NCBI GenBank assembly: GCA_020247005.1
Contig: JADCJN010000065.1
Coordinates: forward strand, 1 to 64,000
Direction: 5' to 3'
DNA: 64,000 nucleotides
Source of the DNA: Silvanigrellales bacterium
GTDB lineage: Bacteria; Bdellovibrionota_B; Oligoflexia; Silvanigrellales; Silvanigrellaceae
Made by a program: the position numbers and the translations under genes. Positions 1 to 64,000 of the stretch are shown piece by piece; the first letter of the stretch is position 1, and the number at the start of each line of letters is the position of its first letter. The notes under the pieces were generated by a model. That model was not told the origin of the DNA. It was given only the letters and a program-made list of their open reading frames with translations, and searched no databases.

Positions 1-1
1 A

Positions 2-871
2 AGGCGCGTACAGGGTGAATGGACGGAGTATGACGCTGGATTCCTCGCACGCCTGCCTGCCATTCAAGGTCAGCTTTTGCGACGCGCCTTGCACCTCACG
101 CGTCCCGGTGGCTGCGTCGTTTACAGCACATGCACGTTTCGTTCGGAAGAAAATGAAGCGGTCCTCTCGAACACACTAGGCACCTTGGGCGAAGTTGTTC
201 CCTTTTCGTTGCCGGGATTCGAGGGCTCGCCTGCGCTGGAATGCCACCGAGGAGTTTCGTTTCGCAAGGACGTTCGCCACGCCCGGCGTTTCTGGCCCCA
301 CACTCATGACACAGGCGGGTTCTTCGTCGCGCTGGTGCGACGCAGCGATTCACCGACGTTGCGTCGACAAACCCCGGTAGCGCCCCGCCTCACGAAGTGG
401 ACAAAGGGCGGCATTGACGCGGCGCACCTTCGCAACACCCTGGCCTGGTTTGGCGTCGACCAAGATGCCCTCGATGGGCTGGTGCCTTGGACGCGAGGCA
501 ACGACAAGGTGTGGCTAGCACGTGAAGGGCTTTCTCCGTTTCCTGGCATGGAGCCTGAATTTATGGGCTACGTCGCCTTCAAGGCATCTGATGTGCGATT
601 GTGGCCAACAGGTTTCTTTCTCCAATCACTCGGCACTCGAGTCACGAAGCAGTATGTGGACCTCGATTTTCCATCGGCGTTTCTTTACGCTGCGGGCGAA
701 GAAGTCGAAGTCCCTTCGAGCGGGCGCAAAAATGCAGGCAATGGGCCTGTTCAGGTGCGTGGCGACGGGTTTGTTTTGGGCAAAGGCCTTTTGTCGGGTG
801 GGCGCCTCACGTCGCAGGTCTCGAAAGGGCTGCGTTTCGTGCGTCCCGTCGCCGTCAATCGCAGTTCGTGA
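2..871 (+). CDS. RsmB/RsmF-type rRNA cytosine-C5 methyltransferase, C-terminal part
   Basis: The reading frame is open from the window edge, so the start and the S-adenosylmethionine-binding part lie outside. The visible 289 residues begin with the end of the NOL1/NOP2/Sun methyltransferase core. The hallmark PGG...YSTCTF motif is present; its cysteine, at about residue 44 of the fragment, is one of the two conserved Cys of m5C RNA methyltransferases. After a linker comes a conserved C-terminal region (GYVAFK, LWPTGFFLQSLG, then GFVLGKG...S...KGLR) that resembles the PUA-like RNA-binding tail of RsmF-type enzymes. It probably methylates a cytosine in 16S rRNA; which one cannot be told. Its 3' end overlaps the convergent lipoprotein gene by 17 bases. 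Confidence 0.85.
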   Translation, partial: RRVQGEWTEYDAGFLARLPAIQGQLLRRALHLTRPGGCVVYSTCTFRSEENEAVLSNTLGTLGEVVPFSLPGFEGSPALECHRGVSFRKDVRHARRFWPHTHDTGGFFVALVRRSDSPTLRRQTPVAPRLTKWTKGGIDAAHLRNTLAWFGVDQDALDGLVPWTRGNDKVWLAREGLSPFPGMEPEFMGYVAFKASDVRLWPTGFFLQSLGTRVTKQYVDLDFPSAFLYAAGEEVEVPSSGRKNAGNGPVQVRGDGFVLGKGLLSGGRLTSQVSKGLRFVRPVAVNRSS

Positions 872-1700
872 CGTCCGTTCCTTGAATGAAGTATTTCAGG
901 GTGGAGGGCACCTCGATACGCACGATGTAGTCGTTGAAGTCCGTGTCGGTGTTGTCTTCGAGACCAATCTCTAACAAGGTCGAAGACAGTTTTTCGATGC
1001 GGATTCGCTCCATGTTGAATCGCGTTTGAGAGTCCACGAGTGTTTTGCCCTGCGACAAAAACTTCAAGGAGATCATGTTGCAGAAGGGCGCAGGGGAAGC
1101 GCTCACCGCGACATTCTTTAAAAGGTCACCGTCTTTGTTGCACCCCATGGCCACTGCTGCGCCACTGTTGACTTGGACTCCCAGGCAGTTTGTGAACGCC
1201 GCGTCACCTCTGAGCTGCGAGAAAGCGATGTTCATGGGAATGGAATTCGCAGGCGGAGCCTTCACGTCTTCCTTCACGCCCCCTCGCTCAGGGGCGTCGG
1301 CGACGGTGGTTGCTCCTGAGGTCGATGCACTGCCGCCACTTTGTTGCAAAACCACCGGAGCTTCTTCAGAGCCCATGCCTCCCAAGCTTCCTTTTGAAAC
1401 CAGTTCCGTTTCGTTTTCTGCCAAGGAGTCAACGGGTGCTTCAAAGTCAACAACCTCGCTCGGAGCGGAGCCTTCGGTTTCCAGAGTTTCAGGCTTCATG
1501 CCTTCGGTTTGGGGGCGTTCGGTTGTCGCCTGGCCCCCCATGTCCACTTTGGCATCAAGGCCGTCCTTCGCGGGGGTCACGCTGCCCTTCTGTTGAAACG
1601 ATTGTTGCTCTACGAACGCAGGATCGCTGCCGCAGGCAACCAACGCACATGACACAACCGACAACGTGACGCCGAAAGCGGCGCTCCGTCTGGACTTCAT
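855..1700 (-). CDS. Lipoprotein with a DxDFND motif (DUF4114-like C-terminus)
   Basis: The 281-residue protein starts at an ATG preceded by GAGGAGG. It has a lipoprotein signal: basic MKSRR, a hydrophobic stretch and the lipobox LVAC with the modified Cys at residue 23. The next residues are Gly-Ser, with no inner-membrane retention Asp. Residues about 25-155 are low-complexity, rich in Gly, Ala, Ser, Thr, Glu and Pro, which suggests a flexible stalk. The C-terminal 120 residues form a compact beta-rich domain ending in DNTDTDFNDYIVRIEV. The DFND pattern recalls the calcium-binding-like motif of DUF4114 domains, a weak resemblance. Function is unknown; it probably sits on the outer membrane. 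It is transcribed away from the 1934-4439 gene set. Confidence 0.75.
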   Translation of the reverse strand: MKSRRSAAFGVTLSVVSCALVACGSDPAFVEQQSFQQKGSVTPAKDGLDAKVDMGGQATTERPQTEGMKPETLETEGSAPSEVVDFEAPVDSLAENETELVSKGSLGGMGSEEAPVVLQQSGGSASTSGATTVADAPERGGVKEDVKAPPANSIPMNIAFSQLRGDAAFTNCLGVQVNSGAAVAMGCNKDGDLLKNVAVSASPAPFCNMISLKFLSQGKTLVDSQTRFNMERIRIEKLSSTLLEIGLEDNTDTDFNDYIVRIEVPSTLKYFIQGTDVTNCD

Positions 1701-1800
1701 GGAAACCTCCTCTAAGGGGCCCTCTTTGGGCCTACAAACCCTTCGGAGGGGTTAAAAATAAACCTAAATATTGAACTTTTATTCATTAAAAACATGATTT

Positions 1801-1855
1801 TATAATATCTTCTTTCAAGCGGTTTCGCACCTCCTCCCCTTGTCGAAACCGCTTG
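1801..1855 (+). promoter_or_regulatory. Possible -10 box followed by a 12-bp leader stem-loop with CCTCCTCC loop
   Basis: A TATAAT box (1801-1806) in an AT-rich stretch is followed by a perfect 12-bp inverted repeat. The arms are 1816-1827 and 1844-1855 (CAAGCGGTTTCG and its complement), with a 16-base loop. If transcription starts near 1813, the stem-loop forms the start of the leader of the exported-protein operon. The loop reads CACCTCCTCCCC, like the anti-Shine-Dalgarno end of 16S rRNA. No good -35 box was seen. Regulatory meaning is inferred. Confidence 0.45.
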
Positions 1856-1933
1856 CTGATGTGTAGAAGTCAACTCTGCAATACCGAACGTTCATCGCAC
1901 CTGCGGCCGAGCAAGAGTGGGAGGCATCCGGCG

Positions 1934-2788
1934 TTGAAAGCAAAGTTCAAAGGAAACTTACAAACCCCTAAAAGAGGGAACATCCTTGCAATAGGTGTGC
2001 TGAGTGTCTCGGCCATAGCGGCGTACCTGATGCTGGCTCGAAAAACCCCGCTCGATGATGCGCTGCAAGCACCTCAACAGACACTTGCAGAGGAGCATAC
2101 GGGCAAGCGGGCGAACAAACAGCGCAGGGGTGCCTTGCATCAAAGCGACAGCGAGGGAGGACTTGCGTTGCCCCTTCAACACTCGGCGAGTCCGTTGGAC
2201 GTGTCCCTTCCCTCGATTCTTGTGCCCTTTGCAGAGTCAGCCCGCGGGTCCTTGCTGCGCGAGCTTCTGGGAGAAGGCCCTTATGCCACCACATACCTGG
2301 CATCGTTTCTCGCCTCGGAACACGTCGGGCAAATCGCCGGTGGAGCATCAACCCGCGATGCCCTTGTCGAGTCTTTCCGAACCGTCTTGGAGTCAAACCC
2401 TCCCGCGGTTTGGAGCTACGTTCGCACTCGCACGTCCCAAGGAAACTGGGAAGGTTTCGAAAGAGAGCGGTATCTTTTGGTCGCCTCGGCTTTTGAAGCT
2501 CTCCCGACCCAATCTCGTGAGCGATCAGACGCCCTGGAATGGCTGGGAACTTTGGTTGGTGGCGACAGCGGTTCCACTTTTTCGACGGGGGTCGCGCTTC
2601 TGACATCGCGCCTGGGCTCGGACGAAGAGGCCGAACAGGTTGGCCACGCGCTTCTTGCTCGTCGGGAGGACAACTCCGAACAAGCACTGGTTGTGTCGCT
2701 CTTGTCGGGTCCCTTTCCAGAGGCTGCCCGGCGTCTCTCGTCATCACTCTCATTCACCGACAGACAGCTCTTGTCACCAACGCCTTAA
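1934..2788 (+). CDS. Inner-membrane-anchored protein of unknown function
   Basis: This is a 284-residue protein if it starts at the TTG at 1934, chosen because GGGAGG lies 10 bases upstream. An ATG at 1859 is in frame but has no ribosome binding site. The N-terminus (basic KAKFKG...KRG, then one hydrophobic helix ILAIGVLSVSAIAAYLMLA) looks like a signal anchor with the rest in the periplasm. A charged linker rich in Gln, Lys and Arg precedes a mostly helical domain of about 180 residues without a motif I recognise. The next gene follows after 13 bases, so it is likely the first gene of a three-gene operon with two other exported proteins. Confidence 0.6.
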   Translation: MKAKFKGNLQTPKRGNILAIGVLSVSAIAAYLMLARKTPLDDALQAPQQTLAEEHTGKRANKQRRGALHQSDSEGGLALPLQHSASPLDVSLPSILVPFAESARGSLLRELLGEGPYATTYLASFLASEHVGQIAGGASTRDALVESFRTVLESNPPAVWSYVRTRTSQGNWEGFERERYLLVASAFEALPTQSRERSDALEWLGTLVGGDSGSTFSTGVALLTSRLGSDEEAEQVGHALLARREDNSEQALVVSLLSGPFPEAARRLSSSLSFTDRQLLSPTP

Positions 2789-2801
2789 AAGGAGGTCTCT
2801 C

Positions 2802-3527
2802 ATGACAACTCACTGTAAGTTTGCACGCAGTCTTTTGGCTGCTCTTGCGCTTTCGCTTCCGACTCCTGCCATTTTTGCGCAAGACGACGATGCACCGTCT
2901 ACGCGTCCTCTCACAGCAGAAAGCTTCGCACCACGCATTGAGGAGCTTTCCAAAATCCTTGGCAAAGACGATGCAGGGCTGGCTCTTTCACGCTACCTCG
3001 CGCTCTCGCTCGTGAAGACGCCTTCGGCAAGTTTGGCGCGAGACATTGCAAGTGCGCGCGCTCTCGTTTTGCGCCGCGCCGCGGACAGCTTCACCAGCGC
3101 CGAACGTGCGCTTGAACTTTTGGCAAACCCACTGACACTCCGAGGGTTTCGCGGCTTTGGTTCTCTGCGGTCGGGACTCATTGAAGTGATCGCGGACAAG
3201 GCGCTCACCATTGACGATGCCAAGCGCCTTGCCGTGTTGGAACGAGAAGCGGGTCGCTCTACAGGCGATTCCACTCTCGATGAAACGTTTCTGGCGGGCA
3301 ATCTGAAGGCCCTGAACGTGATTGCCAGGTACGAAGGTGCACGCTCTTCTCGCCTCGAGCGTTCTGCAGATCTTGCGATGCGTTCCCGGGCAGGCCAGTG
3401 GGGCGCCCTCGAAGCCTTGGCTCAAGAAGTTGAAGGGCTCAACCCGCAGGTGGGTGCACGTTTGCGTGCAACGCACCGAGTGGTCGCACGTCCCGTGCCT
3501 GAACCCACGGAGCCTCCGCGCCCCTAA
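2802..3527 (+). CDS. Secreted helical protein of unknown function
   Basis: The 241-residue product starts at an ATG with a strong AAAAGGAGG site 7 bases upstream. A typical Sec signal peptide (lysine/arginine, then a Leu/Ala-rich core ending in IFAQ) predicts export, with cleavage near residue 29. The mature part is Ala/Leu/Arg-rich and looks all-helical, possibly a helical repeat. It ends in a Pro-rich tail (PVPEPTEPPRP). I do not recognise the family. It lies 13 bases after the membrane-anchored protein and 45 bases before the C39-like protein, so the three may be co-transcribed and act together in the periplasm or outside the cell. Confidence 0.65.
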   Translation: MTTHCKFARSLLAALALSLPTPAIFAQDDDAPSTRPLTAESFAPRIEELSKILGKDDAGLALSRYLALSLVKTPSASLARDIASARALVLRRAADSFTSAERALELLANPLTLRGFRGFGSLRSGLIEVIADKALTIDDAKRLAVLEREAGRSTGDSTLDETFLAGNLKALNVIARYEGARSSRLERSADLAMRSRAGQWGALEALAQEVEGLNPQVGARLRATHRVVARPVPEPTEPPRP

Positions 3528-3572
3528 ACCCTTCGCATTGAACGTCAAACAATAGGACACCAGGAGATTGAT

Positions 3573-4439
3573 ATGAAATTGCGCCGCAATGATGCCATGG
3601 CTCTTTCGACCCTCGCGGCATTCGCTTGCTTCGCGCAGAGCGTTCCCGCTTACGCAGGCTGCAATTCAGATGGCTCGACGTGCCTCTGGTACGCGCCTTT
3701 GTACAACCAGAACGACTCGCAACTTCAGGCCAAGTGGTTTCAACCGGGTGGGGGAACGAACCTTTGTGCTCCCACGGCTGCGTCCATGGCGTTGAAAGCG
3801 ACAATAGATTTGAACAAGGTCAAGACGACGAGCGGCTGGGTAGAAAATTCATTCGTCTCCGCCTCGAACATTCAGCGCATTGAGAACATGGCGACTCTTT
3901 TTGGAACGGATCCTGCCAAGGGAACAAAAAACTGGCGCACGTACCAAGAATTCAAAGCGTTCCGGAGCAGCCTCCTGTGGACCTTTCCATGGGCACCTGG
4001 AGTGAAACTCGCTCTTTTGTCGACAATGGAAAAGTACGGTTCTGAAATTGAATTTTCGACGTACAAAAACTTCCTACAAAAACCGACCGCGATGATAACG
4101 AGCTACGGCCACTTCGAGAAGTACAACGTCAAAATGGTTTCTTTGCCCAATCTCAAGTATTCGGAAAAGGGATACTCTCGGGATGGCGGTCACGTCATCA
4201 CGCCACGGGGTATTGTCGGCTCTATTCTTTACTACAATGAGCCCTCGGGAGGTTCGGTCGATGCGTCGCGCCTTGCCTACGTGACTCCACTCAATCAGTC
4301 GGCCACGAACAATGGGGTGACGGTTCAGAAAGTGGAAACGTTGCCGGCTGGGGCCTCGCGGATGGCCTACCTCGACGAGCTCCAAACATCCAACTACTAC
4401 CCCCTCCTCGAAGGCGCCATGGCCATTCGCTTCCAATAA
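3573..4439 (+). CDS. Secreted papain-fold (C39-like) peptidase candidate
   Basis: The 288-residue protein starts at an ATG with AGGAG 7 bases upstream. The signal peptide ends AYA|G at residue 28. The mature part carries a papain-like arrangement: Cys65 in GGGTNLCAPTAASM at the start of a helix, His207 in DGGHVITPRG, and Asn222 in YYNEP where C39-family peptidases have Asp or Asn. This order and spacing match secreted C39-like proteins, so cysteine peptidase activity is likely but unproven. The third catalytic position being Asn is acceptable in this clan. Two further cysteines (30 and 37) may form a disulfide. It is the last gene of the 1934-4439 set and ends 7 bases from the convergent aspS. 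Confidence 0.65.
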   Translation: MKLRRNDAMALSTLAAFACFAQSVPAYAGCNSDGSTCLWYAPLYNQNDSQLQAKWFQPGGGTNLCAPTAASMALKATIDLNKVKTTSGWVENSFVSASNIQRIENMATLFGTDPAKGTKNWRTYQEFKAFRSSLLWTFPWAPGVKLALLSTMEKYGSEIEFSTYKNFLQKPTAMITSYGHFEKYNVKMVSLPNLKYSEKGYSRDGGHVITPRGIVGSILYYNEPSGGSVDASRLAYVTPLNQSATNNGVTVQKVETLPAGASRMAYLDELQTSNYYPLLEGAMAIRFQ

Positions 4440-4446
4440 CCCCCCT

Positions 4447-6261
4447 CTAGGGCTTTACGTCGAGCTTCACATGCACGTCGCGCAACTGTTTCTCGTTGAC
4501 GTGACTGGGCGCGTTCATAAGCAGGTCCTGTGCCTTTTGGTTTAACGGGAAAGCGATGATTTCTCGGATGTTCGGTTCGTCGAGCAAGAGCATGACAATG
4601 CGATCGACTCCGGGCGCGATGCCACCATGAGGAGGGGCGCCGTACGCGAAGGCATTCCAGAGAGCCGGAAATTTCGACTCAATGTCGCCTTCCGTGTACC
4701 CCGCCAGCGCGAACGCCTTTTTCATAACGTCACGTCGGTGGTTTCGAATGGCACCAGAAGACAACTCCACACCGTTGCAAACGATGTCGTACTGGTAAGC
4801 CAAAATGTCGAGCGGCTCCTTGGCATCGAGAGCCTCAAGGCCACCTTGCGGCATGGAAAAAGGGTTGTGGCAAAAGTCAATACGTCCTTCTTCCTCGTTC
4901 CATTCATAGAATGGAAAGTCGACGATCCAGCAGAACGCCCACTCGTCTTTCGAGCGCAGGCCAAGCTTCTCGGCAAGCCAGAGGCGGACTTTCCCGCCAA
5001 GGGTCTGGGTTTTCAATCGTTGCGCTGCATTTTGCCCGGCGGGCCCCAGAAGAAAGAAGACGCCATCCCCGTTTTGAAGTCCAAGGTGCGCCACAAGTCC
5101 TGCTTTTTCAGAGTCTCCAAGGCCCTTCGCGACACTCCCTTTCCACTCCCCATCTTTCCACGTGGCATAGGGCAGGCCACCGAGACCCGCTTCTTTGGCG
5201 AAGGCTTCCGCTTCGTCGAAGAACTTGCGCGATTGGCTTGCCACGCCCGGAACGCGCACGCCGCGAAGGAATCCGCCACCCGCGAGGGCTTGCTTGAAAA
5301 ACCCGAGCGCGGTGTTTGCAAAAAGCTCTTCCACGTTGGTCCAGGCGAGTTCGAACCGTAGGTCAGGCTTGTCGGAACCGTACTTGTCGAGCGCTTCTCG
5401 GAAGGGGATGCGGGGAAACGGGGTTTTCTGAATTTTGCGTTTCGAAAACTTTGTGAACGTGTCGATCATGACCTTTTCAACGGTGTCAAACACATCATCT
5501 TGCGTCGCGAAAGCCATTTCGATGTCGAGTTGGTAGAACTCTCCGGGGGAACGGTCGGCTCGGGCGTCTTCGTCTCGAAAACACGGCGCAATTTGAAAGT
5601 AACGGTCGAAGCCCGAGCACATAAGAAGCTGTTTGAACTGCTGGGGCGCCTGCGGCAGCGCGTAGAATTTGCCGGGGTGAGTGCGGCTGGGCACAAGGAA
5701 ATCGCGGGCGCCTTCGGGCGAACTGCTGGTGAGGATGGGAGTTTGGAACTCGAGAAAGCCCAGATCGGTCATCGTGTTCCGAAGGTGATGGATGACCTGT
5801 GAACGCATCTTCACATTCTTTTGCATGCGCTCTGTGCGGAGATCGAGGAAACGGTACTTCAGGCGCGTGTCTTCGCTTTCTTCATGGGTCGTGTGGGCCA
5901 CCTGAAAGGGAAGAACCTCTGCAGGTGACTCGACCCGCAGCGCGGCGGCAACAACCTCGATTTCACCCGTGGGGATCTTGGCGTTTACGGCACCTTGTCG
6001 CCGAATGACCTGCCCCTTCACTTCAATCACCGACTCGTTGCGCAAGGTGGCGGCGGTGTCGAAGAAGTCAGAGCCCGGGTTCACCACGACCTGGGTGACG
6101 CCGTGATGGTCGCGAAGATCGACGAACACAAGTCCGCCCAAGTTGCGACACGCATTGACCCACCCCATGAGGGTGACCTCGGCCCCCGCGTGCGCTGCGT
6201 TCAATTGGCCGCAGGTGTGGGTTCTCAGCTGCCTCTTCCCCTGCTCCAGCTCCTGCGCCAT
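4447..6261 (-). CDS. aspS: Aspartyl-tRNA synthetase, bacterial type
   Basis: This class IIb synthetase of 604 residues charges tRNA-Asp with aspartate in the cytoplasm. Visible parts are the OB-fold anticodon-binding domain ([19 protein letters not shown]), motif 2 ([21 protein letters not shown]), the bacterial GAD insertion domain between about 290 and 410, and motif 3 ([14 protein letters not shown]). The ATG at 6261 was chosen because AAGGAG lies 9 bases upstream; a TTG 18 bases further up overlaps that site. The OB-fold has Leu, not His, in the NLGG stretch. In characterised enzymes this tends to go with the discriminating type that does not mischarge tRNA-Asn; this is inference. It is divergent from tldD. 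Confidence 0.97.
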
Positions 6262-6313
6262 CTCTTTGGACTCCTTCAATGGGTGAACCCTTTAAACGTC
6301 TGGGTTGTATGCC

Positions 6314-6343
6314 TTGAAAGTCGACTTCGAACAACCGTATGCT
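6314..6343 (+). promoter_or_regulatory. Candidate sigma-70-type promoter of tldDE
   Basis: TTGAAA (6314-6319) and TATGCT (6338-6343) are separated by 18 bases. They lie about 70 bases before the tldD start, in the divergent aspS-tldD gap. Spacing and sequence fit a housekeeping promoter; not otherwise tested. Confidence 0.4.
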
Positions 6344-6412
6344 CCCACCGGAAAACCGGAACGAACTCTCGCTTTTTGCCATCCTCTCTTCCCTCACGAG
6401 GATCTCCTCCCC

Positions 6413-7885
6413 ATGATTCCAAGCTCGGCCACCCACTTGAAGTCCGCCTCGGGGCGCAGTCTGTCGCCCTCCCGGGAGGCGTTCGACGCCTCGTGGCAGC
6501 CTGTCTTTTCCGTTCTCCTCGGTTTGTCGCGTGTTGCCGGCGCCAACTCTTGCGAGTTTTTTCTGGAGCGGCGCAACCACGTGAGCCTTTTGGTTGAGAA
6601 CGGCAAAGTCACCAGTGTTTCCCCCTCGCTGTCGCTGGGCGGGGGCGTGCGCGTTTTCCGGGGCACCACCGATTGCTATGTGAGCACACATGACGTCTCG
6701 TATGCAGGGCTCAAATGGGCGCTCGACAAGGCACTCTCCATTCTAGGTCTTTCGACTCCCGACGGGAGCCGTCTCCTTCCTGAGGTCAACCTCGAACCCT
6801 TGCGTGACTATGGCGCTCTTCGTTCCAAAAACGCCTGGCTCGGGCAATGCCCAAACATCGCCGAATCGGCCGAAGCGCTCATGAGAGTGAATGCGGCGGT
6901 GGCGAAACAAACCGCACATCTTGAAAGCGCCATGACAAGCACTTTCCGCGACTGGCAAGAGGTTCTGGTGGCCTCCTCCGATGGCATTTTCGCCCGCGAC
7001 GTGCGCCTCACTCAGTCTTTCGTGGCACAGGTGTCGTGCGTGGATGGCGCGCACCGCGCCTCACTCGGAGAACGTCGGGGCGATTCCGCGAATCCGAAGT
7101 TTCTTTTCACACTTCCGGAAGAGGAAATCGTGTCGAGTCTGGCTCACTCGGCTGGAGCCATGCTCCGTGCCGACTTCGTGCAGTCGGGCAAATTCCCCAT
7201 TGTCATGGCCAATCGCTTTGGCGGCGTTATTTTCCACGAGGCGTGCGGACACCTCCTGGAAACGACTCAAGTGGAAAAGAAAACGACGCCATTCCTCGAC
7301 AGCATGGGCGAGCTCATTGCCAACGAAGCGGTCACCGCGTGGGACGAAGGCGTCACCGAGAACGCCTTTGGCACTCTCGACATGGACGACGAAGGCATGC
7401 CCGCGCAACGCACCCTCTTAATCGAAAATGGTCGCCTGCGAAATTTCATTTCCGATCGCACGGGCCAAATGCGTACGGGACATCCACGAACTGGAAGCGG
7501 ACGCCGTCAGAACTATACGTTTGCCGCCGCAAGCCGCATGAGAAACACCTACATTGCCGGTGGAAAATCGACTCCCGACGAGCTCATTGCCAGCATGGAC
7601 CGTGGACTTTACTGCAAGCGTATGGGCGGCGGCAGCGTGGGTGCGACAGGGGAGTTCAACTTTGGCGTGTCGGAGGCTTACCTCGTAGAAAAAGGCAAAA
7701 TCACGAAACCCGTGAAGGGGGCGACCCTCATTGGTGATGCGAAAGACATCCTCATGCAGATTTCCATGTGCGCAAACGACACCGAGCTTGCACCCGGGTT
7801 TTGCGGCAGCGTCAGCGGCTCCATTTACGTCACCGTGGGGCAGCCCCACATCAAGGTTGACGCCATCACCGTAGGCGGGAGGTAA
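6413..7885 (+). CDS. tldD: Metalloprotease TldD
   Basis: TldD forms a heterodimer with TldE/PmbA. In enterobacteria the complex cleaves unfolded or modified peptides, such as the microcin B17 leader and the antitoxin CcdA. The 490-residue protein has the family zinc motif HExxxH as HEACGH (His275, Glu276, His280) and the typical later blocks ([28 protein letters not shown] in the middle, [17 protein letters not shown] near the end). The ATG at 6413 was chosen because GAGGA precedes it and the length then matches the family; codons upstream to 6305 are open but not conserved-looking. tldE follows after 4 bases, so the subunits are co-translated. No recognisable modified-peptide gene cluster is nearby. 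Confidence 0.93.
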
Positions 7886-7889
7886 GAGC

Positions 7890-9269
7890 ATGACGAATCT
7901 CCATCAAAAGCCGACCAACATTCAAGAAATCGCAGCTCGTACGCGCGCCATGGCCGCGACCTTGGGAATCGAAAAATTTGACGTTGTGGGAGCTGCCACC
8001 GAAGAATCCACTGTCCAGGTGAACGAAGGCAAGCCTCAGCAGATGCGCGCCTCGAAACGAAACAGCGTGACTGTGCGCGTGTGGAATCGCGAGGGCCTCA
8101 CGGGCATTGCGTCGACAAACACACTCGATGACCAAGGCATCCGCACGGCCCTGCTTCTTGCAAAGGAGACATCGGCCTACGGGAATGCAGAAGCGAAGGT
8201 CGACTTCTCTCCGGAAGCGAAAGACACCTTGGCTCACTCCACAGCACCCCGGACCTCGGGCCCACCTGAACCGGGAATGTCAGAAATGCTCGCCTCTCTG
8301 CTCGCAGCAGAAGCCCAAGTGGTGGCAGGGCATCCCGCCATCCGATCGCTTCCCTACAATGCCCTCACGCAAAAAACCTTAGAGCGCTTCTACATCAACA
8401 GCGACGGCGCAGCGCGTGAGGAGGCTTCAAGTTACCTTTCTACTTACCTTTACACCCGCGCCGAGCAAGAAGGTCGCAAGCCGCGCAGTGCTGGCCTTTC
8501 TGAGGTCGCCACCAGCCTCGATGGCCTCGCCTTACCCGCCCTCGCGGGGAAAGTGATAGAAAAAACAATTTCCTATCTCGACTACAAACGCATCAACTCT
8601 GGCACATACACAGTGGCGTTTTCGGGCGAGGCGTTTCTTTCCCTCCTCGAGGCGTTTTCAAACATGTTTAACGCCCAAAATGTTCTCGACAAGCAAAGCC
8701 TCTCTTCGGAAGAGGATTTGGGCAAGCCCTTCGCTTCTCCCTTGCTGTCGTTGAACGACAATGCGCTTCACGCGGCCAACAAACTGCCACACGGGTTTGA
8801 TGGGGAAGGCACACCCACTCGCGACGTCACTATTCTCGACAAAGGCGTGCTGCGCACGTTCCTTCACAGCGCGGGCACGGCGAAACGAATGAACACGCGG
8901 CCCACCGGTCATGCGAACATGGGGGCAAAGGTCACGGTGGGTTCCCATTTCTGGAACGTCCAACGTGGCGAGGCACCAAAGGCCGAGCGCTTGCTCGAGT
9001 CGGAGTCGTCCGTTGTCCTTGTCGACGAGGTGCATTCCCTCCACGCAGGAGTGAACGCGCTGCAGGGCTCTTTTTCCGTTCCCTTCTCAGGGTGGATCTT
9101 CGAGAACGGAAATCGCGTGAGCATAGAATCAGCCACGGTTGCCGGCGATTTCCGCGCCCTTTTGAAGGCCATTTGCTTCGTAGAAGAATCAGCCGAGCAC
9201 ACACCCATGGGCGTTTGCCCGCGCGTGTGGGTCGATGGACTTTCCATCACGAGTGAAACGGATTCCTGA
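7890..9269 (+). CDS. pmbA: TldE/PmbA, non-catalytic partner of TldD
   Basis: The 459-residue protein belongs to the same fold family as TldD but lacks the HExxxH zinc motif, as expected for TldE/PmbA. Family features include the N-terminal domain with QVNEGKPQQMRASKRNSVTVRVW, the SDGAAREEASSY segment, TRDVTILDKGVLRTFLHSAGTAKRMN, and a Gly/Ala-rich end. It starts 4 bases after tldD, giving a two-gene operon. The pair is expected to act as a cytosolic peptidase with an internal active-site chamber. Residues near the C-terminus (HTPMGVCPRVWVDGLSIT) match the usual end of the family. Confidence 0.92.
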   Translation: MTNLHQKPTNIQEIAARTRAMAATLGIEKFDVVGAATEESTVQVNEGKPQQMRASKRNSVTVRVWNREGLTGIASTNTLDDQGIRTALLLAKETSAYGNAEAKVDFSPEAKDTLAHSTAPRTSGPPEPGMSEMLASLLAAEAQVVAGHPAIRSLPYNALTQKTLERFYINSDGAAREEASSYLSTYLYTRAEQEGRKPRSAGLSEVATSLDGLALPALAGKVIEKTISYLDYKRINSGTYTVAFSGEAFLSLLEAFSNMFNAQNVLDKQSLSSEEDLGKPFASPLLSLNDNALHAANKLPHGFDGEGTPTRDVTILDKGVLRTFLHSAGTAKRMNTRPTGHANMGAKVTVGSHFWNVQRGEAPKAERLLESESSVVLVDEVHSLHAGVNALQGSFSVPFSGWIFENGNRVSIESATVAGDFRALLKAICFVEESAEHTPMGVCPRVWVDGLSITSETDS

Positions 9270-9295
9270 GGCCTCGAGCCCGGAGCCTTGGCAGG

Positions 9296-9547
9296 TCAGG
9301 CCGCTTTTCGAAACAGAGACTGCAGACGCTCAAGGAGACTTTCGTCAACGCGCGTTTCTGAAGTCTTCACAAGAACGTCGCTTTGGTTCAGGGCGACTTT
9401 GCCCGCTGGGGCGCCGCCAAAAGGCGCATCCGTGGACACCCCTTCCACCCGAGCCCAGAGCGTTTCTCCTGCGCACGTTGCGTTGGTAGAACGGAACGAT
9501 TGCGGGGTGTTTGCGTCGAGGCCGAATTTCGAAAAGTTGGGGAACAT
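9296..9547 (-). CDS. Small protein of unknown function (83 aa)
   Basis: This small gene is supported by a good ribosome binding site: GAAGGAG lies 7 bases before the ATG at 9547. The 83-residue product has no signal peptide or membrane segment. It has a Gly/Ala-rich middle (PFGGAPAGKVALNQSD) and a C-terminal amphipathic helix (DESLLERLQSLFRKAA). I do not recognise it. It is convergent with tldE, whose stop is 26 bases away, and divergent from the MocR-type regulator, whose control region it shares. It may be a peptide acted on by TldDE or controlled by the regulator; both are guesses. Confidence 0.55.
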   Translation of the reverse strand: MFPNFSKFGLDANTPQSFRSTNATCAGETLWARVEGVSTDAPFGGAPAGKVALNQSDVLVKTSETRVDESLLERLQSLFRKAA

Positions 9548-9605
9548 GTGCGAACTCCTTCGTGTCACTCACCCCAAACTATCGGCTCCCCCGCAGAGCA
9601 GAACA

Positions 9606-9666
9606 GGTACGCTTGACCTCGAGAATGGGGTACTGTACCTGAACCGAACCCCTAACCGTACCGGTA
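9606..9666. promoter_or_regulatory. Candidate MocR operator/promoter with repeated GGTAC elements
   Basis: Between the divergent small gene and the MocR-type gene lie GGTACG (9606-9611), the 11-base palindrome GGTACTGTACC (9629-9639) and ACCGTACCGGT (9655-9665). MocR/PdxR regulators bind short direct and inverted repeats next to their own genes, so this is a plausible autoregulatory site. TTGACC (9613-9618) with TACCTG (9636-9641) 17 bases further on could be the promoter, with the -10 region inside the palindrome. Confidence 0.4.
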
Positions 9667-9717
9667 AGATTTTCCTCGCGAAGCTCCTTTTTTCAAGCAT
9701 TTCAGGGCAAATCACCC

Positions 9718-11271
9718 ATGTCACTCCCCCGATCTTTCCAAATTGACCGCTCAAGCAACACACCGTTGACGCAACAAATCTTCGACCACTACCTCGAAGC
9801 GATTCGCGGAGGAGGCATCCTCTTCGGAACCAGGCTCCCCAGCATCCGCGACCTGGCGACGCACCTGAAGGTGAACAAAATTTCCATCATCGCGGCCTAT
9901 GAACGCCTAGTGGATGCGGGAGTTGCTGTCTCGCGCCCCGGCAGTGGCTTCTATGTCAGCCACCGCGCGAATTCTTCTCACCAGCGCGCTTCAACACCCT
10001 CGCAAAGCGCAGCCCGCCAAGCCGCCGCCTCGGGAAGTGGAACGAACACGTTCCGCTCCTTCGAGACGCCCAGCGCCCCTGCGGAAAGCCCTCTTGCGCG
10101 TATTCCGCGTTTGCTGATGTCGACTTGGCATCCCCCTTCAAACCTCGTTGCTCTTGGCTCGAGCCATGTTCCTGTCGAACGCACACTGCTTGACGAATTG
10201 CGCAGTGTTGCTCGCCACGTCCTTCTCGACTCCGAAAAAGTCAATTTGGCCTACGAACACCCACAAGGAAACGCTGAGCTGCGGGAGCGGCTTGCGGCCG
10301 ACCTTGAACTCAAGGGCATCCCCGTGCCGAGCGCCGATCAAGTCGTGATCACTTCAGGAGCGATGCAAGCATTGAACCTCGCTCTCGACGTGCTCGCCCA
10401 GCCGGGCGACACGGTTGCCATCGAAATGCCCGCCTTCACACTTTTGTTTCCCATGCTGGCGCAGCGTCGCCTTCGTCTCGCGGAAATGCCACGCGGCTTT
10501 GAAGGGTTCTCCATTTCACCTGAAACCGAGCACGCTATTAAGCGAGAAAAGCCCAAAGTCATTATCGTCTCGCCGAATTTTCACAACCCTCTTGGTGGCA
10601 CCTTGTCTCCCCACCAAAGGCATGAGGTGGTCCGCCTCGCCACAGAAACAGGTGCCACCGTTATTGAATTCGACGTCTTTAACGGACTTCATTTCGGCGA
10701 TCTTATGCTGCCACCTCTTTCTTCACTCGACGCACTGCAGCGCACCCTTTACGTGTCCAGCTTTTCCAAGACGCTCTCGCCGGGCCTGCGCTTGGGTTAT
10801 GCCTGTGGCGCACCCGCCTTGATCTCCAAAATGGTGAGCCGGAAGGCCCTGTTCGATATCTCCACGTCGAGCCTCGATCAGGCCCTTCTTTGCGAATTCA
10901 TGACACGAGGGCATCTGCGCAAGCACTTGGGTCGTGTCAAAGAACTTTATCGATCTCGCCGAGACACCCTCACAGCGATGTTGCGCAAACTCGCACCACA
11001 AGGTTCAACCTGGACGACACCCGAAGGGGGTTTGTTTCTTTGGTTTGAGTTCCCACCAGGAACGTCACCCATGGATATTGAAGCTGTGTGTTTGGAACGT
11101 GGTGTGGCCATCGCTCCAGGCTCCATGTTTTTTCCTGCCGGCCGCGAAAGCCAAGGGATGCGCCTCAATTTCGCCGCTCTGGAGGCCGTGCACACCTATA
11201 AGGCTCTGGAAACGGTTTTTGCCCTCTGGCGAGCGGCCGGATCTCGCCGTTGGGCAGGAGCGACACCGTGA
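9718..11271 (+). CDS. MocR/PdxR-type transcriptional regulator with aminotransferase domain
   Basis: The 517-residue protein is a fusion of a GntR winged helix (residues about 8-80: LTQQIFDHYLEAIRGG, RLPSIRDLATHLKVNK, SGFYVS) and a fold-type I aminotransferase-like domain (about 130-505). The pyridoxal-phosphate lysine is Lys351 in SSFSKTLSPGLRLGY, and the SPNFHNPLGGTLS and FDVFNG blocks of the fold are present. Such MocR-family regulators use the aminotransferase domain to sense pyridoxal phosphate or an amino compound. The target is unknown. A Ser/Ala-rich linker joins the domains. hemW overlaps its stop codon, so the two are co-transcribed; a set of GGTAC repeats upstream may be its operator. 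Confidence 0.9.
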   Translation: MSLPRSFQIDRSSNTPLTQQIFDHYLEAIRGGGILFGTRLPSIRDLATHLKVNKISIIAAYERLVDAGVAVSRPGSGFYVSHRANSSHQRASTPSQSAARQAAASGSGTNTFRSFETPSAPAESPLARIPRLLMSTWHPPSNLVALGSSHVPVERTLLDELRSVARHVLLDSEKVNLAYEHPQGNAELRERLAADLELKGIPVPSADQVVITSGAMQALNLALDVLAQPGDTVAIEMPAFTLLFPMLAQRRLRLAEMPRGFEGFSISPETEHAIKREKPKVIIVSPNFHNPLGGTLSPHQRHEVVRLATETGATVIEFDVFNGLHFGDLMLPPLSSLDALQRTLYVSSFSKTLSPGLRLGYACGAPALISKMVSRKALFDISTSSLDQALLCEFMTRGHLRKHLGRVKELYRSRRDTLTAMLRKLAPQGSTWTTPEGGLFLWFEFPPGTSPMDIEAVCLERGVAIAPGSMFFPAGRESQGMRLNFAALEAVHTYKALETVFALWRAAGSRRWAGATP

Positions 11272-12548
11272 CCGTGACCATGGCCTCCGAGCGTCCCCTC
11301 CCCCCCCAATTGCCTCGCACGGGCATTTATCTTCACGTCCCTTTTTGCCCCCATATTTGTCCCTATTGCGATTTCGTCAAAACGAGCCGCTTTCAAGCGA
11401 AAGGGGTGACCGCTCTTCTTGAAGATGCACGCAAAACCTTCGCCTCGCTCGCGCCTCACTATGTCGCCTGGGCAAAAACCCAGGCGCCTTTGAGCTCGGA
11501 AAGCCTGCCTGCTGTCACACTTTACTTTGGAGGAGGCACCCCGGGCCTTCTCGACGCACGGCACTACGAAAATCTCGTGTGTGATGTTCGGTCGCAATTC
11601 AACGTAGAAGAATTCACTCTCGAAACGAATCCGTACACGAACCGGGATTCTCGGTTTGAAGGATACGCTCGCCTTGGGGTGGACCGCATCACTCTGGGGG
11701 CACAAAGCCTCGACAATACGACACTCGCATTTCTGGGCCGCAAACACACAGCCCTCGACGTCCTGAGGTCTCTAGAGCAAGCGCGCGCGGCGGGCATAAA
11801 GCAAGCCCAAGTCGACCTCATTTACGGACTCGTGGCAGGTGTCCGCAAGCGCTCCCTCACAGACGAAATTCGCTCGCTCGCAGCCGCCGGCGCAACGGGC
11901 ATCTCCGCTTATGCCCTGGCTGTGGAAAGCCGCACTTCCTTCGGGCAAGAAGCGGCTCGCGGGGTCCGCAAAGCAGACGACGACGCCGCAGCCACCGAGT
12001 ACGCCGAACTGTTGGACGCCTGCGAGGAGTGTGGTTTTCTTCAAGTCGAAACTTCAAATTTTTCTCGATTTCCGTCGTTGCACAACAATATTTACTGGTA
12101 CGGACTCCCGTACATGGGGCTTGGCACCGGGGCTCATGGCCTTATGCCACCCCACACGGGCGCTCCTTTCGGCACTCGTTACCGCGTGGGCTCGGTGCCC
12201 AAGACCCTCGCTCCAGGCGACGACGACCTTCCGTTTCACGACGCGGCTCAAGCCGTACCCTTGTTTGCACTCGAAAAAGAACCGGTGCGCACGGCGTCCG
12301 ACTTTCTCACCGAAATGATTTTCACACTTCTCCGCACTCCCACCGGACTCCCGCTCGCTTGGCTTGAGGCGTCGGGAGCACCCGGTGCGCGGCAACGCCT
12401 CCTACGCGACGGGCGCGTTGCGCGCGGTATTGCGGAAGGGCTGCTGCGACTCGAAAACAACACCCTTCACGTGGCACCTCACGAAAAAGTGCGAGGGGAT
12501 TCTTGGTGTGCCGTGATTGCAACTCTGTGCCTTTCGACTCCATCTTAG
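11268..12548 (+). CDS. hemW: HemW-like radical SAM protein
   Basis: The 426-residue protein is a radical S-adenosylmethionine enzyme with the cluster motif CPHICPYCDF (Cx3Cx2C). The residue after the last two cysteines is Phe, as in HemW, and not the extra Cys of true HemN coproporphyrinogen oxidase. Other family blocks are GIYLHVPFCP, YFGGGTPGLL, ETNP, GVDRITLGAQSLD, and the HemN C-terminal domain. HemW proteins bind haem and are thought to insert it into target proteins. The GTG at 11268 is chosen: AGGAG lies 7 bases upstream and the codon overlaps the regulator's stop (GTGA); an ATG at 11280 is a second option. Confidence 0.9.
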   Translation: MTVTMASERPLPPQLPRTGIYLHVPFCPHICPYCDFVKTSRFQAKGVTALLEDARKTFASLAPHYVAWAKTQAPLSSESLPAVTLYFGGGTPGLLDARHYENLVCDVRSQFNVEEFTLETNPYTNRDSRFEGYARLGVDRITLGAQSLDNTTLAFLGRKHTALDVLRSLEQARAAGIKQAQVDLIYGLVAGVRKRSLTDEIRSLAAAGATGISAYALAVESRTSFGQEAARGVRKADDDAAATEYAELLDACEECGFLQVETSNFSRFPSLHNNIYWYGLPYMGLGTGAHGLMPPHTGAPFGTRYRVGSVPKTLAPGDDDLPFHDAAQAVPLFALEKEPVRTASDFLTEMIFTLLRTPTGLPLAWLEASGAPGARQRLLRDGRVARGIAEGLLRLENNTLHVAPHEKVRGDSWCAVIATLCLSTPS

Positions 12549-12568
12549 GATGCCGGACTCGGCTCGCG

Positions 12569-12591
12569 CCCCCCCAAAAAAAAGGGGGGGG
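12569..12591. terminator. C7-A8-G8 homopolymer hairpin between convergent genes
   Basis: Three homopolymer tracts follow each other: seven C (12569-12575), eight A (12576-12583), eight G (12584-12591). They can fold into a 7-bp G/C stem with an A8 loop. The element lies between the ends of hemW and the convergent GT39 gene, where a bidirectional terminator would be expected. There is no T tract, so it is not a classical intrinsic terminator. Confidence 0.45.
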
Positions 12592-12609
12592 TGGGGAAGG
12601 TGGCAACCC

Positions 12610-14142
12610 TTATTTCAAGACTCGGGTCACCACGCATGCCGCCCCATTGAGTAGCTCGCCTTGTAACGTTATAGAGGGAGTGCAGGTCATCAGCAGTGGA
12701 CGGCGTTTCACATCCTCAATATGTGGTGCGTCCTTGTTCTCTGTGGAAAGCGCCTCGAGCTTCACCCCGCGCCGAGCCCAACTGAGGTAAGCATATTCGT
12801 CTTGCCGAAGGGGCGTGAGCACTTTCACACTCTGTGCGTCTTTCAATTTTTGAGCATGGACTTGGAACCACGTCCGTGTCGACGCGTCAGAGACTTTCGA
12901 AACCGTCAAAATCTGTCTTCCGAGCGCAAAGAGCGCGAGAGGAATCACAACGCCACACGTCCATCGAGGCCACAGTTTCCACGACTCCACCACGAATGTG
13001 ACCGTTGCAAGCGCGACAAACGGCAAGAGTGGCGCCATGTACCAAGGCAACTTGTGACGCATCAACATGAGCAGGAGCGCAGACGGCAGAAGCATGCACA
13101 CCGCCACGTACAAAGGCTCGCCGGGACGAAAGCGCCCCCGAAGACTCCCTCGGAAACGCGGGGAGGCAAGCAGAAGCGCAAGACCCAAAAAAAACAGATA
13201 ACCCCACGGGCTTGCAAGAACATCGAGCTGCCGAAAAAGATACCCTCCGTCGAAGCCTCCCGGAGCGCCGTCGACACCTCCCCGCACCCGCTGCAAAACG
13301 TCGTAGACAATCATGGTTCCAAGCTGGCTTCGAGCGCCGAACACGGTTTCCTGATGAACAAAGCCTTGCGTGGCCTGCGCGACAATCCACAAAAGCGGGC
13401 ATACGGCGGCGGCCATCAGAAACGACAACACACCACTCCATCTCGGCTGCCGCAAAGGTGAACCGTGTGGTTGCGGCCGTATGAACAACAGGCAGGCAAA
13501 GCCCGGCAGCACGAGTCCGATGGCAAAACCCTTTGCCAGAAACGCAAAACCCAGCGCAAACCCCGAGGCGACGAACAGGGCCTGAGCGCCGCGACCAAAA
13601 CGGGTCGGCTCGGGCTTCTTGGGATCTTGAAGCGCGTTCATCGCTTTTTGAAGAAGGAAGAGCGCAAGCATTACAAACGCAACAAACAGCGCGTCCATGT
13701 CGCCCGTTCTTCCCACATGATAACCCACCACACCCCGCATGGTGAGTGCACTGACAACTCCCAAAACAGCAGCTTCGCGAGAAAACCAGAGGCGCAACCA
13801 CCGGTACATGACAAACGCCGTCACGCAGGAGGCCACAGCGCTGGGCCATCGCACGGCCAGTTCACGGGCCCCAAAAATTTCATAGCCAGCGACAATGAGC
13901 CAAACCAGAAACTGTGGCTTTGCGTTCCATCGGTCTGGCTCGCCTGCAAAGGTGTAGTTGAAGAAGTCTTTCGACCACATCATTTCCCACGCATTCACGG
14001 CGTGCCGAGATTCGTCCCACTCGAACAAAGGAAGGCGCTCTATCCAGAGGAAGCAAAGGGCAAAGGTGAGAGCCGCTAGCAAGACAGCCGTCGGAAGCCT
14101 GGCAAAGCGCGGAAACACCCCGAAACGCAGCAGACGTTTCAA
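12610..14142 (-). CDS. GT39-family (ArnT/PMT-like) integral membrane glycosyltransferase
   Basis: The 510-residue polytopic protein has about ten or more hydrophobic helices. The first periplasmic loop holds LFEWDESRHAVNAWEMM, matching the catalytic DE motif of ArnT/PMT-type lipid-linked sugar transferases. The following PQFLVWLIVAGYEIFG...ELAVRWPSA pattern is also typical. It probably moves a sugar from an undecaprenyl or polyprenyl carrier to lipid A, a protein or a polysaccharide; the acceptor is unknown. The start (TTG at 14142) overlaps the stop of the MglA-like gene, suggesting translational coupling, though no good ribosome site is seen. It is the last gene of the long leftward cluster and ends near a homopolymer hairpin. 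Confidence 0.85.
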   Translation of the reverse strand: MKRLLRFGVFPRFARLPTAVLLAALTFALCFLWIERLPLFEWDESRHAVNAWEMMWSKDFFNYTFAGEPDRWNAKPQFLVWLIVAGYEIFGARELAVRWPSAVASCVTAFVMYRWLRLWFSREAAVLGVVSALTMRGVVGYHVGRTGDMDALFVAFVMLALFLLQKAMNALQDPKKPEPTRFGRGAQALFVASGFALGFAFLAKGFAIGLVLPGFACLLFIRPQPHGSPLRQPRWSGVLSFLMAAAVCPLLWIVAQATQGFVHQETVFGARSQLGTMIVYDVLQRVRGGVDGAPGGFDGGYLFRQLDVLASPWGYLFFLGLALLLASPRFRGSLRGRFRPGEPLYVAVCMLLPSALLLMLMRHKLPWYMAPLLPFVALATVTFVVESWKLWPRWTCGVVIPLALFALGRQILTVSKVSDASTRTWFQVHAQKLKDAQSVKVLTPLRQDEYAYLSWARRGVKLEALSTENKDAPHIEDVKRRPLLMTCTPSITLQGELLNGAACVVTRVLK

Positions 14143-14816
14143 GGGAGGGGTCGCTCATGAGGCCGAGTTTCAGCGAAGGTGCCTGGCATGCGCCTGCTCC
14201 CCACACCTTCCATGCTGGCGAGAATGGCGTCTGTTATGGCGTCAATGGTTTCAAGCACGCCGACGTCCTGCACAGCCACTGCTTCCACTCCACTGGACTG
14301 CGCGCGTTGAAACCGTGCTTTCAAAGCCCTGATGGGCAGGGCGTCGGAAGCGTCGCGGTGGTTGAACTGCGAGACCAAAGGAACATCTTCCAGGCGTCGA
14401 CCTTGCTGCAGCAACCATTGGTTCACCCGTTCCCACTGACGCTCGTTTTCAGGGAGCGCCAGCGACCGGCTGTCCACGATGAAGACTATGCCGTCAACCC
14501 CCATGAACAAGGTTTGATTCAGGGTCGCAAGACAATCGTGAGAAGGAAGCGTGTAAAGATGCACACGCAGCGGCTGGGAATGCGCACCACCTCGACTCGA
14601 CTCCCCGCCTCGGCTGACGTCTCCCAGGCTCAAAGGCAGGAAATCGAACACGCCATCGCTCTCTTCAAGTCCATGAAGGTCAAAGAGCCGAGAGGAGATC
14701 TCGGTGGACGTCTGCTTGTAGGCGCTCCGGAGATTCGTCGTCTTGCCGCATCCAGCAGACCCCACGTAGAGGACCTTCAGATTCAGCTCACCGGTGTATT
14801 CATTCAGGAACGCCAT
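14139..14816 (-). CDS. Divergent MglA-like small GTPase
   Basis: The 225-residue protein clearly resembles MglA, the Ras-like polarity GTPase of gliding and twitching bacteria: N-terminal AFLNEYTGELNLKVLYVG, Walker A GSAGCGKT (19-26), FDFLPLSLG, VHLYTLP and GVDGIVFIVDSRS. It departs from MglA at key sites. The PGQ of switch 2 is Pro-Ser-His (91-93), the guanine-specificity NKxD is Asn-His-Arg-Asp (152-155), and a Gly/Ser-rich insert (about 68-82) interrupts switch 1/2. GGAGG lies 6 bases before the ATG. It overlaps the 3' end of the isomerase gene by 17 bases and the GT39 start by 4. It may control pilus or surface-polymer placement, perhaps without normal hydrolysis. Confidence 0.85.
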   Translation of the reverse strand: MAFLNEYTGELNLKVLYVGSAGCGKTTNLRSAYKQTSTEISSRLFDLHGLEESDGVFDFLPLSLGDVSRGGESSRGGAHSQPLRVHLYTLPSHDCLATLNQTLFMGVDGIVFIVDSRSLALPENERQWERVNQWLLQQGRRLEDVPLVSQFNHRDASDALPIRALKARFQRAQSSGVEAVAVQDVGVLETIDAITDAILASMEGVGSRRMPGTFAETRPHERPLP

Positions 14817-15888
14817 CGAGAACCTCCGAAGCGAGTGCGAAGAATGCGACGCCACAGCGCCCCTCTTCGCCTGCTTGGAGCACGAAGGGAACACGGGCCG
14901 CAGTGGCCGGCACCAGCCCACTTTCCCCCATCCGGAGGGTTGTGGACCCAAAAGAAACTGTTCCCGCGTAACAGGAAACGAGCGAGAAGGCGTTGCCGAC
15001 CAAGGCATCGTACACGTGCGGGCCCGGCGAAGTGAAGACCCAAGTGGCGAAGGGATTCGTGGTGTCGCCCCGAAAAGGCGCGGTTTCGTTCGTCGCCCGA
15101 ACGAGTTGCCGAACGGCCTCTTCGCCACGAGGAAGCGCCCAGTCGATAGACCCAAAGGCTTCTTCGATGTGCAATTCCCTCGGGCGCCCCCCGTCTTCGG
15201 CACGGCAGAGTGCACCTTGCGCGTCGTAGGTGCGTCCCCAGTCGGAAAGCCGCCAGGTCTTCCCGCTCCGGCCAGGAAGCACATACTGAGGTTCCGCAAG
15301 GAACACTCCAGGGCCCACCGCATGAACAAGGCCAGGAGGAATGGCCACGAGGTCACCAACCGCCGGAACATAACGAAACAAAACGGTTTCGGGACGTCCT
15401 TGCGCAAGCGCCTCACGCACCGCGGCAGGTGTCACAGACTCGCGGAAGCCTAAATAAAGATGCCCTCCCGGCTCAACGGCCATGACAAGCCAGCTTTCAG
15501 GTTTCCCGCACTCGTGCGCCGCCAAGCACCGGTGCCCGTTGCGTGGATGCAATTGAACAGAGAGGACGTCGGAGGCGTGGAGCCACTTCAACAGAAGAGG
15601 GCAGTGGTTGCCGTAACGCGCCAAAACGCTCGCTCCCAAAAGAGACGCGCCGTGGGTTTCCAGGACGTCAGACAAGAGCCGATTTTCATGCGACGGCACC
15701 CGGGATGGAAATTGAGTGTCGGTAGAAACCTCCCAGCTTTCGCCGACCCGCTGAGGCAGGAGCTCACCCGGCAAACCGAGGCCACGCGCCTTCACCCGTG
15801 GAATGTGATGGCCGGCCCAGGGGGTGCGGGTCAAAGGGACAAAATTGAGAGCATCCATGACCAGCACATCAAACGACTTGGGCGCCAT
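14800..15888 (-). CDS. manA: Mannose-6-phosphate isomerase, type I (class ManA)
   Basis: The enzyme interconverts fructose-6-phosphate and mannose-6-phosphate, feeding GDP-mannose and surface sugars. The roughly 360-residue protein shows the zinc-site blocks of type I isomerases: LSVQLHPRNGH, CGKPESWLVM and VAIPPGLVHAVGPGVFLAEPQ, with the later cupin region GRTYD. Start choice is uncertain. ATG at 15888 has GGATGG 5 bases upstream; ATG at 15858 (MDALNF) fits homologous N-termini better; a TTG at 15912 is also open. It lies directly after aroQ in the same direction and overlaps the MglA-like gene. Confidence 0.88.
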   Translation of the reverse strand: MAPKSFDVLVMDALNFVPLTRTPWAGHHIPRVKARGLGLPGELLPQRVGESWEVSTDTQFPSRVPSHENRLLSDVLETHGASLLGASVLARYGNHCPLLLKWLHASDVLSVQLHPRNGHRCLAAHECGKPESWLVMAVEPGGHLYLGFRESVTPAAVREALAQGRPETVLFRYVPAVGDLVAIPPGLVHAVGPGVFLAEPQYVLPGRSGKTWRLSDWGRTYDAQGALCRAEDGGRPRELHIEEAFGSIDWALPRGEEAVRQLVRATNETAPFRGDTTNPFATWVFTSPGPHVYDALVGNAFSLVSCYAGTVSFGSTTLRMGESGLVPATAARVPFVLQAGEEGRCGVAFFALASEVLDGVPE

Positions 15889-15920
15889 GCAAACCATCCG
15901 CGAAAGGGCCAACAGAACTG

Positions 15921-16391
15921 TTAGGCGAGCCCATTGTGCGAAAGTAAAGCTTCCAAGGCAAGCGCATAGCCCTGCGCGCCGAGTCCGACAACGACCCCTT
16001 TGGCCACAGGAGAAAGATAGGAGTGATGACGAAAAGGCTCACGCGCGAAGACGTTCGACAAATGCACTTCGACAACGGAAATGCCGGCCTGAGCAAGAAT
16101 CTCGCACGCATCTCGCAAAGCGATGCTCGTATGCGTGTATGCACCCGGATTAAAAACAACCCCAAGAGTCTTCACTTTATGTTCTTCGTGATCGAGAAAA
16201 ACGCGCCCGAGAAAGGCAACGAGTTCTCCTTCCACGTCATGTTGAAAAGCGTCGAGGGTTGCACCGGTGCCAACAAGTCGGTTCCGCAAAAGAGTCTCGA
16301 CGTCCGCAAGGGTTGAGGTGCCATAGAGGTGCGGTTGCCTTCGGCCCAAAAGACCGAGGTTTGGGCCATTGAGCAAGACGAAACGGCTCAT
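15921..16391 (-). CDS. aroQ: 3-dehydroquinate dehydratase, type II
   Basis: The 156-residue type II dehydroquinase of the shikimate pathway turns 3-dehydroquinate into 3-dehydroshikimate. All hallmark blocks are present: LLNGPNLGLLGRRQPHLYG with the catalytic Tyr, FNPGAYTHTSIALRDA, VEVHLSNVFAREPFRHHSYL and the GVVVGLGAQGY end. Length is normal for the family, which forms dodecamers. The start overlaps the stop of the TPR gene (ATGA). The association of a shikimate gene with pilMNOPQ is also known from gamma-proteobacteria, where aroK-aroB follow pilQ; here aroQ fills that place. Confidence 0.96.
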   Translation of the reverse strand: MSRFVLLNGPNLGLLGRRQPHLYGTSTLADVETLLRNRLVGTGATLDAFQHDVEGELVAFLGRVFLDHEEHKVKTLGVVFNPGAYTHTSIALRDACEILAQAGISVVEVHLSNVFAREPFRHHSYLSPVAKGVVVGLGAQGYALALEALLSHNGLA

Positions 16392-17515
16392 GGAAGCGCT
16401 TCCAACCGCGTGAGAAGACGCTCAAGCTTACGAATTTTTTCTTCCTTCGTAACACCTTCCGCTGCGAGGCGCACCGCGCCCACACGCCCTCCCAACTGTG
16501 CCCGCGCTGCAGACTGCGCCGCATTCCGTTTTTTCAGAAGACTTTCGTCATCTGGAGCTTTCAGAAGTAATTTTTCATAAATTTCCAACGCTTTCAGAGG
16601 AAGACCTTGAGACTCGTAAATGCCAGCCAAGGTGGTGCTTTCCATTGGAGACGCATGGGGTCCTTCTTCGCCTCTGTCCGCACCGCCAGCGCTTGTGCCA
16701 AAATTTTCACCGGCAGCCCCGGGCCCATTCACCATGCGAAACCCGCGCAGAAGCAGGTATCGGTCGGAGTCTCCCCTCACGTTCGCAAGAGTGTCCCCCG
16801 CGTTGAAGGCCTCGGGAAGGAGAGTCTCATCGAGAGTCGAGAACGGATTGTTGCCATCAGCCCGAAGGGCAATCACTTCTCCACTTGAGAGAGGAAGCGG
16901 ATCAGCGCCCGAAGGGAGTTTCCAAGGGCTACTGGGCTCTTCGGCTTCTGGCAGGGTCGAGTGCGACAACGGAGACGAAACCGCAGGCGCATCGACAGAA
17001 GGAGACACATTCCAAAATCCGCGGATGCCTTGACGTTCCAAATCGGAAACGAGCCGGCTTCGCGCACGATTCCAATCGTCGAACGCCAGAGCCTCACGGG
17101 TCAGCCGTGTAAACTCATCATCCGGAGAAAGTTGCCGAAGAATGTTGAGCTTTTCGAGCGCCACCCCCTTTTCTTCGAAAAGGAGCGCAATGCGGAGGCG
17201 GAGTCTTTGGGCCATGAGATTGTCGGGACTCTTTGAGAGAACCACGTCAACTTCTCTTTGCGCCTCTTGCATAAGTCCCTTTTGAAAATAGTCTTTTGCA
17301 AGGGCTGCTCGCGCCGAGTGGTATTGCGGAAATTTCCTGAGGCCTTCCTCAAGAGTCACAATGCTCTCTTCAAGATAACCGCGTTTTCGAAGAAGCTCGG
17401 ATACGGAAACGAAAGCCGGACCCGTGGGGTTGGTTTCGAACCGCTTGATGATCTCTTTTTCCTGGGTGGTCAGACCCTGGAGTTCATTCCAAAGGGCTTT
17501 GTCGAACTTCGCCAC
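16388..17515 (-). CDS. TPR-repeat protein of the pilus/aroQ cluster
   Basis: The 375-residue protein has no signal peptide and is predicted cytoplasmic. Helical TPR-like repeats lie at about 30-140 (RKRGYLEESIVTLEEGLRKFP, YHSARAALAKDYFQKGLMQEAQREVD), followed by a Ser/Pro-rich disordered stretch (about 165-270). A last repeat near the C-terminus (ESQGLPLKALEIYEKLLLKAPDD) precedes a basic tail with a coiled-coil-like end (EKIRKLERLLTRLEAL). Such proteins are scaffolds; here it may serve pilus assembly or be unrelated. It follows the Ig-like lipoprotein by about 86 bases that contain a hairpin, and its stop overlaps the aroQ start. Confidence 0.8.
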   Translation of the reverse strand: MAKFDKALWNELQGLTTQEKEIIKRFETNPTGPAFVSVSELLRKRGYLEESIVTLEEGLRKFPQYHSARAALAKDYFQKGLMQEAQREVDVVLSKSPDNLMAQRLRLRIALLFEEKGVALEKLNILRQLSPDDEFTRLTREALAFDDWNRARSRLVSDLERQGIRGFWNVSPSVDAPAVSSPLSHSTLPEAEEPSSPWKLPSGADPLPLSSGEVIALRADGNNPFSTLDETLLPEAFNAGDTLANVRGDSDRYLLLRGFRMVNGPGAAGENFGTSAGGADRGEEGPHASPMESTTLAGIYESQGLPLKALEIYEKLLLKAPDDESLLKKRNAAQSAARAQLGGRVGAVRLAAEGVTKEEKIRKLERLLTRLEALP

Positions 17516-17539
17516 GCGGGGGTCTCCCTTCCCTGAGAG

Positions 17540-17568
17540 GCACGGGCCGGGCCGTGCGTATTATTTTT
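17540..17568 (+). terminator. Possible rightward hairpin terminator in the pilus cluster
   Basis: A 6-bp stem GCACGG/CCGTGC (17540-17545 and 17552-17557) with a 6-base loop is followed on the plus strand by GTATTATTTTT. Flanking genes read leftward, so it would stop antisense transcription, or on the minus strand act as a leader hairpin of the TPR gene. Weak evidence. Confidence 0.3.
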
Positions 17569-17601
17569 GGACGTGGGAAACGAAGTGTCAAGAATGATGA
17601 C

Positions 17602-18102
17602 TCACTTTAAGACAACGTTAGCGACTGTGACCTCAACCGCATTGCTGCTGAGTGGCCCACTGAGCGCCACAAACGTTCCCGCCACTACCTTATTCGAAGA
17701 AGGGCATGCCCACTTCAAAGTAAAGATAGCAACCCCACAGGCGTCAGTGTTGATGTCCGAGCCATCGAGCAAAACAGAAAGTCCTTTTCCGGCCCCCGAA
17801 AGTTGAGGGCGCACCACCAACCCCGCTTTGGCGGAACCAAGGCTGTCGGTAATGACACCCGAAATGGTGACAAAACCCTCCTCGGAAGAGCCATTGCAAC
17901 GCACTTCCACTTTGTCGGGCAGGAGCTCAAATTTCCAAGGTTTGCCATCGGTGTCGGTGCGGGCCGCAACGTATTTGGCGTCGTCAACGGCCTTGCAGCG
18001 GCCAATTTCGTCGGTTGCCGCGCTTCCGCAGCCACTGAGAAGTTGGAATGCGAGGGCACACGAAAATCCGAACACAATTGCACGCATTTTTTCAAATTTC
18101 AT
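17602..18102 (-). CDS. Lipoprotein overlapping pilQ; candidate secretin accessory
   Basis: The 166-residue protein starts at an ATG inside the end of pilQ; its ribosome site (GAGGAG) is formed by the last pilQ codons, 7 bases upstream. The N-terminus is a lipoprotein signal with lipobox LLSGC (Cys about 25), then GSAAT, so outer-membrane sorting is likely. The mature part is beta-rich with several Val/Ile/Gly stretches (VTISGVITDSLGSAKAGLVV) and four or more cysteines, resembling a bacterial Ig-like fold. I do not know a named family. The tight coupling to pilQ suggests a role in secretin localisation or stability, as pilotins have, but it is not of the TPR type of PilF/Tgl. Confidence 0.75.
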   Translation of the reverse strand: MKFEKMRAIVFGFSCALAFQLLSGCGSAATDEIGRCKAVDDAKYVAARTDTDGKPWKFELLPDKVEVRCNGSSEEGFVTISGVITDSLGSAKAGLVVRPQLSGAGKGLSVLLDGSDINTDACGVAIFTLKWACPSSNKVVAGTFVALSGPLSSNAVEVTVANVVLK

Positions 18103-19804
18103 TGCCATTCTCCTCGTCGTCCACCGGGGGAGCGGCTTCAAGAGGCTCTACGATATCGGGCACCGGCGTCGAGCCATTGATCTCAACGTTGTTTTTGTTA
18201 CTTGAATTTCCAGTGTTGGCATTGGCTCCCCCCGAACCGTTCGCCATGATATTCTGGGGAACATCAACAGCCGAGTTCTCGGCGGAAGGAAGGCCTTGAA
18301 ACGAATTGGGCAATGTTGAATTGCCGACTCCGTTCAACGAATCTTGAGGGCGTTTGCTCATGGGAAGAATGCGTGGCGTAATGAGGACCATGAGTTCCGA
18401 TTTCGACATCTGGGAATCGTTCGACCGGAACAGAAAACCGATGATGGGAAGGCGACCCAAGAACGGAATGCGTCCTTGCCCTCTGAATTTCTGAGTTTGA
18501 TAGAGGCCGCCTATGACAGCCGTATCCCCGTTCTCAACCATGAGTTTGGTCTTGACATTCCTTTCGGTGGAACCCTGAACGGGATCCGTTGGCGCATTGT
18601 TGGGGGTGCGCCTCGCCACCTGGAGGTCGAGCTCAAGCATATTGTCGCTTGTGATTTGCGGTTTCACACTCAAAGAAAGCCGAGAGTTCATGGTACGTGA
18701 CGAGGATTCACTTCCAATAAGAACGTTTCTTTGCACGGTGCCTGTTTCGTCAATCGTCGCCGTTTCCTGGTCTTCCACCACGATGCGTGGCGAAGCAATA
18801 ATGTTGGCAAGGCTTTCCGTTTCGTAGGCCCGCAAAATTCCGTCGATGTTCACCATGCCGTTGATGCTACCCAGGGTGAATCCCATCGATCCCAGCTGCG
18901 ATGGGCTGCTTCCTTGCCCTGGGGCGGGCGCAGCGCCCCCCAGGGCACCCGCTCCTCCAATATTTCCAACGACACTGTTCGGAAACACGATGCCCGAAGA
19001 AAGACCCCGCTGCGCATCGACACCAAACCGAGTGCCCCACGTCACGGACAAAGTGCGCGACAGCTCGCTCGAGGCTTCCACAATACGCGCTTCGACCAAA
19101 ACCTGTTGCTTTCGTTTGTCGAGGCCTTCCAAAAGTGATTTTGCCCTGACAAGCGCGTCGGCAACGCCTTCAACCATGACTTTGTTGGTGCGAATATCGG
19201 CGTTCACCGTGAACCGTGGATCGAATTCTTTGAAAGCGCTCATCATGCTGGAAAGAATGCTCGATAGAGCGTCAGCCTTTCCATAATTCACTTGAAAAAT
19301 GAGTGTGCGCGTGGGTTCCGTCTGCCAAATCCATTTTTTTTCATCAATTTTTTCTAGTCGCTCGCGCCTCAAATTTGCCACGGTGTCGATGCGCAAAATT
19401 TCGTTTTCAACGACAGCGCCAAGCTTATACAGGTCGAGAATGGTTTTCAGGGCAATCTCGTAACTCACATTCGAGAGGCGAATGGTGACAGAGTCTTGTC
19501 GCGCCGAAACCTGCGTGGAGAGTGCCAAGTTGAGACGTGCCGAGTCAGCAAGGGAGCGCAGGACGTCGACCAGGGGTGCATTTCGATATTCGAGGCTCAC
19601 GGGTTCTTTGAGCGACCTCACTTGGCCCAAGTCAGCGCCCGCGCCCAAAATGTCGACGGCGTCCGCCGTGGCTTTTGCGACGTCTCCTTCAGCTTCTTGT
19701 GCCGTGGCGAGATCAGCATTCATGGCGGTCAGGTCGAGCGCCAGGCAGGCGGCCGCGAACAGCCAGACTCCTTTCTCGTAACGGAGAGCGAATCGACGGG
19801 TCAT
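18092..19804 (-). CDS. pilQ: Type IV pilus secretin PilQ
   Basis: PilQ is the outer-membrane ring through which the pilus leaves the cell. The 570-residue protein (ATG at 19804, GGGAG 5 bases upstream) has a signal peptide, an STN-like domain (about 68-140), one N1/secretin_N repeat (ADIRTNKVMVEGVADALVRAKSLLEGLD) and the secretin core with IIASPRIVVEDQETATI and VIGGLYQTQKFRGQGRIPFLGRLP. No AMIN domains are visible before the STN, so it is shorter than many PilQ proteins. A tail of about 90 residues, rich in Asn, Ser, Pro and acid, extends past the core. Its last codons carry the ribosome site of the overlapping lipoprotein gene. pilP lies 101 bases upstream. Confidence 0.95.
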   Translation of the reverse strand: MTRRFALRYEKGVWLFAAACLALDLTAMNADLATAQEAEGDVAKATADAVDILGAGADLGQVRSLKEPVSLEYRNAPLVDVLRSLADSARLNLALSTQVSARQDSVTIRLSNVSYEIALKTILDLYKLGAVVENEILRIDTVANLRRERLEKIDEKKWIWQTEPTRTLIFQVNYGKADALSSILSSMMSAFKEFDPRFTVNADIRTNKVMVEGVADALVRAKSLLEGLDKRKQQVLVEARIVEASSELSRTLSVTWGTRFGVDAQRGLSSGIVFPNSVVGNIGGAGALGGAAPAPGQGSSPSQLGSMGFTLGSINGMVNIDGILRAYETESLANIIASPRIVVEDQETATIDETGTVQRNVLIGSESSSRTMNSRLSLSVKPQITSDNMLELDLQVARRTPNNAPTDPVQGSTERNVKTKLMVENGDTAVIGGLYQTQKFRGQGRIPFLGRLPIIGFLFRSNDSQMSKSELMVLITPRILPMSKRPQDSLNGVGNSTLPNSFQGLPSAENSAVDVPQNIMANGSGGANANTGNSSNKNNVEINGSTPVPDIVEPLEAAPPVDDEENGNEI

Positions 19805-19905
19805 GCGAACTCCCAGGAGGGCGACACGAGCGTTGGAATGCAATGCGTGCGCACCTCCATTCTTGCGCGCTGCCAGCCCCCGCACATCGCAACGAATTGC
19901 CTCTT

Positions 19906-20508
19906 TCAGCGCGAAGTTGGCGGTGTTGGCAGCGCAGAGGGGGGAGCCCCAAGAAACGTAGGGGGAGGAGGTCTCCCCTCTCCCATCGACGAGGGTGCGT
20001 TCTGCACTTCAATTCCGGGGAAACCAAGCCTTGAATCCGCTGCCGAGGTCAGAGGCTTCACTAAACTCTCGGCCGTGCGTGAGGCCAGCAACATCACGAC
20101 GTCGACAAATTTCTGATTTTTTCCAGGAACTATGATGCCCTGAGTCGATTCGCGAACAACCACCTTGTTCCTAGAAATGGCGATGATACGCCCACCCTTT
20201 TTTCCGGCGCGATCGCCGATTTTCGCGAGGATGCCTTCACGCGGTTCGGGCGTGAGAATGAGTGCTGAAATGTCTTCACCAACCAAGGTGCCCACGAGCT
20301 CGAGTTGGCTCACATCATAGTCTTGCAGGCGACTCAAACCACGAATGTTGGGCTTGCGAAGCGTAATGGACTGGAACGGGTCGACCTTGTTCGCTGGGTT
20401 GTATTTGTAGTCCTGTGCCTGAGAAGGGAACGAAACGGCAGCAAGTCCGATGCCCACAAACCAAGTCGCCCACCACAAAGAGGCCTGAGCCCACGCGGAG
20501 AGTTTCAT
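19906..20508 (-). CDS. pilP: Type IV pilus assembly protein PilP
   Basis: PilP links the inner-membrane PilN/PilO complex to the PilQ secretin in the periplasm. The 200-residue protein has the conserved DPFQSI block after an unstructured start, the beta-sandwich core (LELVGTLVGEDISALIL, KIGDRAGKKGGRIIAISRNKVVV), and a Pro-rich tail. Unlike most PilP it has no lipobox: the signal peptide ends SQAQDYKY and has no Cys, so it is probably a soluble periplasmic protein or kept by an uncleaved anchor. The start at 20508 has GGAGG 6 bases upstream and overlaps the pilO stop by 4 bases. Confidence 0.92.
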   Translation of the reverse strand: MKLSAWAQASLWWATWFVGIGLAAVSFPSQAQDYKYNPANKVDPFQSITLRKPNIRGLSRLQDYDVSQLELVGTLVGEDISALILTPEPREGILAKIGDRAGKKGGRIIAISRNKVVVRESTQGIIVPGKNQKFVDVVMLLASRTAESLVKPLTSAADSRLGFPGIEVQNAPSSMGEGRPPPPTFLGAPPSALPTPPTSR

Positions 20509-21476
20509 TGAGAACCTCCGTTTTCGGGAAGCGGCTTCGCGGAGAGCGAGGCATCTCCGCCTTCAGACAGCACAGGAGGAGGAACGCCTCCATCGGTTGC
20601 GCCAGGCACCGTCTCGGGGCCACCCAAGCCAGAGGGCCTTGCGGAAACAGCAGACGCCCCAGGTGCCGGTGCCATGTTCTCTTTTTGAAATTGCTCCAGC
20701 ATTCCCTTTTGTGAATAGGCTTCTATTGTCACGTCCGCTTGGAGCTTCGGAGGCCCTTCTCCGGACTCTGGCGAAGGCGTCTCTGCCTGGACTGGGGCCG
20801 AGCCGGGGCCGGGGCCGGGGCCGGGGCCGGTGGCACCGTTCGCCTCCTTTGCCTTGTCGGAGCCCGAAGGCGCCTTGAAGTCAAAACTTGCAACACGCAT
20901 GACTCGCGGAAGACCCAAAACGTTGTCGAGGAACGTTGTCAATTGAGCAAACGTTCCATGCAACTTCAGCTTGATGGGAGTCTTCGTGACGTTTTCTTCT
21001 GCCACAGCTGACTGGGATGCGGTGTCACCTTTCGCCGCTGCGCCTTCTGGGGCAACAGGAGTCGGGGGAAGGTTTTCAGGCGGCGGTTTGCCTTCCGCGC
21101 CAGCCTTGGGTCCATTGCCTTCCTGTGGTTCGAATTCGCGGATGTCGACGCCGGTTACTTTCGCAGCACTTGCAAAGTATCCCAAGACTCTGTCGACTTC
21201 CGGATCGCCGGGCAAGAGGTCGAGGAGCAGAGTGATGTCTTCATCGGCTTTACGAAGCTCCGTCTCGACGGCCACAATACTTTGTCCAGCCTGATTCAGA
21301 TTCTCTAGTTCCTTCTCAAGGGAGCTCATTTCGTCGCGTGCTGTTTGGTGAGCCGCGAGAGCGGGCTCAACGCTTTCAACGTAACTGTAATAGGATGTCG
21401 CTGCGGTCAGAAGAAAGAGAATGAGGATTTTCACCTCAGGCTTCATCTTGTTGTATGTCTCGAGGAATTTCTCCAC
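20505..21476 (-). CDS. pilO: Type IV pilus assembly protein PilO, with long Pro/Gly-rich C-terminal part
   Basis: PilO pairs with PilN in the inner membrane to align the pilus machine. The 323-residue protein has the usual short cytoplasmic start, one membrane helix (ILILFLLTAATSYYSYV), a coiled coil (about 45-80) and the ferredoxin-like periplasmic domain, with LKLHGTFAQLTTFLDNVLGLPRVMRVASF as the key block. It is about 100 residues longer than typical. A Pro/Glu/Ala-rich stretch (about 115-165) and a long Pro/Gly/Ser tail interrupt and extend the fold, and a GPGPGPGPG run is encoded by GGGGCC tandem repeats. It follows pilN after 20 bases. Confidence 0.93.
   Translation of the reverse strand: MEKFLETYNKMKPEVKILILFLLTAATSYYSYVESVEPALAAHQTARDEMSSLEKELENLNQAGQSIVAVETELRKADEDITLLLDLLPGDPEVDRVLGYFASAAKVTGVDIREFEPQEGNGPKAGAEGKPPPENLPPTPVAPEGAAAKGDTASQSAVAEENVTKTPIKLKLHGTFAQLTTFLDNVLGLPRVMRVASFDFKAPSGSDKAKEANGATGPGPGPGPGSAPVQAETPSPESGEGPPKLQADVTIEAYSQKGMLEQFQKENMAPAPGASAVSARPSGLGGPETVPGATDGGVPPPVLSEGGDASLSAKPLPENGGSQ
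20803..20830 (+). repeat. GGGGCC hexanucleotide tandem repeat inside pilO
   Basis: Four GGGG runs separated by CC (20805-20826) form a perfect hexanucleotide repeat on the plus strand, the template strand of pilO. Each unit encodes Pro-Gly, so length change keeps the reading frame. The pattern has G-quadruplex potential and is prone to slippage. Confidence 0.8.
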
Positions 21477-21496
21477 GTTTTGGGATCCTTTCCTCG

Positions 21497-22153
21497 TCAG
21501 TGCATGTTGGCTTTGAAATTGATGTCGAAACTCTGCACAAGAACGTTTTCTTTCGTGTCGGCGGTTGACCTATTCAATTTGACATCTGAAATTTTCAAAG
21601 GCTGGACACTTTCCGTCTGTGCAACTTCTTTCTTTATGCTTTCTGTCTGCATAAATGGCGGAACAAAATCTTTCAGATCACCCGCAACACCTTCTGACTC
21701 CGAACCTATGTTCACCTTCAGGCGTCGCGCATATTCAGCAATCACGGAGTGATCAAGAGCGTAGCCTTGCAATCGAATTTCTTTGCCTTTCATGCTCACA
21801 CCGGTGAACCACATCCTTTCAAGATGCTGCCCCTGAAGGGTGTCGAGCAGCAGCACAGGTTGTTTTCTTCCCCGCGAAAGCGCACGAATTCGTTCAGCGC
21901 GAGACTTCAACTCTGCCAAACGTGACTGCAAAGACTTCACTTTTTCGACGTCCACTTTAAGCTTTTGTAGCTGACCTTTCTTTTCTTCTACACGCGCTTG
22001 AATTTCAGCAGCCTCAGCCATTTTCATATCTGCGTAATAGCCCGGTGAGAAATAGCCGATGCCACAGCACACAAGAACGACGGCAGCAATGCGAAGGACG
22101 ACCGCAGAGTCCGATTTGTATTTGAATTCGAGCGCGACGTTAATGCGAATCAC
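21497..22153 (-). CDS. pilN: Type IV pilus assembly protein PilN
   Basis: The 218-residue bitopic protein starts MIRINVAL, the conserved cytoplasmic peptide that docks onto PilM. Next come a membrane helix (AVVLRIAAVVLVCCGIGYF), a long coiled coil (about 45-95: EIQARVEEKKGQLQKLK...) and a ferredoxin-like periplasmic domain with QGQHLERMWFTGVSM and a GYALDHSVIAEYARRL segment. Its start overlaps the pilM stop (ATGA), as expected for tightly coupled subunits. Length is close to the family norm. Confidence 0.93.
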   Translation of the reverse strand: MIRINVALEFKYKSDSAVVLRIAAVVLVCCGIGYFSPGYYADMKMAEAAEIQARVEEKKGQLQKLKVDVEKVKSLQSRLAELKSRAERIRALSRGRKQPVLLLDTLQGQHLERMWFTGVSMKGKEIRLQGYALDHSVIAEYARRLKVNIGSESEGVAGDLKDFVPPFMQTESIKKEVAQTESVQPLKISDVKLNRSTADTKENVLVQSFDINFKANMH

Positions 22154-23289
22154 GTGGGCTTGTCTCCCACGTGACGCAGCGCGAGGCCAACCGCGACATT
22201 GAACACATGCGGGTACGCCTCAATCACCCTTTGGGCCTTTGCATGCATATTGAGGCGTGCGAAAGGGTTCGCATAAGCCACTTCGCAGCTCAGGAACGCT
22301 CCAATTCCAGTGGCAAGCGCGGGAATGGAAGAGCCTCCGCCCGAAAGAATGACGCGATCGATGGTGTCAATTTTCAAATCCGACGAAGCGTTCGCGAAGA
22401 ACTCCAGCGTTCTCTTAATTTCTTCGCAGACCTCGTCAACGTGCGTTTTCACCGGACCCGCAAGCTCTCCCGACATGAGGTCACCCGAAACGCTTGCCGA
22501 GACTTTCATGATCTCTGCTTGATCCATTTCTACTGCCAAACTCTTTTGGATCTGTTCCGTGAGGTGCTGGCCACCCAACGAAATGGAACGGACAAGTACG
22601 GGGGCACCGTCCTGAAGAATGTTCACCTTCGTGGAGTCTTTGCCAATGTCCAGGCACAGGATGGTTTCAGCGACAACACCCCTCGAGTGTTCGTGGGCAT
22701 TTTCGATAGCGAACACGTCGCAGTCAAAGACGTTGGGAATCCCTCCAACGAGTTTAACCAAGTTGTCGAACTCTTCGACGGCGGCTCGCTTTGCGGCCAC
22801 AAGCATCACAGCGCTTTGGCCTTGCCCATCAGGAGTTCCAATGACCTGCCAGTCGATAAGCCACTCAGCAAGATCACTGTCGACCTGCTGCTGGGCCTCG
22901 AGAAGCACCTGTTGCGCCATTTCTTCTGGGCGCTGGAAAGGCAACACAAGACGTTTGAACACCACATTCAATCCGCGGAGTCCGATGTTCACGGGCCTCT
23001 TCTTGAACGAGATCCCCTCTCGCTCAAGGGCTTGCCGAATGATTTCCACCATGGAACGGGTGTCGCTGAGGAGACCGTCGACAACACAACCCACAGGGGT
23101 CTCAGCGATTGCGGCACCGACGACTTTAGGGGCTTTCCCATTGTTTCCTTTCAGCGCCACAACTTTCACCGCAGAAGCACCCACATCCAACCCGATGTGG
23201 ATGTCGCCTCCGAGGGAAAAAGACGCGGCAAGGGAGGAAAGATCGAAGGCCATGTTTCGAGGGCCGTCCCGTAAAGGAACGGGCTTCAT
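22150..23289 (-). CDS. pilM: Type IV pilus assembly ATPase-like protein PilM
   Basis: PilM is an actin-like cytoplasmic protein that binds ATP and the N-terminal peptide of PilN. The 379-residue protein shows the phosphate-1 motif (IGLDVGASAVKVVAL), the phosphate-2 motif (LCLDIGKDSTKVNI) and the adenosine motif (VILSGGGSSIPAL). The ATG at 23289 has AGGAG 6 bases upstream, which supports the 12 extra N-terminal residues before MAFDL. It is the first of the pilMNOPQ genes; the ribosome site could pair with an upstream CCTCTC/GAGAGG hairpin. Confidence 0.94.
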   Translation of the reverse strand: MKPVPLRDGPRNMAFDLSSLAASFSLGGDIHIGLDVGASAVKVVALKGNNGKAPKVVGAAIAETPVGCVVDGLLSDTRSMVEIIRQALEREGISFKKRPVNIGLRGLNVVFKRLVLPFQRPEEMAQQVLLEAQQQVDSDLAEWLIDWQVIGTPDGQGQSAVMLVAAKRAAVEEFDNLVKLVGGIPNVFDCDVFAIENAHEHSRGVVAETILCLDIGKDSTKVNILQDGAPVLVRSISLGGQHLTEQIQKSLAVEMDQAEIMKVSASVSGDLMSGELAGPVKTHVDEVCEEIKRTLEFFANASSDLKIDTIDRVILSGGGSSIPALATGIGAFLSCEVAYANPFARLNMHAKAQRVIEAYPHVFNVAVGLALRHVGDKPT

Positions 23290-23297
23290 GCCGCGCT

Positions 23298-23322
23298 CCT
23301 CTCACTATTCTCCGCCGAGAGG
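23298..23322 (-). promoter_or_regulatory. Possible hairpin over the pilM ribosome binding site
   Basis: CCTCTC and GAGAGG (23317-23322 and 23298-23303 on the plus strand) can pair across a 13-base loop, so that the pilM Shine-Dalgarno lies in the 3' arm. The stem is only 6 bp; the regulatory role is speculative. Confidence 0.2.
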
Positions 23323-23380
23323 AAAAAATTGTTCGGGCAGAACATGCCGCGGGAGTCAGAAGGGCGGCGGTGTCAGAGAA

Positions 23381-23764
23381 TCAAGCCACACACACGGGCG
23401 AAGTGGTGAGACGCCTTACGAATGCCGCGCGGCTTTCACAGGCAAGGCCAGGCTTGAAAATGCGCGCCCACCCCAGCAGATAGGCGCGTTCGTGATCGGG
23501 AATCGACTCGTCAAAAACGAGCGTGTCGATGGCGTCACTTTCGAGAACGAGAAAGAGGTCGTCGAGCGACCGACATTCGGGAAGCAAAACGAGTCCGCTT
23601 GCGTCGCGATCCACCCCTTTTCGAACTCCCTGCGTGAAAAGAACAGCGCGGGGGGACTTCCGAGCGGGCTTGTCGGTGGACTCCTGTCGATTGGAGTTCA
23701 CACCACGGCCGCCGAGAAAAGGGTCCTGGTTGGATCGCGACGGGGCAGGGTTGCCGTCACCCAT
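23381..23764 (-). CDS. Protein of unknown function upstream of pilM
   Basis: The 127-residue product starts at an ATG with AAAGGAG 10 bases upstream. The first 50 residues are polar and look disordered (Asn, Ser, Arg, Lys, Pro). The rest is a small folded domain with SLDDLFLVLESDAIDTLVFDES and a Cys-containing end (SPVCVA). No signal peptide or membrane helix is seen. I do not recognise the family. It sits between dut and pilM, 91 bases before pilM, and may be co-transcribed with the pilus genes. Confidence 0.6.
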   Translation of the reverse strand: MGDGNPAPSRSNQDPFLGGRGVNSNRQESTDKPARKSPRAVLFTQGVRKGVDRDASGLVLLPECRSLDDLFLVLESDAIDTLVFDESIPDHERAYLLGWARIFKPGLACESRAAFVRRLTTSPVCVA

Positions 23765-23864
23765 GAAATCAAATCTCCTTTGAACAACTGGAAAGAAACT
23801 GCCGCCAAAGCTTGCAACGTGCAGGAAGCGGACTGAACAGCATCCCAATGATGCCGAGAATTGG

Positions 23865-24335
23865 CTAGGAAGTCAAACCCGTTTTGCCTCCCGTTGATCC
23901 AAATCCTCCCTCTCCTCGAACAGTGTCTCGGACAGTGATGTTGGGTGCATGAAACACAAGGGCACAGATCCCTTGAGCGATGCGGTCCCCGACATGAACT
24001 TCGAACGGGACTTTTGAATGATTGATGAGGGGGATTCTGATTTCTCCGCGATAATCGGCATCTATCGTGGAAGGCGTGTTCAAAACAGTGATCCCAAATT
24101 TGACGGCGAGGCCGCTGCGAGGCCGGATCTGAAGCTCCGGAAGAACCGTGACTTGCAGGGCCCCATAAGAAACGTCCTGGAGGGGAGCGTTCTCGATGAT
24201 CCGCAGGCCTGTGGGCACGAGTCGCCACTCTCCGGGAGGGATGATGAGCGCCTCACTTGCCGCGATGTCGAATCCGGCGGATTCGCGCGTGGCATAGAAC
24301 ATCTCGCCGCCACTTTCGTTCTTGAGCATGAGCAT
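23865..24335 (-). CDS. dut: dUTP diphosphatase (dUTPase)
   Basis: The enzyme hydrolyses dUTP to dUMP, which keeps uracil out of DNA and supplies dTMP synthesis. All five trimeric dUTPase motifs are present: [12 protein letters not shown] (1), RPRSGLA (2), [11 protein letters not shown] (3), GDRIAQG (4) and [10 protein letters not shown] (5). The ATG at 24335 is chosen because GGAG lies 8-9 bases upstream and the 156-residue length matches the family. In-frame codons reach back to 24455 but would run over the tRNA gene. There is a short insert before motif 2 ([19 protein letters not shown]). Confidence 0.95.
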
Positions 24336-24378
24336 GAACGTTTCTCCATGGGAAAAGGGTTTGGAGCCGGCCGCATTC

Positions 24379-24407
24379 TTGACCATAGGCATTCGAATTG
24401 CTACCAC
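24379..24407 (+). promoter_or_regulatory. Candidate promoter of the tRNA-Trp gene
   Basis: TTGACC (24379-24384) and TACCAC (24402-24407) are spaced by 17 bases; a start near 24413 would lie just before the tRNA 5' end at 24419. The -10 match is poor. Confidence 0.35.
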
Positions 24408-24418
24408 CGCTGTCTTAC

Positions 24419-24494
24419 AGGTCGGTAGCTCAGTTGGTAGAGCAGCTGATTCCAAATCAGCAGGTCCACGGTTCGAGTCCGTGCCGGCCTGCCA
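24419..24494 (+). tRNA. tRNA-Trp (anticodon CCA)
   Basis: A complete cloverleaf is visible. The acceptor stem AGGTCGG (24419-24425) pairs with CCGGCCT (24484-24490) with one G-U pair. D arm GCTCAGTTGGTAGAGC, anticodon stem GCTGA/TCAGC with loop TTCCAAA, a short variable loop and T arm with GTTCGAGTC follow. The anticodon CCA reads UGG. The discriminator is G, as in bacterial tRNA-Trp, and the CCA end is encoded. It is divergent from dut and precedes hflX. Confidence 0.95.
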
Positions 24495-24510
24495 CTCCCC
24501 AAGGAGTGGC
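24491..24510 (+). terminator. Hairpin spanning the tRNA-Trp 3' end
   Basis: GCCACTCC and GGAGTGGC form a perfect 8-bp stem with a 4-base loop (CCAA). The left arm includes the discriminator base and CCA end of tRNA-Trp. It may be a processing or transcription-end signal; no T tract follows. Confidence 0.4.
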
Positions 24511-24562
24511 GTAAAGCCTGTAACAGTCGGGCTTTTCCGCGCGAGAGAGAGACGTCTTCGAT

Positions 24563-26086
24563 ATGACCCACGCTTCTGGCCCGAGTTCCACCAGCACGCC
24601 TCGGCAAAAGGCTGTTCTGGTCGGGGTCCTTCTTCCCGGTATGACAGAGGTCGAAAACGAAGCTTCTCTCGGAGAGCTGGAGCGTCTGGTCACCACTTTG
24701 GGTTTCGACCCCGTCGCACGCCTTTCTCAAAGACGCCCTTCCCTGGCAGGGGGCCTTGTTCTCGGCGACGGAAGACTCAAAGACCTGGCAAAAATGACAG
24801 GCGGAACCGGCGAAGTCGGCCCTCGGGCCATTCGCAAAGCCACAAAGGCCGAGCTCCGTCGTGAAAAAGAAAAAGAACAGGCCGAGGCAGCAGACGAAGA
24901 AGCCACCGTGGGCGTTCCCTTCTCTGCCTGGGACGCCGACGAAAACGACGAGACAGCCGAGGGCGATGCGAACGGCGAGGCGGACGACGACCAAACTGCA
25001 GACAGCGATTCGCCTGACCCTCAGGTGAAGGCCGACGTCGTTGTTTTCGACTGTGAACTCTCTCCTTCACAGCTCGCGAACCTTCAAAAGGCCACGGGCG
25101 TCGAGGTCCTCGACCGCACGGGTGTGATTGTCGAGATCTTTAGCCGTCACGCCCGCACCCGCGAAGCCCGTATCCAAGTCGAAATCGCTCGGCTCGCCTA
25201 CCTTTCGCCCAGATTGCGCGAAACAGGCGGAGGCGGCGACCGCGGTGGAGGCGGTGGCATTGGAGGCCGCGGTTCCGGAGAAACGGCGCTTGAGCTCGAC
25301 CGCCGCCGCATCCGCGATCGCATTGCGGAACTTCGTGCCGAACTCGTGGACGTTCAACGCGAAGACCACGCTCGGAGGCAGCGCCGAACAGAGCAGGCCA
25401 CAGTCGCTCTTGTCGGCTATACGAATGCCGGGAAATCCTCACTCATGCGCGCCCTGACCGGCAGCGAAGTGCTTGTGGCCGACAAGCTCTTCGCAACCCT
25501 CGACACCACTGTGCGCGCACTCGCCCCCGAGTCTGTTCCACGAGTCCTCGTGTCCGACACCGTTGGCTTTATTAAAAGGCTTCCACACGACCTCGTCGCA
25601 TCGTTCCGATCGACACTGGAAGAGGCACGCAACGCATCGCTTCTCTTGTTTGTGGTGGACGCTGCCGACCCCTCATTCCGTTCTCAGCTGGAAACGACCA
25701 AACACGTGCTTGGGGAAATTGGTGTCGACGACATCCCCTCGCGTCTCATTCTCAACAAAGCCGACAAGCTCGACGACTCTTTGCGTACCCTTCTTAAGCA
25801 AGAGTTCCCCGACGGCATTTTTCTTTCTACACGCAACAAAGACGACGTTTCTGCCTTGCGCGAAACCATTGTTGCCTTTTTTGAAACCGACCACGAGACT
25901 GTTTCTCTCCTTTTGCCCTACGACAAACCCCACTTGGTGGGCGAGGTGCGCCGCACGATGCGTGTGGTGGGAGAGTCGTACGACGAAAATGGTGTGACCT
26001 TTCAGGTTGTCGCGAAGAGAACTTTTCTCGAGTCTTTTTGCGAGAAGAACGGGGTGACACCCGTTAGTCTTCACTCGGAGCCGTAA
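24563..26086 (+). CDS. hflX: Ribosome-associated GTPase HflX with acidic insert
   Basis: HflX splits or rescues stalled ribosomes. The 507-residue protein has the N-terminal HflX domain, the Gly-rich linker ([20 protein letters not shown], 221-240) before the coiled coil, and the G domain with GYTNAGKSS (G1, about 285-293), DTVGF (G3) and NKAD (G4). Compared with the family, an extra segment of about 75 residues (80-156) is inserted between the first strands of the N-terminal domain. It is Lys/Glu-rich first, then strongly acidic ([20 protein letters not shown]), and probably disordered. It lies downstream of tRNA-Trp and may share its transcript. Confidence 0.93.
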
Positions 26087-26338
26087 CGGTTGGCGTGGTG
26101 GTGCAAACGTCAGGACGTGAAGGAAGTCGCTTGCGTCCTTCGGCTTGCGCATTCCACAATGCAATGTAACGGGGCTGTTCTGGCGTCCACTGAGGCTATG
26201 TGTCCGCAACCCGACGCACTATCGTGCCTCAATTCTTCTTGGCGGCAAGAATTGCAGTGAGTTCACACGGGGCTTTTCCGAAACGTCCCCGGACGGCGTG
26301 TTTTTTTGGCACGCAGACCGACTGAGGAGCGGATATCT

Positions 26339-28222
26339 ATGCGTGTGCATGTCTGGGTTCCCTTGGCGCTAGGCGTCTGGGCAACGTCTTTGTGCCTGGG
26401 CTGTGACGCGAAGATAGCTGCTCGCGACCCAGAGGCCGTGCGACGTTACGATGAACGAGCGGATGCGGCACGAACACCTTGGGTGTTCCCGAGTCCAGAC
26501 GATCCTCCTGGCGAAACAACTCGGCCGGGCTCCCTTCCTCCAACGCGGCCTACGGTCGCCACATCGGGGCAAACACCACTCCCAAACACCACGGCAGACG
26601 CAGCGACTCCCGAGCCGTCGTCCACGCCCACGCCCGAACCAACAGCCCAACCCGTTGGAACACCCACCCTCACAAGCGTCCTTGAGGTCACGCCACCCGA
26701 ACCGAAAACTTACCGCATAGGCGACGACGTCACCGCGCTCGTGAGGTTCGATAAGGCTGTGGTGTGGACAGGGGTTCCGATGCTGGAATACCGGGAAGGG
26801 ACGACCACCTTTGCGTTCGAGCCCATTCTGGGACTGGGAAGCGACTCACATGTGTTCCGTTACACGGTGAAGCCGGGAGACGTGGCTTCAGCACTCATCT
26901 TGACCTCGAGCTTCAATCTTTCCGATGGCACTTTTCAAGAACGCAACGGGGGCGAGGTGGTGAACGCACTGCCTGTGGCCACTCCAACGGCTCCCCTCAC
27001 AGGCGTCACCTTCGACGGCAGGCAAGAAAAGGCTGTGAGTGTAACGTTGCCAGCGAACGGAACGTACGTCGACCACTTCGATGTGCTCGTGCAGTTTCCG
27101 AACGCCGTTACACTGAAAGGCTCTCCTTTTCTCGAGATTTTGGTCGACACGAAACCCCCTTCTTCTGCCGGAACCCTGAAGCGCGCCCCGGCCATCAAGG
27201 CCGAGGGGAACCTTGTGACCTTTCGTTATCTCGTAGAGGCCGACGACGAAGACCTGTCCGACGGTGTGACGTTTTTACGTTCGCTACAACCGGGTTCACA
27301 GAACTCAACCCTCGACGTCGTGTTGGGCGCCAACGGAAATCCCGTCGCCGATTCCCTTGCAGAGGCTTCTTTCACGAGGGGCAGCCTCGTGAAAGTCGGA
27401 AAGGAACTTCCGACGTCCACTCTGTACGCGCATTTTCGGGCCGAGCAAGGACGCCTCTTTGCGGCGCCCGACGCGAACGCGGCGGGATGCAATGCCTCTA
27501 CTGCGCTCGCATGGGGCTCAAACGCTCCCGTGGGCTGTTGGCAAGACGCTTCTGGCCGAGCTCCGTTCCTCGTCTCCGAAGGACCAACAACAGGCCTGTC
27601 GAGCACCACACCTGACAAACGCCCTCTTCTCGAATCCCCCGCTTCGGCACCCTTTCCAACGGCCGCCCTTGCATTTCCGAGCTCCGGACTGCAACCCGAT
27701 GGCGAACGCCATCTCCGATTCCCCAATCAAGGCGCTCCCTTCCTCACCACCGGAGCCCCTCGATTCGTCGCACTCGCATTTCAAAATAAGGCAACTGGGA
27801 ACGACGTTCCGCTTCTCTGGTTAGATGCCACACGGGGTGTGTTCCTTTCACCAACCGACAGCCTTGTTCGATTTCTTTCCGATGCGAAGTCGGGCACAGC
27901 GACGGCAACCCTGCCCCTGGGCGAGATCGTTATTCTCGGTCTGGCAGACGATGGCACTCGATCCGCATTGCTGCAGTGGAGCGGCGGACGCGCTGTGCGC
28001 CGCAGCGTGAGCGTTGTGCCAAGCGGCGCAGCCGAAAGCGTGTTCGGTTGGACGTTGGAAAGCCTTCGTTTGGGTGGTCGTCTGGCTTCGGGAACTACGG
28101 CCTTTGACGGTGCAGTGGCGGAATTCCTCGTTTACGGAAACCTGACAGACACCGAGCAATCACGCGTTTTGTGCACGCTTGCGAAACGCCACCTTTTGCA
28201 AACAGGATCTTGTTTCGACTAA
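26339..28222 (+). CDS. Large lipoprotein with two Ig-like repeats and a LamG-like end
   Basis: The 627-residue product starts at an ATG with GAGGAG 9 bases upstream and a lipobox (SLCLGC, Cys about 22). A Pro/Thr-rich stalk (about 65-115) leads to two related beta domains. The first (about 115-220) has YRIGDDVTALVRFDKAVVWTGVP and the second (about 230-350) has FDVLVQFPNAVTLKGSPFLEI, a pattern of surface-protein Ig-like repeats. The C-terminal 240 residues look like a concanavalin/LamG-type fold, with the common closing pattern GAVAEFLVYGNLTDTEQSRVLC. It probably binds sugars or surfaces outside the cell. The upstream 250 bases (26087-26338) hold no other gene I can support. Confidence 0.75.
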   Translation: MRVHVWVPLALGVWATSLCLGCDAKIAARDPEAVRRYDERADAARTPWVFPSPDDPPGETTRPGSLPPTRPTVATSGQTPLPNTTADAATPEPSSTPTPEPTAQPVGTPTLTSVLEVTPPEPKTYRIGDDVTALVRFDKAVVWTGVPMLEYREGTTTFAFEPILGLGSDSHVFRYTVKPGDVASALILTSSFNLSDGTFQERNGGEVVNALPVATPTAPLTGVTFDGRQEKAVSVTLPANGTYVDHFDVLVQFPNAVTLKGSPFLEILVDTKPPSSAGTLKRAPAIKAEGNLVTFRYLVEADDEDLSDGVTFLRSLQPGSQNSTLDVVLGANGNPVADSLAEASFTRGSLVKVGKELPTSTLYAHFRAEQGRLFAAPDANAAGCNASTALAWGSNAPVGCWQDASGRAPFLVSEGPTTGLSSTTPDKRPLLESPASAPFPTAALAFPSSGLQPDGERHLRFPNQGAPFLTTGAPRFVALAFQNKATGNDVPLLWLDATRGVFLSPTDSLVRFLSDAKSGTATATLPLGEIVILGLADDGTRSALLQWSGGRAVRRSVSVVPSGAAESVFGWTLESLRLGGRLASGTTAFDGAVAEFLVYGNLTDTEQSRVLCTLAKRHLLQTGSCFD

Positions 28223-28262
28223 TTTCGGCTCATTTCAACTAAAAGATCGCCAAAAATAGCAT

Positions 28263-29735
28263 CTAAAGAAAAAATCCTGCTCCTAGCCCTAGCAAAGACC
28301 AACTCGTTTCCACGTCTTTTTGGCCAAGAGAGCCCAAACTTTTTTCCGTTCGAAAAGCTTCGTAACGGGAAAAAAGAAAAACATGAAAAACAGGGGTCGA
28401 TTCACTGTTTCCTTCGCTCACAAAGGCGTATCCCCCATTCCCTTCAACACCTAGGTGTCGCAAAATAACCTTGTCGGACGAATATCGGACCGTGCCGAAT
28501 CCAGAACCTCCCACGCGCCAGCTCCCGAAGGACGTGTCGGCACCCGTGCGGAGTCCGTAAATCATGTTTGGCCCGATGGCGACATCCGAGAAAACGGGCG
28601 AGCCGTCTCGCGCCGCGCCAACTTCGAATACCCCCCTGAGCGCAACAACGCCGAGGAGTGGCGTCAGGAAGAACCTCACCCGCGCATCGCGCGGCGAGGA
28701 GAATCGCAGACCCAGAGTTGCGTTCCTCCTCGCATGCGAGCGCACTTGGGGAGCGGAGCCGGCTTTGACATGCGGAAAGAAGTCGAATGCGGCTTCGATC
28801 CCAAGCGAACGCGCAAGCCAAACGCCGCCGTTGCCATGAAGGCTCCACACCTTGGCTGCCAACGCATCATTCGATGTGTCAATCACCTTTCCGGCTGCAA
28901 ACGAGAACCAACCCTTTTCCATTGCAACAGACGACCCGTCCCGTGCGGCTTCCGAAGCGGAATATCCTTTCGACGACGGGGTGGTTCCGGTCTCGAGTCG
29001 AGTCGGCTCATCAACAGTGTCATCGAGAGGATTCTCATCGCGGTGCGCGGGGACGGCAGCGGAGTCTCTCACCGCTTCAGCAGGCTGCATGTTGAGGTCG
29101 TCGAAACCGACGAACTCCTGCGCGCGCAGCTCGTTTCCCTGAGTGACGCCTTTGTCACCAACATCCACAAAAGCACCTGTGACGAGGGAATCGAATCGCT
29201 GGCCATTGGCAGAAAGAACGAGCGCGGAAACTCCCGCAGACACCGTCAGCAACGTCACACGACCTCGACGAACCTCCACTCCAGAGGGAGCATCCTGCAA
29301 CTCCACAAGGCTCCCCGGGTGCACAAGCACCATGTCGCCTGTAGGAAAGAGGAGTTCCATGGACGCGTCGCCGGGTGTTTCAAGAGAGTCGCCGTCGTAA
29401 AGAGGAAGCCCCAGCTCGAGCTTTATCACGCGCGTTCGCCGGCCATTGTAAATGGCGTCCTGGGTCAGTCGCTTGGGCTTCAAACCAGCGCCCTTCTCCC
29501 ACTTCGCTTCGTGAAGAAAAGGCATGCCATTGTACTGGGAAACACTGGCCATGGGTTCTGCCACGGGGACCGCAGGAGCCGTAGGTTTAGCAGAGGCGCG
29601 TGTGCCAGAACGTACGGCCGCGAAGGCTGTAAAGGGCCCCACAGCGCCAGAGGTCGCACCGAGTGCGACAAAGTAAGTCACGGAACCCACGCCAGCCCCG
29701 AGAAGACGTCGGCATAGACCGGGTGCACGAGCCAT
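28263..29735 (-). CDS. FecR-domain protein fused to an outer-membrane-type barrel
   Basis: The 490-residue protein starts at an ATG closely preceded by GAGGAGG and has a signal peptide. Residues about 90-190 match a FecR domain (GLPLYDGDSLETPGDASMEL, FPTGDMVLVHPGSLVEL, VEVRRGRVTLLTV). A low-complexity linker follows, and the last 200 residues alternate hydrophobic and polar residues and end in Phe-Phe-Leu, as in outer-membrane beta-barrels. FecR domains usually pass signals to extracytoplasmic sigma factors, but no sigma factor gene is next to it. Standalone FecR domains may instead bind periplasmic or surface ligands. It is convergent with the large lipoprotein. Confidence 0.75.
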   Translation of the reverse strand: MARAPGLCRRLLGAGVGSVTYFVALGATSGAVGPFTAFAAVRSGTRASAKPTAPAVPVAEPMASVSQYNGMPFLHEAKWEKGAGLKPKRLTQDAIYNGRRTRVIKLELGLPLYDGDSLETPGDASMELLFPTGDMVLVHPGSLVELQDAPSGVEVRRGRVTLLTVSAGVSALVLSANGQRFDSLVTGAFVDVGDKGVTQGNELRAQEFVGFDDLNMQPAEAVRDSAAVPAHRDENPLDDTVDEPTRLETGTTPSSKGYSASEAARDGSSVAMEKGWFSFAAGKVIDTSNDALAAKVWSLHGNGGVWLARSLGIEAAFDFFPHVKAGSAPQVRSHARRNATLGLRFSSPRDARVRFFLTPLLGVVALRGVFEVGAARDGSPVFSDVAIGPNMIYGLRTGADTSFGSWRVGGSGFGTVRYSSDKVILRHLGVEGNGGYAFVSEGNSESTPVFHVFLFSRYEAFRTEKSLGSLGQKDVETSWSLLGLGAGFFL

Positions 29736-29842
29736 GGCGCCTCCTCGTTGCCCCACGCCAAAGGGGGCGTCCGCCTATTCTAGAGAACAACGGGACGTTG
29801 AAGACGCATTGGCGTCATTCTGCCGGCGGGCGAGCAGCAGGT

Positions 29843-30259
29843 TCAGGCAGGACCAGGCCACAGGGTGAGAATGGTGCTGGCCACCAGCGTTCCCAGAAGA
29901 GGGTAACAGGCGTTGATAAGCACAAGCTTCCACGGCTGTCGTCCGAAAATAGCTTCAGGAGCGCGCGCAGCGACATAAATGCCAAACCAAAGCAGGGTTG
30001 CGACACCCCAAGCTCCACGCAAGGAAGTCGTTTGGACGTAGTCGAGGACTTCCGCAAGCACAAAGACGTTCAACAGGGCGCAAACGAAAGTAAAGGCGTA
30101 TGGGCCAAATTTTGGGGCTGCCGCAACGTCTTGAGCCGAAAGGCCCGAGAGCCTCATCCAGGCCCTCCCAAACAGAAGAGGGGAATAGGTGAGGGCCCCC
30201 ATGCCAAAATAGGCCAAAGAAGCCACGAGCAAGGCGACATAATCCAGATTCAGATTCAT
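29843..30259 (-). CDS. DUF1761-type small membrane protein
   Basis: The 138-residue protein has four predicted membrane helices. The first two contain the DUF1761 signature: YFGMGALTYSPLLFGRAWMRLSG, a Tyr-Ser-Pro-x-x-Phe-Gly block followed by Trp-Met. It ends ILTLWPGPA. The function of the family is unknown. The ATG at 30259 was chosen for homology; its ribosome site is weak and the frame stays open upstream to 30496. About 180 bases without a recognised gene separate it from meaB. Confidence 0.75.
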   Translation of the reverse strand: MNLNLDYVALLVASLAYFGMGALTYSPLLFGRAWMRLSGLSAQDVAAAPKFGPYAFTFVCALLNVFVLAEVLDYVQTTSLRGAWGVATLLWFGIYVAARAPEAIFGRQPWKLVLINACYPLLGTLVASTILTLWPGPA

Positions 30260-30440
30260 TTCCCAAGCCACCCGACACCCCCGTTCTGAGGCAAACAAAA
30301 CGCTCGACGCCCGAAAGGAATGGCGCGGACTCAAAGCCACCCCACGTCTTCGGCAGAGACGCCAGAATACAGGCATCTGAAAATCCTGTCGCCCCCAACA
30401 GACCAAGGAAGGAACTGAAGTTTTTGCGTCGCAAGCTTTC

Positions 30441-31448
30441 TTAAGCTTCACTGCTTCCGGGAGCGCTGAACACTTCCAAGAGGCGCTTCGCAGCAAGAGT
30501 GGGCGTGACGCGCCCCGCAGCGACGTCCGCTTCCAGGCCCTCCCGAGCCGCTCTTACGGCTGCCGAGGAATAAAGGGAACCCAGGAGGGTGTCTTCCACC
30601 AGATCCCACGTCCACCGTATCGCCTGTTGTGCGCGTTTCTTTGCCAGCAGACCTGAGCGTTCCATGTGAATGCGATGCTCTTTGACGAGCGCCCAAAGTT
30701 CGGGAAGACCTTGACCGCCAAGACCGCTGCATTTCAACACGCGCGGGGTCCACACGGCGTCGTGTCCGCGCACGATGCGGAGCGCAGCGCCATAATCGCC
30801 CAAGGCGCGCGTGACGACTTCTGGTCGTTCTTCATCGCATTTGTTGACGGCCACGGCGTCGGCGAGTTCCAAAATGCCACGCTTGATGCCCTGCAGCTCG
30901 TCGCCTGCCGTTGCAAGCATGAGCACAAGAAAAAAGTCGACCATACCGGCCACTGCTGTTTCCGATTGTCCGACACCCACCGTTTCCACCACAACGACAT
31001 CGAAGCCCGCAGCTTCACACAACAGCATGGCTTCGCGGGTGTGCCGCGCCACCCCACCGAGACTTCCTGCCGTGGGCGATGGTCGAATGAAGGCTCGGGC
31101 ATCCATCGAAAGTTTTGCCATGCGGGTTTTGTCGCCAAGAATGCTGCCGCCCGTGCGTGCGCTCGAGGGGTCGATGGCAAGAACGGCCACACGGTGCCCT
31201 TCTTCCAGAAGCATCCACCCAAAGCTCTCAATGAACGTAGACTTGCCCACTCCCGGCACACCCGAAATTCCCAAGCGGGTGGCGTTGCCCGTGCGGCTGA
31301 GGACACGCAAAAGCACCTCCTGCGCCAAGGCCTCATGAGCTGGCACTGTGCTTTCCACCAGGGTGATAGCGCGCGCGAGCAACGCGCGATCGCCAGCAAG
31401 AACTCCGTCGACATAGGTGTCGGCATCGAGAACGACTTGCCGTCTCAC
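30441..31448 (-). CDS. meaB: MeaB/ArgK-type GTPase, methylmalonyl-CoA mutase chaperone
   Basis: The 335-residue G3E GTPase has Walker A GVPGVGKS (63-70), the [20 protein letters not shown] block typical of MeaB, and NKCD for guanine binding. MeaB protects and reactivates adenosylcobalamin-dependent methylmalonyl-CoA mutase and gates cofactor loading. The GTG start overlaps the mutB stop (GTGA), so it is translated with the mutase. The human counterpart is MMAA. Length and motifs are complete. Confidence 0.95.
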
Positions 31449-33655
31449 GTGCCCGCCTCAACGGCGTCAAGCAATGCGGAAGCGGCGTCTGCAATCACGG
31501 TTCCAGGGCCGAAGATAGCCGCAGCGCCCGCAGCACGGAGCGCTGGGTAGTCTTGGGGGGGAACCACGCCGCCGACAACCACCACAATGTCGCCGCGTCC
31601 CAGCTTCGCAAGTGCGTCGCGCAGCTCTGGCACCAAAGTCAGGTGACCGGCTGCGAGCGAGCTGATGCCAACGACGTGGACATCGTTTTCCACAGCCTGC
31701 CTGGCCGTTTCCTCGGGAGTCTGGAACAAAGGCCCGATGTCGACATCGAAACCCAGATCCGCAAAAGAAGTGGCAATCACCTTTTGGCCACGGTCGTGTC
31801 CATCTTGCCCCATTTTGGCAACCAATATACGCGGACGGCGCCCTTCTCGTTCCTCAAAGGCACGAACCCGTTCCATGACTTTGTCCAGGTTCACAGTGTT
31901 TCCTTTTCCTGCCACCGCTTCCGAACGGTAGACGCCCGACACGCTCCGAATAATGGCCTGATGCCGACCATACACCTTCTCGAGAGCAAAGGAGATTTCG
32001 CCGACCGTTGCATGGGCACGCGCCGCGACAATAGCAAGTTCGAGGAGGTTGCCGTTGCCCTCCGCCGCCGCTTTCGTCAGAGCTTCCAGCGAGGAGTCTA
32101 CGGCCTCTGCATCGCGCCCTTCCCTTAACACTTTCAGTCGGGCCAATTGAGCGGCTCGCACGCCGGCATTGTCGACCCTCAAAACATCGAGAGGTGTTTC
32201 GTTTTTGAGGCGAAATTTGTTGACGCCGACAATGGTCTGCTGCCCCGAATCGATGCGCGCTTGGGTGCGCGCGGCAGCTTCCTCGATCCTCATTTTCGGA
32301 ATCCCGCTTTCAATGGCCTTCGCCATGCCTCCCAGGGCTTCAACCTCTTCAATGCGTTCCCAGGCTTTGCGCGCGAGTTCGGCCGTTAGAGACTCCACGA
32401 AGTAACTGCCGCCCCAGGGGTCTACGACCTTCGTCGTGCCCGACTCCATTTGAAGAAACAGCTGGGTATTCCGCGCAATGCGGGCTGAAAAATCGGTGGG
32501 GAGCGCGAGCGCTTCGTCGAGCGAATTTGTATGCAAAGACTGCGTGTGACCTTGCGTGGCGGCCATGGCTTCCACGCAGGTGCGTGCCACGTTGTTGAAC
32601 ACGTCTTGCGCGGTCAGGCTCCACCCCGAAGTCTGGCAGTGGGTGCGCAAAGACAATGACCGAGGATCCTTGGGTTGAAACCCCGCCACAAGCTTCGCCC
32701 ACAAGAGACGAGCTGCCCTGAGCTTTGCAATTTCCATGAACGAATTCATGCCAATGGCGAAGAAAAACGACAGGCGAGGCGCGAACGCATCGACACCAAG
32801 ACCCGCCTTCAAACCGGTGCGCAGATACTCCACGCCGTCGGCAAGCGTGTACCCCAGTTCAATGTCTGCCGTCGCCCCGGCCTCTTGCATGTGATAGCCG
32901 GAAATAGAAATGCTGTTGAACCTGGGCATATATTTCGAAGTGTAGGAAAAAATGTCCGCAATAATCCGCATGGAAGGCGCCGGAGGATAAATATAGGTAT
33001 TGCGGACCATGAATTCCTTGAGGATGTCGTTTTGAATTGTGCCTGTCAGGAACTCTGGCTTCACGCCTTGGCGCTCCGCGGCGACGACATAAAGTGCCAT
33101 GATAGGAAGGACGGCCCCATTCATGGTCATCGACACGCTCATCTGGTTGAGCGGGATGCCGTCGAAGAGAATGTTCATGTCGAGCAGGGAATCAATGGCC
33201 ACTCCGGCCATGCCGACATCGCCCGACACCCTCGGGTGGTCGGAATCGTAACCGCGATGGGTGGCGAGGTCGAAGGCAATCGACAAACCCTTTTGTCCGG
33301 CCGCCAGATTCCGGCGGTAAAAGGCATTGCTCTCTTCCGCCGTGGAAAAGCCCGCGTACTGGCGAACCGTCCATGGCTGAAGCGCATACATGGTGGGGTA
33401 GGGGCCTCTTAGGAAAGGGGCATACCCTGGAAGCGAATCAACGTGCGGGTAGAGGTCTCTGTTGGCTGACGTGTAGTGCGCGCGAAGATCGATGCCCTCC
33501 GGAGTGCTCGCCGACACCGGCACAGGGTCGCTGGAAGCCCGCACCGAGGCGTTCAGAGAAGGCGAGTCACTTTTGCGTGCATTCCAACCCAACGTGCTGA
33601 AGTCGGGGAGCGCGGGAAAAGTGCCAGCAGGAGACTCTTGAGTCGGTTTCGTCAT
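31445..33655 (-). CDS. mutB: Methylmalonyl-CoA mutase, large catalytic subunit
   Basis: This adenosylcobalamin enzyme interconverts methylmalonyl-CoA and succinyl-CoA in propionate and odd-chain metabolism. The 736-residue protein has the TIM barrel ([64 protein letters not shown]) and the C-terminal B12-binding domain with the cobalt-ligand motif DGHDRG in [16 protein letters not shown]. The first 65 residues are variable. The ATG at 33655 overlaps the mutA stop (TGATG); a GTG one codon up is also open. It is flanked by mutA and meaB. Confidence 0.97.
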
Positions 33656-35697
33656 CACGCGTTCTCCCCGAAGCTCTGCAAAAGGGAACGCAAGAGCGCA
33701 TGCGCATCACAGCCCACGTGCGCAAACGCATTGACACCCGCGGTTCGCCAAGCAGATTCGTTTACGCCGGGTTGACCTGCAACCCAAACCTCATGCGCTC
33801 CCGCCGCTTTGAAAGCCGCGGTGAACTCAGGAAGACACACTTCGTAGAGGTCATCGGTTGAAACGAGGACGACGGTTGTGGCACCACTCTTTCGAAACAT
33901 GTCGACGTTTTCCGTCAAGGTTCGGCTGGCATCCCCAACAATGGTTTCAACGCCCGCGGCGGCAAAAAGATTTTTCACCCACCCCAGGCGTGCCGCCCAA
34001 GAGGCTGGCGCTCCGTAAACGGCAACAAAAACATGCGGTGTGCGCCCCTGAGACTTTCTCACTTGCAGCGACACATCCCGCAAGCGTTCAAAGGGGTCTC
34101 CAAGGAATCGTTTTGGAAAACGCCCCGGCAAAGAGGGTGTCTTCAAGGAAACAGCGCGCGCGAACCCTAGTTTTCTTTCCCAGTTCCCTAAAAAATCTTC
34201 GACGTCGAAAGGAAGATCAGACTCCGGAGGGGTTTCGGCAGCGAGAGGGAATTCACTGACTCCCAACACAGGCTCACGCCTGCGGTGGAGGGCCTTTTTG
34301 CGAGACTCCCACACGGCATCGACCTGGGCCTGAACGTCCCCTTTCTGAAGCACGGCCAAGAGGCCGCCTTTGGCTTCCCACTCACGAAACAAAGTCCACG
34401 CAGCCTCCGCCAGTTCCTCGGTGCGTCGCTCCACGTACCAAGACCCACCTGCGGCATCGGCCACAAGCCCTGCTCCCGCCTCTTCCGCAAGAATGACCTG
34501 AATATTGCGAGCAAGCCTGTGGCCAAATCGAGTGCTTCCGGCAACCCGAATGTCGAAGGGAAGGGTCAGAATTTTTGTCGCGCCCCCCAGCACGGCTGCG
34601 AAGGTCTGTTCCGTTGAACGAAGAAGATTCACATAGGGTTCGTAACGCGTGACAGTGAGCTCACTGGTGCTCGCGGAAAGCAGCGTGTTTTGAGCGAAAG
34701 ACGAAAGACCCACCGCCTCAAACACTTTTCCAAGGCAGGTTCTGAGGGCTCTCAGTTTTGCGATTTCAGTGAAAAAGTCGCTGGCAATGGCAACACGGAA
34801 CTCCGTGGAGCGCAAAGTCTGAGCCCTGTCCATGCCCATGGCTTCGGACGCACGGAGCAGAGCGACAAAAGCACTCAAAAGCATCGCCATTTCTTGGACG
34901 ACTGTTCCGCCTGCCCCATGAAGCGCTTCGGAACTCAATAAAAAGGGCCGCGCACCGAGGGGGCTCGACGAGTTCGGAAGACGTCTTCCCAAAACCTCGA
35001 CCGCCGAATGGAATTGCGCAGTGCCGAAGAAACACACGCTCACCAAGTCGCCCTGCACGAAGAGTCCAGACGTCCCTTCGTTCAAGGACGCCCCTGCATT
35101 TTGTTTCGCCACAAGTGCATTGCGAAGCTCGAGCGCCCACCCCAAAGTCGACGCGGGGTCTTTCCCAAGCTGGGGGCACAGCGCGACAGGAGCGAGTTCC
35201 CAGTGAACACCGCGCAGAGCGATTTCGAGATCCTGTTCCGACTCGAGCCACAGGGCTCCCGCCCCGTCAGGACGCAAGCCCTCGGCGAGGGCCTCGCTCG
35301 CGCGCACAAGGGGAAATTCGAGCGTTTGCACCCCGCCTTCAACATTTTCGAGTGCCAAGGTGTTTGAGGTGTCGAGGCAAGGGTGAGACACGCGTGCGCC
35401 CAAGGCCCACCCGCTCCCGCCGCCCCTCAAGCTGAATTCGGGAAAGGGTTCAGGTTGCGGGAACCCGCGCGTGTAGGGCCACTCACCCGGCCCTGCGGGC
35501 ACCTTTTCTTTCGCTCCCGCAGAGGCAAGGGCGTCTTGGCGGGTGTAGAGCGGCTGAATGTGCAAGCCTTCCAGAGTGCGGACGACAAGCTTTTTTTCAA
35601 AAGTCTCGCCTTTCAGCGCCTTGGCAACACCCTTTTTCCACTCCTCGATACTCACGGGGGGAAACGCACGCTCGATGTCTTCGAACAAGTTCGACAT
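33655..35697 (-). CDS. mutA: Methylmalonyl-CoA mutase, small non-catalytic subunit
   Basis: The 680-residue protein is homologous to the large subunit but diverged. It keeps the barrel shape ([35 protein letters not shown]) and a C-terminal Rossmann-like domain in which the DxHxxG cobalamin motif is lost ([19 protein letters not shown]). Heterodimeric mutases with a degenerate MutA are common. The ATG at 35697 ([12 protein letters not shown]) fits the family; a weak GGAAAGG precedes it. It is the first gene of mutA-mutB-meaB. No methylmalonyl-CoA epimerase or propionyl-CoA carboxylase gene is in the window. Confidence 0.95.
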
Positions 35698-35863
35698 AGG
35701 GGCCCTTTCCGGCGAATCAACTAGCCCCTTCATCCCAATGCGAGGCCAGGGCGTCAAGCGCCCCCCGAAAGGGCTGCAAATCGCACCGTCGCCGATTCAA
35801 TGGGGAACCACCTCGGGCCGATACCTCCGACTCTGAGACCTCCCACGTCAAAGGAGCCGGCCC

Positions 35864-37231
35864 ATGAAATTGCTTCCCACTGTTGTGCTTTCGGTCACCG
35901 CCGCAGTCACGTTGTCGTCCGCTTGTGTTCAAAAATCTTCGAAGAGCGCAGCGAAGGCGACCGAAACCATGCCGGCTGCTCAAGGGGACGCCATGGTCCT
36001 TCAAGGTGACGTGTCGGAGTGCGCCAAGCTCGCCCTCGACCCGGCCGACAAACGCGACTTTGTGTTCAACGCCCGTCTGCGGACCGGAAAACACAAAGGC
36101 GAGTGCATCAAAAACGACATCCACCGGCCTATTCTTCCTCTCGACGAGGCAGACGTCGTCAAACACGTGCCCGAGTGGCAATCGGCAAATCCCGGCGACT
36201 ATGCGCTCGTCGCCAATGTGTCTCACATCGATCCGGCGCAGTTCGACTGGTCGAAACCAGAAGAGTCGGCAAGGCAGCAATTCTGGTTCGCCAAAATCCC
36301 TCTTGGAAAAGTGAAAGACACCTATTTTCAACTCGAGCATTTCCCCTCCCTCTCTCAGCAGCAAGTTGACGGCATTCTTGCGAAAGTCCCCAACATCTTT
36401 AATCTCCGTGGAAAAGGCTCGCAGTTTTTCAAAGTCGTGAACGATCACATGGCCGGACACACGCAAATGCGTGTGGAGTTCAACGAAGACGTGGAACTCG
36501 TGAGCCAGTTTACGGGAACAAAAAGCACCACTCGCAATTTGATTTTCACTGTGGAAGCCGTTGGCCAGAACAATTACATGTTCGATATTTTCGGTGGACT
36601 CCAGCCCAATTTTGTGGCCATGCATCGCGTCACAACCATGGAGCTCAAATTCTACGACATGATGATGGCGCCCGAAGGCGGAAGCCGAAAATACCACATT
36701 GTTGAACAGGTCAAACTGCGGCTGGGCGACAGGAGCGTAGAGGCGTCGGAAGCTGCAAAACAGGCTGTCGTTCCCCTCTTTCTGCACAAAAGCGAAACCA
36801 ACGGCGTGCAGATTAAACACGGCGACGAGCACGACTACATGCAAGCCACTTACAACACCGTGGGGAACAATTGCACGAACGCCATCACCCGACTCATTGA
36901 CACCGCGGTCATTTCGACTGGCGCGTACACGCCTTGGAAAAGGACAGTGGCTTCAGCCATGGCAGGCGTCGACTTTTTCCCCGCCATCGTTCACAACGGA
37001 CTCGAAAATCGAGGCGCCATGAAGCGATCTGCCGGAAGAGGCAGCGAAGTCTACACGCACGTTTCCATGTGCGAAGAGGAAAGCATGAAGCCCATGCGCG
37101 AACGCCTGTTTGAATTCATGAGGGCCGATGCCGCCGCCGGAAAACTCCCCAAAGACCTAGTTGCCGGAAAATGCCCTGAACTCTCGACGAAAAGACCTGG
37201 CATCGTTGATCTCATTTGGGTAGGACGCTGA
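35864..37231 (+). CDS. Lipoprotein with DUF4105-like features
   Basis: The 455-residue protein starts at an ATG with AAAGGAG 8 bases upstream. Its lipobox is LSSAC (Cys 21). Most of the chain is an alpha/beta domain; the segment YNTVGNNCTNAITRLIDTAV resembles the Asn-Cys block of DUF4105/Lnb-N periplasmic domains, which have a papain-like look. The match is partial and no enzyme function can be assigned. Mature-protein cysteines at ECAKL and GECIKN could pair. It is divergent from mutA and convergent with the barrel gene. Confidence 0.65.
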   Translation: MKLLPTVVLSVTAAVTLSSACVQKSSKSAAKATETMPAAQGDAMVLQGDVSECAKLALDPADKRDFVFNARLRTGKHKGECIKNDIHRPILPLDEADVVKHVPEWQSANPGDYALVANVSHIDPAQFDWSKPEESARQQFWFAKIPLGKVKDTYFQLEHFPSLSQQQVDGILAKVPNIFNLRGKGSQFFKVVNDHMAGHTQMRVEFNEDVELVSQFTGTKSTTRNLIFTVEAVGQNNYMFDIFGGLQPNFVAMHRVTTMELKFYDMMMAPEGGSRKYHIVEQVKLRLGDRSVEASEAAKQAVVPLFLHKSETNGVQIKHGDEHDYMQATYNTVGNNCTNAITRLIDTAVISTGAYTPWKRTVASAMAGVDFFPAIVHNGLENRGAMKRSAGRGSEVYTHVSMCEEESMKPMRERLFEFMRADAAAGKLPKDLVAGKCPELSTKRPGIVDLIWVGR

Positions 37232-37244
37232 AGAAAGGGCCCCT

Positions 37245-37847
37245 TTAGGGAAAGGCGTATCGCAAACCGAAGGCAGGAACCACAGCAAGGGGTTGTTGCG
37301 CGGAACCCCGGAACTGGAGTTCAAAAAAGAGACCGCCGCCCCCAAAGAAGCCGAACGTCACAAAGGTCCGTTTTGTTTCTTTGAAACGCCAACCTCCCCC
37401 GAGGTAGGGGCCGCCCGTGCCGGGAAAGTCGAACAAGAAAAACCGGCCGTGGACATCGAGCGAAAGACCCGCACCGTCTTTGAACACTTGCCCAATGCCG
37501 AGTGCGAGATCGGCACGGGAAAAGAACCGTAGGCCCGCTTCGAAGCCCAATTTGTCTGCAAAGGTTCCTGATTCGGAAAGAACGCCCCTTTGCGAAAGCC
37601 CAACAAGGAACCGGACGGGTCGACGGCGCCGACAAAGCCATTTGTCGATGCGGCGGTCGTGTCCGTCGCCTTCCTGCTCCAACACCCTGTCGCCAGGCTC
37701 GCAGTTCCAGTTCGCATCGTCCTCCACGCTCTGCTCGGGAGAAGTGTTCTGGGCCCATGCCAAGGGTGCGAGTGGAAGATTCAAGAAGAGGAGCGCCCCA
37801 AGCCAAGCGCTAGCGCGGAAAGAAGACGAACGGGGGAATGCCGCCAT
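37245..37847 (-). CDS. Small outer-membrane beta-barrel protein
   Basis: The 200-residue product has a signal peptide (LLFLNLPLAPLAWAQ) and a short acidic stretch. The C-terminal 120 residues have alternating strands (LGFEAGLRFFSRADLALGIGQVF, GPYLGGGWRFKETKR, FVTFGFFGGGGLFFELQFRG) and end in Tyr-Ala-Phe-Pro, close to the usual aromatic barrel end. The ATG at 37847 is chosen because AGGTGA lies just upstream. Function is unknown. An AAAGGG/CCCTTT near-palindrome lies between its end and the convergent lipoprotein gene. Confidence 0.7.
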   Translation of the reverse strand: MAAFPRSSSFRASAWLGALLFLNLPLAPLAWAQNTSPEQSVEDDANWNCEPGDRVLEQEGDGHDRRIDKWLCRRRRPVRFLVGLSQRGVLSESGTFADKLGFEAGLRFFSRADLALGIGQVFKDGAGLSLDVHGRFFLFDFPGTGGPYLGGGWRFKETKRTFVTFGFFGGGGLFFELQFRGSAQQPLAVVPAFGLRYAFP

Positions 37848-38029
37848 AGTCACCTGCAAGAAAAGAGAGGAAAAGCCAACAGCTGAGAGGCCGAAGGGGA
37901 AAACCGACGACAAGGGAACAGGGTCAAAAGTATGGCAGTCTTAGCCACTCTTCAACCCTCCCTCTATTCTTGTTGAAGTTGGCAAATCTGTCCCTTTCAA
38001 ATGACAAGAGTACCGCGGAGGAAAGCCTC

Positions 38030-40201
38030 ATGCACCAGCCTCAGTTCCCTTCCCCGAAAAGGGGTCGCCCGGCGTTCACTAAAGTCACGGCATTCGCAAC
38101 CTTTCTCGGCGCAGCTTTGGCTGCAGGGGGTTGTCAGCCACGGAAGTTCAATTCCGGTGTGAAAAGTGGAGCTGCCGCGACTTCCCAAGCGGGTGAGCGC
38201 AAAGCCTGCGTCGGAATCCAAGGAAACGGGGTGCGCTTTCCAAGCCACCTCGGCACGTTTGCAGCACTTCTGGAAAGCGACATCACGCCCGTGGTAACCA
38301 TGGGCGGCTCTTCGGGCTCGATCATCGGCTCCATTGCCATGGGGCTTCTTCAAAACACTTCGTACGACGACGAAGCCATCAGCGTTGACGGAAAAACCCT
38401 TTCTCGCACGCAGAAGGCTGGACTTGTGTTGGCGGCCACACCCGATGTCGTCAATTCGTTTATTTTCCTGCCTAGTGTGAATGCCATGTGGCAGACAGTC
38501 ATAGACACAGTAAAATTCGGGCTCGGGTTTAGCTATGGGAAGGCACTGCTTGGCGACTCCGACATGCGGATTGCAAGCACGGAAGCCATTGTCGGCCAAA
38601 GCGCATTGATGGTCGACTTCTTCACAAACCAAGACTTCTCGAGTGTGGTTGCGCTGCCAAACTACGCCGCTCGGCGTGCCGAGGTGTTTCGTCTCTGGAA
38701 AGAATTCTCGAACGCACAAACAGTTTCGGTTCGCCAGATTATTGATGCCGTCAATGGAAAATTGTCGGCTGAAGACGAGGCACGTTTCGATGGCCTCGAC
38801 AAACGACTCTATACATTTTTTCAGCGGGACGTGGCAGAGAATGACGAAGCCATCACGTTCAGTTGGCGCCTCGCTTTCAAGGCCATTGACGTCGCGCTCA
38901 TGGCCGCAGCCAAATCGGCTTTGCCCAAAAAACTCGACGAAATCGTCCTCACCGTTCCCGACCCTAAACTCCTCTGGAATGCTTACTTGAGCCGTACGAA
39001 AGAGGGAAAATTCATGCCCATCCCAAAAGGCATGATCATCCACTCGACGTTTCGCCGCGGCAAATTCGAACTCAAAGACGTCTTCATCACTTCCCATCGA
39101 GGCGAAGAAAAGGTGTCCGAGGTTCACACGCGGGTGGAGTTCGCAGAGGCCGTCGGCCCCGAAAAGTTGTTTCAAGGTTACGTTGCCGACGATCATCCCG
39201 AACTTCCTTTGTTTTCTCAGTTGCGCGACGCGCGCCGCAGCCAGGAAAAAGAGGGCAAGGGCTTTCAACCCTATTTTCAAAGCGACGGCACCCTCGCCTA
39301 TGCGTATCCTGTGAGCCAAATCCTCGTGCTTCCCACTGTTCGCGACACAGCGGCGGGCGACTTCAATGCCATCAAGCTGCCCAATGAAGGCCAGCGCCTC
39401 CTCAAAGACGAACTCCGTGGCGTCGCACATGGCATCGCCTACAGTGCAGGCGAGCCGGGCCCCTTCAGCCGCACCATGCTCAGCATCGGCTCACAAGAAC
39501 GCAATGCCAACGTGGCCGGGGGCAAAGACGTCTTTGCAGGCATCGACAGCATCAAGCGCAATGTGCGAGGCGAAGGCATTATATCCTTCGGTGGCTGGAG
39601 CGAGAATGTGCCTCTGTCCACTTTGGCTCTTCTTCCTGCTTGCGCCGACGCCAAGCTTTTTGTCAGCGGCGCAAAGGAAGGCCTCGGCAACGACTTCCAA
39701 GTGGCCGCGGTGCGCGCCGCGCTCAAAGGCTGGACTTCAGTGACTCGCAAATTTCGCGACCACTTTCGCTCAGTGGTGACTGGGAAACCCGTCGTGGTCG
39801 ATGACGCCGTGGCTCGTCACTTCGCGGCGATCAATGGCAACGTGACGTTTGCTCGCGAAGCCATTGGAGAGCGCTGGCTCAATTCACCTTCCGAGAAACC
39901 TCAATTCCTTTGGAACCGCCTCCAATTCGACGCGCCCTCACGAGCCAGCGTGGGAGGCGAGGAACTCAAGGCACTCAATGGAAAATTAACCAACGACAGG
40001 TTTGCGCTGCTCATTGTCAGCTATCAGAAGATGAAGGAAGACCTTCAAAAAAACGCCCCCAACATTGTGGGGCCTTCGAACATCGCCTTTGGCTCCCATA
40101 TTCTGAAGAAATCGACCACGGGCAAACCGGAGGACGGCGACCTCTTGGAAGAGATGACCACCGTCCCCCAAATCGAAGCGATGCTTCAGCGCATTCAATG
40201 A
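38030..40201 (+). CDS. Patatin-like lipoprotein with altered catalytic Asp
   Basis: The 723-residue protein starts at an ATG with GGAGG 8 bases upstream. It has a lipoprotein signal (lipobox ALAAGGC, Cys 35). The patatin fold is suggested by the oxyanion-type loop GIQGNGVRFPSHLGTFAALL (63-82) and the nucleophile elbow GGSSGS with Ser94. Later, FGGWSENVP (520-528) aligns with the DGGxxxNxP block where patatins carry the catalytic Asp; here the Asp is Phe520. Either another acid serves or the protein is not a hydrolase. Long helical regions lie between these blocks, so the protein is much larger than single-domain patatins. It is convergent with the DUF4360-like pair. Confidence 0.7.
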   Translation: MHQPQFPSPKRGRPAFTKVTAFATFLGAALAAGGCQPRKFNSGVKSGAAATSQAGERKACVGIQGNGVRFPSHLGTFAALLESDITPVVTMGGSSGSIIGSIAMGLLQNTSYDDEAISVDGKTLSRTQKAGLVLAATPDVVNSFIFLPSVNAMWQTVIDTVKFGLGFSYGKALLGDSDMRIASTEAIVGQSALMVDFFTNQDFSSVVALPNYAARRAEVFRLWKEFSNAQTVSVRQIIDAVNGKLSAEDEARFDGLDKRLYTFFQRDVAENDEAITFSWRLAFKAIDVALMAAAKSALPKKLDEIVLTVPDPKLLWNAYLSRTKEGKFMPIPKGMIIHSTFRRGKFELKDVFITSHRGEEKVSEVHTRVEFAEAVGPEKLFQGYVADDHPELPLFSQLRDARRSQEKEGKGFQPYFQSDGTLAYAYPVSQILVLPTVRDTAAGDFNAIKLPNEGQRLLKDELRGVAHGIAYSAGEPGPFSRTMLSIGSQERNANVAGGKDVFAGIDSIKRNVRGEGIISFGGWSENVPLSTLALLPACADAKLFVSGAKEGLGNDFQVAAVRAALKGWTSVTRKFRDHFRSVVTGKPVVVDDAVARHFAAINGNVTFAREAIGERWLNSPSEKPQFLWNRLQFDAPSRASVGGEELKALNGKLTNDRFALLIVSYQKMKEDLQKNAPNIVGPSNIAFGSHILKKSTTGKPEDGDLLEEMTTVPQIEAMLQRIQ

Positions 40202-40221
40202 ATGAGTCGCGTTGGCAACCT

Positions 40222-40926
40222 TCACGCAGGCCCGCAGGGTGCAACATCGACCAGAATCTCGACCGCTGACTCACCCTCAAAACCGGCATCCACCCGGTCG
40301 TTCGCGGTGGCCCTTTCGGCTGCGAGGATGAGATCGAGGCCAAGAACTTTCGCTTGTCCGCACTTGGTTGCCGGCATGGTCTCAAGAGACGTGCGTCCGG
40401 GAATGAGGCGAACCTCCTGCACCCGACCAGACACCGCCTCATTGGCACCGTAGTCGGCGCGGTGCCTGGCGATGGCCAGGTTCCCCAATTGAAGCTCTGC
40501 CAGAGTCCACGCCTTCGTGCCCGTGCCTTTGCCAACACGCAGGCGCGTGGACGCCGTCACGTTGCGAATGCGGACACGGGAGTCGGGGAGCAAGGCCAAA
40601 CGAAGCGAGCACTCCTTCGCAAAAGTGAGCGTCGTCTTTTCTTGGCCACGCGGAAGCGGGCTCACGAGTCGAAAGTCAGAAGGTTGCAGCACCAATGTCC
40701 AGGTCGAGGGCAAAGCCCCACCAGGAGGTCGCACGAGAAGCGTCGTGTTTCCTTCCGATGAACCCTTTGCGCCGCGACAACCACTGCCAGTGGCCGACCA
40801 GTCGCCAACAAACGACATTTCCGTTTCGTTTGCAGACCCTTTGGGCGCATCCCCCGCCGCGAAGGCAACCGATGAGGTCACCCACGCGGAAAGGAAAGGC
40901 GCACCGAAGTGAAGAATGTGCGACAT
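40222..40926 (-). CDS. DUF4360-like secreted protein, second of a pair
   Basis: The 234-residue product starts at an ATG overlapping the previous stop (TGATG), so it is coupled to its neighbour. A signal peptide (ending AFAAG) precedes a domain with GSGCRG near the start, beta strands, and Cys residues at intervals, ending VAPCGPA. The GxGC start and overall plan resemble the neighbouring DUF4360-type protein, suggesting an old duplication. Function is unknown; family members are secreted proteins of bacteria and fungi. Confidence 0.65.
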   Translation of the reverse strand: MSHILHFGAPFLSAWVTSSVAFAAGDAPKGSANETEMSFVGDWSATGSGCRGAKGSSEGNTTLLVRPPGGALPSTWTLVLQPSDFRLVSPLPRGQEKTTLTFAKECSLRLALLPDSRVRIRNVTASTRLRVGKGTGTKAWTLAELQLGNLAIARHRADYGANEAVSGRVQEVRLIPGRTSLETMPATKCGQAKVLGLDLILAAERATANDRVDAGFEGESAVEILVDVAPCGPA

Positions 40927-41543
40927 CAAGGTTGGCATGCGAGGTATCCCGCCACGGCCGAGAACTTTACGTTAAACCCTTGTCCCACGAACGAAAGACT
41001 TCCTCCGCCAGGCAGCACTTGGCCCGTCGCGGAAAGCGTGCTCTGGAAAAGACCAATGGGATTCGACCCAGAGCACCAGTACGAGGGAGGTGCGAAGACG
41101 CTGAAATATTGCTGCCCCTGCAGTTCCGAATACGCGGAATTGAAAGCAGTGCCGTTCGGATAGTTGTGTTGAATAACAGGTAGCGTGAATCCAAAGAAAC
41201 GACTGACGGCCGCCACTTTCAAAGAGCTTCCCCACGTTGACTTCACTCCCGCATAACTCAACACTTGGTCGAGACGAGCGAGGTACCAACCAGCAGCGAT
41301 CTTCGCGCGTGCCGACAATCGGCAAAAGCGCGATGCCGACTCCGGTTGCACGAGGTCGAAATAGAATTCATCGAAGACCCAAGCGATTTCGTCGCCGGCG
41401 ATGGTCACCGAGGACGTCCCGATGGGACACCCATTGCCGTTCGCCGTCGCACTCGACCATTGGGTGGTGGCGCCGAGCGCCGGTGCTGCAGCAAAAGTCG
41501 AGAATGCGGCGAACGACGCCGCGAGAAGCGCGGAATGTTTCAT
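40926..41543 (-). CDS. DUF4360-like secreted protein, first of a pair
   Basis: The 205-residue protein starts at an ATG with GAGGAGG 9 bases upstream. The signal peptide ends about APALGA. The mature protein begins with GNGCPIGTSSVTIAGDEIAW, the Gly-x-Gly-Cys-Pro-x-Gly pattern of DUF4360, followed by FDEFYFDL and a Cys/aromatic-rich beta domain. Biochemical role is unknown. It is the first gene of a two-gene unit with a candidate promoter about 90 bases upstream. Confidence 0.75.
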   Translation of the reverse strand: MKHSALLAASFAAFSTFAAAPALGATTQWSSATANGNGCPIGTSSVTIAGDEIAWVFDEFYFDLVQPESASRFCRLSARAKIAAGWYLARLDQVLSYAGVKSTWGSSLKVAAVSRFFGFTLPVIQHNYPNGTAFNSAYSELQGQQYFSVFAPPSYWCSGSNPIGLFQSTLSATGQVLPGGGSLSFVGQGFNVKFSAVAGYLACQP

Positions 41544-41633
41544 GACACACGACCTCCTCAAGAAGAATAGAAGGGGGATTCGGTGCGCGCGCGAGTCTAA
41601 AAATCGATTCTGTGAGTTGAGCGCTCGACATGA

Positions 41634-41662
41634 GCCCTATCGACGCCGCAATGTAAAGTCAA
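41634..41662 (-). promoter_or_regulatory. Candidate promoter of the DUF4360-like pair
   Basis: On the minus strand TTGACT (41657-41662) and TAGGGC (41634-41639) are spaced by 17 bases in the AT-rich divergent gap 41544-41796. AAAGTCAACTTT (41655-41666) is a near-perfect palindrome over the -35 box, and a plus-strand TATAAT lies at 41666-41671, possibly serving the binding-protein gene. Confidence 0.35.
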
Positions 41663-41796
41663 CTTTATAATGAACCTATACCGCTCCATTCTGGAATCAC
41701 GATGTTTTGCATTACGATAGGAAAAGTTTCCAAAACTGGCCGACCATGTTTCGTTTATTGCTTGCTTGGCAGGGAAATACAAAAGGAGCCTGATTC

Positions 41797-43458
41797 ATGC
41801 GGAATCCCTTTCTTCGAGCCCTGTGCTTGTCAGTTGCATTCTTGACGTGGACAACAGCCGCGCTCGCATCCGCACCTACCCCTGTGCGTTACATTTCCGA
41901 CTCGAAACTGAGGCGCCAAGCAAAGCAAGTTGCACTTGCGCCGTTGTCCGACCTCACAACATTTGATCCCGGTCGTCTTGTCGACAGCGTCACTCAGTTT
42001 TGGATGGGACACGTTTACGAAGGCCTCATGACCTACGACGAGAAAGGTGCTGTGGTTCCTGCTGCCGCGGAGTCACTGGAAGTCTCATCCGACGGACGCA
42101 CGGTAAGAGCAAAACTCCGCGCTGGCCTGCGTTGGCACGACGAAAAACCGGTGATGGCAAACGACTTTGCCTACGCTCTAAAGAGGGTTGCGAGCCCCGC
42201 TTTCGCGAGCGAGTATTCATTTGTACTCGAAACCGCCCGCATCAAGAATGCGGGTGCCGTGATATCGGGAAAGATGAGGCCCGACACCCTTGGTGTCATT
42301 GCCGTCAGCGATGACGTCATCGTCTTTCATTTAGACGGCCCAAGTGCTCTTCTCCCTGAACTTCTCACCTTAAATCTCTTTTCTCCAGTTCGAAAAGATC
42401 TCGTCGAAAAGTATGGTGACAAGTTCGGAAGAAGTCTTGAAAGTGTTGTTGGCAATGGCCCTTTTCGAGTCTCAACGTGGGAAGGAGAAGCACCCATTGT
42501 TCTTGCCAAGGCGCAAATGTATTGGAATGCAGCTAACATCCGCTTGGAAAGCATCGCTTTTCCCTTCGCAACGGCGAGCTTCCTGACATCCTACCAAAGC
42601 TTTGTGACAGGCGGAATCGACACGGTAACAGCTCTCGACGTCAACACTCTTCACATCGCTCAAAAAGCGGGTCGTGCGACAAAGTTTCTAGGCGCCGGAG
42701 CGCAGTGGTCATTGCTCTTCAATATGCGACCCAATGCGCCCTTTGCCGACGTTCGTCTTCGCAGAGCCTTAGCCCTCGCCCTCAATAGGAACGAGTACAT
42801 CTCCCGCATTCACGGCCTTCCCGGGGCGAAACCCGCATATGGCATCGTACCCGACTACATCCTCGGGTCGGCACTCACTCAACGGTTCCGTAAAGAAGCT
42901 CCCATGCCTCCGTGGAAGGTAGACCTTGCGAAAGGGCGCTCGCTCGCAAAAGACGTTGCACTCTCATTGCCTACAGGAAAGCTCCCACCGCTCCGTTTCG
43001 TTGCTGTGGGTAACGACAGTAACCGCTCAGAGGCAGATTACTTCCACAACGAGATTTCCAAAGTCTTTGGCACTTCTGTGAAAATGGAACTTCCATCTTT
43101 CAAAGTCCGAATGCAGAAAATTCGAGATGGAGATTTCGACGTCACCATGTCCGCTTGGATTCCTGACTACAACGATCCGCTGACTTTTCTCGAAATTTTC
43201 GAGTCAAATAGCGTCTATAATGCTTCAGGTTATGCCAACAAAGCCTTCGACATGCACATCGCAAAAGCCAAAAATCTTCCGCGCGGCAAAGAACGCACAA
43301 AAACACTCGCCGCTGCCGAACGCCTCCTTCTTCGCGACGCCGTTGTCATTCCTTATCGGCAGAGCTCAAAAATCTTCCTGGAACACCCCGACCTGCAAGG
43401 TATTCGTCGGCGCTCCCTTGGCATGGATCCCGACTTCCGTTTTGCCGAATGGCAGTGA
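41797..43458 (+). CDS. Oligopeptide ABC transporter substrate-binding protein (family 5)
   Basis: The 553-residue protein starts at an ATG with AAAGGAG 9 bases upstream. It has a signal peptide ending LASA. The family 5 (OppA/DppA) fold is clear from LTTFDPGRLVDSVTQFWMGHVYEGLMTYDEKGAVVPAAAESLEVSSDG-type start blocks, KLRAGLRWHDEKPVMANDFAYALKR, VGNGPFRVSTWE, and FADVRLRRALALALNRNEY. No Cys follows the signal, so it is a soluble periplasmic binder. No permease or ATPase gene adjoins it; it may work with the permeases at 47572-49343. Its substrate is probably a peptide. Confidence 0.9.
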   Translation: MRNPFLRALCLSVAFLTWTTAALASAPTPVRYISDSKLRRQAKQVALAPLSDLTTFDPGRLVDSVTQFWMGHVYEGLMTYDEKGAVVPAAAESLEVSSDGRTVRAKLRAGLRWHDEKPVMANDFAYALKRVASPAFASEYSFVLETARIKNAGAVISGKMRPDTLGVIAVSDDVIVFHLDGPSALLPELLTLNLFSPVRKDLVEKYGDKFGRSLESVVGNGPFRVSTWEGEAPIVLAKAQMYWNAANIRLESIAFPFATASFLTSYQSFVTGGIDTVTALDVNTLHIAQKAGRATKFLGAGAQWSLLFNMRPNAPFADVRLRRALALALNRNEYISRIHGLPGAKPAYGIVPDYILGSALTQRFRKEAPMPPWKVDLAKGRSLAKDVALSLPTGKLPPLRFVAVGNDSNRSEADYFHNEISKVFGTSVKMELPSFKVRMQKIRDGDFDVTMSAWIPDYNDPLTFLEIFESNSVYNASGYANKAFDMHIAKAKNLPRGKERTKTLAAAERLLLRDAVVIPYRQSSKIFLEHPDLQGIRRRSLGMDPDFRFAEWQ

Positions 43459-43468
43459 AGACGCATTT

Positions 43469-45400
43469 TTAGGAGTCGATGTCCTCAGAAAGGGGGCCGA
43501 AAACAAGGGAAAGCTTCGCCCTCCCTTCCAAAACGTAAAGTCCACTGGCACGGGCATTGGGCAGGGAAAGACCAACGGGCTCAAGCGCCGTGCGCAAGCG
43601 ATGCACCAGGGTTTTGACCTTACTTGCATGTCGAAGAGGATGGTATTGCGCCTCCGAGGTGAGCGCATGCACATCTTCTGTCATCAAACCCTCTTTCGCG
43701 TCGAGCAACGCCTGGAAGGCTGAGCGAAGCAATGACCCTTTCGCAAATTCGACTGAAGCCACATTCACCGACGACGTTCCCGCATTGTGTACGGCCAAAA
43801 GAATCCCCGCATCTTCGAACCACCAGGCACCGCTGCCCAACAACACGCTGTCACGAAGTTCGCGTTCGTCTAAGACAGTGCGCTCTTGGGGAGTCTGAGC
43901 CCGTCGAACCTCGAATTGTGTGCCCTTCAAGAATCCGTAGTAGTCGAGAAAATAATAGGCTTCCTTGCCCACCCGAGGCGCGCGAAGGAGCTCAAGGAGT
44001 GGCAGTGAGCTTCTTTCGCGCGCTGGCGAGGTGAGCGACAATATGTATTCGAAACAAGCCGCTTTGAGCGACAAGCCGAGCTTTCGAGACAGCTTTCCGG
44101 CCTGCAACGCGCAGTCTCGAAAAAGTGCAAGGTCGTGTGTGGCATGTGCCACTCCCATGGCGTGAAAAAGGCATTCGACTCTATCGGCACCGTAGTTTTC
44201 TTTTTCACAAATTTGCAGCGCGGACAAAATACTCGCGCGCGCCTCTTCAGGTTGCCCCGCCAACAATTGCCAGCGCGCCAGGAACATGGAGGCGCTCATG
44301 CACGCGTTCACATCATCGCGCTCAAGAGCTTTGGCAAGCCCCAGCCGAAGTTCCTCACCAAGCTTTTCGTGTTTCTTTTGCCTGAACGCGAGCTCGTAGC
44401 GTTGAGGAGAAAGATCGAATGTGGCTGGCGGAAACGAGCGTGCCTGAGAAAACGTTTCCAACTTGAGAAGCTCAGCCTCCGCAGCTGCACAATTGTCTCG
44501 AATAAGGTGGAGTTGAAGCTTCTGCTGACGCAACAGTGCTTCCAGAAGATCGTCTCGGCCCGCCATTTCCTTCAATGCACGCTCGAGTGCCTCCTCGGCT
44601 TCTTCAAACGACTCCTGAGAGAGAAGGGCGAAGATCTCGCGCCGCGCGCGCGACTTGCGAAAGGCCTCTACACCCTCTCCGCTTGTTTCCAGAATGCGCT
44701 TTTCGCGCGCAAAGAAGGCCTTGAGCTTTGAATCAGCTCCGAGCCCAATGCATGCGAGTTCCCCCACACCAAGCCCACGCAGTTCCGCAGCGACATCATG
44801 AACACCATGGCCCTCGAGAGCGGCTTCAACCCACTCCAAGGCCTTTCCGGGGTGCCCCTGATTGAGGGCCATCACTCCCTTTTCGATGGCCACTTTCGCA
44901 CGAGCCACAAGGAGGCCCCTCTGCGCCCAAGGGACTCCTTTTGCGCTTTCTAGGAAAACGAGTTTAGGACCTTCCAGAACAGCCCACTCCCGAGCACACA
45001 TGTCTCGTTTGCCAAGCCTTGCCCATGCACGTCCGCGGTAGGAAACCAGTTCCAGCAACAGAGCATAACGAACATCTTCTTCCACTCGTAGGCACTTTTT
45101 AGCCTCCAGAATACCCGCGAATGAAAGAGTGAGCGACTCCATGACTTCCGAAACATGCGCCGTTTGTTCCAACACGGGCTCCGCAAGGCCATCCCATTGG
45201 CAAGCCACGCACAAAGCGCAAAGGTAACCTTCGTCGCCAAGAACTTCGCGGGAAAATCGGGGATCCGCGCGCTTTTGGAGGTCAGCAAATCCCGACACGA
45301 GCGACCGGGTGAAGTCTTGCAGCTCATGCGCCGAGAGCGCGATGGTCTGCAAGAGAGGAGCGCTCCAACTGACAAAGGGCCGTGCAACAGGCAGTGCCAT
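43469..45400 (-). CDS. TPR-rich protein with C-terminal winged-helix-like region
   Basis: The 643-residue protein starts at an ATG with GAGGAGG 9 bases upstream. It has no signal peptide. Most of it (about 90-480) is built of helical pairs resembling TPRs, like the sensing part of AfsR/MalT-type regulators. The last 80 residues (LTSEAQYHPLRHASKVKTLVHRLRTALEP, then ASGLYVLEG) resemble the end of an OmpR/SARP-type winged helix. That suggests a transcription factor with its DNA-binding domain at the C-terminus; this is inference. It follows the DUF6165-like gene by 24 bases and is convergent with the peptide-binding protein gene, which it may control. Confidence 0.75.
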   Translation of the reverse strand: MALPVARPFVSWSAPLLQTIALSAHELQDFTRSLVSGFADLQKRADPRFSREVLGDEGYLCALCVACQWDGLAEPVLEQTAHVSEVMESLTLSFAGILEAKKCLRVEEDVRYALLLELVSYRGRAWARLGKRDMCAREWAVLEGPKLVFLESAKGVPWAQRGLLVARAKVAIEKGVMALNQGHPGKALEWVEAALEGHGVHDVAAELRGLGVGELACIGLGADSKLKAFFAREKRILETSGEGVEAFRKSRARREIFALLSQESFEEAEEALERALKEMAGRDDLLEALLRQQKLQLHLIRDNCAAAEAELLKLETFSQARSFPPATFDLSPQRYELAFRQKKHEKLGEELRLGLAKALERDDVNACMSASMFLARWQLLAGQPEEARASILSALQICEKENYGADRVECLFHAMGVAHATHDLALFRDCALQAGKLSRKLGLSLKAACFEYILSLTSPARERSSLPLLELLRAPRVGKEAYYFLDYYGFLKGTQFEVRRAQTPQERTVLDERELRDSVLLGSGAWWFEDAGILLAVHNAGTSSVNVASVEFAKGSLLRSAFQALLDAKEGLMTEDVHALTSEAQYHPLRHASKVKTLVHRLRTALEPVGLSLPNARASGLYVLEGRAKLSLVFGPLSEDIDS

Positions 45401-45424
45401 GATCCGCGACCTCCTCAAAACGAC

Positions 45425-45820
45425 TCAGTAAGCCTTGTAGCTTTTCTCTTCCACAAAGCCCGAACCAAGCTCAAGGTTGAGGTCACGTTTGACAGCGGCA
45501 CGTTTGTCATTCGTGAAATAAACATCACGCGCCAGCTTCACGAACTCCGCGTCAAAAGATTTGGCTCGCTCCTTGTCTCTCAGGAGGTCTTCGACAACCC
45601 AAAGGGCTTCGTTGATGGAACGCAACTCGCCAACCTTGGGATGACCCACCGGCACGCCAGAATGCGCACAGATAGAGAGAAGAGCTTCGAGCTCCTTTCG
45701 CACATTCACGAGCTTCGAGGCATCTTCAATCCGCTCCGATTTTATTTGAAGAATTGTGATTTTATCGAGAATTTCTCCAATGGACAAAGGAACGAGAATG
45801 TCTTCACGGACGGGACTCAT
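45425..45820 (-). CDS. DUF6165-like small protein
   Basis: The 131-residue protein has the conserved start VPLSIGEILDKITILQIKSERI followed by LVNVRKELEALL, a pattern I associate with DUF6165. It is mostly helical, soluble and highly charged. Some DUF6165 genes lie near sugar or surface-polymer genes, but the function is unknown. The ATG at 45820 is chosen with AAGGGG upstream; a GTG at 45844 is in frame. It is the first gene of a unit with the TPR/winged-helix protein and divergent from the small heat-shock genes. Confidence 0.7.
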   Translation of the reverse strand: MSPVREDILVPLSIGEILDKITILQIKSERIEDASKLVNVRKELEALLSICAHSGVPVGHPKVGELRSINEALWVVEDLLRDKERAKSFDAEFVKLARDVYFTNDKRAAVKRDLNLELGSGFVEEKSYKAY

Positions 45821-45829
45821 GGGCACCCC

Positions 45830-45857
45830 TTGACGGCCTTCCACCCTCGCTTACGTT
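45830..45857 (+). promoter_or_regulatory. Candidate promoter of the small heat-shock gene pair
   Basis: TTGACG (45830-45835) and TACGTT (45852-45857), 16 bases apart, lie 30 bases before the ribosome site. No CIRCE inverted repeat is present, so HrcA control is not supported. Confidence 0.3.
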
Positions 45858-45886
45858 CCGGCAGAACCTGTGAGGAGGAAGATGAA

Positions 45887-46366
45887 ATGACGAGTTCAAC
45901 AGACCCATTGTTTACCTCAATTTTCTCTGACATGCAAAGATTCCGCAGAGAAGTCGACACCTTATTCAGCAACCCTCCAGCACGAGCCGGCATCCGAAAC
46001 ACACTCGGAAACGGTGAACCCACTGTGAGCGTTGGCGAGACGCATGAAGACATCCGCGTGTGGGCTTTTGCTCCCGGGCTCGACGAAAAGAGCATCGATG
46101 TCTCGGTGCAGGGCAACCTGCTCCGCATTGCGGCCAGCTATAAGTCCACCGTCGATACAGACGGGCCAAACGGCACCTTTGCATCGCGTCGCGTCACTGT
46201 GTTCCGCAACGAAAGAAACAGAGGTCGCTTCAGCCGGCTCTTGGCTTTGCCCGACTCCGTCGATGCGAGCCAAGTGACTGCCCTGTATAAAGAGGGCGTT
46301 CTTGCGGTCACTCTCGCAAAGAAGCCCGAAGTTCAGCCTCGACGCATTGAAGTTTCAACCCATTAA
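45887..46366 (+). CDS. Small heat-shock protein (Hsp20/alpha-crystallin), first of a pair
   Basis: The 159-residue chaperone starts at an ATG with GAGGAGG upstream. The alpha-crystallin domain (about 50-145) has EDIRVWAFAPGLDEKSIDVSVQGNLLRIAA at its start and the closing signature YKEGVLAVTLAKKPEVQPRRIEV, a variant of GVLxVxxPK. The N-terminal arm is Phe/Arg-rich (MQRFRREVDTLF) as in class A Hsp20. Such proteins hold unfolding proteins until ATP-dependent chaperones act. A second Hsp20 gene follows after 27 bases; the pair probably co-assembles. Confidence 0.93.
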   Translation: MTSSTDPLFTSIFSDMQRFRREVDTLFSNPPARAGIRNTLGNGEPTVSVGETHEDIRVWAFAPGLDEKSIDVSVQGNLLRIAASYKSTVDTDGPNGTFASRRVTVFRNERNRGRFSRLLALPDSVDASQVTALYKEGVLAVTLAKKPEVQPRRIEVSTH

Positions 46367-46393
46367 AAAAATTGCAAAGGAGGGAATGCAAAA

Positions 46394-46822
46394 ATGAGAA
46401 ACTTTGACACCAAAGCAAATGGGAGCCGCGGTGAAACCCAAGGCAGCAACAACACCTCTGACGAAAGTCGGCGCGAAGTTTCCGAAGGCCGAGCCTTGCT
46501 TCCAGCGGTCGACATCCAAGAAGACGAATCAGGCATCTTTCTTCACGCCGACATGCCTGGCGTTCCCAAAGAAGGGCTTGCCATTGAACTGGAAGGCGAC
46601 GTCCTCTCCATAGAAGGTGAAATTCAGCTCGACATCCCGCCGAAACTCGCAACTCTGTATAACGAGGTCCACGGACGTCGGTATGCTCGCAGCTTCACGC
46701 TCAGCAAGGAACTCGACGCAACGCGCATTCAAGCCACTCTTGAACAGGGCGTTTTGAAGCTTCACATTCCAAAAGCAGAAGCGCTCAAGCCCCGTAAAAT
46801 CGAGGTCCGTGTTGCTCAATAG
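46394..46822 (+). CDS. Small heat-shock protein (Hsp20/alpha-crystallin), second of a pair
   Basis: The 142-residue protein starts at an ATG with AAAGGAGGG upstream. The alpha-crystallin domain shows DIQEDESGIFLHADMPGVPKEGLAIELEGDVLSIEGE, the classic A-domain start, then YARSFTLSKELDATRIQATLEQGVLKLHIPK. Its N-terminal arm is Ser/Asn/Gly-rich and poor in hydrophobics, unlike the first member, so the two differ in substrate arm. In enteric bacteria the IbpA/IbpB pair shows a similar division of work. It is convergent with the DedA gene. Confidence 0.93.
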   Translation: MRNFDTKANGSRGETQGSNNTSDESRREVSEGRALLPAVDIQEDESGIFLHADMPGVPKEGLAIELEGDVLSIEGEIQLDIPPKLATLYNEVHGRRYARSFTLSKELDATRIQATLEQGVLKLHIPKAEALKPRKIEVRVAQ

Positions 46823-46863
46823 GCCCTGCAGACAGGTTTAAAGCCCCACTCGGCAAAGTTCAT

Positions 46864-47520
46864 TCACGTTGCTTTCGAACGCACCAAAGAAAGCAATGCC
46901 CCACGAAAATAAAAGGCAATAAAAACGACAGCAAGAGCCAAGACGTAAGGCTGATAAGTGCGAATGATAGCCAGAATCTCTTTTCCATAAAATCCAACAA
47001 GATAAACCTGCGTAGGAACGCTCACGAGAGCTGCAAAGCCGTCGACGAGAAGAAACATATGCAGAGGAACACCCAGAATTCCGCAAGAAAGGTGTCCTGG
47101 AAAACGGATGCCGGGGGTGAACCGAAACACGCCTGAAGCAAAAGGCCCTAGCTTCAACGTCCAGCGCTCCACCTTGGCTCTTCTTTCGTCGTTTAAAACA
47201 CTTCGAACGGGCCTCCAAGCGAGAATTCGGGGTCCGAATCGTCGCCCAAGAAGGTAAACAAGAAGGTCGCTGCTCAACACGGCAACGAAACAGACCCACG
47301 CTGCCACATGAATATTCACCCCTGCTGCACCCGGAATTTCGGGTGGAAAGAGCTCTGGATGAGCAGCCATGTAGGCAAGAAAACCCACCGAAAGAAGAAC
47401 AACTTCTTCCGGGATAGGAACCCCGAAGCTGCTTGCGTACATAAAGAGAAAAATCGCCAGATAAACAGCGATGGGCTGGTGGGCAAATGAATTGAGGAGT
47501 TCCATAATCGACGATTCCAT
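46864..47520 (-). CDS. DedA-family membrane protein
   Basis: The 218-residue protein has about five to six hydrophobic segments. Family features are FGVPIPEEVVLLSVGFLA, with the acidic pair in the first re-entrant region, LSSDLLVYLLGRRFG, and RFTPGIRFPGHLSCGILGVP, the Arg-containing block. DedA/SNARE-associated proteins act as lipid carriers or flippases, some for undecaprenyl phosphate. AAGGAG precedes the ATG. It follows the peptide permease genes in the same direction by about 50 bases but is likely independent. Confidence 0.9.
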   Translation of the reverse strand: MESSIMELLNSFAHQPIAVYLAIFLFMYASSFGVPIPEEVVLLSVGFLAYMAAHPELFPPEIPGAAGVNIHVAAWVCFVAVLSSDLLVYLLGRRFGPRILAWRPVRSVLNDERRAKVERWTLKLGPFASGVFRFTPGIRFPGHLSCGILGVPLHMFLLVDGFAALVSVPTQVYLVGFYGKEILAIIRTYQPYVLALAVVFIAFYFRGALLSLVRSKAT

Positions 47521-47571
47521 CTCGGAGCTCCTTAGGAAACAAGAAAGAACTCTGCCGCGTCTCGCCCTTTT

Positions 47572-48426
47572 TCAGACCCTGCCGGCCTGAGAAAGACTGC
47601 GGGGATCAAAAGCCAACCGAAGCGCTTCTCCTAAAAAATTGAGGCTCGAGACAACCGAAAAAAGGGCCAGCGCAGGGAAGAAAGCGAGGAAGGGAGCTTC
47701 CGTCAGAAAACTGCGCGCGTCGTTCAACAAGCCGCCCCAGCTCGTGTGTGACTGATTGACACCCAGCCCCAGGAAACTCAGGCCCGCCTCTGAAATAATG
47801 ACGCCGGCCAAAGCGAAGGTGGCCTGCACAGCCAAAGGAGAAAGCGTATTAGGAAGAATGTGTGAAAACATGAGTCGCAGGTCGCCTGCTCCCAAAGAAC
47901 GCGCAGCCGTCACAAATTCACGCTCCCGAATTGAGAGGAACTGACCGCGCACAAGGCGTGCATAGCTCACCCAACCCGTGACCGACAGCGCCACAACCAC
48001 GTTCAGAAGGCCTCCGCCAAAGAACGCTGTGATGGCGATGGGAAGAATGAGTGGTGGAAACGATAACAAGATGTCGATGAGGCGCGAGACGATGCCGTCG
48101 ACCCACCCGCCAAAGAAACCTGCGGCTGCGCCAAGAGGGATGCCCACAAGCAGGCTCATGCCCACCGTAAAGAGGCTCACCATGAGACTGGTGCGCGCAC
48201 CATTCATAAGCAAAAGAGCCACGCTGTTGCCATTGTCGTTGACGCCAAGGAGGAACTCCTTCGAAGGCGCCGAAAGCCTTGCAGAGAGCTCCATGGGCAC
48301 GTCTTGGAGCTCAGGAAAAAACTGGGGCACGAGCGCAACCACAAGCCAGAACGTCAGCACGGTGGCTCCCGTCAAGGCCCATTTGTCTTTCCACAGAAGT
48401 TTGAAAAACCGACGAGCGGGATTCAT
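47572..48426 (-). CDS. Peptide ABC transporter permease, DppC/OppC type
   Basis: The 284-residue inner-membrane protein has six predicted helices and the EAA loop REFVTAARSLGAGDLRLMFSHILPN, which contacts the ATPase. The GVNDNGNSV block before the second helix and the SEAGLSFLGLGV block are typical of DppC. It starts at an ATG overlapping the dppB-type stop (ATGA). It forms the channel with the 48423-49343 product. No ATPase gene follows: the next gene is the DedA protein. Confidence 0.93.
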   Translation of the reverse strand: MNPARRFFKLLWKDKWALTGATVLTFWLVVALVPQFFPELQDVPMELSARLSAPSKEFLLGVNDNGNSVALLLMNGARTSLMVSLFTVGMSLLVGIPLGAAAGFFGGWVDGIVSRLIDILLSFPPLILPIAITAFFGGGLLNVVVALSVTGWVSYARLVRGQFLSIREREFVTAARSLGAGDLRLMFSHILPNTLSPLAVQATFALAGVIISEAGLSFLGLGVNQSHTSWGGLLNDARSFLTEAPFLAFFPALALFSVVSSLNFLGEALRLAFDPRSLSQAGRV

Positions 48427-49343
48427 CCGACACGCACCCTCGGGTCCAAGACCCTGTATAGAAGATCCACCACGAAGTTACAGACGACGTAGATGGTTGC
48501 CATGACGAGCACGCACCCCGACACCAGATTGTATTCACGTGTCTGCACCGCTTCCACGGTCAGTGTTCCGAGCCCTGGCCACGAAAAAATCTGCTCGGTA
48601 ATCACCGCTCCAGAAAGCAAGACACCAAGCTGCATACCCAGAATGGTCAGCGCCGGCAAAAATGCGTTCCTCAGGGCATGCTTTGTCAGCACCTTCCAGG
48701 GGGCGAGCCCCTTGCTGCGCGCGGTGCGAATGTAGTCTTCTGAAAGCACGTCCACGAGCCCACCGCGCACCATGCGGCTAGTGAGCGCAGCCATCGCCGC
48801 ACCCAGAGTGAAAGCGGGCAGAACGTAACTAAGTGCCGTGTCGTTCCCCATCAGAGGGAACCAATCGAGCTTCACCGAAAACACCCACATGAGCACCGGA
48901 CCAATAATGAAACTCGGCGCAGAAATGGCGAGGACGCTAACCACAGCCGCGGCCTTGTCTGCCAACTTACCAGCGCGAGCCGCGGACACGAGTCCAATGA
49001 AAGTGGCAAAAAGAACCGAGAACGAAAAGGCAGTGAAAGCCAGCTTCGCTGTTTCAATGAGCCGAGGACGAATGACTTCAAAAACAGGCGTATAGTTGGC
49101 AAACGTTCGACCAAAATCACCACGGAGGAGTTGGCCCAAAAAAGCGACGTATTGATCCGCAATGGGCTTATCGAAACCGTATTTCGCAAGCCACTCCTCT
49201 TTCGCCGACAACGCCGCATCCACACCCAACACCGCATCCGCTGGATTCCCAGGAATGAGCCGCTGAAGAAAAAACACGATCGTCACGATTCCCAGCAGCA
49301 CGGGAATGAGCTGCAGCAGCCGACGCAGGATGACACCCAGCAT
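48423..49343 (-). CDS. Peptide ABC transporter permease, DppB/OppB type
   Basis: The 306-residue protein has the OppB start LGVILRRLLQLIPVLLGIVTIVF, then LIPGNPAD and DKPIADQYVAFLGQLLRGDFGRT, six helices and the EAA loop DYIRTARSKGLAPWKVLTKHALRN. The ATG at 49343 lies one base after the stop of the binding-protein gene; the frame is open further up but reads into that gene. It is the middle gene of a binding protein-permease-permease operon. Confidence 0.93.
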   Translation of the reverse strand: MLGVILRRLLQLIPVLLGIVTIVFFLQRLIPGNPADAVLGVDAALSAKEEWLAKYGFDKPIADQYVAFLGQLLRGDFGRTFANYTPVFEVIRPRLIETAKLAFTAFSFSVLFATFIGLVSAARAGKLADKAAAVVSVLAISAPSFIIGPVLMWVFSVKLDWFPLMGNDTALSYVLPAFTLGAAMAALTSRMVRGGLVDVLSEDYIRTARSKGLAPWKVLTKHALRNAFLPALTILGMQLGVLLSGAVITEQIFSWPGLGTLTVEAVQTREYNLVSGCVLVMATIYVVCNFVVDLLYRVLDPRVRVG

Positions 49344-49344
49344 T

Positions 49345-50928
49345 TTACTTTGAAACCTCGGTGAGTGAAACGTAACGGCCATCGGCGTAAAGCTTGTAGC
49401 CCTTAATGTTCTTGGCCGTCACCACGTGATTTAGCTTATACCAGAGGTACACGTACGGTGAATCGTCAGAAAGCAGGCGCTGCGCCTCAGCATACAAGGG
49501 CACGCGCTTGGCCATGTCGAGTTCCGCGCGCGCGTCGTCAAGGAGCTTGTCTACAGTCTTGTTTGAATAGAACCCTCGATTGCCGCCCACAGGAGGAGCT
49601 TGGTCGGTATGAAAAACGAACCGGAGGTGGTCGGGATCCTTGTACCCAGTCCAAGGGGCTATCCAGGCCGAAACGAGGCCGTCGGAGAGCTGTTTTGAAA
49701 AGGTACCAAACTCGAGGCTCTCAATTTGCATGTCGATGCCGACGCGTTTAAGTTGCCCGGCCACAGCTTTCGCAATGGCAATGCGTTCTTTGTTGGTGGG
49801 CACTTTCAATGTGAATTTCAAACGCGATTGAGGGCCTTTTCCATCAGGATCTTTGAGCCCCGCCTGGTCGAGAAGAGCCATGGCGCCGGCAGGATCATAG
49901 CCGACATCAGGAATGGCGGCATGGTAGGGGAGCCCCGGAGGAAACATGCTCGACGCTTTCGAGCCGAGCCCTTGCAGCACATACTGAAGAATCTCGTCAC
50001 GATTGATTCCCTTCGCAAGCGCCTTGCGAACGTTTGGGTTCTGAAACGCCTTTTCTTTGAAATTAAATGCCATGAACGTGGTGCTTGCCGACGTTCGGGT
50101 GGTGACGTCGAAACGCGACGACTGCTTCTTGCGAATTTCCATGACCTTGTCGGCGTCAATGGTGTTCTGCACGAGGTCGAGGTCACCTTTCACCAGAGCG
50201 GCATAGCGTGTGTTGTTGTCAGGAATGACTTTGAAAACGACACGCTGGAGCTTTGGAACCTCACCGCCATGGGGGGCTGCTGCGTATTTTGGGTTCTTCG
50301 CAAGCACCCACTCCGCATCGCTTGCCTTTTCCAGCACGAAAGGTCCGCTTTCGTAGCCTTTCCCAACGAGGTCTTCGGGGCCGGCGTCTAGAGCTTCCTT
50401 CGGCAAAAGACCGATAACCAAATTCACGACGAAGGCGGCATCGGGCTCTTTCAAAACAAAAACGACTTCATCAGCCCCCGTTTTCTTGATTTCCTTCACG
50501 GCCTCAAAGGCCCCTTTCCGAGGCGAGGGCGGAAGTCCTGGGCGCCCTGCCATTTGAAGCTGGTAGTTCGCCACCACGTCGTCGGCAGTGAGCGCCCGAC
50601 CATTGGCGAATGTGATGCCCTTGCGGATCTTCACCTTCACGCCGAGCTTGCCCTCTGCCGTGACTTTTTCCGCCGCCACGAAACGCACGGCGCCGGAGTC
50701 GTCGAAGCTGACGAGGGGCAAAAAGCGGAGCTCTTCAAGGTATTGGCTGTTAGCGTCGGTCCCGATGAGGCGGGGATCCCCCGACTTCGGCTTCGCGTCG
50801 AAACCAACCACCAAGGTGTCGGAAGGGGTTGCCGCGCTCGCGGAACCCGCGGAAGCGGCATGTGCGAGAGCCGCCCAAGCCAACATGGTCAGCGGCCGCA
50901 TCAAGGTTTTGGCGGTGGGTGTGCGCAT
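49345..50928 (-). CDS. Peptide ABC transporter substrate-binding protein (family 5)
   Basis: The 527-residue protein has a signal peptide (Ala-rich, ending ASAATP) without a lipobox. The family 5 blocks are DPRLIGTDANSQYLEELRFLPLVSFDDSGA, IRKGITFANGRALTADDVVANYQ, KGYESGPFVLEKAS, and NPNVRKALAKGINRDEILQYVL. It captures a peptide-like solute in the periplasm and hands it to the two permeases encoded downstream. The ATG at 50928 has a weak AAGGGG. It is divergent from rpoZ. It is only distantly similar to the binder at 41797. Confidence 0.92.
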   Translation of the reverse strand: MRTPTAKTLMRPLTMLAWAALAHAASAGSASAATPSDTLVVGFDAKPKSGDPRLIGTDANSQYLEELRFLPLVSFDDSGAVRFVAAEKVTAEGKLGVKVKIRKGITFANGRALTADDVVANYQLQMAGRPGLPPSPRKGAFEAVKEIKKTGADEVVFVLKEPDAAFVVNLVIGLLPKEALDAGPEDLVGKGYESGPFVLEKASDAEWVLAKNPKYAAAPHGGEVPKLQRVVFKVIPDNNTRYAALVKGDLDLVQNTIDADKVMEIRKKQSSRFDVTTRTSASTTFMAFNFKEKAFQNPNVRKALAKGINRDEILQYVLQGLGSKASSMFPPGLPYHAAIPDVGYDPAGAMALLDQAGLKDPDGKGPQSRLKFTLKVPTNKERIAIAKAVAGQLKRVGIDMQIESLEFGTFSKQLSDGLVSAWIAPWTGYKDPDHLRFVFHTDQAPPVGGNRGFYSNKTVDKLLDDARAELDMAKRVPLYAEAQRLLSDDSPYVYLWYKLNHVVTAKNIKGYKLYADGRYVSLTEVSK

Positions 50929-51037
50929 CGATTGTGACCCCTTTTGACGAGTGCTCGGGCACTTTGCCCTTGTTTCTCAGATGATTCTCGAATTCTAAGG
51001 ACATGATACCGAACGGGGCGCTCCTTGGCCACAAGCC

Positions 51038-51067
51038 TTGACACAGGTGGAGGGGGCACGTTAGCCC
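51038..51067 (+). promoter_or_regulatory. Candidate rpoZ promoter
   Basis: A consensus -35 TTGACA (51038-51043) is followed after 18 bases by TAGCCC (51062-51067), 35 bases before the rpoZ start. A TAG-type -10 element is usual in GC-rich delta-proteobacteria. Confidence 0.45.
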
Positions 51068-51101
51068 TAGGAGTTGATAATTTTTCCTTGAAGGAGCGTA
51101 C

Positions 51102-51353
51102 ATGGCCCGCATTTCCATCCAGGACTGCCTCGATCGCATTCCCAACCGCTTTGCCGTTGTGATGCTCGCCGCGCGCCGCATGCGCCAGCTCCAAAAAGGA
51201 AGCGACCCCCTTATTGAGTGCAAGAACAAGGAAGCGGTCACGGCGCTTCGCGAAATTGCTGCAGGCAAAGTGGGCATCAAAACCCCCGACCGCATTGCGG
51301 GTCTCCAAGAGTCCATCGACCGCCTTCGCGATCACAAGCCTTTCCGCGGTTAA
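51102..51353 (+). CDS. rpoZ: RNA polymerase omega subunit
   Basis: The 83-residue protein helps RNA polymerase assembly by binding the beta-prime subunit. The omega signature is clear: [30 protein letters not shown], followed by [22 protein letters not shown] lies 6-7 bases before the ATG. It precedes a secreted-protein gene and metG in the same direction. No spoT or gmk gene is next to it, unlike in gamma-proteobacteria. Confidence 0.96.
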
Positions 51354-51393
51354 AGACTTTTCTTCTTTTTTTTGAGCGTCGGGGCTCCCCTCT

Positions 51394-53292
51394 ATGAAGG
51401 TCCAAAACAGGGTCCTGAAGGTGGTCCTCCAGGCCGCTCTCAAAGCACCTGCTCTACTTTTGGGCATCACTGCCTTCAGCAGCGCAGGGGCTGAAAAGAC
51501 GAATCCGGCTTCCGCGGGCCCACCGTCCCGGGAACCCCCGTCCGACGCCACCCCCCGCTCTGAACCTCCCCGCCCTTTATGGCGCTGGCCATTAGAAGCC
51601 GAGCCCCCATTGTCGGCGTGGCGTGTTGCAGCCGCACACGCTCGCGCCCGTCCGTTTGTGAACATGCACCAGGCAGGCCTTGAAACCTTGCGACGCGATC
51701 TCTTTTCGGGGCGTGGACGTTGGTTTCCGTTCGGACGAACACCCTTTTCTCCGGCCCAGACTCGGTTCATGAATTTTGGCCGCGGCGCCTTCGCTCTGGC
51801 CGAAGTCGATGCCACCGACACTGTGACCTGGGCGGCCCTCATTGGAACCCGCATGCCCATTCCCTTCTTGGAAGGAGCCGCGTTCAAGTCCGAAGAGGGG
51901 CTCACTCGTTCAAACACCTTCTCAATCTTTGCAGAGGCCTTGGGGCAGACGCGCTCACACGTTCTGTTAGGCGATGCCACCCAGGTGGAATCGAGTGTTC
52001 TTCTCGCCTGGTCGGGCGGGCTGCAGTGCCTTGCCTCTGGAAAAGGCCTGGCGCGCCCTTTGCCCGGATTCATGTGCGACGCCCCCTTCGAGCAGCGCAC
52101 TCGAAGGGCCGTTTCTCGCGACGAGCCCGTGGCTCATTCCTGTCAGGCCATGGGGTCACGCCGCCGAGGCGTCCTTGAAGCCGTCCGCAGCGCTGGAGCC
52201 CCCAACGCGGTCTGTTTCTTCCAACGGTCACCTGCCGACGAGAGATACGAGTCCAGCGCCCTCGAGACCCGACTCGCCTGTTTCGACGGGAGCACGCGCA
52301 AAGCGACATTTCCCGCGGTTCCCGATGCCCAAGCTTTGTTTCCGACGTCTCAAGCAAGCACTTTTTTAGTTTACGAGGGACGCTACTCTCCGCCTAAAGT
52401 TTCGCTTCTCAACCTCAACTCACCGCATGGCCCCACGCTTCAGGACGCCGCTCTTGCAGCGAGCCCCGCAGACGGCCAACAAAGCATCGGCACGTTTGCC
52501 TCTTCCGAACGGAAAGGGAGTCTCGCGCGCATTCCCGAGGGATTCGACAGTGTTTATGCGTGCCAATATCACGACGTCATGGGTCGCGACCCTTCGTCAG
52601 AGGAATGGAAGCGAGAGTGGTACTTCGTCGACACCGACATTTTCGAGGGTCGGCGTGCGCTCGACACGTCCCACGACAGGGCGTTTCGCGTCCGCGTCCA
52701 TGCGGCCACGCGCGCGGGTCCAGACACACTCGCCATTGAATCGATGCCGTGGGACTCCGTGCCGCAGCGTGCGCCCGCTCTCGATGCTTTACCCCGGCTG
52801 AGCTGTCTTCTTTCGCCCGCTCTCGACGTAAAATGTGGCCTCAAAATCCTCCGGCAGGGGGGTCAAATTGCATTTGAAGTTCTGACGGGGGCTTGGGACG
52901 AAACACTTGCACCCGAGGTCAGGTGGGGTGCGCTTGGAGTTTTGGCGTCCGCGCTCGCTGACGTTGAATCACGCATGCCGCAATGGGCGTTGATACAAGA
53001 AACCCGCGCCATGAAGACGTTCTTCTACAAACGTCTGGAGGCCGTACGCACTCAGCTCGAATCTCAAAAGGGTTCAACTTACGATGCTTGGTGGCAGCAC
53101 GAAAGCACTCCACCCGCTCGCACACGGGAAGAAAGTACGGCGGCGGAAAAAAGGCTTGCGGGCTCTGAGCACGACCCCTTTACACGCCGGCAACTCCTTT
53201 CCACCCTAGGTTTACCCGCCGACCTCTGGGAACGCATGAAAAAAAACGAACCGCCACCCGCTGAGACGACGACCGAGGACAAGGCCGAATGA
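51394..53292 (+). CDS. Secreted protein of unknown function
   Basis: The 632-residue product has a signal peptide (basic start, LLLGITAFSSAGA) with cleavage about residue 33, then a Pro/Ser-rich stretch (about 36-62). The rest is a mixed fold with scattered cysteines and a charged C-terminal 90 residues that looks helical. I do not recognise any domain. The ATG at 51394 has only a weak ribosome site. Its stop overlaps the metG start (ATGA), so it is translationally coupled to a core gene, which is odd for an exported protein. Confidence 0.7.
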   Translation: MKVQNRVLKVVLQAALKAPALLLGITAFSSAGAEKTNPASAGPPSREPPSDATPRSEPPRPLWRWPLEAEPPLSAWRVAAAHARARPFVNMHQAGLETLRRDLFSGRGRWFPFGRTPFSPAQTRFMNFGRGAFALAEVDATDTVTWAALIGTRMPIPFLEGAAFKSEEGLTRSNTFSIFAEALGQTRSHVLLGDATQVESSVLLAWSGGLQCLASGKGLARPLPGFMCDAPFEQRTRRAVSRDEPVAHSCQAMGSRRRGVLEAVRSAGAPNAVCFFQRSPADERYESSALETRLACFDGSTRKATFPAVPDAQALFPTSQASTFLVYEGRYSPPKVSLLNLNSPHGPTLQDAALAASPADGQQSIGTFASSERKGSLARIPEGFDSVYACQYHDVMGRDPSSEEWKREWYFVDTDIFEGRRALDTSHDRAFRVRVHAATRAGPDTLAIESMPWDSVPQRAPALDALPRLSCLLSPALDVKCGLKILRQGGQIAFEVLTGAWDETLAPEVRWGALGVLASALADVESRMPQWALIQETRAMKTFFYKRLEAVRTQLESQKGSTYDAWWQHESTPPARTREESTAAEKRLAGSEHDPFTRRQLLSTLGLPADLWERMKKNEPPPAETTTEDKAE

Positions 53293-55310
53293 ACCCCACG
53301 CACCGTTACTTCACCACCCCCATTTACTACGCAACGGGCGAAGCCCATATAGGCCACCTCTATGCGAACACGCTCATGGGACTGCTGCGCAACCAGCAAC
53401 ACCTTCTGGGCCGTGAAACGCTGACCCTCACCGGACTCGACGAACACGGCGAAAAAGTGGAAGAGACCGCGAAGGCACAAGGCGTCTCGCCACAGGCACT
53501 TGTCGATAGCTATGCGCAAAAGTGGAAAAAGACTTTTTCAGACTTTGCCCTGCCCCATGACATCTTCCTGCGCACGACCTCTTCAGAACACGTTGCCACC
53601 GTCACCTCGTTCCTTTCCGCTTGCCACGCCAAGGGCGACATTTATTATGGCGAGCACGAAGGACGTTACTGTGTTGGGTGTGAGGCCTTCCTCACCGATA
53701 AAGAAATGGACGAGACGTTTCATTGTCTCACTCACAAGCGACCCACCGAAATCCGCAAGGAAGGGAACTACTATTTCCGAACGAGCAAATACATTCCTGA
53801 GCTCAAGAAGCGCATCCAGAAGGGTGAAATTCTGGTGCAAAGGCGCTACGTCAACGAAGTTCTCGCCATGCTCGACACCCTTGAAGGCGATCTTTCGATT
53901 TCACGTCCAAAGACACGCACACAATGGGGCATTGAACTTCCGTTCGACACATCGCACGTGACTTACGTTTGGTTCGACGCCCTCTCGAACTACGTCACAG
54001 GAGTGGGAGGTCTCGAAGCGGCGCGGACGAACCCCTTCTGGGCAGGCGTCACGCACATCATCGGCAAAGACATCTTGAAGTTCCACGCCATCTATTGGCC
54101 CGCCATGCTGCTTGCTGTCGACCTGCCGCTGCCACGCCTTCTTGTGCACGGCCTCATTCAGTCGGGCGGGCACAAAATGAGCAAGAGTTTGGGCAACGTC
54201 ATTAGCCCGATCACTCTTCAGCCTTACGGGCGTGACGCCTTCGTGAATCACACCATGCGCATGGTGAACGCGGGCGACGACCTCGACCTCACCTTTCGCG
54301 CTTACTTCGAACGATTCAATGCCGACCTCGCCAACGGCATTGGAAACCTGGCTTCCCGCACGTTCGCCATGGTGGAAAAGTATTTCGACAAACGCCTGCC
54401 TGAAATAGACTCATCGTCGTTCACGAGCTCAGAAGAAGCGCTCGCCCAGAAAATGAGACTGATGCCCGAGCAAGTGAAACGGATGTTCGAACAGTGCGAA
54501 CAGGCAGATGCTCTTGTCGCAATTTGGGATCTCATTGGAAATTGCGACCTCCTTATTACCGAGGCCAAACCGTGGGACCTTGCGAAGTCCGACACGCCTC
54601 TCTCGCGTTCGCGTCTGTCGAACGTGCTTGGACTCACGCTGGCGGCTCTGCGCTGCGTCGGATACCTCGCTTGGCCTTATTTTCCAGAAAAAATGGAAGA
54701 ACTTTTGGAAGCGCTCGGTGAAGACCCAGGAAATATGAAGGGGGCATGGACACGGTTGGAAAACACCCTTGCTCTAAAAGCGGGTCATGCGTTCACCGAT
54801 GTTCCAAAGCTCTTCGCGCGGCTCGACATCAACGTTGAACTCGCGAAATTGGAAAGTGAACAGGCGACGAGGAAAGAAACACTTCCCAAAGAAACGAAGA
54901 AGCGTTCAGCGGCGGTCACCACCTCTCAGGCCCTTGCGTCTGCTGCATCGTCTTCCGCGGGAACAGGCCCTTTGCCATCTGGAATCATAAGTATCGACGA
55001 CTTCACAAAGGTAGATGTCCGAGTGGGCACCGTCGTCTCGGCTGACATGGTCGAAGGCTCCGAAAAACTTTTGCGTCTTCAGGTTTCCCTGGGGGAGCTC
55101 GGCACGAAACAAATTTTTTCGGGCATCCGTCAATGGGTGAAGCCTGAAGAAATTGTGAACCGTTGCGTGCTCGTCGTGGTGAATCTCACCCCAAGAAAGA
55201 TGAAGTTCGGCCTGAGCGAAGGCATGGTGCTTTCCACCGATACACAAGGAGGCGGCGTCTGCCCTGTTTACGTTCCAGAAACACTGAAGGAAGGTGCGCG
55301 CCTTTCGTAA
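53289..55310 (+). CDS. metG: Methionyl-tRNA synthetase
   Basis: The class I synthetase of 673 residues charges initiator and elongator tRNA-Met. It has the HIGH motif (His20-Ile-Gly-His23), a zinc knuckle (CVGCEAF and later CLTH), the WFDALSNYVTG block, the KMSKS motif (starting Lys296 in GGHKMSKSLGN) and the helical anticodon domain. The last 100 residues are a Trbp111/EMAP-like tRNA-binding domain (FTKVDVRVGTVVSADMVEGS). All catalytic motifs are intact, so this is the housekeeping enzyme, in contrast to the divergent paralogue at 60930-62933. Confidence 0.97.
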   Translation: MNPTHRYFTTPIYYATGEAHIGHLYANTLMGLLRNQQHLLGRETLTLTGLDEHGEKVEETAKAQGVSPQALVDSYAQKWKKTFSDFALPHDIFLRTTSSEHVATVTSFLSACHAKGDIYYGEHEGRYCVGCEAFLTDKEMDETFHCLTHKRPTEIRKEGNYYFRTSKYIPELKKRIQKGEILVQRRYVNEVLAMLDTLEGDLSISRPKTRTQWGIELPFDTSHVTYVWFDALSNYVTGVGGLEAARTNPFWAGVTHIIGKDILKFHAIYWPAMLLAVDLPLPRLLVHGLIQSGGHKMSKSLGNVISPITLQPYGRDAFVNHTMRMVNAGDDLDLTFRAYFERFNADLANGIGNLASRTFAMVEKYFDKRLPEIDSSSFTSSEEALAQKMRLMPEQVKRMFEQCEQADALVAIWDLIGNCDLLITEAKPWDLAKSDTPLSRSRLSNVLGLTLAALRCVGYLAWPYFPEKMEELLEALGEDPGNMKGAWTRLENTLALKAGHAFTDVPKLFARLDINVELAKLESEQATRKETLPKETKKRSAAVTTSQALASAASSSAGTGPLPSGIISIDDFTKVDVRVGTVVSADMVEGSEKLLRLQVSLGELGTKQIFSGIRQWVKPEEIVNRCVLVVVNLTPRKMKFGLSEGMVLSTDTQGGGVCPVYVPETLKEGARLS

Positions 55311-55460
55311 GGCGGCATCTTCCGGGGCACTCGAAGCGAAGGCAGCTTTTAGGATTCTGCCCACAAGATTCCCGACACCTCCGCCTCCCGGTGGCAACGA
55401 GCGCATGCTAACTTTCCTCCCAGTCAGGGAAATCCTTTCTGGAACGTAAGCGAGGTTGCA

Positions 55461-57575
55461 ATGCTGCCGGGCCTTTTCACCAAGGAAACGCGGGTTGTCG
55501 TGGTTGAACCCTCGGGTTCTGCTCGCAAATTGATGACCGACTGTTTGAAACCAAATGGCTTCGACTCTCTTCAGTCTATGGACTCACTCAAAAACCTCAT
55601 CGGATTCCTGGAAGTCGAGGAGGCCGACTGGATTGTGATGCCCTTGCAAAAGGACGATCCCGTCACTGGTTTTCATGTACTTAAAATCATTCGCAGCCAG
55701 CCCACACTCCGCCACCTTCGCGTGAGCCTTTTCGTCGAAGACTCGGAGCGCGAGCTCCTTCCTTTTGCGTTCCACTTGGGGGCCCTTTCTTGGCATTCTC
55801 GGGTGTTCACCAAAGACACCGTCAAAAAAGAGTTCGACGTCCTGAAAGGACGCTTCCAAGAAAACAAAGGCGATGCCCTCGCAACTGCCGTGGCCTACCT
55901 TCACGACACCCTTCGCGAAAGCGGAAATTTCGAACGCCTTGCTCACTTTTACGATGGTCTTTCCACGGCGTTCGGAGACGTTGGCACGTATCAAGTCCGT
56001 CATGCCGAAGCGCTCTTTGACGCTGGCAATGTGGAAAAAGGGCGCGAAGCCATAGCGCACCTGCGGCAGCGGAACGTGAGTGGTTGGGAAGGCGTGGCCG
56101 CGCGCCACCTTGCGAAAGACGACATCCCCGATGGCCAATTCGACCTCGACAGCCTCTTGCTCGTCGACCCCGACGAAATGATCCATCGTCAGGTCACCGA
56201 GGCGTTAGCCAAGAAAGGCGTTGGAACGGTGCACGTCGCCCGAGACGGCGAAGAGGCTCTGGCGCTTTTGGTCGAAAAGAAGCCTTCCTTCATTTTGCAA
56301 GAATGGAAGCTCCCTAAAATAGGCGGCGCCCAATTCATTCAACGGGTGAGGCACCTGGGGCACGCGAGCTTGCCCATTGTCGTTGTCAGCTCTCTGCCCA
56401 CGAAACAGGACCTCGCTCTGCTTTCGGAAATGAGCGTCGCCAGGGTGATTCCGAAGCCCTTCGATGAAAGTTTGCTTTTGACCGCCGTTGACGAGTGCCT
56501 GCGCGAAGTGTCGGACCCTCGCGATGCGAAAAGCTTCGAACGGCGATTCCGGGAAACGCTTGCGGAAGGAGACATGCGTCGCGGCTTGTTGTTCTTGCGC
56601 CGACTCATGACTTTCAAGGGGGCAACGGAAGCACAGAAGCTCCTCGCGAAAGCACTTTTCCTTTACTCCCAAAACGCGAATGAAAAGGCCGCTGCAACGT
56701 TGAAGGCGGCTTTGAAGGCAGGAGCAGATCCCCTTCAGGGAGTGCATCTGCTCGGAAAAATTCTCGTGCGCCTTGGCGACTATGCTGGCGCGGTGGCCTG
56801 CTTCGAACGGGCGCAAGAACTTTCGCCAAAAAACATCGAGCGCCTCTGCGACATTGCCGATGCGAAAGCTCAACTTGGCGATGAGTCAGGCGCCTCTGCG
56901 AGCCTCGACGCCGCCAAAGCCATTGACGCAGGAAGCTCAGAGATCACCGAAAAAGAAACAAAACTGGCGCTCATGCGCGGCGACATGAACTGCGCCCGCG
57001 AGCTTCTTTTGAATATGGGGAACCTCCGCATCTTTGTAGCTGACATGAACAACACGGCGGTCGCCTATATCCGCTCGGGTCGTTACGACCAGGGAGTCAC
57101 GCTCTACCGACGTTCCCTTGAAGCGATGCCTGCCACACAAACCGAGTGGCGCATGAAGGTGGGATACAACCTCGCCCTCGCGTTTGCACGCAAGGGCGAC
57201 TTGGCTGCCGCACAGGAAACTCTAGCCAACGTCCCTCGTGACGAGTCCCTTCCCGTTTCGAGAAAAATCACGTCTCTGGAAGACCGCATTGGCAAGGCCA
57301 TCGCGAAAAAAGGGCCGCTCGACCTTCCCGCTCAGGAGTCTCAGAACACAACAAACACAAATGCGACTCCGTGGGATGTGGAGGCCTTCGATGCCTCGAG
57401 CGCAAACGACGCTGCACTCGAGGCGTCCCTAGCAGGGATGTCGTGTGAAGGATTCATTTTGGGTTTTGCGGGCGACGACATGGCGCTGGCGAAGCTTGTC
57501 GCAGGCGCGCCAAAATTTGCGCGCCGCGAAGCGCTTGCGCGCGAAGACTCCATGGGCGTTGAACGGATGATGTGA
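55461..57575 (+). CDS. Double pseudo-receiver TPR protein
   Basis: The 704-residue cytoplasmic protein has two response-regulator receiver folds and a TPR region. The first receiver (about 9-120) has Pro61 where the phosphorylated Asp should be (DWIVMPL). The second (about 230-345) keeps the acidic pair (Asp236, Asp238), a Ser/Ser pair (310-311) and the switch Lys332, but the phospho-Asp is Glu281 (FILQEWKLPKIGG). TPR-like repeats fill about 360-600, and a loose acidic tail ends the chain. GAGG lies 5 bases before the ATG. Such a protein could be a constitutive scaffold. Neighbours (metG, guanine deaminase) do not hint at its pathway. Confidence 0.85.
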   Translation: MLPGLFTKETRVVVVEPSGSARKLMTDCLKPNGFDSLQSMDSLKNLIGFLEVEEADWIVMPLQKDDPVTGFHVLKIIRSQPTLRHLRVSLFVEDSERELLPFAFHLGALSWHSRVFTKDTVKKEFDVLKGRFQENKGDALATAVAYLHDTLRESGNFERLAHFYDGLSTAFGDVGTYQVRHAEALFDAGNVEKGREAIAHLRQRNVSGWEGVAARHLAKDDIPDGQFDLDSLLLVDPDEMIHRQVTEALAKKGVGTVHVARDGEEALALLVEKKPSFILQEWKLPKIGGAQFIQRVRHLGHASLPIVVVSSLPTKQDLALLSEMSVARVIPKPFDESLLLTAVDECLREVSDPRDAKSFERRFRETLAEGDMRRGLLFLRRLMTFKGATEAQKLLAKALFLYSQNANEKAAATLKAALKAGADPLQGVHLLGKILVRLGDYAGAVACFERAQELSPKNIERLCDIADAKAQLGDESGASASLDAAKAIDAGSSEITEKETKLALMRGDMNCARELLLNMGNLRIFVADMNNTAVAYIRSGRYDQGVTLYRRSLEAMPATQTEWRMKVGYNLALAFARKGDLAAAQETLANVPRDESLPVSRKITSLEDRIGKAIAKKGPLDLPAQESQNTTNTNATPWDVEAFDASSANDAALEASLAGMSCEGFILGFAGDDMALAKLVAGAPKFARREALAREDSMGVERMM

Positions 57576-57590
57576 CCGCAGCCTCGCGCA

Positions 57591-59015
57591 TCACCCTTTT
57601 CGGGAAAACACTTTGGTGCCTTCAATCCATGTTTCGCGCACGGCGTCGGGATGAGGCCGAGAAATGACGCGCGAAAGGCGCTCAAGCGCCGACTCTCCTG
57701 TGGCAAGCGTCTGCCCTTGGCGCTGTTCAAGTTGCTGTCCCAGTTCTTGGCGGTTTCGCCCTAGGCGCGGATAGAGAGGGTGCGACAGGAGGTCGTCCAC
57801 CACCACGAAATCGGCCGCCTTGCCCACTGCGAAGTTCCCTATGTGCCTGTCGAGGCCCACGGCGCGGGCGCCTTCCAAGGTGGCTAACGACAGCAACGAT
57901 GGGGCCTTCACAGGCTCTTCGCCGTAAAGCGCCTTGCGAAGACGTGCGGCGTCTCCAACGGCCTTCATTTCTGCCAGCATCGACAGCGATGTGCCACCCG
58001 CCACATCGGTTCCCAACGAAACACGCATGCCTTCTTCCAAGAACCGCGAAAGAGGCATGAGCCCGCTTGAAAGGAAGGTGTTCGAAGAGGCGCAATGAGC
58101 GACCACACACCCCCGCTCTTGGAGCAAAGCGCGCTCGTCGGCTCCCAAGTGCACACAATGCGCCAGAAGGGTGTTTTTTCCTAAAAGGCCACAGGAATCG
58201 TAGACATCGGTGTACGACTTGGCCTTGGGAAACAGTTCGCGCACGAGGGCAATTTCGTCTTTGTTCTCAGCAAGGTGCGTTTGCACAAGAAGACCCCGAC
58301 GCTGCGCCAAATCGGCAGCGCCCTCCATCAGTCCTTGCGTACAACTGACGGCAAAGCGAGGCGTCACAACGAAACGGAGGCGACCGTTTCCGGCGCGGTC
58401 CCAGCAGGCAGCAAGCCTGTCGGCTGCCAAGAGGCTCTTTCCACTTTCTGTCGCAAAATCGGCTGGAACATGGGAGTCCATGAGGACAAGTCCAATGCCG
58501 GCACGAATGCCCGAAGCCCGTGCCTCTTCGAATGCGATGTGCACAGCTTCTTCGTGGTGGGTGCCATATGCCATGACTGTTGTCGTACCCATGGCCAGGC
58601 AAGCCTGAAAGAAATGACGCGCCCGCGCGCGCGCGAGTGTCGGGTCACAAAAGGCCCGTTCATGGGGAAAGGTGTAGGTTTCGAGCCAGGGCAGAAGGGG
58701 AAGATCTCCCAGACCCGTAAACGCGTATTGGGGAAGGTGCGTATGGGTGTCGACAAACCCGGGCATCACCAAGGCGTCCCCAAAATCCACAACGTGGCGG
58801 GCGTCTTTCGGACACTCGCGCGCCAGGGCGAGAATGCGGCCGTCAGGGCCCACACTCAACCAACCCGGATCGAAAACCTCTACGTCGGCAAGAGTCCGAA
58901 GGCGCGACACTCCCGATGCAGAGCCTCCCGCCTCGGAATGGGTGCTCCCGCGGGGGCTGAGAAACGTCCCTTTGAACACCCGAGCGTCGGGAGCCCGATC
59001 GCGCAAAAGCGTCAT
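57591..59015 (-). CDS. guaD: Guanine deaminase (amidohydrolase family)
   Basis: The 474-residue zinc amidohydrolase turns guanine into xanthine. It shows PGFVDTHTHLPQY (first metal ligands), TPRFAVSC, LVQTHLAENKDEI, SYTDVYDSCGLLG...AHCVHL and SLGTDVAGGTSLSML, the blocks of GuaD rather than of cytosine or chlorohydrolase relatives. The start overlaps the stop of the pentapeptide-repeat gene (ATGA). The C-terminus (VRETWIEGTKVF) closes the composite beta domain. A substrate other than guanine cannot be excluded. Confidence 0.88.
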   Translation of the reverse strand: MTLLRDRAPDARVFKGTFLSPRGSTHSEAGGSASGVSRLRTLADVEVFDPGWLSVGPDGRILALARECPKDARHVVDFGDALVMPGFVDTHTHLPQYAFTGLGDLPLLPWLETYTFPHERAFCDPTLARARARHFFQACLAMGTTTVMAYGTHHEEAVHIAFEEARASGIRAGIGLVLMDSHVPADFATESGKSLLAADRLAACWDRAGNGRLRFVVTPRFAVSCTQGLMEGAADLAQRRGLLVQTHLAENKDEIALVRELFPKAKSYTDVYDSCGLLGKNTLLAHCVHLGADERALLQERGCVVAHCASSNTFLSSGLMPLSRFLEEGMRVSLGTDVAGGTSLSMLAEMKAVGDAARLRKALYGEEPVKAPSLLSLATLEGARAVGLDRHIGNFAVGKAADFVVVDDLLSHPLYPRLGRNRQELGQQLEQRQGQTLATGESALERLSRVISRPHPDAVRETWIEGTKVFSRKG

Positions 59016-59521
59016 CGCGCGACTTTCGTTCCCTCATTCACCGAACGCAAAATTTCGTCACGCGGAATGAGGTCGGTGGGCAACGTGGCCCGGCGGATGT
59101 TCGCCCGATAGAGCACGGCACCGCGCAGCTTCGTGTAGTCGAGGTCGGCGTCTTCTAAATTCGCACGTGTGAGGTTCGCGCCTTCAAGGTTCGCGTTCCA
59201 CAAAGAGGCGTTCGAAAAGTCGCAAGCCTCAAGGTTGGAGTCCTTGAAGTTCACATAACTCAGGTTGGCTGTGGCAAACGTACAGTTCGAAAAATCGAGC
59301 TTCGTAAGGTTTGCTTTGCGGAGATCAAGGCCTGAAAAGTTCCTTGACGACTGGAGGATTTCAATCGCCTCTTTGCGCGTGAGCGTTTTGGGCTTCGCGT
59401 TCTCTTTGTCAATGTCCGAAAGGGCTCCGGCAGCTCCGGCCTCACCCTCTTCGTCGTCGCCGCTGTCATCGTCGAAGTCGCCTTCAAAGTCTTCATCATC
59501 GTCTGAAGACTTCCGGGCCAT
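59012..59521 (-). CDS. Pentapeptide-repeat protein with acidic N-terminus
   Basis: The 169-residue protein begins with a very acidic, disordered stretch (DDDEDFEGDFDDD, about 7-30), a short helix (TRKEAIEILQSS) and then about 16 pentapeptide repeats of the A(D/N)Lxx type (NFSGLDLRKANLTKLDFSNC...NANLEGANLTRANLEDADLD), forming a right-handed square helix. Such repeats mimic DNA or act as scaffolds. The ATG at 59521 has GAGG about 8 bases upstream; earlier ATGs are open. Its end overlaps the guaD start, so the two are co-translated. The link is unexplained. Confidence 0.85.
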   Translation of the reverse strand: MARKSSDDDEDFEGDFDDDSGDDEEGEAGAAGALSDIDKENAKPKTLTRKEAIEILQSSRNFSGLDLRKANLTKLDFSNCTFATANLSYVNFKDSNLEACDFSNASLWNANLEGANLTRANLEDADLDYTKLRGAVLYRANIRRATLPTDLIPRDEILRSVNEGTKVAR

Positions 59522-59698
59522 GAGTTGAGCCTCGGGGCGAGTGCCGCGACGAAGGCCTGGCCGAATGCTGGCATCGCGAAGAATCATGCGTGTCCGAAGC
59601 CTCCCTGAAAAAAGCCGTCCGCGAATCGTGTCCGCCACCATAGCCCGCGCGTGCGCATGGTCAACTCTGCGGGGTGTGCAAAGACTCCGAAAGGGCCC

Positions 59699-60685
59699 TC
59701 AATTCGAATCCGAAGTGAGGCTTTCTTCCGCTGTGGCCAGTGATTCCAACGAACTCGACTGGCCATCTTCTTCTGAAAGGTCCAGAGGCGCCGTTCGGCC
59801 CAAGGCCCCCATCAGAGTGATGGGCAGGGGTGCCGCTGTGAACACAGAAGGTTCGGCGTTTTCCAGCAAAAGGAAAGCAAGCCTCGAGCGGATGATACTC
59901 TTTGGCACCCAAAACACGTCCGAGAGCGTTTTCACAAGGTTCATTTTCGAGGGAACCTTCTGAATCTCGGCCCGAAGCGATTCCTTGGGCACCAAAAGCG
60001 CATTCGAGAAGTCGACGATTTCGAAGAACGACCTGTTCTCGAGCTTCGGCGGGATGTGGAACTGTTCCCGCTCAGAATAAAGCACCACACGAGCGATTTC
60101 GCGCGCGATAGCGGCGCGGGTGTGCGCGCGCATCTCCCCTTTCCGGCACCGGATGCTGTAGAGGCCGGGCTTCACGCGGGAGCTGCGGGCAATTTTGTCG
60201 CTCACTTCGCCTTGCGACACTTGAATGAACGCCAACACCTGAAGGACTTCAGGAAGGTAAACGGGCACGCTGGAAACGCCTGCCTTTTGCAAAATGCCTT
60301 GCGCAACCTGCTCAAGAACCAGTTGCCTGTCGCGACGCTGCACCAAGAGATCGCTTCCAAGCTCTTGAGAAATGCGCTTCTCTTCCTCAGCTTCGGCGAA
60401 GTCGAGCCAGGCCTCTTCGAAGTCGAGCGTGCCATCGACAATGTCTTGGAACGTTTCGATGTCCACGTCGAGCGCCTGCGCGAGCGCTTCTAGGGCGTAG
60501 ACACTTCGAACCGCTTTTTTGCCGCGCTTCCAGTGGCTGGTGTCGCTCGGGTTGTACTGAAGGATATTGCCGACTTCCTGGTCGTGAACCTTCGTGCCCT
60601 TCCGTCGGATTTCAAGAACCCTCAGGCAAAAGCGAAACAGCAATGCGGAATGAGGAAACCTCTGGGTGTCAGTGTTCTTGCGCAT
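59699..60685 (-). CDS. XRE-type regulator with degenerate ImmA/IrrE-like domain
   Basis: The 328-residue protein has an XRE-like helix-turn-helix near its start (about 32-85: VGNILQYNPSDTSHWKRGKK). After a charged linker (about 85-110) comes a region that resembles ImmA/IrrE metallopeptidases: AAIAREIARVVL (191-202), then FFEIVDFSNALLVPKESL and a late winged-helix segment (LVKTLSDVFWVPKSIIRSRLA). In active members the first block is HExxH; here it is Arg195-Glu-Ile-Ala-Arg199, so zinc binding is lost. The ATG at 60685 has AAAGGA upstream. It is divergent from the MetRS-like gene, which it may regulate. About 240 bases between them hold no other gene. Confidence 0.75.
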   Translation of the reverse strand: MRKNTDTQRFPHSALLFRFCLRVLEIRRKGTKVHDQEVGNILQYNPSDTSHWKRGKKAVRSVYALEALAQALDVDIETFQDIVDGTLDFEEAWLDFAEAEEEKRISQELGSDLLVQRRDRQLVLEQVAQGILQKAGVSSVPVYLPEVLQVLAFIQVSQGEVSDKIARSSRVKPGLYSIRCRKGEMRAHTRAAIAREIARVVLYSEREQFHIPPKLENRSFFEIVDFSNALLVPKESLRAEIQKVPSKMNLVKTLSDVFWVPKSIIRSRLAFLLLENAEPSVFTAAPLPITLMGALGRTAPLDLSEEDGQSSSLESLATAEESLTSDSN

Positions 60686-60929
60686 AGACACTTTCCTTTT
60701 GGTTCACCTTGCATCCGGTGCAGGCACCACCCTGCTGGGGAGGCAAGCTTTTTTGGGAGCTGTTCGGGTGTTGTCAATGTTATCTCAGACTTTAGAAAAA
60801 ACAGCCAGCCGAAGCAAGACATATTTTGAACAGGTGGCCAGTTTTAGCAGGGGTCCTTGGGCCCAGCGCGCACCTGGGGTATCTGAAAAGAAGTGTTCCA
60901 CGGTGCACATTCACGAGGCCGAACGCATC

Positions 60930-62933
60930 ATGCCCACCCCTTCTTCCCAAGCCCCGACCCGCCCCCCTGTCCCGACGCGCGCTGTCATTACGGGCGGCAT
61001 GCCCTATGGCAATAAGGAACTTCATTTTGGTCACGTTGGTGGCATGTTTGTGCAGGCCGACGCATTCGCTCGTTTTTTGCGCGATCGCATAGGCAAAGAA
61101 AACGTGCTTTTTGTGTCAGGAACTGACTGCTACGGCTCACCCATCGTAGAAAGCCATCGTGTGCAAGTGGAGTCGGGGCAATTCACCGGCACCTTGGAAG
61201 AGTTTGTTGCCGCGAACCATGCCAAGCAAAAAAGTGCGCTCGATGCCTATGGCATCAGCCTCGATTTCTTCGGCACCTCGGGGCTTGGCCGGGCCCGCAC
61301 TGTTCACACCGAAATGTGCGGAGCCTTTTTCCAACGCCTCAAAGAAAACGGACATCTGAAAAAAGCCCCTTCTTCGCAATTTTTCGACCCGCAGGCGAAC
61401 GCACTGTTGAACGGGCGGCAGGTTGTGGGCCGATGCCCCGTGCCAGGTTGCAAGTCGGAAAAAGCCTACGCCGACGAATGCTCGCTAGGTCACCCCTATG
61501 AACCCAGCGAACTCCTCGAACCCAAGAGCACGCTCACAGGCGCAACACCCGAACTCCGCACTGTGGAAAACTGGTACATCGATCTCGAAAAATTCCGCTC
61601 TTTATTGTGGCAATACACCGAGCGCGTGCAGAGCAGCGCCGCCTGTCGCCCTTACGCAGTGAGTGGCATGCGCGAGTTCCTCGAGCCTCCCACATTGCAT
61701 GTCAAAGGCGACAACGAAGCCTTGCTCAACGAAGCCTCGGCGCACCTCCCACCGCACACCCGCAAGGAGCCCCTGGGCAAGGGCCAGCCCATTCGCATCG
61801 TCTTTGCGAGTCTTGCCGAACGTGAAACGGCCGCTGCAGAGCTGACGCGTCGAGGGGTGCGTTTTCGCGCCGGCAAAACCCTCGTGCCGTTTCGTCTGAC
61901 AGGGAACGTGGAGTGGGGCCTGCCTGCGCCTTCTATCGATGGCCTTTCTGATCTCACTTTTTGGGTGTGGCCCGAATCACTTTGGGCGCCGCTTTCTTTC
62001 ACGGCGACACTTCTCGAAACCCAAGGCAAGAATCCTGCGCTCTGGAAGCAGTGGTGGTGCAGCCGCGAATCGTCAGCGTTTCAATTCATTGGCGAAGACA
62101 ATCTCTACTTCTACGGCCTCGCCGAAATGGGCCTGTTTTTGGGCGACCAAGGCCCCACGCCGGCGGCCGAGCCGCCAGAAGGGGCGCTCCAGTTGCCTCA
62201 CCTTGTGGTGAACAACCACATCCTTTTTTTCGACAAGAAAGCGAGCAGCAGCGGAGCCATCAAGCCCCCTTTGGCACACGAGCTTTTGGATCACTACACG
62301 GCCGACCAGTTGCGCGCGCACTTCTTGGCGCTTGGCCTCGGCCTCAAGAGTGTCGGGTTCAAGCCAAAGCCTTTGAACCCAGATGCCAACGACAAAGAAG
62401 GCGATCCGGTGATGAAGGAGGGCAACCTTCTTTGCAACGCGTTCAACAAAGCCGTTCGAACGTGCTTTCACACCGCGCACAAAAGCTTTGAGGGGCGCAT
62501 TCCTGAGGGCAGGGTCTCCGACGACGTTCTTGCGGAAGCACGCACTGCCATTTTGGCGTTCGAGAGCGCAATGCTGCGGCATGTTTTCCATGAAGCCATG
62601 GCCGTGGTGGACAACTACACCCGCTCCATCAACAAGCGCTGGACCACCACCGTGAAACCCGGCACCGAGCTTTCGGCCGACGATCCATCCCTGCGCCAGG
62701 TTCTTGTGGACGTCTTCTATATGGTGAAGGTTGCCACTGTGCTTCTGCACCCCATCGCGCCGTTCGGCACAGAACGGATCCGAGAGTACCTTGGAGTCGG
62801 CGAGGAACTTTGGAGCTGGCAGCGCATCTTCGACCCCCTGCCCTCGTTCTTTCCCAACCCCGAGACCCACACTCTGAAGGTGCTTGAAGCTCGGGTCGAT
62901 TTCTTTCCAAAACACCCCTCGCAGCTTGTTTAA
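60930..62933 (+). CDS. Divergent methionyl-tRNA synthetase-like protein
   Basis: The 667-residue class I synthetase fold resembles MetRS: ITGGMPYGNKELHFGH (HIGH as HFGH, 32-35), FVSGTDCYGSPI, a zinc-knuckle-like CPVPGC...CSLGH and a helical C-terminal domain (LLCNAFNKAVRTCFH). Active-site departures are KASSS (437-441) for KMSKS, WPESLW for the WFDA block and an extra segment of about 60 residues before WGLPAP. It has no Trbp111-like tail. It may charge an unusual substrate, be a resistant backup enzyme or have lost aminoacylation. GAGG lies 11 bases before the ATG; the frame is open back to 60666. A membrane protein gene follows after 14 bases. Confidence 0.85.
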   Translation: MPTPSSQAPTRPPVPTRAVITGGMPYGNKELHFGHVGGMFVQADAFARFLRDRIGKENVLFVSGTDCYGSPIVESHRVQVESGQFTGTLEEFVAANHAKQKSALDAYGISLDFFGTSGLGRARTVHTEMCGAFFQRLKENGHLKKAPSSQFFDPQANALLNGRQVVGRCPVPGCKSEKAYADECSLGHPYEPSELLEPKSTLTGATPELRTVENWYIDLEKFRSLLWQYTERVQSSAACRPYAVSGMREFLEPPTLHVKGDNEALLNEASAHLPPHTRKEPLGKGQPIRIVFASLAERETAAAELTRRGVRFRAGKTLVPFRLTGNVEWGLPAPSIDGLSDLTFWVWPESLWAPLSFTATLLETQGKNPALWKQWWCSRESSAFQFIGEDNLYFYGLAEMGLFLGDQGPTPAAEPPEGALQLPHLVVNNHILFFDKKASSSGAIKPPLAHELLDHYTADQLRAHFLALGLGLKSVGFKPKPLNPDANDKEGDPVMKEGNLLCNAFNKAVRTCFHTAHKSFEGRIPEGRVSDDVLAEARTAILAFESAMLRHVFHEAMAVVDNYTRSINKRWTTTVKPGTELSADDPSLRQVLVDVFYMVKVATVLLHPIAPFGTERIREYLGVGEELWSWQRIFDPLPSFFPNPETHTLKVLEARVDFFPKHPSQLV

Positions 62934-62947
62934 CGCACAAGGGAACA

Positions 62948-64000
62948 ATGGCTATAGAAATCGCCTCATCGGTTGCACTCACACTTTTTTTCCTCGCGAC
63001 CCTCTTTTTTTCTAGCATTGGCCTCCTTGCACTTACGGCGGGCAATACCGCTGACACGTTCAGGGCGTCGAGCGTGTTGCTCGCCTCCGTTCTTGTTTTC
63101 GTGGTGTTTGGAACTTTCGTGCACCTTGTCGCCCAGGCGGGAGTCCAAACTCCTTTTGTCACCGGGTCAGGCCTTATTGCCTTCTCTCTTCTTGGTGCAT
63201 GGCAAGCGAAGAAACACAGAGTCCTCCCCACGCTGAGGGAAAAACTCTTCGCCTATGCTCAGCAAGAGAAGTGGATTTTTCCTGGCATCGCCTCGCTTTT
63301 CCTTCTCAAATTCTTTGCGTCTCTGGTTTTGTCCGACCATGGAGATGCGTATCTTTATCATTTGACGGCATCGGAAACGTGGCTCTCGATGGGCACCACG
63401 GGGTGGGCGCAAGAAAACTTCACGCTGGGTTATGCGTTCGCCCTCGAAAATGTGTCGTTCTTCTTCAGAACACTGGGCGTGACTCCTGGCGTTCAAGGTG
63501 CCGCAACACAAATGGTTGTGGGCAGCCTGTCGACTTCGGTTTTTGCCCTGGCCATCGCTCTTCCTGCTCAATTCTTCCAGAGCAAAAGCTTCCGGACGAT
63601 TTCGTTGGCCTTGCTGTGTTCCCTCAACGGAATGATCTCGTCTTGGAGTTTTTTGGCCAAATCCGACATGCTCGCCGCTTCGTTGGCCGTAGTCGTTGTT
63701 TACTCGGCTGCGCGCAAAGACGCGTTGTCTTTTCTCCTCGCCGCGCCCAGCATCTTCATCCTCAAGCCGAATTTTGCCCCCTTCTGCGTTTTGGCCGCAT
63801 TCCTTTGGTTTTGGAAACGATCACCAAAGCCTGCACTCGTGGGTGGGGTTCTGGCCTTTGCTTTGGCGGCGCCTTTTCTCGCCGTCAACGCCTTGCGCAC
63901 GGGAAACCCGGTGTTCCCCTTCCTCAGCACGGTGTTTCCTTCACCCTTCAGCCCTGAAGTCCTCTCGAGGGTCATTTACGAAGTCCCCAAGACACAGTTC
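62948..64000 (+). CDS. Polytopic membrane protein, possible glycosyltransferase (3' end outside window)
   Basis: An open frame of 351 codons begins at an ATG with AAGGG just upstream and runs off the window. It has about eight to nine hydrophobic helices. DHGDAYLYHLTASETWLSMG follows the first helices, and LRTGNPVFPFLSTVF occurs near the visible end. The Asp-x-x-x-His and Arg-x-Gly-Asn-Pro-Val-x-Pro-Phe patterns are common in GT-C-type membrane sugar transferases, so it may use a lipid-linked sugar. It follows the MetRS-like gene by 14 bases in the same direction and is probably co-transcribed. Confidence 0.75.
   Translation, partial: MAIEIASSVALTLFFLATLFFSSIGLLALTAGNTADTFRASSVLLASVLVFVVFGTFVHLVAQAGVQTPFVTGSGLIAFSLLGAWQAKKHRVLPTLREKLFAYAQQEKWIFPGIASLFLLKFFASLVLSDHGDAYLYHLTASETWLSMGTTGWAQENFTLGYAFALENVSFFFRTLGVTPGVQGAATQMVVGSLSTSVFALAIALPAQFFQSKSFRTISLALLCSLNGMISSWSFLAKSDMLAASLAVVVVYSAARKDALSFLLAAPSIFILKPNFAPFCVLAAFLWFWKRSPKPALVGGVLAFALAAPFLAVNALRTGNPVFPFLSTVFPSPFSPEVLSRVIYEVPKTQF

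Follow-up and report, generated by a model that had tools for sequence, protein, structure and literature searches.

The window, by which we mean the whole stretch of 64,000 nucleotides that was analysed, encodes two proteins of the methionyl-tRNA synthetase (MetRS) fold, and this raises the question of what the second of them is for. The two genes are as follows:

60930..62933, + strand: MetRS-fold protein of 667 aa, proposed glutaminyl-tRNA synthetase of MetRS origin (group A)
53289..55310, + strand: canonical metG of the same genome, used for comparison; complete, and passing PRK12267

The original prediction had taken the first of these for a distant paralogue of MetRS that may have acquired a new substrate or role, beside a complete metG. 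Both points are supported, and the likely substrate can now be named as glutamine. We consider it very likely that the gene belongs to a family of MetRS-derived (class Ia) synthetases predicted to glutaminylate tRNA-Gln directly. A MetRS-type class Ia ancestor would have had its specificity switched to glutamine; a Met pocket remodelled by five substitutions (L13M, A256S, Y260P, I297N and H301Y in E. coli numbering) would form Gln-AMP from Gln and ATP, and the glutamine would then be passed straight to tRNA-Gln. Such an enzyme would replace both the class Ib GlnRS, which is GluRS-derived, and the route of GluRS plus GatCAB. Gln-AMP formation, tRNA-Gln charging and the role of each pocket residue are predicted from the observations given below, and the function would carry over to the window protein from its clostridial orthologues, which are 50-58% identical.

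The reading frame at 60930-62933 is uninterrupted, with an ATG start and 667 codons. Two segments of its product matched the Pfam family tRNA-synt_1g (E 3e-58), and the product fell below all NCBIfam metG equivalog cut-offs, with a top score of 228 bits where 587 were required. The predicted model had a mean pLDDT of 92.6 and could be superposed on E. coli MetRS over 527 residues (Z 36, 2.9 A). The neighbours expected from the original prediction were found in part: there is a gene on the opposite strand (59699-60691), though its supposed ImmA-type regulator identity comes down to a sub-threshold HTH match, and the ORF downstream, from 62948, matched the LIC_10190 membrane family weakly. Neither flanking gene is kept beside the group-A gene in Ca. 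Ozemobacter or in G034, and therefore the neighbourhood is uninformative on function. Further upstream, a guanine-deaminase-like amidohydrolase (57591-59015, - strand) and a pentapeptide-repeat protein (59012-59641, - strand) have frames that overlap by 4 bases.

Our scan of named genomes returned 419 relatives. The best 80 of these 419, which were kept, are 50-66% identical and nearly all clostridial (Ruminococcus, Clostridium, Anaerocolumna, Monoglobus), with the addition of Ca. Ozemobacter. The nearest named relative is Ca. Ozemobacter sibiricus (65% identical), from which the class of the window was judged to be Riflebacteria; the group-A copy in G034 is 54% identical. A second set, group B, was found in 14 Riflebacteria genomes at about 27-34% identity. 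The tree that the original prediction had called for was run, and the window protein grouped with the family that carries KASSS. In this unrooted tree, made by a quick method and subject to a long-branch warning, groups A and B each lie on one side of a branch and together stand opposite 23 MetRS with support of 100. RefSeq gives the clostridial members no name beyond 'class I tRNA ligase family protein', and we found no Pfam or NCBIfam model specific to the family. A tblastn search of a phage collection gave ordinary MetRS-level matches only, under 33% identity. To judge from these comparisons, we are dealing with a large conserved enzyme family rather than a decaying MetRS paralogue. A member from Collinsella aerofaciens (L192:3974-6124), 43% identical, lies on a record labelled plasmid, and in Clostridium manihotivorum a RAGATH-18 RNA (L075:12244-12305) was observed just downstream of the group-A gene.

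The features of the protein are listed here by their position in the window:

61023..61034, + strand: HFGH (HIGH motif), residues 32-35; H32, G34 and H35 invariant in 52 aligned members
61119..61145, + strand: GTDCYGSPI block; Asp66 aligns with E. coli MetRS Asp52 and is invariant in the 52 aligned members
61434..61493, + strand: putative zinc knuckle CPxxGC...CxLGH, in which the C4 of MetRS has become C3H
61677..61907, + strand: insert of about 75 aa, predicted b-a-b-b-a-b (ferredoxin-like) domain; in groups A and B, not in MetRS
61962..61991, + strand: WVWPESLWAP pocket block; S350 and P354 in place of MetRS Ala256 and Tyr260
62091..62114, + strand: GEDNLYFY pocket block; Y395 in place of MetRS His301, N391 at the Ile297 position
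62238..62252, + strand: KASSS (residues 437-441) instead of KMSKS; invariant in 82 group-A proteins
62397..62849, + strand: C-terminal helical anticodon-binding domain; MetRS Pro-Trp lost

HFGH, KASSS, WPESLW (residues 347-352) and the insert before WGLPAP had all been pointed out beforehand, and all were found to be present and conserved across the family; only the length of the insert had to be revised, to about 75 residues (250-326) from about 60. Structure matches of the insert were generic ferredoxin-like ones with Z under 9, and pointed to no informative family. The zinc region CPxxGC...YADECxxGH and the pocket block WVWPESL(W/I)AP were strongly conserved across the 82 group-A proteins. 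Asp52 of E. coli MetRS holds the amino group of the substrate. The lost Pro-Trp corresponds to Trp461 of E. coli MetRS, the reader of anticodon base C34.

The insert and the altered pocket are common to groups A and B. M24, S350, P354 and Y395 (E. coli L13, A256, Y260 and H301) are conserved in both groups and absent or nearly so in the 23 MetRS, which at these columns have A256 in 23/23, Y260 in 23/23 and H301 in 23/23. N391 and Y395 are invariant among the 52 aligned members. Protein engineers shift the specificity of MetRS by altering three positions, L13, Y260 and H301. The entry 3h97, for example, is by its title a mutant whose specificity has been modified. The MetRS-like domain of PyrN with a glutamyl-adenylate analogue (PDB 9l8v) appeared among the structural matches of the predicted model.

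The original prediction had further supposed that loss of the second lysine of KMSKS slows or stops ATP activation, and here our results gave no support. Human TyrRS works with KMSSS. The MetRS of Pyrococcus abyssi (1rqg) has KFSTS, likewise without the second lysine, and all 82 full-length homologues from Clostridia and Riflebacteria have KASSS; because of these three points, the loss of this lysine need not imply inactivity. Furthermore, group B has an intact KMSKS together with the same pocket changes, and therefore KASSS is a group-A trait and no marker of new function. Extra MetRS paralogues of ~530-550 aa with KxSTS were seen in Clostridium and Oceanirhabdus (L180-L183; G062, G060, G061), besides metG and group A.

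The regulatory regions gave a link to a particular tRNA. Upstream of the best 80 of the 419 relatives, a T-box core was found at 90-470 nt in 26 loci, and 15 leaders passed the Rfam gathering score. All 24 readable specifiers were Gln codons (CAA in 22, CAG in L038 and L044), while the base preceding the specifier varied freely (A, C, G or none). At the same columns in the same genomes, the control leaders of metG (Clostridium, Oceanirhabdus, Anaerocolumna) read AUG and one asnS leader read AAC. Each leader has a T-run (terminator) 31-50 nt past the T-box core, and the interval from leader to gene contains no ORF longer than 39 aa. The T-box bulge, UGGU or UGGC, pairs with G73 of the tRNA-Gln of the same organisms, the U only through a U-G wobble. 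Gln specifiers are among the rarest in TBDB, and the regions upstream of glnS in Clostridium and Anaerocolumna gave no T-box at E <= 1e-4. The T-boxes are limited to part of the clostridial orthologues, and none was found in Riflebacteria. The clostridial group-A genes would thus be regulated by, and hence tied to, tRNA-Gln; for group B, it is the identity of the pocket and the complementarity described next that suggest glutamine. The metG T-box at L155:69-318 (- strand) combines an AUG specifier with a bulge UGGA, mismatched to the A73 expected for tRNA-Met.

The distribution of the family against the known routes revealed the same exclusion of glnS in two phyla, with absences of glnS and gatB taken from draft genomes and MAGs. 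Among 58 Riflebacteria genomes, glnS was found in 0/16 carriers of A or B versus 28/42 non-carriers (Fisher p 2e-6, phylogeny ignored). A search of 247 genomes from the order of R. albus gave 19 group-A carriers; glnS was present in 1/19 carriers versus 47 of the 61 non-carriers compared, counting two incomplete or contig-split genes (Fisher p 2e-8, phylogeny likewise ignored). Eleven Riflebacteria have neither glnS nor gatB and 11/11 carry A or B, whereas the non-carriers without glnS have gatB in 12/12 (excluding the incomplete G013 and G014). Both genes are missing from six carriers in the R. albus order, including R. albus 8, on which the search was centred, and from no non-carrier. Counting genomes that had not been picked for the family, A or B is present in 16/16 of those that lack both glnS and gatB (11 Riflebacteria and 5 from the order), and no fully tested genome was without all of glnS, gatB and the A/B family. 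R. albus genomes have neither glnS nor gatB. No GatB/GatE-type amidotransferase was found in the 11 Riflebacteria or in R. albus with a search model that recovers archaeal control genomes.

Carriers also have the canonical MetRS. Where group A and gatB occur together in the R. albus order, asnS is absent in 10/12 genomes, and therefore GatCAB is needed there for Asn; carriers without gatB have asnS in 7/7. However, glnS is also present in the eight Clostridium and Anaerocolumna genomes checked and in G300. In most of these eight, the group-A gene has a Gln T-box, and in Clostridium and Anaerocolumna with glnS it may serve as a reserve induced by uncharged tRNA-Gln. In Ruminococcus, the group-A gene often comes directly after gltX, and in R. 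albus 7 (ortholog WP_013483668.1) both are found together on pRUMAL02, a plasmid of 353 kb. This plasmid, on which the gene of the glutamate--tRNA ligase family and the proposed GlnRS occupy L191:131-4468, was typed as conjugative.

Group A, gatB and asnS are all present in the window genome, and glnS is absent. The supply of Gln-tRNA-Gln there may therefore be divided between this enzyme and GatCAB, and with gatB present the group-A gene may not be needed in this genome. The tRNA-Gln of the window genome resembles that of relatives with GatCAB only. From its position in the tree, the window copy may be a horizontally acquired second route. As for tRNA-Gln elsewhere, the discriminator is A73 in Oscillospirales carriers without glnS (L122-L127, L129) and G73 in the glnS genomes that were read, and G029, with group B only, has A1-U72 and A73. 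We had considered A73 as proof of a Gln role, but it is suggestive at most and was dropped, for carriers elsewhere keep G73.

Several other explanations have to be weighed against direct glutaminylation. Spare MetRS copies occur in bacteria, and the protein does have a MetRS fold, so that one may think of a second MetRS, for instance an antibiotic-tolerant spare like pneumococcal MetRS2. However, the T-box specifiers are Gln and not Met, the positions of the Met pocket that are invariant in 23 MetRS are altered, and a methionine enzyme would not account for the complementarity with glnS; this explanation is highly improbable. A catalytically dead paralogue, whether regulatory or decaying, was suggested by the departure of KASSS from KMSKS, and it is hardly credible for proteins that are full-length and 50-66% identical across phyla, with the HFGH-type motif conserved, D66 and W347 invariant and KASSS itself invariant in group A. 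It would also leave many genomes without any route to Gln-tRNA-Gln.

The other two explanations take PyrN as their starting point. Its MetRS-like domain activates glutamate, and therefore Glu fits the MetRS fold; moreover, what the T-box and profile data reveal is the tRNA, not which amino acid is attached to it. The enzyme could then be a tRNA-Gln-specific GluRS of MetRS fold that charges glutamate, with an amidotransferase making the amide afterwards. This requires a second, as yet unrecognised enzyme, while the GatB/GatE-type is absent from just those 11 Riflebacteria and R. albus, and we regard it as unlikely. Activation without any tRNA, as in a PyrN-type hydrazine synthetase, is very unlikely. 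PyrN activates L-Glu in a tRNA-independent manner (PMC8664883), and its MetRS-like domain is a structural match of the window protein, but the latter contains no cupin domain and none was found among the neighbours scanned at 51394-64000. Furthermore, the family retains the anticodon-binding domain, shows T-box control by tRNA-Gln and is present where tRNA-Gln charging is otherwise missing.

Direct glutaminylation by a MetRS-derived enzyme thus remains the preferred reading. To our knowledge, every GlnRS known so far has its origin in GluRS, and bacteria that have no GlnRS were thought to be dependent on GatCAB. We found the family described nowhere in the open-access literature, nor any MetRS-like gene reported to carry Gln T-boxes. 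It is likely that the family provides a third route to Gln-tRNA-Gln, independent of the GluRS-derived GlnRS, and that in some Clostridia (R. albus) and Riflebacteria the decoding of CAA and CAG depends on it solely. If true, a component of the core genetic code would have been replaced by a non-orthologous enzyme, much as with class I LysRS, and genomes that lack both known Gln routes would be explained. Hundreds of entries named 'class I tRNA ligase family protein' could then be reannotated, engineering would gain a natural MetRS re-tuned to a polar side chain, and the enzyme would present a target in gut and rumen bacteria.

Among known systems, MetRS (E. coli 1qqt/1f4l; P. abyssi 1rqg) shares with the family the class Ia fold (Z 36), the HIGH-type motif, Asp66, Trp347, the zinc-knuckle region and the helical anticodon-binding domain. 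The family differs in that L13, A256, Y260, I297 and H301 are replaced and Trp461 is lost, in its insert of ~75 aa and, in group A, KASSS, in an identity of about 22-26%, and in coexisting with the canonical MetRS. GlnS (class Ib, TIGR00440) would have the same reaction, tRNA partner and genomic niche, but the family is MetRS-derived and not GluRS-derived, and none of 52 members had TIGR00440 among its NCBIfam matches. The route of GluRS plus GatCAB yields the same product, Gln-tRNA-Gln, as an alternative in the same genomic niche; the family, in contrast, is a single enzyme and would need no amidotransferase, and in the R. albus order most genomes that have both are without AsnRS. The MetRS-like domain of PyrN (PDB 9l8v, with a Glu-AMP analogue) resembles the family as a MetRS fold re-tuned to the Glu side chain, and offers a precedent for adapting the fold to polar side chains of Glu/Gln size. 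Unlike PyrN, which is tRNA-independent and partners a cupin in a natural-product pathway, the family has tRNA-Gln T-boxes, and no cupin partner was seen among the scanned neighbours of the window gene.
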